From a virus: a DNA stretch of 25,451 nucleotides. The stretch lies in IMG/VR virus record IMGVR_UViG_3300031851_000161, positions 1 to 25,451 of that record. One strand, written 5' to 3'. Below the pieces are notes generated by a model. It saw only the letters and a program-made list of their open reading frames with translations, was not told the DNA's origin and searched no databases. Below, one piece after another: positions 1 through 25,451 of this stretch; position 1 is the first letter of the stretch, and the number at the start of each line of letters is the position of its first letter. A program made the position numbers and the translations under genes.

Positions 1-524
1 GAATTTGGAGTCAAGTTGCCGATAATGGTATCATTCATTGTACCAAGCCAGATTCGAACATCTGTAAAATCAGATAGTCCAGTAGCAATAATATCTGCAC
101 CTAGTGTATCTAATCCACCGAAATGCATTCCAGTAGTGTTGCCAGTTACGTTGCCAGTTAAAGCACCTTCAAAACCATTTGTAGATTTAACTTTTTGATT
201 AAAGTCCCAACTATCTGTTGAGTCAGTCCATAAAATTGTTTTATCAGTAGTACCCTTAAGAGTAATACCGCCGCCATCTGCTGTAGTATCTGTGGGAGAA
301 CCTATTGCACCAAGTTCAATGTTCTTATCATCAATAGTTAATGTAGCAGAATTAACAGTAGTTGTTGTTCCTTGAACTGTTAAGTCTCCTGTAATTATTG
401 TGGCACCTTCAATCTGAACTGTTCCGTTCTCAGACATGATTGTACCTGCACTTGCACCATTATCTAATACTAATTTCTCACCTTTGAGAAATAGTCTGTC
501 ACCAAATTTGATTTGTTCTGCCAT
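1..524 (-). CDS. Fibre-like structural protein, C-terminus outside window
   Basis: Not covered by a closed ORF because its 3' end lies beyond the window start. It begins at the ATG complementary to 522-524 (MAEQIKFGDRLF) and stays open for 174 codons. The visible part is rich in Thr, Gly, Asn and Asp, with short beta-repeat-like stretches such as GDLTVQGTTTTVN, IDDKNIELGAIGSP and TLKGTTDKTILWTD. That style is typical of tail-fibre or other appendage proteins of marine T4-like phages, which mediate contact with the host surface. A late promoter box lies about 40 nt upstream at 564-571, and a terminator separates the gene from gp23 upstream, so it is its own late unit. The start is supported by position and continuous reading; there is no strong Shine-Dalgarno sequence. 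Family membership is an inference from composition, and a capsid decoration or whisker role is possible. Confidence 0.7.
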   Translation of the reverse strand, partial: MAEQIKFGDRLFLKGEKLVLDNGASAGTIMSENGTVQIEGATIITGDLTVQGTTTTVNSATLTIDDKNIELGAIGSPTDTTADGGGITLKGTTDKTILWTDSTDSWDFNQKVKSTNGFEGALTGNVTGNTTGMHFGGLDTLGADIIATGLSDFTDVRIWLGTMNDTIIGNLTPN

Positions 525-563
525 TTTATTATTCCGAAAATACTAATAAGTTATTATTATATG

Positions 564-571
564 TATTTATC
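564..571 (-). promoter_or_regulatory. T4-type late promoter of the fibre-like gene
   Basis: The minus strand reads GATAAATAC, close to the T4 late -10 box TATAAATA. It sits about 40 nt before the start codon at 524 and just beyond the gp23 terminator, where a new late unit would start. The same box recurs before other structural genes in the window. Confidence 0.65.
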
Positions 572-594
572 TTATGGGTTTGGAATCAGGCAAT

Positions 595-618
595 AAAAAA
601 GGCTCCCGAAGGAGCCTT
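595..618 (-). terminator. Rho-independent terminator after gp23
   Basis: On the minus strand GGCTCC-TTCG-GGAGCC forms a perfect 6-bp stem closed by a UUCG tetraloop and followed by six T residues (595-600). It lies about 25 nt past the gp23 stop codon and ends the capsid operon. On the plus strand the same stem is followed only by TTTCT, so it could work weakly in that direction. Confidence 0.9.
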
Positions 619-643
619 TCTATATTCAATTTGTATAAATTTT

Positions 644-1801
644 TTACACGAATGAAAGGTTTGCCATAGCAATTTTTGAAACGTAGTCCGCCGCATTACC
701 AAGTGATGATGCAGTGTTGTTTAGTTCAACATAACCATAACGAGTCATGAATGAAACTACTGGCTCAAAAGTGCCTGGGTCAACCACAACGCCTGAAGAC
801 ATTAATGGTACGTATGGGCAATAGAACGCAGCCGCGTCAATTTCGCCTTGACCTTTATAGCCTAAAAGAACATCTGTTGTGTCTGAAGCATATGTATTTA
901 CATAGATACGCATAGTACCGTTTAGAGTACCAACAAACTTAGTGTTTGTAGGTGCTTCGAAAGTACCTTCAGTAGTACGAGCAAATGCTGATGTAGTAGC
1001 AGACTGTAGTACAGTCAATGCCGCTGGAGAAACTACTGCCCAGTTTGCCGCGCCTCTACGAGTACGTTGTGCAATTAGGTTTGCTTCTCTGTTCATCATT
1101 GTTGCAAGTACGGCATGTCTGTCACCAACGAAAGTTGGAGTACCAGTAAATGAACCGTTCATATCATATGATGCTGTGCCTGTAGCAAGAGCGCCTAGTG
1201 AACCTAGAACTTCTTGGTCGATTTCAGCAGTGATTTCCATAGCAAGTGCTGCCATGATTTCTGCTTCAACATCTAAGCCGTGCATTGAGTTAGCATCTTG
1301 TGCCGCTTCAAAAGTCCAACGTGCAGATAGTTTACGAGTTTTCGCTTCAACTGTTTGCTTAAGAACTTGAATTGACATTTTGTTACCAGCATCGCCTTCC
1401 ATTGATGAAGTAGCCGCCGGAGCGTTTGTACCATCGCCAGAATATGATGTAGCAATATCAAAAGGTGATAATGCTTCTGAACCTGCTGTAGTTGAACCTA
1501 CAGTTTCAGCGTATCTCACACGTAGTGTATGAATTTGTCCTACTGGACCAGTCATTGGTTGAACACCAATAATTTCGTTTGCAATAACAGTAGGCATTAC
1601 ACGTCTAATGATTGGTAAAATTACTTTGTTTAAAGTAGCAACGTTACCAGCCTGTGATGCACCTGCTGTAGCACTTTCTGTAAGTGCTGATTTTGTGTTT
1701 TCTAAAACTGATGACATTACGTCACGCTTGTTACCTTCTAAACCGTCTAGAAGTGTTTCACGAGTAGTGTCCCAATTTTTTCCTTCGAAAAGATTTTCCA
1801 T
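644..1801 (-). CDS. gp23: Major capsid protein gp23
   Basis: 385-residue protein that would form the hexamers of the phage head. The N-terminal third carries the strongly conserved gp23 stretch around residues 50-100 (NVATLNKVILPIIRRVMPT, followed by IANEIIGVQPMTGPVGQIH). In T4 this HK97-fold protein is cleaved by gp21 during head maturation, removing an N-terminal segment; I see no unambiguous cleavage site, although residues 1-45 look like the removable arm. It is shorter than T4 gp23 (521 aa), so surface or insertion domains are probably reduced. The start at 1801 has a good AAGGAGAG site directly upstream. It is the last gene of the capsid operon, 23 nt after gp22, and is followed by a strong terminator. 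Gene order 20-21-22-23 is that of T4. Confidence 0.96.
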   Translation of the reverse strand: MENLFEGKNWDTTRETLLDGLEGNKRDVMSSVLENTKSALTESATAGASQAGNVATLNKVILPIIRRVMPTVIANEIIGVQPMTGPVGQIHTLRVRYAETVGSTTAGSEALSPFDIATSYSGDGTNAPAATSSMEGDAGNKMSIQVLKQTVEAKTRKLSARWTFEAAQDANSMHGLDVEAEIMAALAMEITAEIDQEVLGSLGALATGTASYDMNGSFTGTPTFVGDRHAVLATMMNREANLIAQRTRRGAANWAVVSPAALTVLQSATTSAFARTTEGTFEAPTNTKFVGTLNGTMRIYVNTYASDTTDVLLGYKGQGEIDAAAFYCPYVPLMSSGVVVDPGTFEPVVSFMTRYGYVELNNTASSLGNAADYVSKIAMANLSFV

Positions 1802-1824
1802 CTTTCTCTCCTTTTTTTGGTTTC

Positions 1825-2949
1825 TTATTTAAGTCCAGCCAATTTCTTTAACTGGATTATGTTATTGGCATCGCTACCCAATGATTCTGGTGTTGAACTA
1901 ACCATCTGTTCTTCACCTCTGTCACCAGTGTGTTCTGTTACTTTGCCTTCGTTTAACGATTGTTTTGCCTCTGATGAGACTTTTTCATTCAAAACTGCAG
2001 GTAAATATTTCTTAAATGCAGATTTTAAATTAGTTGTTTTTACTGTTTCAAGTAAATCAACCATAACATCACGCTTTTCTTTGCCTAGAGGCGATAAAAG
2101 ACCTTCCATGACCTCTTTACGGTCCATTCTGTCTTCTAACACTTTCTGTGCAGTTTCGGCGCTTGTAATGGCTTCTTCTTTTGCAGTAATAGTTTCTTCC
2201 AACTTCGCAATCTTAGTAGCCGATTCTTCTAATTTCTTAGTAATCTTAGCAACTTCAGTTCCTTCACTCAATTGTGAAGTCATGAATTCGCCTGCGAATG
2301 TTTCAAAAATTTTACGGCCAAATTCGTTTTCTTTAGCCGCTTGAATATCCTCTTTAAGAACATTCAATTCAGAACGTAAAGCCTTGTCGATAGTCTTTTC
2401 TACCAATTCTGCTGAACGTTTGATAAATGAATTCTTAGTTTTAGTAAGAATCTCTTTACCTTCTGCTACCATGCGTACTTTAGTTTCCACTAAATCACGT
2501 TTGTCGTCATGGAATTCTGCTAGTTCACGTGACAATTGCTTAACAACGAATTCTTTAGTTCTATCTAAATGTTCGTTAACTTTTGTACGGTCTGCTCTCA
2601 GTTCCTTGACTTCGTTTGCTAGTTGAGAAGTAATGAATTTTTCAAGGAGTTTTGCATGTTCAGAAATTGCTTTCTTATATGCAACACGTTCTGCGATTAG
2701 GGCTTCACGGTCTGTTTTAAACTCATCCATTTCAGTTTTAATTGCTGTTGAAAGCATGTTATCCATGGCTTCTACAATTACTGATTTGTCGTGTTCAAAC
2801 TTTTGTGCGAACTCTTCACGCAACTCGGCTGTTATCTCCTCTCTTGCTTCATTTATTTGTGCTTCCCAAGCCTCTGAAATTTGAGTTGAAACTTCTTCAC
2901 TCAAAACATCTGACTCAAGTAGCCCAGCAAGGATTTCATTTTTTGCCAT
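1825..2949 (-). CDS. gp22: Prohead core scaffolding protein gp22
   Basis: 374-residue, highly charged, almost entirely helical protein with long heptad-like stretches rich in Lys, Glu and Ala, for example residues 220-275 (EVAKITKKLEESATKIAKLE). Lack of any globular motif, the coiled-coil character and the position between the prohead protease and the major capsid gene identify it as the scaffold that fills the prohead and is degraded by gp21 in maturation. It is longer than T4 gp22 (269 aa), with a central extension (about residues 60-200) of coiled-coil type. A GAGAAGGAGAAG stretch before the ATG is a strong ribosome binding site. It is probably co-transcribed with gp21 (gap 20 nt) and gp23 (gap 23 nt). 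The family call rests mainly on synteny and composition. Confidence 0.88.
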   Translation of the reverse strand: MAKNEILAGLLESDVLSEEVSTQISEAWEAQINEAREEITAELREEFAQKFEHDKSVIVEAMDNMLSTAIKTEMDEFKTDREALIAERVAYKKAISEHAKLLEKFITSQLANEVKELRADRTKVNEHLDRTKEFVVKQLSRELAEFHDDKRDLVETKVRMVAEGKEILTKTKNSFIKRSAELVEKTIDKALRSELNVLKEDIQAAKENEFGRKIFETFAGEFMTSQLSEGTEVAKITKKLEESATKIAKLEETITAKEEAITSAETAQKVLEDRMDRKEVMEGLLSPLGKEKRDVMVDLLETVKTTNLKSAFKKYLPAVLNEKVSSEAKQSLNEGKVTEHTGDRGEEQMVSSTPESLGSDANNIIQLKKLAGLK

Positions 2950-2969
2950 TGTTACTTCTCCTTCTCTTA

Positions 2970-3599
2970 TTAAAGTTTAAGTTCTCTAATGAACTTAACT
3001 ATTTCTTTAGACAAGTACTGTTGTGCAGACTTGTCGTTTTGAACATTTTGTGCTAGTTTCCATGTATCATAACCACCATTCATGTTCATTAATCCTTCGT
3101 ATATTGCTTTTGGATATGCGTCCGGGGCACTTGGCTGTGCCACAATATCGACTGTAATAATTTCATAATTGCTCACGTTACCACTGTGGTCAACTTCACC
3201 AGAACCACGAGACGAGACACCTAAAGTGGCACCTGATTCGATTAGTGTTCTGATAATGTTACCCATTGGCGTAGGAACAATCTTTAGTTTACCAAAGCCG
3301 TTTGGACCATCCATCCACATATTTTCAATTATGTGTGAAACACGGTCAACGTTGACTGTCAATTCAGGTGGGTGGTCACACTCACCTAGAACTGGAAATC
3401 CTTCCTTGATTTTCGCTTGGACTGATTCCACTGCTCTTTTGATTTCTTTCACTGGGTATACTCGTTGGTTAGCATTCTTAACGTCACCTTGGACGAAAAT
3501 GCCTTCCATGAACATACTCTTACTACCATCATCGCTTTCAACAATGCGTGATTGTACATTTGCTTGATTATGTGATAATCTTTCAATAAGAACTGTCAT
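2970..3599 (-). CDS. gp21: Prohead core protease gp21
   Basis: 209-residue serine protease of the herpesvirus-assemblin-like fold that, in T4, is packaged in the prohead and cleaves scaffold and capsid proteins before DNA filling. The expected catalytic elements are visible: His76 in GECDHPPEL and the serine in TLGVSSRG (residues 129-130), followed by the conserved VDIVAQPSAPDAY segment (150-162). Length is close to T4 gp21 (212 aa). The start is supported by AGGAGAAACC just upstream of the ATG. It lies between the acidic core protein and gp22, as in T4. The C-terminal tail after residue 175 is lower in conservation and may be an autocleavage region. Confidence 0.94.
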   Translation of the reverse strand: MTVLIERLSHNQANVQSRIVESDDGSKSMFMEGIFVQGDVKNANQRVYPVKEIKRAVESVQAKIKEGFPVLGECDHPPELTVNVDRVSHIIENMWMDGPNGFGKLKIVPTPMGNIIRTLIESGATLGVSSRGSGEVDHSGNVSNYEIITVDIVAQPSAPDAYPKAIYEGLMNMNGGYDTWKLAQNVQNDKSAQQYLSKEIVKFIRELKL

Positions 3600-3625
3600 T
3601 GGTTTCTCCTAAAAAGAATTGTTAC

Positions 3626-4441
3626 TTAGGCTTTGCTAGGTGCTGGCGCTTTTTTATTGCCAGGTACGTTAACATTACCCGTTTTCATGTCTTCTGCTTT
3701 TGCTGAACCGCCAGATGTGTTACCATCTACTTGTCCAACTGGTCCTGCGTCACTTTCGTCCGCACCACCGTCTTTTGCAACTGGTGAATCTTTATCACCA
3801 TCTGCGCCAGGCTTAGCAGTTGCTGGAATAGAATACTCTTCCAACTTTTCTTCTGATTCTTCGTCTAAATCTTCAGTTGACGCTTCTTCTACTGGCTCTT
3901 CTTCAGTTTCATCTGCTTCTTCAACAACTTCTTCAACTGTCTCATCTGCTTCTGCTACTGCTTCTTCCATTTCTGGCTCTTCGATATCTAAATCAATTTC
4001 GCCTTCCATGTCGCCTTCTTCGCCTTCTTCTGATTCTGCTTCATCTTCGCCAGACATAATTTTTTCAAATTCTGCTTCTAGGTCAGATAATGCTGATTCT
4101 AAGTCTTCAACTCTGTCTTCAATTTCTTCAGCAGGTGCTTCTTCATCACTCATTTCTAAGTCATCTTCAGCCTCTTCATCTGAAACATCTTCATCATCAA
4201 AGATTTCTTCTGTTTCGATTTCGTCAGAATCTTCTTCGATATCATCGTTTAAAGATTCGACCTCTTCTGTTTCTTCAATTTCCTCAAGTTCTTCTTCTAC
4301 AACATTGTCGCTTTCGTTTAAAGAATCCTCGTGGATTTGTCGTGCTTGTTCAACAACAAAGTCATGTAAAAGCGATTCCGCTTTTGCTGTCTCTTCGTTG
4401 ATTAACAATTCTAGCACTTGTTCTAGTGTACTTCTTGACAT
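3626..4441 (-). CDS. Acidic prohead core protein, gp68-like
   Basis: 271 residues when started at the ATG complementary to 4439-4441 (MSRSTLEQVLELL), which has an AAGGAG site 8-9 nt upstream; a longer start at 4477 has no such site. Residues 1-45 form a short helical domain (LLINEETAKAESLLHDFVVE), then about 170 residues are dominated by Glu, Asp and Ser, and the last 60 are a Gly/Pro/Ala/Lys-rich tail. Head genes 67 and 68 of T4 occupy this interval between 20 and 21 and encode small internal core proteins, one very acidic. I infer that this is a core or internal protein that fills the prohead and is probably processed by gp21. Sequence similarity to T4 gp68 is not certain. A late promoter TATAAATA lies at 4553-4560. 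Confidence 0.85.
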   Translation of the reverse strand: MSRSTLEQVLELLINEETAKAESLLHDFVVEQARQIHEDSLNESDNVVEEELEEIEETEEVESLNDDIEEDSDEIETEEIFDDEDVSDEEAEDDLEMSDEEAPAEEIEDRVEDLESALSDLEAEFEKIMSGEDEAESEEGEEGDMEGEIDLDIEEPEMEEAVAEADETVEEVVEEADETEEEPVEEASTEDLDEESEEKLEEYSIPATAKPGADGDKDSPVAKDGGADESDAGPVGQVDGNTSGGSAKAEDMKTGNVNVPGNKKAPAPSKA

Positions 4442-4552
4442 TATAAGTCTCCTTAATAATATTTTCTTCATAGCCACTACAATTGCGGCAGGGTTATAGA
4501 AACGAACAAACTAATACTACATAAAATAGTAATAGTGGGTTTCATACACAAG

Positions 4553-4560
4553 TATTTATA
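4553..4560 (-). promoter_or_regulatory. T4-type late promoter, exact TATAAATA
   Basis: The minus strand reads TATAAATACTT, an exact match to the T4 late consensus, about 112 nt before the acidic core gene. It likely boosts late expression of the acidic protein, gp21, gp22 and gp23 independently of the gp20 promoter. Confidence 0.75.
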
Positions 4561-4570
4561 GGGATTAGAT

Positions 4571-4591
4571 GAGTATATTGACAATATACTC
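4571..4591. repeat. Perfect 9-bp inverted repeat next to the late promoter
   Basis: GAGTATATT and AATATACTC form a perfect 9-bp stem with a 3-nt loop. No T-run follows on either strand, so it is not a standard terminator. It begins about 10 bp upstream of the late promoter box at 4553-4560 and could be a protein-binding site or an RNA processing hairpin in the read-through transcript from gp20. The surrounding gap 4442-4689 holds no credible gene. Confidence 0.5.
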
Positions 4592-4689
4592 GAAAATGAG
4601 TGATTTTTACGGTTTTCTCCGTAGAACCTAATTTATTTAGTAAAATTCAAGGTTTGTTAAAACTATACTTAATATTGAAAAATATAGAA

Positions 4690-4923
4690 TTATAAGTCTA
4701 ATTCGCCTGCACCACCTGACGGTGATGCATCATCAGAACCGCCATATTGCTTTTTGACTTGCTCATCTTCTGATGCTTTCTGAAACTTTCTGTACTCTCT
4801 TACCTTTCTAAGTTTAGAAAGGTGGTCAAGAGTCAACCGAATTTTGCGAGTATCTTCTAAATCGATAGCCGTAAAGTCGTCATCTTCAGGATTATAATTT
4901 TCATTTATTTCAATATATTTCAT
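4690..4923 (-). CDS. Small head core protein in the gp67/gp68 position
   Basis: 77-residue protein. The N-terminal half is acidic (NPEDDDFTAIDLEDT, residues 11-25), the middle is basic and helical (HLSKLRKVREYRKFQKA), and the tail is Gly/Ser/Asp-rich. It lies directly behind the portal gene, its start only 8 nt from the gp20 stop, where T4 has gene 67, the 80-residue prohead core protein. Length, charge pattern and position fit a core or internal protein, but I cannot show homology. The ATG at 4923 has no clear Shine-Dalgarno sequence. A CATAAATAC late-type box ends only 5 nt upstream of the ATG, so any transcript from it would be almost leaderless; translation more likely follows from gp20 read-through. 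Confidence 0.78.
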   Translation of the reverse strand: MKYIEINENYNPEDDDFTAIDLEDTRKIRLTLDHLSKLRKVREYRKFQKASEDEQVKKQYGGSDDASPSGGAGELDL

Positions 4924-4928
4924 ACTAG

Positions 4929-4936
4929 TATTTATG
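4929..4936 (-). promoter_or_regulatory. Possible late promoter overlapping the end of gp20
   Basis: The minus strand reads CATAAATAC, one mismatch from the T4 late box, within the last codons of gp20. It ends 5 nt before the ATG of the next gene, so a start 6-7 nt downstream would give a transcript without a leader. It may be fortuitous. Confidence 0.3.
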
Positions 4937-6626
4937 CATCCTCGTCTGTTTCTGGTTCTGCATTCTCATCACCAGAAATTACTGAGCCTTCAGCATCTTC
5001 GTCTTCTAAGTCATCAAAGTCTTCGCCGCTAGTATCAAAGTCACCACCTGTTGGTCCCGGTGAGGCACCTACGCCTTTAAGTCCGTCATCACTTCCTTTA
5101 AGTGGGTCATCAACATTGTTCTCTTCTTTCCATAGCATTGAGTTTTCTAAGATTTCTTCTTCAGATAATCCTAAGAAACGTTTCATTGCAAAACGTTTAC
5201 TGATATAATCAGCCGCTTCTACACTCGTAAATACATTCATTGCTACTTGGTCTACTTCTGCTTGACGATACTTACCGAAGTTCTGAACAACATTAAATGA
5301 TAAGTCAAAAGAACTACTTTCAATCGTAACACCACGGTGTTTTAAGAACATCTTAAATTCTTTATCTAGTTCTTCAACAATAAGTTGTTGTAGTCTTTCA
5401 CAATATTTTGTAAATCTAAACTCTTGTATCATTGCTGTGCCAGTTCTACCATCGTTAAATGCAGAACCATTTGCATCCATACCACCCAAATAACTTGGTG
5501 GAACACGCAAACCTCTTAATAGTTTATCGTTAAAGAACTTCAAGTCATCAATCTGACCTAAGTTCTCACCACCTGGCAGTGTTTCAACTTTAGAACCACG
5601 ACCCTCGGCTGTTTGAGCAAAGAAGTAATCTTCCATAATTGATAATGGATTGTATGCACTATCAACAACGTTAGCACCACCACCAGTTTTAGATGGGATT
5701 CTACGTTGATGAATTTCATTCTTAATACGTTCTAAGTGTTGACGTGCTTTATGAGTTGGCATATCACCAACATCAATATAAAATACTCTACGTTCTGGCG
5801 CACGTTGTACACGATAGATAATGATAGAGTCTTCTAGTAATTCTTTTTGCTTATATACTTTAAATACAGGCTCAAGCATACTTGTGCCGAAAGGCCAGTA
5901 TTGGTCGATACCTTCACTTAAAGATACATGAATAACATGCTTGGCATCAATTGCCGTTGTAGTCACATCATGTGCGAAACGTGAACCTTCTGGAGCACCA
6001 GAAGAATAACTTTGTTGCATACCAGCAGTTGAGTTAGGAATACCCATCTTTTGGTTGCCTGTCTGTGATAATTTAACTGTGTCTGCTGTAATGTTAAGAC
6101 TTTGCATATTGATGTCTAAATCTTTAATATAATATGCTTCAATCTTTTTACCTTTGCCTTCATTTACAACAACTTTTTCAACTTTTGATGGATTTACCCA
6201 ATATAGTTTATATGTTTCTGGGTCTCTTACGAATAATTGGTCACCATATTTGACTGTATTTCTAAAAATTCTAAAAATACGTTGATTCATTTTATTCATT
6301 GAACACCACTGACGTAGTGATTTTTGAAGAACTTCGTTTTCAGTAAACGATGGGTCATCATTGTATTGAATGTTAAATGGTAGTTTAGTAGTTTCACTAA
6401 ACAACGTGGAAAATTCTGCGATTGTGTCTAACGCCGCATTAACTTCTGAATCCATGTCCATTTGGTCATATTGCCCATATCTTTGGGCTCTATTGGGTTG
6501 TCCCATATAGACTTCTGGTAGCCAACTGCTATATTTTGAACTCGAAGCATTGTTTGATGCTGGTCCAGATTCTACGGATGGGCGCGGAACACCATCATAT
6601 GTTTTAAAGTACTTTTTCCAAGTCAT
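4932..6626 (-). CDS. gp20: Portal vertex protein gp20
   Basis: 564-residue portal, the 12-fold ring at one head vertex through which DNA is packaged and to which the neck attaches. Recognisable portal stretches include the N-terminal WLPEVYMGQPNRAQRYGQYD segment (about residues 35-54), MDMDSEVNAALDTIAEFSTL, and central YRVQRAPERRVFYIDVGDMP and LRVPPSYLGGMDANGSAFND motifs. These are the regions used as gp20 markers for marine myoviruses. The length is slightly above T4 gp20 (524 aa), because of an acidic Asp/Glu/Gly-rich C-terminal tail from about residue 505. The start at 6626 lies 17 nt after a late promoter box and also after a sigma70-like promoter. It leads the capsid operon. Confidence 0.96.
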   Translation of the reverse strand: MTWKKYFKTYDGVPRPSVESGPASNNASSSKYSSWLPEVYMGQPNRAQRYGQYDQMDMDSEVNAALDTIAEFSTLFSETTKLPFNIQYNDDPSFTENEVLQKSLRQWCSMNKMNQRIFRIFRNTVKYGDQLFVRDPETYKLYWVNPSKVEKVVVNEGKGKKIEAYYIKDLDINMQSLNITADTVKLSQTGNQKMGIPNSTAGMQQSYSSGAPEGSRFAHDVTTTAIDAKHVIHVSLSEGIDQYWPFGTSMLEPVFKVYKQKELLEDSIIIYRVQRAPERRVFYIDVGDMPTHKARQHLERIKNEIHQRRIPSKTGGGANVVDSAYNPLSIMEDYFFAQTAEGRGSKVETLPGGENLGQIDDLKFFNDKLLRGLRVPPSYLGGMDANGSAFNDGRTGTAMIQEFRFTKYCERLQQLIVEELDKEFKMFLKHRGVTIESSSFDLSFNVVQNFGKYRQAEVDQVAMNVFTSVEAADYISKRFAMKRFLGLSEEEILENSMLWKEENNVDDPLKGSDDGLKGVGASPGPTGGDFDTSGEDFDDLEDEDAEGSVISGDENAEPETDEDA

Positions 6627-6642
6627 AATTTTATCCTAATTC

Positions 6643-6650
6643 TATTTATA
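6643..6650 (-). promoter_or_regulatory. T4-type late promoter of gp20, exact TATAAATA
   Basis: The minus strand reads TATAAATAGA, an exact late consensus match 17 nt before the gp20 ATG. Its 5' end overlaps by three bases the -10 hexamer TAATAT of a sigma70-like promoter, so early and late polymerase forms would compete for the same DNA. Confidence 0.75.
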
Positions 6651-6676
6651 TTAACATATCCTGTGTTCATTGTCAA
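6648..6676 (-). promoter_or_regulatory. Sigma70-like promoter upstream of gp20
   Basis: TTGACA (complement of 6671-6676), 17-bp spacer, TGT directly before the -10 TAATAT (complement of 6648-6653). The TG pair forms an extended -10 element, the same arrangement as at four other promoters in the window. Confidence 0.6.
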
Positions 6677-6689
6677 CCCTATCCTATAT

Positions 6690-8708
6690 CTAATTCTCAC
6701 CCAACTGATTTAAAAGTTGTTGAAGTGCGCCCAACGTCTTGTCTAGAGTTAATTTGAGTGAATCATCTAAGGCATTTCTATTATCAGGATTAAGCGCCCG
6801 AGTATTAAGCAGTGTTTGTACAACTGATTCAAACTCTAATTTTCGTGCTTCAATATCAGTTTTTGTGAGTTTGTCCTTATTATCTGTAAGTTGCTTAATC
6901 ATGGCAGCACTTTTGTTAGCAAATGCATCTACTGAATCTTGATTTTTTGTACGGTTGGTGGTGCCTGCCGATTGATTTGTGAACTCAGATGCAGTTATTA
7001 TATCGGCATTATCTGCATTGCCAAGTGATAATATTGTTCCCGAAACCTCAGCAACTTTCAACATCTGTCTTGCAAACCAACTTAGTGTTCTATCAGTTGT
7101 AGTTCCTACATTATTCATAGTATCGATTAAATTTCCACTTGCTTGTAATGAGTCTGCCGCTTGTTCGGCGAATTTTCTCTGTGTTTCTGTTAGAAGTTCC
7201 ATATTTTTAGTAAATCCAGGCATAACATCGTTCATCGCTCTCTCCATCGCATTTGCGGCCTGTAGTTGTGCGTCTCTGAATTTTACAACTGCGGAATCTT
7301 CTCTACCGCCAGCAGATATACCTTTTGAGATATCAGACATATTTTGTGCTAGTTCATTCATTTGTGCCAACTGAACTAAAATTCTTTCATCTGATATTGC
7401 TAATCCTCTTGAGGCTCCTCCACTATAACGTTCTAATTCACGTGAAACAAATTCAGGCATGCTTGTTGCCATAAAACTTTGAAATTGTGAATCACCGCCA
7501 TTTTGTAATTGTGCCGCGGCTTCATTAACAAATTTTATCATTTCCATTCCTAGTGGAGTCTGTGAAGTATCTTGAAATTGACTTGTCAACTGAAACATCT
7601 GGTCAGAACCTGCTCCCAATCTTGCGGCTAACAAGTCTGTTAGTGGATTATCAACACCACCCATCATTTGCATTGCATTTCTAACTGAATCTTGTGTTGC
7701 CTTATCAAGCGTTAATAACATACCCTTTTCAGCAAAGCCTAGGCTATCCTTCAACAAGTTCGCCGCGTCTTCCATTGAAATTTTTAATACATTTGAAGTT
7801 GCTTGAACATTAGACATGAAACTATCCATTCCATCTCTTAATTCTCGGTCAGACCTTCCTTGAAGTTGACCAGCGACACGTAACGTGTCTAAATAATTTC
7901 CTGCAATGCCGGCAACTTGACCGAATTCCATTGCAAATTCTTCCATTAGTCCACCTGGTCCCCTAGCCATACTATTAACAAAGTCTAACGTACTCTTTAC
8001 ACCCAACACGCCAACAGTTTTTGCAAAATCTTTAGTGAATTCTGCGGCCATACCAAAAGTAAATCCAGTATCACTAACTGTTTTTGCTACTGAAATGAAT
8101 CCGTCATTGAGAGAATCTAATCCACCTAATAAACCTGATGTACGAAGTTCTTCTGCAAAATCAAATCTCTGTTCGAATCCGACTTTTGTAGCCTCTTGAA
8201 CAGCCTCTGCCATTCCAAGAACTGAGGCTAATGCCGCCGTCATTTTTTCGTAGCCTCTTGCTTGTTTTTCACCTTCAAGTGTTTGTACTGCCTCTTCTTT
8301 ACTAAGACCGGCTTGCATCAGTTGTTTTAACTGCACTTCTGCTTTTCTTTCTTCTCTGGCATTCTTTACTATTTGGTCAGTCAGTCCATCTACTCCCATT
8401 ACGATACCTTGAAGACCTTTGAGATGTCTACTTAAAACGCCTTGAGTTTGAGTATTCTGGGCTTGTTCCTGCTTTTGGCCTCTAGTGACTTTGACTCCAT
8501 TCTGTCTAAGTTCGTCACCAACTTTCTTAAGTTCTTTTGAAGACAGAGACCCACCACCCTTTACTGCATTGAGTAATTGAATGATTGAAGCATTTTGTGT
8601 CGAAATTTGTTTTAATGTTCCTGCAATTTTCGATGCAGTAGCCTCAGTAGACCACTGGGCAATACTGCCACTTATGCCCGAAATAAAAACATCTTGTTCG
8701 TCTGCCAT
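6690..8708 (-). CDS. Probable tail tape-measure protein
   Basis: 672-residue, mainly helical protein rich in Ala, Gln, Met and Gly with hydrophobic segments, for example residues 155-170 (MTAALASVLGMAEAVQ) and 215-260. Nothing enzymatic is visible. In T4 the tape measure is gp29 (590 aa), an elongated protein inside the tail tube that sets tail length. Size and composition fit, and the divergently encoded neighbours resemble gp26/gp51, which act in the same hub/tape-measure assembly step; the frameshift between them recalls the tape-measure chaperones of other tailed phages. The start at 8708 has AGAGGG about 8 nt upstream, and a late promoter box lies at 8808-8815. A large uncharacterised structural protein is the alternative, as I see no diagnostic gp29 motif. 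Confidence 0.85.
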   Translation of the reverse strand: MADEQDVFISGISGSIAQWSTEATASKIAGTLKQISTQNASIIQLLNAVKGGGSLSSKELKKVGDELRQNGVKVTRGQKQEQAQNTQTQGVLSRHLKGLQGIVMGVDGLTDQIVKNAREERKAEVQLKQLMQAGLSKEEAVQTLEGEKQARGYEKMTAALASVLGMAEAVQEATKVGFEQRFDFAEELRTSGLLGGLDSLNDGFISVAKTVSDTGFTFGMAAEFTKDFAKTVGVLGVKSTLDFVNSMARGPGGLMEEFAMEFGQVAGIAGNYLDTLRVAGQLQGRSDRELRDGMDSFMSNVQATSNVLKISMEDAANLLKDSLGFAEKGMLLTLDKATQDSVRNAMQMMGGVDNPLTDLLAARLGAGSDQMFQLTSQFQDTSQTPLGMEMIKFVNEAAAQLQNGGDSQFQSFMATSMPEFVSRELERYSGGASRGLAISDERILVQLAQMNELAQNMSDISKGISAGGREDSAVVKFRDAQLQAANAMERAMNDVMPGFTKNMELLTETQRKFAEQAADSLQASGNLIDTMNNVGTTTDRTLSWFARQMLKVAEVSGTILSLGNADNADIITASEFTNQSAGTTNRTKNQDSVDAFANKSAAMIKQLTDNKDKLTKTDIEARKLEFESVVQTLLNTRALNPDNRNALDDSLKLTLDKTLGALQQLLNQLGEN

Positions 8709-8754
8709 GAAAACCCTCTAAATTATGTTATAAAACTACGTAGTTATTCTCAAA

Positions 8755-8762
8755 GATAAATA
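8755..8762 (+). promoter_or_regulatory. T4-type late promoter of the gp26-like gene
   Basis: GATAAATA on the plus strand, 66 nt before the gp26-like ATG. It faces the minus-strand late box at 8808-8815, so the two leaders would overlap by roughly 30-45 nt. Confidence 0.5.
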
Positions 8763-8807
8763 ATTAAGATAGTTATGTATATACTTAATTATTAACTTAT
8801 TATACTG

Positions 8808-8815
8808 TATTTATC
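8808..8815 (-). promoter_or_regulatory. T4-type late promoter of the tape-measure gene
   Basis: The minus strand reads GATAAATAC, identical to the boxes before the fibre-like gene, gp48 and gp25. It would give a leader of about 93 nt before the ATG at 8708. Confidence 0.55.
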
Positions 8816-8828
8816 AAAGGACAAACAA

Positions 8829-9677
8829 ATGAACACCAATGAGAACCCATTATCAAAATATTTCCGTAAACCGGGAATATATGTACAAATTCCAACCGGT
8901 GGCAGATTTAATCCAGAAATAGAAAAAACTGTATTGGACGAGTTGCCTATACTTCCGATGACCGCAATTGATGAGATATCAATGCAGAATCCTGATGAAC
9001 TACTTAACGGCGAGGCACTCGTAAACCTCATCAAAAGTTGTGTTCCAGCGATTCCCAATCCAAGAAATCTATGCAATGTTGATGCTGAAATGATATTTCT
9101 TGCAATCAAATATGCAACATATGGCAAAGATGTAGAACACACGCACACTTGTTCTGAATGCAAAGAGAAGGCAGATTACAACATAGATATCAATCATATT
9201 CTTGAAAAGTTTCCAGATATTACTGAAATTCCAGCAATTGAACATGAAGACCTAAAGATATTTGTAACTCCGCCAAAATTAGACAGTCTAACGAGACTGG
9301 CTCTAATTGAAGTAGAACAAGCCCGTATATTAAACAAAATCAAAGAAACAGCAGAAGGCGTTGAAGGTGATGAGGTAGAAATGGCAAAACAATTTGCTAT
9401 TAGTTTCAGAAAAGTATCAAGACAGAACATAGACCTATTAATGAGTTCTATCGATAGAATCGAAACACCTACCGAAGCCATTATTGACAAAAATGTCATT
9501 ATGGAGTTTATGGAAAATGTTCCAACCAACATTGTTTCTAAAGTAAACGAGGCAGTGGGTGTTGCAACACCAAATTTAAAGGACATATCAACGTTCGAAT
9601 TTACTTGTGAATCATGTAGTCACAAAGAAAAAGTAACGTTTGAATTGAATCCTGTAAATTTTTCCTCGGCTGGTTAA
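8829..9677 (+). CDS. gp26: Baseplate hub assembly protein, gp26-like, zinc-ribbon cysteines
   Basis: 282-residue protein assigned to the T4 gp26 family, which acts in baseplate hub assembly and tape-measure loading. Support: the EMIFLAIKYATYGKDVE segment (residues 87-103), resembling the conserved gp26 core, and the position next to a gp51-like reading frame as in T4 (26, 51). Two CxxC pairs, Cys108/Cys111 and Cys260/Cys263, could form a zinc ribbon. It is longer than T4 gp26 (208 aa). The start has AAAGGA 8 nt upstream. The last codons contain an AAATTTT slippery site (9656-9662), so a fraction of ribosomes should make a longer fusion into the gp51-like frame. It is transcribed divergently from the tape-measure gene. 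Confidence 0.88.
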   Translation: MNTNENPLSKYFRKPGIYVQIPTGGRFNPEIEKTVLDELPILPMTAIDEISMQNPDELLNGEALVNLIKSCVPAIPNPRNLCNVDAEMIFLAIKYATYGKDVEHTHTCSECKEKADYNIDINHILEKFPDITEIPAIEHEDLKIFVTPPKLDSLTRLALIEVEQARILNKIKETAEGVEGDEVEMAKQFAISFRKVSRQNIDLLMSSIDRIETPTEAIIDKNVIMEFMENVPTNIVSKVNEAVGVATPNLKDISTFEFTCESCSHKEKVTFELNPVNFSSAG

Positions 9678-9688
9678 AGACTGCCAGC
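9656..9688 (+). promoter_or_regulatory. Programmed -1 ribosomal frameshift signal
   Basis: In the gp26-like frame the codons GTA AAT TTT TCC contain the heptamer A-AAT-TTT (9656-9662), which fits XXXYYYZ. After a spacer of 6 nt, GCTGG (9669-9673) and CCAGC (9684-9688) pair into a 5-bp GC-rich hairpin whose 10-nt loop contains the zero-frame stop TAA (9675-9677). The -1 frame is open from 9644 to 9895 and contains no ATG until about 9771, so its first 36 codons can only be read by frameshifting. Confidence 0.75.
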
Positions 9689-9895
9689 GACACTGAAGTA
9701 ACAGAGAGACAAGAGTCTTATAAGAAATCACTTGAATCTCTACACAAAAATCTGTACAAACTGTCTTGGTATATGCGAGGTGGCGTCAGTATATCTGAAA
9801 TCCATGATATGCCCGCTAATCATATAAAATATCTAAATGAGATAGTAAGTGACAACTTTGAGTTGAGCAAATCTGCTGGCGTACCTATTTTATAA
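9662..9895 (+). CDS. gp51: gp51-like baseplate hub assembly domain, read by -1 frameshift
   Basis: Reading frame at -1 to the gp26-like gene, giving 77 residues after the shift (FLGWLKTASDTEVTERQESY at the start, ending AGVPIL). It is helical and includes SLHKNLYKLSWYMRGGVSIS and IHDMPANHIKYLNEIV. Small size, position after gene 26 and this helical pattern suggest T4 gp51 (hub assembly factor). No ATG, GTG or TTG start lies upstream of residue 37 in this frame, so the product is most likely a 355-residue gp26-gp51 fusion made at low frequency, comparable to the G/GT tape-measure chaperones of lambda-like phages. An internal ATG near 9771 would give only about 41 residues. It was not in the ORF list because it lacks its own start. 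Confidence 0.75.
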   Translation, partial: FLGWLKTASDTEVTERQESYKKSLESLHKNLYKLSWYMRGGVSISEIHDMPANHIKYLNEIVSDNFELSKSAGVPIL

Positions 9896-9922
9896 AAAAT
9901 ACAAAAAAAGTTACAAAAAGGG

Positions 9923-9951
9923 TTGACATCTCTTTTTCATTATGTTAGTAT
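9923..9951 (+). promoter_or_regulatory. Sigma70-like promoter of the structured RNA
   Basis: TTGACA (9923-9928), 17-bp spacer, TGT and -10 TAGTAT (9946-9951). Transcription would start near 9957 and run into the folded RNA region and on to the endonuclease gene. GTTGAC (9922-9927) and GTCAAC (9953-9958) form an inverted repeat flanking the promoter. Confidence 0.65.
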
Positions 9952-9956
9952 GGTCA

Positions 9957-10440
9957 ACATAACTAATACAAATCGATTCAAAAACCATTTTTAATTCTAA
10001 TACAACTCCCCCAAAGGCTAATAATGATTCTAATAAAACAATACATAGTGGAACTGTTAGTCGGGTTGCCGACTCGGGATTGAGGGCGTATATTATACAT
10101 ACGTTCGGATAAGTTGGGTGAACTCCGACACTGCTTCTCGTAAACCACACAGACTGTTTGTAACATAAAACATTTGTTACTCTAAAGGTAATGAATGACT
10201 AGTATTTACCGTACAGAAATGTACACACCGCTGGTAGATTAAAAATACTACCAACTTTGATTAAGTTTTATTCTATGTGGATTAATCAAAGTGCCGTTGG
10301 GTCGAAAGACGCAATACTAAGTTAAGAGGGAATCGCCAACCGACCTCGCCGTAACTAGCGGCTAACTTAGACATGGAATCTGATGAACTTGACAAGTATC
10401 AGCGATTGCCCCATGGATGGGCAATTGTGTCTTCCAAACT
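9957..10440 (+). ncRNA. Candidate large structured non-coding RNA
   Basis: About 480 nt without a credible gene, preceded by a good promoter. Perfect complementary pairs include 10059-10064/10069-10074, 10112-10115/10121-10124, 10160-10165/10175-10180, 10211-10215/10220-10224 with a GAAA tetraloop, 10232-10237/10248-10253, 10255-10264/10282-10291 (10 bp), and 10301-10303/10308-10310 (second GAAA loop). 10317-10324/10363-10370 encloses 10326-10329/10344-10347 and 10348-10351/10359-10362, a three-way junction. 10374-10378/10432-10436 encloses a bulged hairpin 10380-10402 and 10405-10411/10419-10425, a second junction. Base composition is richer in G and C than the flanks. I recognise no known class (not tRNA, tmRNA, RNase P RNA, or a clear group I intron). 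The function is unknown; comparison with phage-borne ornate RNAs such as GOLLD and ROOL is worthwhile. Confidence 0.65.
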
Positions 10441-10491
10441 GACAAGCGAATAAACAATAAATAATATTTAAATGGAATAAACAAATATCAA

Positions 10492-10551
10492 GGAAATCTT
10501 CTTTGAGTGGAACGAAAAGAAATTTCCGAAGATATTAGGTCTTTAGACCTA
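10492..10551 (+). promoter_or_regulatory. Two hairpins in the leader of the endonuclease gene
   Basis: GGAAAT-c-TTCTTT (10492-10504) pairs with AAAGAAATTTCC (10516-10527), a 12-bp stem with one bulged C and an 11-nt loop. It is followed by TAGGTC-TTTA-GACCTA (10536-10551), a 6-bp stem ending 16 nt before the ATG at 10568. Neither has a T-run, so they are not classical terminators. Position suggests translational or RNA-processing control of the endonuclease, or the 3' domain of the upstream RNA. The interval 10441-10491 shows only an AATAAATA box (10456-10463), a weak late-promoter candidate. Confidence 0.5.
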
Positions 10552-10567
10552 TTAAAATGAGAACACC

Positions 10568-11005
10568 ATGAGTGAATGGACATATAAAAATAAAGTTGTA
10601 AATGAATTACCTGAGAATGTTGAGGGATTTGTATATCTTATTACGAATCTTACAAATAACAAAAAGTACGTAGGTAAGAAGTTAGCACGATTTAAGACTA
10701 CTAAACCACCTCTTAAAGGAAGAAAGAATAAAAGACGTGGTTATAAAGAAAGTGATTGGAGAACCTATTGGGGTTCTTCTGACCATTTAAATGCGGACGT
10801 AAAAAAATTAGGTCCCGATAAATTTTCACGTGAAATTCTACACTATTGCCCGAGTCGAGGCGCATTAAGTTACGTAGAAGCCAAAGAACAGTTTGACCGT
10901 AGAGTACTTGAAACAGATGAGTACTATAATGGTATTATCAATGTACGAGTGGGAAGTTCGAAAATTCTTACTGAGTATCTAAACAGCGTTAAGAAGAAAG
11001 TATAG
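10568..11005 (+). CDS. Free-standing GIY-YIG endonuclease, SegE-like
   Basis: 145-residue homing-type endonuclease. The GIY-YIG core is clear: FVYLITNLTNNKKYVGKK (residues 21-38) gives the two strand motifs in V-Y-L and Y-V-G form. A conserved ESDWRTYWGSS block (61-71), DKFSREIL (82-89) and a C-terminal EAKEQF...YYNGIINVRVG segment (103-127) follow; Arg64 and the Glu of EAKEQF are likely catalytic. The pattern is that of the SegE-type family common in T4-like marine phages, which cut phage DNA and spread themselves or adjacent DNA. No intron is evident, so it is free-standing like T4 seg genes. The ribosome binding site is weak (TGAGAA). The 3' end overlaps by 17 bp the convergent membrane-protein gene. 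Confidence 0.9.
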   Translation: MSEWTYKNKVVNELPENVEGFVYLITNLTNNKKYVGKKLARFKTTKPPLKGRKNKRRGYKESDWRTYWGSSDHLNADVKKLGPDKFSREILHYCPSRGALSYVEAKEQFDRRVLETDEYYNGIINVRVGSSKILTEYLNSVKKKV

Positions 11006-11243
11006 GCGCTAACAGCCACTGATAGATTCCTATCCCATCAATCAATAAGAAAAACATATTCTGTACAATCAGAGGCTTATCTTTAAGTATCAAAAAAACG
11101 TAGATAGCAATTATATGTCCTGTTGCAAATAAAGGAAATGCATATTTGGATTCTGGAATATTCAAAGATATTAAAGTACCAGCACATACAAACATGAATG
11201 TTGCTGACCATTTTATTTTTTCTATTGTTCGTGGGGATAACAT
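10989..11243 (-). CDS. Small membrane protein with three predicted helices
   Basis: 84 residues when started at the ATG complementary to 11241-11243 (MLSPRTIEKIKW), which has GAGAG 7 nt upstream. A longer reading from a GTG at 11375 would run through a terminator hairpin and is unlikely. Three hydrophobic segments are visible: about residues 13-29 (SATFMFVCAGTLISLNI), 34-53 (YAFPLFATGHIIAIYVFLIL) and 59-80. Small polytopic proteins of this pattern occur in marine T4-like phages, loosely resembling YgjV/PnuC-like membrane proteins; I cannot assign a function. It lies just downstream of a terminator, so expression may need read-through or a CTAAATA box in the leader (around 11270-11276). It is convergent with the endonuclease. 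Confidence 0.7.
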   Translation of the reverse strand: MLSPRTIEKIKWSATFMFVCAGTLISLNIPESKYAFPLFATGHIIAIYVFLILKDKPLIVQNMFFLLIDGIGIYQWLLAPILSS

Positions 11244-11280
11244 TATTCTACTCTCTAAACCGTGATATCTATATTTAGGT

Positions 11281-11316
11281 AAAAGAAAAACCCTGCACCA
11301 TTTCTGATACAGGGTT
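11281..11316 (-). terminator. Rho-independent terminator or attenuator
   Basis: On the minus strand AACCCTG (complement of 11310-11316) pairs with CAGGGTT (complement of 11289-11295) across a 14-nt loop, followed by TTTTTCTTTT. It would end transcripts of the gp55 operon and of the short RNA starting near 11450. The membrane-protein ATG lies 38 nt beyond it. Confidence 0.75.
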
Positions 11317-11355
11317 CTCCGCCTTACTCCTTTTTGTGCTTTTTTCAGTGGTACG

Positions 11356-11436
11356 TTAAGGTCTAACCCACCCACTCTCTTTAAGAGAGCAAAGCAACAA
11401 GTACCAGTGTCGATGAGAGAGGTTTAGAGGAGACAT
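11356..11436 (-). CDS. Possible 26-residue leader peptide
   Basis: An ATG about 15 nt after the predicted transcript start opens a 26-codon frame (MSPLNLSHRHWYLLLCSLKE and six more residues) that ends 40 nt before the terminator stem. It has no strong ribosome binding site. Its position is that of an attenuation leader peptide, but the composition (Leu, His, Trp, Ser) shows no single-amino-acid run. It may be fortuitous. Confidence 0.2.
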   Translation of the reverse strand: MSPLNLSHRHWYLLLCSLKESGWVRP

Positions 11437-11456
11437 AGGCACCCGTTGATTATATA

Positions 11457-11485
11457 ATATTAACATACTGGACTATCAAAGTCAA
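11457..11485 (-). promoter_or_regulatory. Sigma70-like promoter of the small minus-strand RNA
   Basis: TTGACT (complement of 11480-11485), 17-bp spacer ending TATGT, then -10 TAATAT (complement of 11457-11462). The TG before the hexamer is an extended -10 element. It has the same design as the gp20 and gp55 promoters. Confidence 0.65.
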
Positions 11486-11503
11486 GCGATTTTGTAACTT
11501 TTT

Positions 11504-11680
11504 TTACATATTGTTCTTTTTTTCTTGGATTTCTGCTCTACGTACCTTTGTAAGTTTTCCAATATCGCCTAGTGCTTTTCTGGCACGAGCCGCTGAGGCT
11601 TTTACACCTTTTTCTTCAAACTTGGCATTTTCTGCCTGATATGTTTCAATTGCTTCCATAATTTGTGCGTCTGTACTCAT
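11504..11680 (-). CDS. Small basic histone-H1-like protein
   Basis: 58-residue protein. It starts MSTDAQIMEAIETYQAENAK, then a Lys/Ala/Arg-rich half (EKGVKASAARARKALGDIGK, LTKVRRAEIQEKKNNM). The helical, Ala-Arg-Lys-rich C-terminal half resembles small bacterial H1-like DNA-binding proteins; short proteins with this ARARKALxxIGKL pattern are widespread in T4-like cyanophages. DNA binding or nucleoid remodelling is therefore plausible but unproven. The ATG (complement of 11678-11680) has AAGGAG 8 nt upstream, embedded in the last codons of gp46, whose stop lies 4 nt away, so translation is probably coupled. It is the last gene of the gp55-gp47-SDR-gp46 operon; no terminator follows until 11316. 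Confidence 0.85.
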   Translation of the reverse strand: MSTDAQIMEAIETYQAENAKFEEKGVKASAARARKALGDIGKLTKVRRAEIQEKKNNM

Positions 11681-11684
11681 ATTA

Positions 11685-13472
11685 TTACTCCTTTATTGTG
11701 GTGGTAGTTTCCTCCTCGTGAGAAAAACTTGTAAAACCATTCTCTTTTATTACATTTAGAACGCTTTCGACACGCCCTTGCAATTCGTCTTTGTGTGAAA
11801 TCAAATACACACTTCTATTTCCATCCCTTGCCATCTTCTTAAGAACAGCAAGTGATGATTCGACACCATTGGTGTCCATTCCGCTATCTATCAATTCATC
11901 AACAAATAACACGTTAATTGTGCTGTATAATGACTCGAAAATGTCACGGAAACTCCAACTTAAACCTAAAATAAGTCTGTTTCTTTCACCTCTACTTAGG
12001 TTATCAAAGTCTAAATCACGACCTAATTCAGTAATTTCTACTGTTAAATCGCTCTGGAATACAACATCATGTGGTAATCCCAACTTATCTAAGTAATGTG
12101 CTAGGCGAGAATTTAAGTAACTTAAGTTCTGGTCTATAATCTTTTTACGAATAAAACTATCTTTATTAGTTAGTAGTTTCAATAAGAATTCTTGGTGTTC
12201 CTGTAAAGAAACCAACGAATTCATGTGTCCGTAGTCTACTTCTTCCAAGGCACTATCACGCATATCTTCTATTTGTTCTGCGTATGGGTCCTCAGTGTTC
12301 TTGTTTAGTTCTATTTGTTCTGCTAATTTCTCTACAGAAGATTGATGTTCGTATGCATCAGATAATGTACTATAGAACGTAGCAGGTTTTTTACCAATAT
12401 CTCCAATACTTTCGATTAGAGTGTTATGTTCGGTTAACGAAGTTTCATTAGTAGACAGTTGTTCTGTCGCTTCGGTCTTCTGTGTACTTTTGTTTGTTAG
12501 TATCTCACCTTGTTTCTCATCGTGTATTTCTTGACCACACGCATGGCATTTATGTTCTTCGATTAGTTTTATTTCATTATCTAATCTTTCTATTAGTGCA
12601 GTTTGTTTTGTATTGTCAGCCTCGATACTATTAATCCAAGAAGTAGCAGTAGATTTAGCCGCCAAATTTTCATTATATGTAACTAACAAAGCATGGTTCT
12701 TTAATTCACCTTCAATGTCTACATGCGACAATGATTCAAGTGCGGACTCTAATGTTTCTAAGTCTGTTTGTTGTTTGTTACTCCAAACTTTCTGTCTACG
12801 TTCGATATCTTTAATACTTTTTAGAATACGAGCATTTGTGTCTTCTTTAGCCTTAAGTGAATATTCTTCTTCTTTGATTTGTTCTTTTGTGTTCTTTGAA
12901 ATCTCTTTAAGTGCATCTGCTTTACGAGAGAGTTCTGTAATTCCTAGAAGTTCTTCGATAAGTTCACGTTGGTCACCAGCACGTAATGCCAGAAATGGCT
13001 CAGTGTATGTATTCAGTGCAACAATGTGTTTGAACATTGCATGAGAAAGACCAATGATACTCTCTACTTCAAATTGGGTCATTCGCATTTCACCTTGACC
13101 AGCATTCTCTACATCATTATCACCAAGTTCCATGCCATCACGCATGAAATGAAATACATTAGGAGAACGACCACGTTCAATGCGATATTCATTTCCGTTG
13201 TATGTGAAATCAACAGTAACCATCATGCCTTTGCCGTTAGTCTTGTTAATTAGATTGTTCTGCTTAATGTTTGTAAGTGCTTTACCATATAGTCCATACG
13301 ATAACGCATTGATTAAAGTGGTCTTACCAGTTCCATTACGAGAACCATCCCCACCCAAATCGATGTTGTTACCCAAGACTAAAGTCAGTTCATCTTGGTT
13401 TAATGTTACAGCCTGAGTAACATTACCCACACTCATAAAATTTCTTATTGTTATATTCTTAATTATTAACAA
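11685..13472 (-). CDS. gp46: Recombination endonuclease subunit gp46 (Rad50/SbcC-like)
   Basis: 595-residue SMC-type ATPase that pairs with gp47 to resect DNA ends for recombination-dependent replication. Walker A is GSRNGTGKT (residues 43-51). Two long coiled coils flank a zinc hook CHAC (Cys309, Cys312). The ABC signature is LSRGE (492-496, Arg in place of the usual Gly), Walker B VLFVDE (521-526), and a switch His in YLISHKDEL (556-564). Length is close to T4 gp46 (560 aa). The start is a TTG: GAGAGG lies 7 nt upstream in the end of the SDR gene, and starting at the next ATG (Met13) would remove the first beta strand. It overlaps nothing but is 2 nt from the SDR stop, indicating translational coupling. 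Confidence 0.96.
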   Translation of the reverse strand: MLIIKNITIRNFMSVGNVTQAVTLNQDELTLVLGNNIDLGGDGSRNGTGKTTLINALSYGLYGKALTNIKQNNLINKTNGKGMMVTVDFTYNGNEYRIERGRSPNVFHFMRDGMELGDNDVENAGQGEMRMTQFEVESIIGLSHAMFKHIVALNTYTEPFLALRAGDQRELIEELLGITELSRKADALKEISKNTKEQIKEEEYSLKAKEDTNARILKSIKDIERRQKVWSNKQQTDLETLESALESLSHVDIEGELKNHALLVTYNENLAAKSTATSWINSIEADNTKQTALIERLDNEIKLIEEHKCHACGQEIHDEKQGEILTNKSTQKTEATEQLSTNETSLTEHNTLIESIGDIGKKPATFYSTLSDAYEHQSSVEKLAEQIELNKNTEDPYAEQIEDMRDSALEEVDYGHMNSLVSLQEHQEFLLKLLTNKDSFIRKKIIDQNLSYLNSRLAHYLDKLGLPHDVVFQSDLTVEITELGRDLDFDNLSRGERNRLILGLSWSFRDIFESLYSTINVLFVDELIDSGMDTNGVESSLAVLKKMARDGNRSVYLISHKDELQGRVESVLNVIKENGFTSFSHEEETTTTIKE

Positions 13473-13474
13473 AC

Positions 13475-14071
13475 TTATACCTCTCTTGCGTACGTTCCAT
13501 ATTGTATCGGGTCAATCGACAATTCGTTGACATTGATATACTCTGGTTGATTGATTGCCCATACTACTAACTCTGCAATGTATTCGACATCAATCAGTTT
13601 TCTATCAGGATGTTTCTTTATCACACTTGGTGTTGTTAAACTTCCTGGTGAAATTAGTGTTGTTTTTATATTACTACCACCCATTGCTTTATAAGTTAAA
13701 TCTCTATTGTAAGCCTTGAGTGCTTTCTTCTCTGTTGGGTATCTCCATGTTCTACCCTTTACACCAGTGTCAGCAGTTGACCCAATGTTTATAATATGTC
13801 CTTTTCTATCTGCTTCTTCCATAGCATTGTATACCGCTTCAACAATCATAACTTGTTGAAACTTCCAGATTGCAGAATTGTTAATGAAGATATCAAATTC
13901 GCCCTCGATATACTTCTCTGCCAATTTTTTCTGACCTTCGCTGGTATCTAATTGATACCCATTACTCCTGCTGGCTGTTTTATATTCAATATCAGGCATT
14001 GTGTCAAATAGATTACACATAGCCTCACATAAGCCATACTTTCGGCTCCCAGTAATTAGTATCTTTCTCAT
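13475..14071 (-). CDS. Short-chain dehydrogenase/reductase (SDR)
   Basis: 198-residue Rossmann-fold protein. The glycine motif is TGSRKYGL (residues 7-14), degenerate against the usual TGxxxGxG. NNSA (64-67) replaces NNAG. The catalytic triad is present: Ser98 in INIGSTADT, Tyr111 and Lys115 in RYPTEKK, followed by SPGSL (141-145). SDR enzymes use NAD(P)H to reduce carbonyls or oxidise alcohols; the substrate cannot be read from sequence. It sits inside the recombination operon: its ATG overlaps the gp47 stop (ATGA), and gp46 follows 2 nt after its stop, so all three are probably translated together. This is an auxiliary metabolic-type gene. It is slightly short for a classical SDR (about 250 aa), and the altered cofactor loop leaves activity open. 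Confidence 0.85.
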   Translation of the reverse strand: MRKILITGSRKYGLCEAMCNLFDTMPDIEYKTASRSNGYQLDTSEGQKKLAEKYIEGEFDIFINNSAIWKFQQVMIVEAVYNAMEEADRKGHIINIGSTADTGVKGRTWRYPTEKKALKAYNRDLTYKAMGGSNIKTTLISPGSLTTPSVIKKHPDRKLIDVEYIAELVVWAINQPEYINVNELSIDPIQYGTYAREV

Positions 14072-15096
14072 AAATTATTATAAATTTCAATAAGAACGTT
14101 CCTGTCAAAACTGCCAGTATCATCTAGTGATGCTAACTGCGAAACGACAATCTCGTCTATTGTTTCGAAATGTATTTCAGCACCAGTGTCGTTTTCATGT
14201 TCATTACTTTTGACTGGTACTAATGTTACATCTCGCAACTTGTATGTTTCTACAAATGTATCCTTAATAAAATTTGCTTCTTCGTAAGAAATATCTATAT
14301 CTAGTGTTATTTTTACGTTTGTTTTTGGTAATAGATATTCGTCTGGTGCATCTAATAACTTTGATAGTGCAATCGTTCTGTATTTTGGTGCATCTTTCCA
14401 AGTAAAGAACTCTGGTTCTTTATCCCACTCTAAGTACATCCAACCTCTATCATCATCCCAATTGTCTGAGAAGTTATGAGGGAACGCATTACCAATATAA
14501 ATTACATTGTCTTTTACTTGACGTTTGTGAAAGTGACCAGTGAATACATAATCTTGATGTTTGAACATACTGCCCTTTAGTCCACCATGGTCGGGCATTT
14601 CTATCATTGCATTGAGTTGAAATGTAGGTAATTCTAAATGAGCAAAAATGTATTTTGATTCTATTTTAGGAACTTTTTTCCATTCATCACCGACTAACCA
14701 TGGAACAATAGCAACATCACCTTGTACGAGTGTGTCTCTCACTAAGACTATATTAGAAAGGTCATCAATGAATTCCATAGAATTTACATCACGGGTTTCA
14801 CGATAGAATAGGTCGTGATTGCCCAAGATGACATAAACTTTTTCGAATGCTTTGCTTAGTCTACGTAGACCAGCAAGACTATATTTCATTGTTGATATGT
14901 TTAGACTTGACCTGTTGTGGTGCCAATCGCCTAAGAATATACAAGTTTCGCAATCTCTTTTCTTTGCGTCCTCGATAAACCAATCAACGAAATCTAAACA
15001 GTCTTCATTGTGTTGTTTTGCATTGTTCTTTAGACCCCAATGGATATCTGTAAAACAAGCGGCTTTCTTAAATAGGTTATTAGTCATTGTCGGCAT
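14068..15096 (-). CDS. gp47: Recombination endonuclease subunit gp47 (Mre11/SbcD-like)
   Basis: 342-residue metallophosphoesterase, nuclease partner of gp46. The motifs appear in order: FTDIHWG (motif I), FLGDWHH (II), ILGNHD (III), FAHLEL (IV) and FTGHFHKR (V), giving the residues that bind two metal ions. Length agrees with T4 gp47 (339 aa). I choose the ATG at 15096 (MPTMTNNLFKK) because AAGAGA lies about 5 nt upstream; an ATG at 15087 is the alternative, and one at 15129 lies deep inside gp55 with no ribosome site. The start overlaps the end of gp55 and the stop overlaps the SDR start, so the operon is tightly coupled. Confidence 0.95.
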   Translation of the reverse strand: MPTMTNNLFKKAACFTDIHWGLKNNAKQHNEDCLDFVDWFIEDAKKRDCETCIFLGDWHHNRSSLNISTMKYSLAGLRRLSKAFEKVYVILGNHDLFYRETRDVNSMEFIDDLSNIVLVRDTLVQGDVAIVPWLVGDEWKKVPKIESKYIFAHLELPTFQLNAMIEMPDHGGLKGSMFKHQDYVFTGHFHKRQVKDNVIYIGNAFPHNFSDNWDDDRGWMYLEWDKEPEFFTWKDAPKYRTIALSKLLDAPDEYLLPKTNVKITLDIDISYEEANFIKDTFVETYKLRDVTLVPVKSNEHENDTGAEIHFETIDEIVVSQLASLDDTGSFDRNVLIEIYNNL

Positions 15097-15949
15097 AAAT
15101 CTCTTTAATGGTTTCTGTTGGAATAGCATCGTCTGTAATTTTTGTTTTTACGACTTTCTGCCAACGCTCCTGAGATTTCATTTCGTGTGCCAGTTGTCTT
15201 GTCCAACTTGGCGCCTGCCCTGCTTTTTCGAGCAAGTCATCACGTATGCCTTGATTTTTCTTTTCTATATTAAGTACACGAGTGAATGAATTGTTCACTA
15301 CTGTTGTGTAGTAAGCAAAGGGATTATCACTCTTATCTTCGTTAAATTGTAGTCCAATTTGTGCCAATTGTAGCAATGCTTGACCACGCATTTCATCAAT
15401 ATATGTATATCCACGCCAGTTTGACCTCTGAGAGTATCTTTCTACGAGTTTAATATACATCGTTGCCAACACGGCTGTAATTTTACCAGAACTTAAATCA
15501 AATTCTTTCTCTTTGTTGTAATGTGAAATTCCTACTTCATTAAGTTTTCCATCTACATATGTGTGATGGGTGAATGCAGGAAATGGTAATTTTACTTTGT
15601 GGTCTGCTGGTGTCTTTGGGTTTGCTTTACGACCCGGTTCATCGGGTATATGGTCAAATCCCATTACACGGAATATAATCTCGTCTTCCGTAAAAGAAGT
15701 AGGGTCAACTTCAAAATCTACCTGTTTCTTCTTTTTATCCTCATTAGCATCCCAAGCCAATTTTTGCAAACGTTTTGCTTTGTTTTGTCTTGCTTGTTCT
15801 ACTGCATCAGGGATTTCTTTAGTTGAATACAGTATCATATCATGCTGGTGATGTTTATCTCTATCTTCAAACCAACAATAGTTTGACTTAGAGATATGTA
15901 TCTGTTTCAACATATCCTTGTTATTTAAGTAGTTTTGTCGTCTTGCCAT
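15080..15949 (-). CDS. gp55: Late transcription sigma factor gp55
   Basis: 289-residue protein whose C-terminal half matches gp55, the divergent sigma factor that directs host RNA polymerase to TATAAATA late promoters with clamp and co-activator proteins. The conserved core spans about residues 155-245: ATMYIKLVERYSQR, YIDEMRGQALLQLAQIGLQF and NPFAYYTTVVNNSFTRVLN, the last corresponding to sigma region 2 helices. T4 gp55 has 185 residues; here an N-terminal extension of some 110-150 residues, charged and Lys/Gln-rich, is added. It has a strong AGGAG site and a near-perfect sigma70 promoter upstream, as expected for a gene needed before late transcription. It leads the operon gp55-gp47-SDR-gp46-H1-like. 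Confidence 0.93.
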   Translation of the reverse strand: MARRQNYLNNKDMLKQIHISKSNYCWFEDRDKHHQHDMILYSTKEIPDAVEQARQNKAKRLQKLAWDANEDKKKKQVDFEVDPTSFTEDEIIFRVMGFDHIPDEPGRKANPKTPADHKVKLPFPAFTHHTYVDGKLNEVGISHYNKEKEFDLSSGKITAVLATMYIKLVERYSQRSNWRGYTYIDEMRGQALLQLAQIGLQFNEDKSDNPFAYYTTVVNNSFTRVLNIEKKNQGIRDDLLEKAGQAPSWTRQLAHEMKSQERWQKVVKTKITDDAIPTETIKEIYADND

Positions 15950-15974
15950 AGTCTATTCTCCTAATATTACAACA

Positions 15975-16004
15975 ATTATAACATAAAAACCCAACGGTTG
16001 TCAA
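15975..16004 (-). promoter_or_regulatory. Early sigma70-type promoter of the gp55 operon
   Basis: Perfect TTGACA (complement of 15999-16004) and perfect TATAAT (complement of 15975-15980), 18-bp spacer, with TGT before the -10. The -35 lies within an 11-bp palindrome GGTTGACAACC (centre A/T), a possible operator. A strong AGGAG follows about 15 nt downstream. Confidence 0.88.
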
Positions 16005-16065
16005 CCATATAAACACTATATATAGTAAAAACTTCCTAGTCCAGAAACTTCGCATATAATAGAAC

Positions 16066-16073
16066 GATAAATA
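16066..16073 (+). promoter_or_regulatory. T4-type late promoter of the gp48 baseplate operon
   Basis: GATAAATAC, 29 nt before the gp48 ATG, in the same intergenic gap as the divergent gp55 promoter. AGGAG lies at about 16090-16094 as ribosome binding site. Confidence 0.75.
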
Positions 16074-16102
16074 CTGTTATAAAGATTTAGGAGAAAAGAG
16101 TT

Positions 16103-16852
16103 ATGGCAAGTCCATATTATACAAAACAACCAGTATACTTAGAAGACCCTAGTGGTAGATTTGATAACATTTTATCAAATAAAAGAGATTTAGGCCCAGC
16201 CGTTGTAGGTCCATCAATGACCATTCCTGGCGAGTGGGTTGAGGTGCCTGGTAATAATAGTTATAGGGCTCCAGGACAAACCTTTGATTTGGGTAGTTCA
16301 CCGGGAGAGACACGCAGTAACTTAGAAATTCATGGACCTACTAGACTTAATTTTCCGTATACGCCCACTACTTCTATAATCAATAGTGCAAACTATTCGT
16401 CTTATGACTTGACACATAGTAACTTTCAACAACGTGCGTTTGATAGTCATATGAATATGGAAATCAACATAACAGCACCAATGATTGTAAGAAGTGAAGA
16501 AGAAGCATTGTATGTATATAAGGCGGCAACATGGATTAGAAGTACGATGAAGATGTCTTGGAAGAATGACGTAGACCCTGGCATGCCACCACCGATATTG
16601 CGATTTAACGCACATGGAATATATGAAGATGTGCCTTGTGTTGTTCGTGACTTTACGTGGAACTTAGACTCAGATATAGATTATATAGAAATACAAGACC
16701 CAACATCAGACAAATTCAAAGTAATGAGAGTGCCAGTTACAAATATGTTTGTATTGACCTTATCAGTTACTTACTCACCTAAGAGTATAAGAGAGAACTT
16801 TAGTGTTAAAGATTATCTTACGGGCAATTTAAAGGACAAAGGCTATGTATAA
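16103..16852 (+). CDS. gp48: Baseplate tail-tube cap protein gp48
   Basis: 249-residue protein similar in pattern to the gp48/gp54 tail-tube-initiator family, which caps the baseplate and starts tube polymerisation. Diagnostic stretches are NITAPMIVRSEEEALYVYKA (about residues 121-140), PPPILRFNAHGIYEDVPCVV and FTWNLDSDIDYIEI, a tube-like beta-barrel region with a late IRENF...YL tail. It is shorter than T4 gp48 (364 aa), as is common in marine relatives. AGGAG and a late promoter precede it. The last 8 nt overlap the start of gp53. gp54 is an alternative family assignment; no second member is in this window. Confidence 0.8.
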   Translation: MASPYYTKQPVYLEDPSGRFDNILSNKRDLGPAVVGPSMTIPGEWVEVPGNNSYRAPGQTFDLGSSPGETRSNLEIHGPTRLNFPYTPTTSIINSANYSSYDLTHSNFQQRAFDSHMNMEINITAPMIVRSEEEALYVYKAATWIRSTMKMSWKNDVDPGMPPPILRFNAHGIYEDVPCVVRDFTWNLDSDIDYIEIQDPTSDKFKVMRVPVTNMFVLTLSVTYSPKSIRENFSVKDYLTGNLKDKGYV

Positions 16853-17135
16853 AGAAGAATCACCATGGAATAGAACAGGAATCATAGACGAAACTGTACT
16901 AGATATAATGAAAAAGAGATTTATCTATAAAGACCCATTTGATGCATATTACACGATACCTCAAGAATTTGACGAACGTCCAGATTTGTGCAGTTATAAG
17001 ATGTATGGTACTGCGAAGTATTGGTGGATATTTGCCACTAGAAATGCAGATATTATAATTGACCCTATTAGAGATTTTTCTGCAGGAACCGAGATTAGAA
17101 TCCCAAGCAAAGATAACATAGCAAATATGGTGTAA
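16845..17135 (+). CDS. gp53: Baseplate wedge protein gp53
   Basis: 96-residue protein with the gp53 pattern YGTAKYWWIFATRNADII followed by DPIRDFSAGTEIRIPSKDNI; the latter part resembles a LysM-like hairpin seen at the C-terminus of gp53 proteins. In T4, gp53 joins neighbouring wedges into the complete baseplate ring. T4 gp53 is about twice as long (196 aa), so only the core is kept. It begins within the last codons of gp48 (ATGTATAA overlap), implying coupled translation, and the hub gene starts 5 nt after its stop. Confidence 0.87.
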   Translation: MYKEESPWNRTGIIDETVLDIMKKRFIYKDPFDAYYTIPQEFDERPDLCSYKMYGTAKYWWIFATRNADIIIDPIRDFSAGTEIRIPSKDNIANMV

Positions 17136-17139
17136 AATA

Positions 17140-20100
17140 ATGGACAATACTATTTCGGCTACGTTAAAAGATGTTGTAGATAAGCATGAAGGCTTCTTAG
17201 AAAATCCTCTTGATGTCTATGATTCTTACACATACACCCTAGAGTGGTTTGTGTGTGACCGTAAAACAACAAGAGAGTTTCAAGAACAAGAAGCATTTAA
17301 TATGGAGACAATCGTCTCCGACGGATGGCCACGTCTAACTGATAATGCTATAACAATAGCAAAAACTGGCGTTACTACCGAATTCACAGTGGCAGATTTG
17401 ACTGTAGAGGCTGTTGGTGTGGGTAATGGAGATTATAGTAAGATTGCTGGAACAGCCGATAAGTTAAGTTTCACTGTTACCCAAGTTGGCAATACAAGTC
17501 TAGCAAACAGTTTACAAACTGTGGTTGCATTGTGTGGATTCAGTTCTATTACTGATGCTGAATATTTTATTAAAATAAATTTCGTAGGTCACGGCACACA
17601 TGCGAAAAAAAAGAAACTTTCTCAAACAAAGGTTATACCATTTAAAATCGTAAATTATCAAAACTTAAATACTACAACTGATGCAAGAGGAACAACAACG
17701 GTCATTAGTGGACAAGTTCCGGCCGATAAAGTTGTAATGGACACTGATGTTGCGAAGACCCAACATGGATTCAGTTACAAAATAGCCAATAATTTAGAGG
17801 CATCATTGACCAACTTTTTTGCAAAATTAAACAAGTCTATTGAAGATAACGACAAGGCGCTTCTTGAATCTATGAAACACACATATGGTTACCAGTTCTC
17901 TGACCGAGTTAGAACTTTAGGATGGAACAACAGCGGTATGCCTTCAGAACATTCTCTCAATGTCAACAAAAACATGGTCCCAGTCGCAGAAGGCAAAAAT
18001 CAGGCTGAACCTGCAGAGGGAATAGGACCTGGAAATCATATCTATAGTATTGTAGAAGAATTGTGTAGTGTATCTACGTTGATTAAAAAAGAAATTGTGT
18101 CAGACAATCCAGGATTTACAAAAGTTCTAAAAATAACTCCACATTTGCTGATTAAACCAGATGGATATAATCCTGTCAAAGGAACAGAAGCATATGATGT
18201 TTTATTCTTTATAGACTATGAAGAAAAAGTCGTTGTTCATAATATGCCAGACCAATTAAACAAGATAAGAAATAGTAGAAAAATGGTTGAAGACATGTTT
18301 GCAAACGGACACGTAAACAAGAAATATGAATATCTTTTTACTGGAAGAAATGACCAAATATTAGATTTCAATATTTCATTAGACGCAGAACTAACAAAAA
18401 TATTTTCAACACCAGACGATATTTGGGCATATGAGCATTTTAAAAAAGAGGGAAATCAGAGTATAATACTAGACGAACATCATCAAGAACTGGTTGACAA
18501 AGCGAAAAATAATTTTGAGAAATCAAATAACGAATATTTAAAACATCAAACAAGAGCAGATAGTTTAAAAAAAGAATTAACAAATTTAGAAGATGATTAT
18601 AGAAATAAAATAATAACGGAACTCTCAAACCAGCGAGGTGGTTTATCACCTATGGGAATAGAGCGTGCCTTTGGTGACAAATCACTAGAACAATTGATGA
18701 ATGAATATTCTGTAGTAGATGAGGTACAGGAAACTAAAAAGGGTGGTTTGGTGAATGGGAGCCCTGGCGCTAAGCCTAGAACAATCACAACAACAACTAC
18801 AATGATTGGCGAGTTGAATATTACTCATATGAAATCAAATTTGAGTAAAAAAGAAAAAGCAGTTAACGAAGCACAAGAAAAAGCGAAGAAATATGAAGGT
18901 GTGGCACTTAGAAAAGAAAAATTTGCACAAGATGAATATTCAAACGCTATTGCTTCTAAGTTGAATACGAACAACCTAAACTTTCAAGAAGTAGGAAGCA
19001 AAGTATTCACTGACATTCGAGATATAAATCCTGACGGCAAAAATCTTATACTTGCTGAAGAACTTGGAGAAGATTTAATAAATCGTCTATCCAATTCAGA
19101 TTATGAAATTATACTTAAAGCACAAGCAAATAATCCAGTCACATTCAGAAGATTAATCCAGGGGATGGAATCAGATTCTAAACCAGTCGCTATAAGTCAA
19201 GGAGATGAAACAGAGATTGAGTTAGCGAGAGAAAAATATTACGAAGCAAAGGGTGGTAAGTTGAGCATGATATATGCAGATATGACCATCAAGGGCGACC
19301 CTTTTTGGTTAGAAGGATATATACCACCAGCAAAAGAAAAAGAAGTTTTTGGCGATAAAGGCAGTGACTTGAAATGGAATATACATTCAAAACTTAATGG
19401 ATTTCCTTATCTAGTATTAAAATCGGGTGTCGCAAAGGGCGTTGACGAAAATGAAAACATTAAGACTAGAACACTTGTCTTTAGTTTATACGCAGTAAGA
19501 AGTATCACAAGTAATTTTACGAATGGCATGTTTACTCAAAACTTAAGCATGGTAAAATGGACTGAAGCAGAACAATTTACATCTGAGGCTGCCGAGAAAG
19601 TTGGAATGGTTGAAGTTGAAGGGAACACAAATTCGCCAGGACATCCATCTAATCAAGGTGGAGTACCCATCGTTGATACAGAAGTAAAGTCTAACTATAC
19701 AGGACCAACATACACTGGTTCAGATGGCGTTGAACGAGACGGCTTTGGACGTGATATAAATGGATATTACTATGTAGAAGGTCCAGGAAAAATGGAACCG
19801 ATTGAAGTGACTCAGGAAAGAATGCAAAACGCTATAGCGGCAGAAGGAACTTTACTAGAATGGCTAGATGAACACATCGTAGTACCATCAAAAGAATATT
19901 TAGTAAAGAGAAGTGATGAAGCAGAGGCGAAAGAACTTGACGCTTTAAACAACAAATCAGAGAGTATTAAAAACAATCTCAACAAGATTGATACTCCAGT
20001 AATTAACTTCGTTAATGATGCACTTATTAGACAAGCAGAAGCGGCACATTATCTTTCGGACTATAAACGTGCGAAAAAAAGTTGCAATAGTGGCAACCAA

Positions 20101-21783
20101 TCTTATTGTGACCAAATAAAAAATTCTCAAAATGACATCTTAGCGCCTTTCGGACTAACTACAAACGATGTAGGAAAGTTAGGAACAGCAACAACAATTA
20201 ATAATGCGATTAACACATCAATAGCCGGTGGGGCAGTCGTGACTGCACATGAAGTTGCAATGTGGCAACATACTGCTGGAATTTCTCTTAACATTACTGG
20301 ACATGACCCAGCAGATATAGAACGTAAAGTTAGAGAATTAACAAACGAAAGAACACCAACATATCAGTTTAGTTCACTACCAATGGGAGCAAGCCTAGAC
20401 AATGCTGTTTTGAATGAAGAAGTGCTACTTAATACTGAAGAAACAGAAGATGTAGTTATTAATGGAACTCCCGACACGTGGGATGAGAAAAAAGCATATG
20501 ACGACCAAATAAGATATCCAAATTCAAATAACGATTGGAAAAATACTTTTTGGTTTAAAAAACAAGTTGATGAAATTGTAGATGAATCTTGTCCTGAGAA
20601 AAAATTTAATCCGAAGACAAGAAGATTAGAGTGTACTGGAATTAAAGAAGGAACACTAATTCCGGATGAAGTAAGTGCAATAAATTCTAAAGCAGGCGAA
20701 CTTAATACCATCTTACAAAACACAGAATTGTCGGCCGAAGATATAGAAAGACAACAAACGTGGACAAGTGATGCATTTGAAATGCTTAACACCAAATTAA
20801 ATAAGAAAGACTTAATTATAGGTAATACAGAAAATAAAGCCATGAAATTTGCTTTAAAAGATACAATTAATTCTTCTGTAGTGGTAGATTCACTCACTGA
20901 TGACGAGTATCAAAAAGCCGCTGGTTTAGTTGAAGATATCAATGCTATCAATTCGTCAGCAACAGATGGAAGTCATCGTAGTGACTTGACCACTGCTGCC
21001 TATGTCGGTCAACTTCAACATGAATTAGAGACCTTATCAGCAGACGCAACTACATCCAGTACAAATCTAAATTCATATTATTTTGATAATGCATATCGAG
21101 ATGTAGAAGTTAAAAATCTACAAGAACTTGAATTACAGATGGCAATAAAGGACCTTACTCTTCCAGCAGAAACAATGACTGGCGTGGCAACTATAGTAAA
21201 TTCTGGAACTCCAACTTATATTCCAATAAAAAATCCAGTTGACCAAATTGAAGTCGACCAAGCACCAATCTTGGTAAAAACAGGCATTAATACTGCGGAC
21301 ATTATATTGCCGGGAAGTTTAAAATCAAGATATTCTAAGAATTATGCTGGTGAAGGTATTGGTTGGGCATATGCAATGCAGAATCCTGATAAAGTATCTC
21401 AATATAATGAGGCTAAAAAAATATACAAAATACTAGTTAGTAGTGATATTGGAGACATGACTACGGTAACTGATGATTTGGGCAAGGACTTTAAAGTTAA
21501 AGACTTTAGTAATATTGCACCAATTACATACACTGATGCAAACGGAGTTTCACAAACAATTAGTAATCCTAGTGCATATTTTGGTATACACACGACTACA
21601 TACAATGATATAAATCCATCATATGCAAGTGACTATAATGTTTTAATGGGAAAAGTTGCAGATTTATTTCCAGATATCATATCAGGACAAAAGAGCCAAC
21701 TTATAAATGGCAAACTTCCTAAAGATAATGATGGGTCACTTATGTTAACATTAACAGGCGATAAATTTTATATTGACAAGTAA
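17140..21783 (+). CDS. Giant baseplate hub-like structural protein (1547 aa)
   Basis: Largest gene in the window. The N-terminus (ENPLDVYDSYTYTLEWFV, residues 21-38, then IAKTGVTTEFTVADLTVEAV) follows the pattern of phage hub proteins that sit on the tail tube end. Later, LFTGRNDQILDFNISLD (about 400-416) and IKGDPFWLEGYIPP (about 718-731) are also typical of large T4-like baseplate proteins (the VrlC group of cyanophages). Two coiled coils are visible at about residues 447-498 and 563-604. The C-terminal 600 residues are Asn/Thr/Asp-rich and unfamiliar. It directly precedes gp5, where T4 places the hub protein gp27 that binds gp5, so a combined hub role is a reasonable inference. Exact homology to gp27 or VrlC is unproven. 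Confidence 0.85.
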   Translation: MDNTISATLKDVVDKHEGFLENPLDVYDSYTYTLEWFVCDRKTTREFQEQEAFNMETIVSDGWPRLTDNAITIAKTGVTTEFTVADLTVEAVGVGNGDYSKIAGTADKLSFTVTQVGNTSLANSLQTVVALCGFSSITDAEYFIKINFVGHGTHAKKKKLSQTKVIPFKIVNYQNLNTTTDARGTTTVISGQVPADKVVMDTDVAKTQHGFSYKIANNLEASLTNFFAKLNKSIEDNDKALLESMKHTYGYQFSDRVRTLGWNNSGMPSEHSLNVNKNMVPVAEGKNQAEPAEGIGPGNHIYSIVEELCSVSTLIKKEIVSDNPGFTKVLKITPHLLIKPDGYNPVKGTEAYDVLFFIDYEEKVVVHNMPDQLNKIRNSRKMVEDMFANGHVNKKYEYLFTGRNDQILDFNISLDAELTKIFSTPDDIWAYEHFKKEGNQSIILDEHHQELVDKAKNNFEKSNNEYLKHQTRADSLKKELTNLEDDYRNKIITELSNQRGGLSPMGIERAFGDKSLEQLMNEYSVVDEVQETKKGGLVNGSPGAKPRTITTTTTMIGELNITHMKSNLSKKEKAVNEAQEKAKKYEGVALRKEKFAQDEYSNAIASKLNTNNLNFQEVGSKVFTDIRDINPDGKNLILAEELGEDLINRLSNSDYEIILKAQANNPVTFRRLIQGMESDSKPVAISQGDETEIELAREKYYEAKGGKLSMIYADMTIKGDPFWLEGYIPPAKEKEVFGDKGSDLKWNIHSKLNGFPYLVLKSGVAKGVDENENIKTRTLVFSLYAVRSITSNFTNGMFTQNLSMVKWTEAEQFTSEAAEKVGMVEVEGNTNSPGHPSNQGGVPIVDTEVKSNYTGPTYTGSDGVERDGFGRDINGYYYVEGPGKMEPIEVTQERMQNAIAAEGTLLEWLDEHIVVPSKEYLVKRSDEAEAKELDALNNKSESIKNNLNKIDTPVINFVNDALIRQAEAAHYLSDYKRAKKSCNSGNQSYCDQIKNSQNDILAPFGLTTNDVGKLGTATTINNAINTSIAGGAVVTAHEVAMWQHTAGISLNITGHDPADIERKVRELTNERTPTYQFSSLPMGASLDNAVLNEEVLLNTEETEDVVINGTPDTWDEKKAYDDQIRYPNSNNDWKNTFWFKKQVDEIVDESCPEKKFNPKTRRLECTGIKEGTLIPDEVSAINSKAGELNTILQNTELSAEDIERQQTWTSDAFEMLNTKLNKKDLIIGNTENKAMKFALKDTINSSVVVDSLTDDEYQKAAGLVEDINAINSSATDGSHRSDLTTAAYVGQLQHELETLSADATTSSTNLNSYYFDNAYRDVEVKNLQELELQMAIKDLTLPAETMTGVATIVNSGTPTYIPIKNPVDQIEVDQAPILVKTGINTADIILPGSLKSRYSKNYAGEGIGWAYAMQNPDKVSQYNEAKKIYKILVSSDIGDMTTVTDDLGKDFKVKDFSNIAPITYTDANGVSQTISNPSAYFGIHTTTYNDINPSYASDYNVLMGKVADLFPDIISGQKSQLINGKLPKDNDGSLMLTLTGDKFYIDK

Positions 21784-21798
21784 TAAAGGAATTTAACT

Positions 21799-23061
21799 AT
21801 GGCAAAAGAAGGAAAATTAGTTGGACAGTTTAGGTCTGCCGCGGCAAACGAAGCATCTCCTATTACTAAGAAATTAGGTAAAGGTATATTTAAAGCCATA
21901 ACTGTAACAGAAAATTCAAAGGGCGAAAAATTTATTGACCCAACAGGCCAAGGTAGAGTTGCCGCATATATTCCTTCATTAGGTGAAAATGGAGAAGACC
22001 CAAGATTTTTTAGACACGCACAAACTGGTGCATTGTTTAATGTTCCAGACAAAACGGGTATTACACTTCTTGTCTTCTTTGCTGATAGTGGTAGTTCAAC
22101 CGAGGGATTTTGGTTTGCAACATCAACTGATGTAGTTGACATAGTTAGTGGTGGTGCTTCTGGAAAAGCAAAACCCGAAGAAGGTTCTGCAATCGGCACA
22201 GGTGTTTTTGCTGATATTCAAACAATGAAAGTTCACAAAACCCAAGATGAGGTAGAACTGGATGATGCAACAATATCAAACAGTGCAACAAATAAAACAG
22301 TTGCCGACCAAGGAACATATAGTGATTCTCTAAGAGGAACAACAACTACAACTCCTCGTAGAGATGCCGCATATGACAGAACACAGCATTCTAAAGTTAT
22401 GGGAATTAAATCATCAGGTGGGTCTTCTTTCTCTATAGATGATGGAAGTGTCGGTGATGACGGAACAATTCATCCCGAGCAAATAAGAATAACGACTTCT
22501 TCAGGTGCTGGAGTTATATTAGATGGCGGAAACGATTTTATTTACGTTGTTAATAGTTCTGGTTCTGGATGGGTAGAGATTGGAGCAAGTGGCGAAGTTA
22601 TGGTATACGCAGAGGGCTCGTTAAATATGAGAACCGAGAAAGACTTCAATGTTAGAGCAGACAAAAATATAAATCTTGAAGCAAAAGAAAACATTAATAT
22701 TAAGAGTATTGAAGGCAACACTAAAGTTAATTCAGACAAAGAAATACATCTAAGAAGTAAAGGTAATACAATGTTGCAAACTGAAGCAACTCTTAATGTA
22801 AATGTTGGAGTTAATGGTTTTGTAACAACTGGTGGTAAATTACACTTGAATGGTCCAACTGCACCAGAGTCAGAACTTATTTTAGTTACAGAACATCCAG
22901 ATATGCAAGATTTAGCATGTACAATAGTTAAAGATACTATTGTATCTGAAATGCCAACACACGAACCTTTTGTTAGACCTCATTCTAAAAAATTATCAAC
23001 AAGCCAATTTGCAATAGATTCTGCTAGTAAAGATGGCAAAGATAAAGCGGGAATAAAATAA
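21799..23061 (+). CDS. gp5: Baseplate central spike gp5, lacking the lysozyme domain
   Basis: 420-residue spike protein. Residues about 25-115 form an OB-fold-like domain (DPTGQGRVAAYIPSLGENGE, FFADSGSSTEGFWFAT). After a Thr/Ser-rich linker, residues about 228-352 form a repetitive beta-helix of VgrG/gp5 type (VEIGASGEVMVYAEGSLNMR, INLEAKENINIKS, LRSKGNTMLQTEATLNVNVG) that would trimerise into a needle. T4 gp5 (575 aa) carries a lysozyme between these parts; here no lysozyme motif is seen, and a separate lysozyme-like gene follows. AAGGA lies upstream of the ATG. The stop overlaps the next start (TAATG), so the two products are made together, consistent with a split gp5. Confidence 0.9.
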   Translation: MAKEGKLVGQFRSAAANEASPITKKLGKGIFKAITVTENSKGEKFIDPTGQGRVAAYIPSLGENGEDPRFFRHAQTGALFNVPDKTGITLLVFFADSGSSTEGFWFATSTDVVDIVSGGASGKAKPEEGSAIGTGVFADIQTMKVHKTQDEVELDDATISNSATNKTVADQGTYSDSLRGTTTTTPRRDAAYDRTQHSKVMGIKSSGGSSFSIDDGSVGDDGTIHPEQIRITTSSGAGVILDGGNDFIYVVNSSGSGWVEIGASGEVMVYAEGSLNMRTEKDFNVRADKNINLEAKENINIKSIEGNTKVNSDKEIHLRSKGNTMLQTEATLNVNVGVNGFVTTGGKLHLNGPTAPESELILVTEHPDMQDLACTIVKDTIVSEMPTHEPFVRPHSKKLSTSQFAIDSASKDGKDKAGIK

Positions 23062-23693
23062 TGATATACGATAAACGTCCAGGCTCACTACTAAATTACA
23101 TTCAGTTACCATTGCATGTTATAACTGAGAATGGAACATTCTTGGGAACAGGCTATGATGAAAATGATAAACCTACATACATACTATCACATGTAAAAGT
23201 AAATTTAGAAAACGTAAAAGATTTAACATTCTCGACAATGAGCAAAGATGCAATTATATTAGATAATAAACCTACACTCACAGTTGAAAATAACGTAGTT
23301 GGTTATAATTATAAAATATCTGATACTGAAACAAATTATGGTTATATTACAGTTGCATCTACCCGAATAGATATTACAACTAATAAAATAACAAAAGGAA
23401 TGGCAGATTTTATCTTAGAGAAACAATTAAGAAATATTGGTAATGTATTAGAAAAGTTTATTAAAGTTAAAATATCACAACCACATTATGATGCACTCTT
23501 ATATCATTTCTTTAATGAAGGAATTAGTACTATAGAAAATAGTTCGATTGTTGCACTTATAAATGCACAAGACTGGTACTCAATAACAGACGAAATTCAA
23601 AAGAATATAAAAGAGAACGGAAAAGTAAACGAAACACTAGCAAATCAAAAGATAAAAACTGCTAAATTGTTTAGTTTTGTTCCGGGATTTTAA
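23061..23693 (+). CDS. Lysozyme-like (T4 lysozyme fold) tail protein
   Basis: 210 residues. The C-terminal half fits phage lysozymes of family GH24: [16 protein letters not shown] (140-155), [12 protein letters not shown] (161-172) and [10 protein letters not shown] (195-204), corresponding to the second lobe of T4 lysozyme. The catalytic Glu-Asp-Thr could be Glu76, Asp88 and Thr97 (VENNVV, KISDTET, YGYITVA), but spacing between Glu and Thr is longer than in T4 lysozyme, so activity is uncertain. The first 60 residues are unrelated and may anchor it to gp5 or the hub. Coupled to gp5 through a TAATG overlap, it probably supplies the cell-wall-digesting function that T4 carries inside gp5. Its stop lies in a TTAA shared with the convergent clpP. 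Confidence 0.72.
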
Positions 23694-24280
23694 CGACTTG
23701 ATATAACTTTATCTGCTAGACCAAATGCTACGGTTTGTTCAGCATCCAAGTAGTTATCACGTTCCATCGCCTCAGTCAATTCATCAAATGTCTTGCCAAC
23801 CGTATTGTGAGTTACGTAAATTCCAGTTAATCTTTCTTTCATTTTCATAATCTCATCAACTTGAATCTTCATATCAGTTGCTTGTCCACCTGCACCACCA
23901 CTTGGTTGATGTATCATTGTACGACTGTTTGGCAATACGTGTCGTTTTCCTTTAGCACCAGCCTGAGCAAGTAATGAACCCATTGAACATGCTTGACCCA
24001 TCACTGTAGTTGCTACTGGACACTTAATAAACTGCATTGTGTCGTAAATTGCCATACCAGATGTCACTGCCCCACCCGGTGAATTGATGTAAAAGTGTAT
24101 ATCTTTGTCTTGATTTTCTGCTTCTAAGAATAATAACTGGGCACAAATCAAGTCTGCTTGGTAATCATTCACTTCACTAGTCAGAAATATGACTCTTTCC
24201 TTTAATAGACGAGAGAAAATGTCGTAACTACGTTCTCCATTAGTTGATTGGTCAACGACCATTGGTACTAGATTTGGCAT
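23690..24280 (-). CDS. clpP: ATP-dependent Clp protease proteolytic subunit ClpP
   Basis: 196-residue serine peptidase very close to bacterial ClpP. The catalytic triad is intact: Ser99 in GQACSMGS, His124 in MIHQPSGG, Asp175 in [10 protein letters not shown]. The oxyanion-loop SPGG (67-70) and a glycine-rich GGAGGQATD handle segment are present. In bacteria ClpP forms a double heptamer working with ClpA/X ATPases; no ATPase gene is visible, so the phage enzyme would use host partners or remodel host ClpP. It is distinct from the prohead protease gp21. It interrupts the baseplate cluster on the opposite strand with its own sigma70-like promoter, suggesting acquisition as a separate early cassette. 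There is no strong Shine-Dalgarno other than AAGGAT about 9 nt upstream. Confidence 0.95.
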
Positions 24281-24323
24281 GAATTGTTATCCTTTGATAT
24301 AATTAATAGTATTATTTAGTACT

Positions 24324-24352
24324 ATAATAACAGAATTGCATCCATTTGTCAA
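24324..24352 (-). promoter_or_regulatory. Sigma70-like promoter of clpP
   Basis: TTGACA (complement of 24347-24352), 17-bp spacer, TGT and -10 TATTAT (complement of 24324-24329). Leader of about 40 nt to the ATG at 24280. Confidence 0.8.
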
Positions 24353-24377
24353 TCTAAAACTACGAATATTAAGTGGA

Positions 24378-24385
24378 GATAAATA
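24378..24385 (+). promoter_or_regulatory. T4-type late promoter of gp25-gp6
   Basis: GATAAATAC, 32 nt before the gp25 ATG and divergent to the clpP promoter. It lies inside the longest possible gp25 reading frame, which rules against the earlier GTG at 24373 as start. Confidence 0.75.
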
Positions 24386-24417
24386 CATGTGTAATAAACT
24401 ACAGAGAAAACAAAGTT

Positions 24418-24774
24418 ATGCCATTATTTACAGGTTTTAGTACCAAAAATGCAAATGCGATAAATCACGAGTTACAAGATAAAGACTTGGTGATTGAAGA
24501 CCTTATGAATCATATCATGACCCGTAGAGGGGAACGTGTGATGTTGCCTACTTATGGGTCAATTATACACGAAATGATATTTGAGCCACTGACTGAAGAA
24601 ACAACTGAGTTGATTGAAGAAGATTTAACAGACATTATAAATGATGACCCGAGATGCAGTTTTGTTAGCGTTGACATTACTGAATCAGACCATACAGTAA
24701 ATGCTATATTACGACTTGAAATATTGCCATCAGGCGAACCAGTAGAGTTGAGTATAGACTTAGCAAGAGAATAA
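24418..24774 (+). CDS. gp25: Baseplate wedge protein gp25
   Basis: 118 residues from the ATG at 24418 (MPLFTGFSTKNAN). It belongs to the gp25/lysozyme-like baseplate family, in which gp25 sits at the core of the wedge and nucleates sheath attachment. Characteristic are HIMTRRGERVMLPTYGSII (about residues 33-51), with the Arg-Gly-Glu and Tyr-Gly-Ser turn, and the acidic-hydrophobic EPLTEETTELIEEDLTDII helix. The length approximates T4 gp25 (132 aa). A longer GTG start at 24373 would include the late promoter, so it is rejected. It is followed after 13 nt by gp6, its binding partner in the wedge core. Confidence 0.93.
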   Translation: MPLFTGFSTKNANAINHELQDKDLVIEDLMNHIMTRRGERVMLPTYGSIIHEMIFEPLTEETTELIEEDLTDIINDDPRCSFVSVDITESDHTVNAILRLEILPSGEPVELSIDLARE

Positions 24775-24787
24775 AAGAGAGAATATT

Positions 24788-25451
24788 ATGAGCCAAGAAC
24801 GTACAGATAATTTATTCGCAAGTGAGAGTTGGACAACAGTCTACACTGCTTTCACTAACGTTAGTCTTAAGGCATATGACTTTGACACAATTAGAGCGGC
24901 CCTACTAGACTATACAGCCCAGACTTATCCTGAGAAATTTAATGACTTCATAGCAAGTTCAGAATTCATAGCAATTTTAGATTTAGTTGCATATCTAGGA
25001 CACAGTTTAGCATTTAGACTAGACATGAACACTAGAGAAAACTTTATGGATACTGCTGAACGTAGAGCAAGTATTCTTCAGATGGCTAAAACTTTAGGAT
25101 ATAATAAGACACGCCCAATTAACGCAAAGGGCTTTATGAAGATTTCAAGTGTCACAACTAACGAAGATGTATTAGACAACGAGGGTGTCAGTCTTGCTGG
25201 AAAAATTATCAATTGGAACGACAGTAATAATATAGACTGGTATGAAAACTTTATTAGTATCTTAAATTCTTCTTTCTCTGGAACTACCAAAATTCAAAAT
25301 CCCACATCTAAACTAACAATCGCAGATGTAGAACATTCTTTGTATGAAATTAACGAAGACACAAGTTCAAAGAATATAACCTACCCATTTTCTTCTAATG
25401 TAAGTGGAAAATCTAGACAGTTTGAAGCAGTTCGTGTAAAGATTGATTCTG
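24788..25451 (+). CDS. gp6: Baseplate wedge protein gp6, N-terminal part
   Basis: Open from the ATG at 24788 to the window end (221 codons), so its C-terminus is missing. It begins MSQERTDNLFASESWTTVYT and contains LDYTAQTYPEKFNDFIASSE, FIAILDLVAYLGHSLAFRLD and MNTRENFMDTAERRASILQM, the conserved N-terminal region of gp6-type wedge proteins, then LGYNKTRPINAKGF. In T4 gp6 (660 aa) forms the inner ring that links the wedges. AGAGAGA lies just upstream as ribosome binding site. It is coupled with gp25 under the same late promoter. Confidence 0.92.
   Translation, partial: MSQERTDNLFASESWTTVYTAFTNVSLKAYDFDTIRAALLDYTAQTYPEKFNDFIASSEFIAILDLVAYLGHSLAFRLDMNTRENFMDTAERRASILQMAKTLGYNKTRPINAKGFMKISSVTTNEDVLDNEGVSLAGKIINWNDSNNIDWYENFISILNSSFSGTTKIQNPTSKLTIADVEHSLYEINEDTSSKNITYPFSSNVSGKSRQFEAVRVKIDS

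Follow-up and report, generated by a model that had tools for sequence, protein, structure and literature searches.

The window analysed here is a stretch of 25,451 nucleotides (25 kb) from the IMG/VR record of a marine T4-like virus. Pfam recognises T4-type head genes in it (Gp23, Gp20, and a gp21-type protease), and it also carries a gp26-like open reading frame (ORF), the main subject of this analysis (Table 1). This ORF matches PF12322 with an E value of 8.4e-17 (62 bits, above the curated cut-off of 24.5) and phrog_150 with an E value of 1.7e-19. Its protein shows two CxxC motifs, HTCSEC and FTCESC, in an alignment of 54 sequences, and this pair of motifs suggests a zinc ribbon. Several other features of the window may be recorded in their own right. 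Just downstream of the gp26-like gene lies an apparently non-coding structured RNA, conserved at 67-100% identity across about 70 marine relatives, with an MFE z of -3.6 and 71 consensus pairs, 29 of which show compensatory changes among 28 sequences; it had no Rfam match at the gathering threshold, no credible one at E<=5, and no credible counterpart in isolate phages, and it is possibly a new phage RNA family. A homing endonuclease gene lies directly 3' of this RNA. A 374-aa protein in the place of the T4 scaffold gene belongs with phrog_10922, a family of unknown function (E 6e-89), and its match to scaffold families is weak.

Table 1. Coordinates of the features discussed, in window positions except where a locus is named.
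Feature	Position	Strand	Remarks
gp26-like ORF, short product of 282 aa	8829-9677	+	PF12322 T4_baseplate
Slippery heptamer A AAU UUU, in zero-frame phase	9656-9662	+	A(9656) AAT(9657) TTT(9660)
6-nt spacer	9663-9668	+	Between heptamer and hairpin
Hairpin GCUGGU...GCCAGC, presumed frameshift stimulator	9669-9688	+	Arms 9669-9674/9683-9688
Zero-frame stop TAA	9675-9677	+	In hairpin loop
-1-frame extension, 77 codons + TAA, T-like tail	9662-9895	+	TAA at 9893-9895
672-aa ORF	6690-8708	-	Divergent from gp26-like gene
Structured RNA, apparently non-coding	9923-10567, core 10021-10377	+	Promoter-like TTGACA-17-TAGTAT at 9923-9951
SegE-type GIY-YIG homing endonuclease gene	10568-11005	+	PF19835, E 2e-35
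374-aa protein	1825-2949	-	Between prohead protease and major capsid genes
T-like tail in +1/-2 frame, SP-15-like phages	L119 4491-4811; L229 3638-3943; L228 3650-4015		

The final zero-frame codons of the gp26-like ORF read CCT GTA AAT TTT TCC TCG GCT GGT TAA, which puts A AAT TTT in the phase required of an X XXY YYZ site; the bare heptanucleotide AAATTTT occurs eight times on the plus strand of the window. The hairpin begins 6 nt past the heptamer, within the usual 5-9 nt distance of a downstream stimulator. The first-pass annotation had described such a signal—AAATTTT in phase, a 6-nt spacer, and a hairpin around the zero-frame stop—and we confirmed it at 9656-9688. After a -1 slip the first codon would be TTC at 9662, and the -1 frame then stays open for 77 codons, so that the predicted products are a 282-aa short form and a fusion of 278 + 77 = 355 aa, which lends sequence support to the earlier proposal of two such proteins made by the logic of lambda G/GT. 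The claim that the downstream frame lacks an early canonical start codon also held: its first ATG lies 111 nt (37 codons) past the slip, and neither GTG nor TTG precedes it (read in locus L027, which is identical to the window over this stretch). Ahead of the slip site, neither the window nor the jumbo phages checked have a Shine-Dalgarno-like stimulator; the same check found GGAGG in S-PM2 and Syn1.

The hairpin is of ordinary energy, with an MFE of -10.4 kcal/mol that 19 of 200 shuffles equal (z -1.4). Across 36 aligned sequences, 99.1% of stem cells are paired, and covariation is weak because most of the stem columns are nearly invariant, and only one compensatory change was counted. In 52 sequences, the hairpin region is on average 2.2 SD stabler than synonymously recoded versions that keep the -1-frame peptide; on this comparison the hairpin appears to have been retained beyond the needs of that peptide. 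At five loci (L083, L086, L092, L102, and L105) the 3' arm is displaced by 4-5 nt with pairing retained, and at L083 the residues T-A-S are still encoded by changed codons. Folding found no stable hairpin at the Munch and XacN1 junctions.

Searching IMG/VR with the -1 tail returned 123 relatives, of which 80 were kept, representing 52 distinct junctions. All 80 loci align from the first residue of the tail, in most cases ahead of any start codon. AAATTTT is in phase at every distinct junction (52/52), and the slip codons are AAT and TTT in all 52, compared with the use of AAT for 63% of Asn and TTT for 73% of Phe elsewhere in the gp26 genes. The zero-frame stop moves among these relatives, falling at +4, +13, +16, or +40, with the slip site unmoved. 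From +42 to +111 in the -1 frame, variability at the three codon positions is 0.30, 0.19, and 0.38; third positions are thus the most variable before the first ATG is reached, the pattern expected of a translated -1 protein.

With tblastn, gp26-like genes were found in jumbo phages and cyanophages as well. Phosso, Atu_ph07, PA5oct, CBB, Munch, Vibrio 2.275.O, SCTP-2, and RaK2 have the heptamer T TTT TTC, which encodes a terminal FF motif, followed by a -1 extension of 70-80 codons; T TTT TTC is also present at the S-SSM5 junction, and RAS14, XacN1, and phiM12 carry T TTT TTT in phase. A further scan of 91 contigs (80 from cyanophages, 10 Rak2-like, and Atu_ph07) yielded 67 distinct junctions, and in each of them the homologous FF motif is encoded by an in-phase T TTT TTC (67/67). 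Conservation of the heptamer and its phase, which the first-pass annotation had named as a check, thus extends to 119 distinct junctions, 52 with AAATTTT and 67 with T TTT TTC; none of them has lost the slippery site with both frames kept, the outcome that the same annotation had named as a refutation. In the bodies of gp26 genes, 0.40% of codon positions (58/14,648) hold an in-phase heptamer of comparable kind, a frequency that, set against 52/52 and 67/67 junctions, rules out a chance origin of the slip site; sequencing error is ruled out by the agreement of over 100 contigs with one another and with several isolate genomes. The collections of relatives are made up of contigs, among which related sequences are not independent observations, and the strength of the case comes from the occurrence of different heptamers at one place in several deep lineages.

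In S-PM2, Syn1, S-SSM5, and phiM12, the gp51 annotated in the record is the -1 extension itself. The lack of a start codon for this frame, on which the first-pass annotation had leaned, recurs in most marine relatives, which have none early, and fails in many cyanophages and rhizobial phages; an ATG stands just past the slip site in many cyanophages, Phosso, Atu_ph07, and phiM12, and some separate initiation could take place in such phages. The tail of the window aligns with its counterparts in jumbo phages, Rak2-like ones among them (hhalign 98.4%). Taken alone, it matched neither phrog_634 nor the T4 gp51 tail in the PHROG search and hhalign, and a tail profile of marine and jumbo sequences aligned with one of cyanophage and gp51 sequences at a score of 22, which is weak (maximum of 17 in 60 column shuffles); the link from the window tail to gp51 therefore depends on intermediates and on alignment of the whole fusion.

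The direction of the shift is not uniform across the family. In SP-15, LIS04, and GXN1 the gp26-like gene is followed by a T-like tail in the +1 frame, equivalent to -2; this tail is unannotated in LIS04 and GXN1. All three have an NCC CGA near the zero-frame end, a candidate +1 shift site, and Mel-JY01 and an uncultured phage also seem to shift by +1/-2. A shift that is always -1 is thus ruled out, and the junction is more widely conserved than the direction; the -1 route put forward by the first-pass annotation stands for the window and for marine, cyanophage, and jumbo relatives, and gives way to +1 or -2 in SP-15-like phages. Shift direction varies among G/GT-type genes in general, and a review of tail frameshifting mentions a probable +1 case.

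We compared these genes with T4 genes 26 and 51, which lie on opposite strands and are divergently oriented, so that T4 has no place after gene 26 answering to the "gp51 position" of the first-pass annotation. T4 gp26 and gp51 are both members of PF12322 (E 9e-64 and 4e-52), and a C-terminal stretch of gp51 matches phrog_634, to which the cyanophage -1 tail belongs. The cyanophage fusion aligns with T4-like gp51 over 231 columns (hhalign 98.3%), and the marine-plus-jumbo fusion aligns over 273 columns with a profile of cyanophage fusions plus T4-like gp51 (98.9%), with the FF junction in register. Because T4 gp51 consists of a whole PF12322 protein plus a tail of this kind, its counterpart is the fusion rather than the tail alone; a one-to-one match of the -1 tail to T4 gp51 is ruled out. 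The identification of the downstream frame as gp51 accordingly agrees with the usage of cyanophage annotators and not with T4, where gp26 would correspond to the short form and gp51 to the whole fusion.

T4-type gp26 and gp51 also find each other by blastp, with E values down to 5e-13. A tree built from the shared domain puts the gp26 and the gp51 proteins of Straboviridae in one clade each; the two clades are sisters under midpoint rooting, and together they split from all frameshift-bearing genes (99/95). These sequence relationships show T4 gp26 and gp51 to be divergent paralogs; since the tree is rooted at its midpoint, the direction of change is one that we infer. T4 gp26 ends in KEFFELL, coded GAG TTC TTT GAG at the FF motif, without a slippery heptamer, and runs into gene 25. 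The simplest history would be a duplication in the T4 lineage, after which one copy kept the short form and the other had the tail fused in frame. We regard it as likely that frameshift-coded gp26/gp51 is ancestral for T4-type tails and that the Straboviridae exchanged the frameshift for a duplication, so that two independently expressed genes set the ratio of short to long chaperone and T4 is no exception to the G/GT rule.

Evidence on function comes from gene order, virion proteomics, and T4. The order in phiM12, SP-15, and LIS04 is tube, gp26-like gene, tail ORF, and a gene that either bears the name of tape measure or resembles one, with one small ORF between the last two in phiM12. The gene that follows cyanophage gp51 matches a PHROG labelled, among others, tail length tape measure (E 5e-21 and 6e-12), which is a weaker hint of the same arrangement. 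In the window, the gp26-like gene lies between the 672-aa ORF and the homing endonuclease, and no recognised tape measure adjoins it. The 672-aa ORF matched nothing in Pfam and nothing significantly among the PHROGs. Its positional equivalent in CBB, CBB_251, encodes a well-detected virion protein (29 peptides; PMC5259590), and the RaK2 gene at this place carries an annotation of similarity to a tape measure. Mass spectrometry detected 55 virion proteins in CBB without CBB_250 (taken to be FDG95_gp250) among them, an absence that is weak evidence (PMC5259590), and the PA5oct homologue does not bear the ESI-MS/MS tag of several of its neighbours, an absence to be read in the same way. T4 gp51 is needed for assembly and is not in the particle, and gp26 and gp51 are both listed as hub assembly chaperones (PMC3004832). 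Given this gene order, the failure to detect the homologues in virions, and the T4 chaperone listing, the gp26-like pair most likely works like G/GT.

Structural comparison neither ties the fold to lambda gpG nor separates it from gpG. No lambda gpG/gpT-like match was found in Pfam, in PDB sequences, or by Foldseek against the PDB, and the pair is therefore not classed as a gpG homologue, though it may yet be one. When the window short form (pLDDT 79) and a T4-like gp51 (pLDDT 81) were modelled with AlphaFold, Foldseek gave neither of them a convincing PDB neighbour, and VIA-align gave sub-domain matches only. Searching BFVD with the gp26-like model returned other phage hub proteins. In this Foldseek search, the model of window positions 8829-9674 (ma390bb8d5915) was linked to uncharacterised proteins of about 500 aa or longer from the large phages RSF1, RP12, and phiEaH2 (E about 1e-4 to 3e-5), a hint that tail chaperones with a gp26-like fold may exist there too.

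The slip site, its phase and conservation, the conservation of the tail before any start codon, the homology of the fusion to gp51, and the paralogy of gp26 and gp51 were all computed here. On this basis we consider it highly probable that the gp26-like gene uses a programmed -1 ribosomal frameshift to make a short and a rarer long tail assembly chaperone in the manner of G/GT, and that the T4 lineage makes them by duplication; that slippage actually occurs, its ratio, the chaperone function, and the binding partners are what we infer. The downstream hairpin would pause ribosomes on A AAU UUU, tRNA-Asn and tRNA-Phe would move back by one base, and translation would pass the gp26 stop. One gene would in this way give two proteins in a set ratio: the 282-aa short form, analogous to gpG, and the rarer 355-aa long form, analogous to gpGT and carrying a small helical tail. 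Both are probably temporary chaperones for the tape measure and the hub, with the helical tail probably recruiting the tube, and both would be gone before the virion is completed. In the T4 lineage the gene would have been duplicated, with gp26 as the short form and gp51 as the long form in an unbroken frame, making the frameshift unnecessary there.

Two other accounts of the junction can be weighed against programmed ribosomal frameshifting. The downstream frame might encode a separate small protein, begun by re-initiation or at an unusual start, with AAATTTT incidental. Cyanophage, rhizobial, and Rak2-like records do annotate a separate gene, and an ATG overlaps or closely follows the stop in many cyanophages as well as in Phosso and Atu_ph07. 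In the window and most marine relatives, however, the first ATG comes after a conserved stretch of protein; all 119 distinct junctions (119/119) have an in-phase heptamer, for which the background rate is 0.4% per codon; and T4 gp51 has both parts joined in one frame. We hold this account to be very unlikely. The frame might instead be changed by RNA polymerase slipping on the run of Ts, of which there are five to seven at these sites. The runs are short, however, the invariant marine element includes the AAA before the Ts, needed by tandem tRNA slippage only, and the hairpin is retained at the usual ribosomal spacing, leaving polymerase slippage very improbable.

A further question is what the products do. 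Even with a real frameshift, they could be structural subunits of the baseplate hub and not tape-measure chaperones, as database names would have it; genetic work on T4 has assigned gp26 to the hub (a point taken up in PMC3004832), and the CBB record calls gp250 a "structural protein". The homologue is nevertheless missing from the CBB virion peptides and untagged in PA5oct, gp51 is missing from T4 particles, and the tube, gene, and tape measure follow one another in phiM12, SP-15, and LIS04. A structural role is, in our judgement, unlikely.

Set beside known systems, the gene resembles lambda G/GT and its counterparts in P2, Mu, and PSA in that one gene gives a short product and a rarer frameshifted one with a small C-terminal tail, the slippery site lies just ahead of the stop, the products have not been detected in virions where data exist, and the order from tube to tape measure in phiM12, SP-15, and LIS04 is that of lambda V-G-T-H. 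It differs in belonging to PF12322, with proteins of about 200-280 aa and CxxC motifs, in not adjoining a recognised tape measure in the window, and in its sites, A AAU UUU and U UUU UUC here and G GGA AAG in lambda. T4 gp26 and gp51 share PF12322 with it, and gp51 consists of two parts like the fusion, but T4 has two divergent genes and no frameshift. The gp26/gp51 of Kyanoviridae cyanophages (phrog_150 and phrog_634) have the same layout, with the annotated gp51 in the -1 frame; their records, in contrast, give two separate genes without a frameshift, and the gp51 tail is shorter and distantly similar to that of the window. A 2016 review described tail frameshifting as widely conserved "except T4", and in the open-access literature searched we met with no paper reporting a frameshift for gp26/gp51. 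The mechanism itself is known; its presence in the gp26/gp51 family, and the explanation that this offers for the T4 exception, appear to be new. If the proposal is true, T4-type phages would have gp26 as their short and gp51 as their long tail chaperone, which gives the two proteins a testable job, and many cyanophage and jumbo-phage records would need re-annotation. T4 itself would be a natural case of gene duplication replacing a programmed frameshift.

Follow-up and report, generated by a model that had tools for sequence, protein, structure and literature searches.

We identified a conserved, structured RNA of ~600 nt (about 9957–10550, + strand) in the window, the whole 25,451-nt stretch of DNA analyzed here, which lies in a virus record of 25,451 bases. 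The way its sequence varies among relatives leaves little doubt that this is a conserved functional RNA. We consider it probable that it represents a new structured noncoding RNA family of a marine clade of jumbo T4-like phages, most likely free-standing and equipped with a partner-binding leader. That it acts in trans by binding a partner is a more tentative proposal.

The window represents part of a T4-like phage genome and encodes gp23, gp20, a gp26-type baseplate protein, gp46, a late sigma factor, and ClpP. Its closest isolated relatives, judged by protein, are the jumbo phages PA5oct and its kin, Atu_ph07, and Phosso. The RNA lies inside the gap 9896–10567, which extends from a small ORF 3′ of gp26 up to the SegE gene at 10568, and the locus follows the order baseplate gp26, nuclease, gp46. 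Wherever a contig extends far enough, the RNA is found 3′ of gp26. An initial annotation had pointed to this 672-bp gap, its promoter and its stems, all of which are present. The span it gave for the RNA, 9957–10440, is indeed structured, but its end was placed too early, as the conserved hairpins P17 and P18 lie beyond 10440 (Table 1).

Homologues were gathered with two gp26 protein queries, two exact DNA patterns, and two wider patterns, the first pattern also matching three unrelated contigs (L044, L057, and L071). Relatives exist in number: more than 100 viral loci were recovered, comprising 121 full-length loci in 43 clusters at 97%, although several loci may share one contig. They occupy the same genomic place down to about 47% gp26 identity. 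Relatives found through gp26 carry the entire region at 75–100% DNA identity, with invariant noncoding blocks, and each of five long contigs of 161–343 kb holds one copy of the RNA. A search with the resolvase as query returned 80 loci; the RNA is present in 35 of 35 from the window's clade, and the other 45 (gp26 identity about 26–35% where seen) showed no detectable copy. DNA similarity searches of isolate phages with three family members gave only short, chance-like matches, and an exact-pattern search of bacterial genomes found no copy.

The evidence for a functional fold comes from comparison of these homologues. The single-sequence folding energy of 9957–10440 is only mildly below that of shuffled sequences (z = −2.2 on the + strand and −1.5 on the − strand), so the earlier claim of order far beyond chance is not carried by energy alone; it is borne out by the homologues. 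Our structure model comprises 100 pairs in 15 helices on alignment A1 of 42 sequences, in which 92.1% of 4123 cells are paired and 43 of the 100 pairs show changes on both sides. Double-change cells number 368, compared with 129 ± 9 after shuffling and 42–121 with slid partners, and the score is 0.287, compared with 0.149 and 0.05–0.09, respectively. One measure, the number of further pair types, does not stand out (98 versus 98.4 in shuffles). Because the sequences are related, compensatory events were also counted on a tree from unpaired columns, with shifts of the partners by at most 4 columns as the control, yielding 94 double events versus 3–31. Because the alignment was consulted in drawing the model, the percentage paired is biased in its favor relative to the slid versions, but this hardly explains the number of compensatory events. 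G-U cells (313) far exceed A-C cells (35) in the 42 sequences, and the RNA is therefore the + strand. Covariation is thus strong and above controls in diverged homologues, and it extends to most of the stems initially proposed.

Within the 5′ domain, CGGGATTG, CTTCTCG, and P1 are invariant, and P2 and P4 have undergone 18 and 8 double compensatory events on the tree, respectively, without a break. An alternative pairing between CGGGA (10075–10079) and TCTCG (10136–10140) is itself invariant and so offers no covariation. The outer half of P6 never breaks, and its inner half is partly misaligned or broken; P9 is upheld in part, with its base alone well kept. In the pseudoknot, the pair 10300–10336 alternates between G-C and A-U, with 11 switches along the tree and not one break. 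Two GAAA tetraloops had been reported. The one at 10304–10307 is genuine, capping a covarying stem and taking the form GNAA across relatives, while the one at 10216–10219 is not a conserved tetraloop and forms a portion of a hairpin loop found in the window's clade only. Two three-way junctions had likewise been proposed, and the first (10317–10370) is confirmed by covariation in P11, P12, and P14, the last without any break. For the second (10374–10436), the inner helix P16 holds, but the closing helix 10374–10378/10432–10436 pairs in the window and is not upheld in the alignment of relatives. P17 is upheld in part, as both arms are distally truncated in L010 and L039, leaving a shorter hairpin.

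The repeats around P16 vary in step between genomes (TGACAAG, TATCAAG, GAACAAG, GGACAGA, and GGCAAGT); pairing of both with a common third strand fits some lineages only. A hammerhead reading of CUGAUGA at 10380 was rejected, since the motif has no GAAA partner and is not conserved.

Table 1. Coordinates of the RNA, its structural elements, and flanking features in the window
Feature	Position	Strand	Basis
Sigma-70-like promoter: TTGACA 9923–9928, 17-nt spacer, TG-T-TAGTAT 9943–9951	9923–9951	+	Promoter scan
A-rich leader, CTAATA repeats at 9963, 9997, 10018, 10030	9957–10045	+	Repeat count
19-codon ORF MILIKQYIVELLVGLPTRD, then stop	10024–10083	+	Frame shared by about 36 of 43 clusters
5′ domain closed by P1 (10048–10051/10145–10148), with P2 (10054–10077) and P4 (10113–10129)	10048–10148	+	Alignment, covariation
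Hairpin P6, CTCTAAAGG loop region	10171–10197	+	13 double events
Hairpin P8	10232–10253	+	4 double events
Hairpin P9, distal half variable	10254–10292	+	4 double events, 34 breaks
Pseudoknot GTTGR (10296–10300)/YCAAC (10336–10340)	10296–10340	+	100% paired in 42 sequences
Hairpin P10, GNAA tetraloop (GAAA 10304–10307)	10301–10310	+	8 double events, 0 breaks
Three-way junction P11/P12–P13/P14	10317–10370	+	Double events: P11 4, P12 4, P14 7
Direct repeats TGACAAG (10390–10396, 10440–10446) flanking P16	10390–10446	+	Alignments
Hairpin P16	10403–10427	+	97% of cells paired; changes mainly one-sided G-U
Hairpin P17	10492–10527	+	10 double events, 21 breaks
3′ hairpin P18, AGGTCTTTAGACCT	10537–10550	+	Near-invariant; GGGTCTTTAGACCC in L077
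SegE-type GIY-YIG endonuclease gene (neighbor, outside the RNA)	10568–11005	+	PF19835, E 2e-35

A scan of 8500–12000 agrees with the earlier mention of a good promoter to the extent that it finds a promoter-like site at 9923–9951. This site shares the top score on the + strand and alone among the sites there has a TG extension, making an RNA start near 9957 reasonable. The site is conserved in alignments across the window's clade, where the RNA is probably transcribed as a unit from its own sigma-70-type promoter. In more distant clades a separate promoter is not evident, and the small ORF 3′ of gp26 abuts the leader. The motif CTAAYA occurs in the leader in 3–7 copies in all 43 clusters; the 95 nt preceding the core contain 4.2 copies on average compared with 0.44 expected, an approximately tenfold enrichment. 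CTAATA was considered as a late promoter and rejected: the window has two TATAAATA sites, one preceding the portal gene and the other the gene at 3626–4477, and none in the leader. We hypothesize that, through its CTAAYA sites, the mostly unpaired leader could bind several molecules of a phage- or host-encoded protein, next to a compact core that would consist of the 5′ domain, the pseudoknot with its GNRA hairpin, the three-way junction, and the 3′ hairpins.

The gene downstream of the RNA is not constant. SegE follows directly in many lineages, a PDDEXK_15/RusA-like resolvase takes its place in others (L077, L094, L095, L121, L122, L125, L100, L109, L133, L128, and L106), and in L066 and L048 the gene for a 402-aa protein stands between the RNA and SegE. 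This 402-aa protein contains cysteine motifs and, by eye, is possibly radical-SAM-like. The RNA is thus tied to no single downstream gene or pathway, its neighbor being SegE, PDDEXK_15, or another protein, two of the three being nucleases. A special link with the adjacent homing endonuclease is not supported, and we regard that enzyme as incidental because other lineages carry the PDDEXK resolvase or a further gene after the same RNA. We propose that the RNA most likely acts free-standing rather than as the leader of the next gene, since it outlives the exchange of downstream genes, has a promoter-like site in one clade, and combines a compact core with a mostly unpaired, repeat-bearing leader. 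Counting against this proposal, a gene encoded on the same strand, in most lineages one for a nuclease, invariably stands just downstream of the RNA, an arrangement that fits a cis-acting leader too.

The main alternative, to which we give appreciable but minor weight, is therefore that of a long cis-regulatory leader of the gene directly downstream, perhaps with translation of the 19-codon ORF as the sensing step. In the contigs examined, a same-strand gene, usually a nuclease, begins shortly 3′ of P18. The small ORF, which ends just 3′ of P2, is open in the same frame with an ATG in about 36 of the 43 clusters, and L103 and L115, although their core lacks one base, keep a frame that reaches the same stop. 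However, the same RNA precedes two unrelated nuclease families and the third gene of L066/L048, and a terminator scan finds none between the RNA and the downstream gene. It is also far larger than most known leaders. Moreover, the frame is absent or shifted in L033, L039, L051, L121, L141, L144, and L149, where the core nucleotides are kept, and these nucleotides are unchanged even where the frame changes (L141, L144, and L149), so that the constraint is primarily on nucleotides. The earlier statement that no credible ORF exists fits the lack of a strictly conserved reading frame but needs qualification, since the 19-codon ORF, open in most, though not all, relatives, may be translated.

These observations also bear on the improbable reading of a dual-function RNA whose main product is a conserved peptide of 15–24 residues (..IVELLVGLPTRD). 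The frame is open in most clusters and its start codon often lies in an ATGRCTAATAT context. Nevertheless, the residues track the helix constraint (VGLPT, SGLPF, IGLPI, and NGLPF), invariance extends to many synonymous positions, and six lineages (L033, L121, L051, L141, L144, and L149) lack the frame.

It is very unlikely that the RNA is a HEARO-like or intron-like element linked to the homing endonuclease, be it a self-splicing intron, a ribozyme, or a mobile RNA. Such an element would account for the SegE-type GIY-YIG gene downstream, yet group I and II introns, HEARO, and ribozymes give no match in Rfam, SegE is dispensable to the RNA, and the syntenic place is constant, with the RNA at 35 of 35 resolvase loci and no empty site seen in the clade. 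A fixed RNA–nuclease partnership like that of HEARO or OMEGA is likewise contradicted by the loci, in which the nuclease is exchanged and the RNA stays. Conservation at the DNA level, for example as an origin, packaging, or homing site, would suit a long intergenic region near the recombination genes gp46/gp47 and the resolvase, but is scarcely credible given a nine-to-one ratio of G-U to A-C pairs and a GNRA loop on a covarying stem.

The free-standing RNA has no counterpart among known families. Searching Rfam 15 (4227 families) with the window RNA gave no match at gathering thresholds and, at E ≤ 10, none covering the RNA core, with only weak matches at the edges of the searched stretch; at E ≤ 1 the RNAs of L077, L078, L039, and L094 gave no match. 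The initial annotation recognized no class, and in Rfam 15 GOLLD, ROOL, OLE, HEARO, IMES, group I/II introns, RNase P, and tmRNA are indeed without a match. The window RNA therefore looks like a new RNA class. The kinship with GOLLD, ROOL, or IMES raised there as one option finds no backing in Rfam, and ARAGORN detects no tRNA in the window, which accordingly has no tRNA island. GOLLD and ROOL are nonetheless the nearest in kind, though not relatives. GOLLD is a large, richly structured, phage-encoded RNA of unknown function (PMC12286853), a description that the window RNA shares, but many GOLLD members exceed 800 nt, compared with about 600 nt here, and homology was not found. ROOL, with a 659-nt example, pseudoknots, phage carriage, and no known protein partner (PMC12286853), resembles the window RNA in its size, pseudoknots, and carriage by phages. 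The setting differs, the window RNA lying at the gp26–nuclease–gp46 locus and not at a tRNA island. GOLLD and ROOL are often, though not always, near tRNA islands, and both feature homo-oligomeric RNA cages. Phages bearing large RNAs of unknown function are already known, and the novelty lies in the RNA family. To the few large structured phage RNAs, GOLLD and ROOL, whose roles are unknown, this RNA adds a family that covaries with unusual clarity, its pseudoknot included, keeps a constant place in the genome, and has a leader that is a candidate for single-stranded binding.

More distant jumbo phages contain a second conserved noncoding region, which we call family B (L190–L196, L198, L201, L204, L205, L222, and L234). 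It is located between the resolvase and gp26, just 3′ of the PDDEXK_15 gene (e.g., L198:4500–4880), and shows compensatory change in 32 of 59 predicted pairs in nine sequences, with no Rfam match. Like the window RNA, family B adjoins the same PDDEXK_15 nuclease on its gp26 side and contains a GTTGG strand and a CCAACCG segment. In contrast, it measures 350–450 nt and comes after the nuclease gene rather than before it, and model R1 gave no significant match to it with filters off. Beside the same nuclease, PA5oct (L088:5840–6700) and Phosso (L089:6300–7190) carry strongly folding 0.9-kb stretches with z-scores of −4.1 and −4.0, respectively (20 shuffles each), in which annotated ORFs are absent or tiny. 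Neither model R1 nor R2 found a match in PA5oct, Phosso, or Atu_ph07, one 16.5-bit R1 hit in Atu_ph07 being taken as chance. It is conceivable, though doubtful, that a single ancient RNA, fixed beside gp26 and the PDDEXK nuclease, has diverged into the window RNA, family B, and the PA5oct and Phosso gaps. Such common descent would reveal an overlooked general RNA component of jumbo T4-like phages, and, should the gaps in PA5oct (Pseudomonas) and Phosso (Sinorhizobium) be related, these cultured phages would make its function testable at once.

A second probable RNA was observed on the − strand of the window, at 11457–11285. It has a similar promoter (TTGACT, 17-nt spacer, TAATAT; 11485–11457, − strand) and a segment, TGTCTCCTCTMAACCTCTCTCA, that is near-invariant in some thirty relatives and is followed by a terminator-like hairpin (11320–11285, − strand). 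Just 5′ of the probable start of the next gene (11242) lies GGTTTAGAG, to which the segment CTCTAAACC is complementary. From these features it looks like a small RNA or a regulated leader with an anti-Shine-Dalgarno-like seed.
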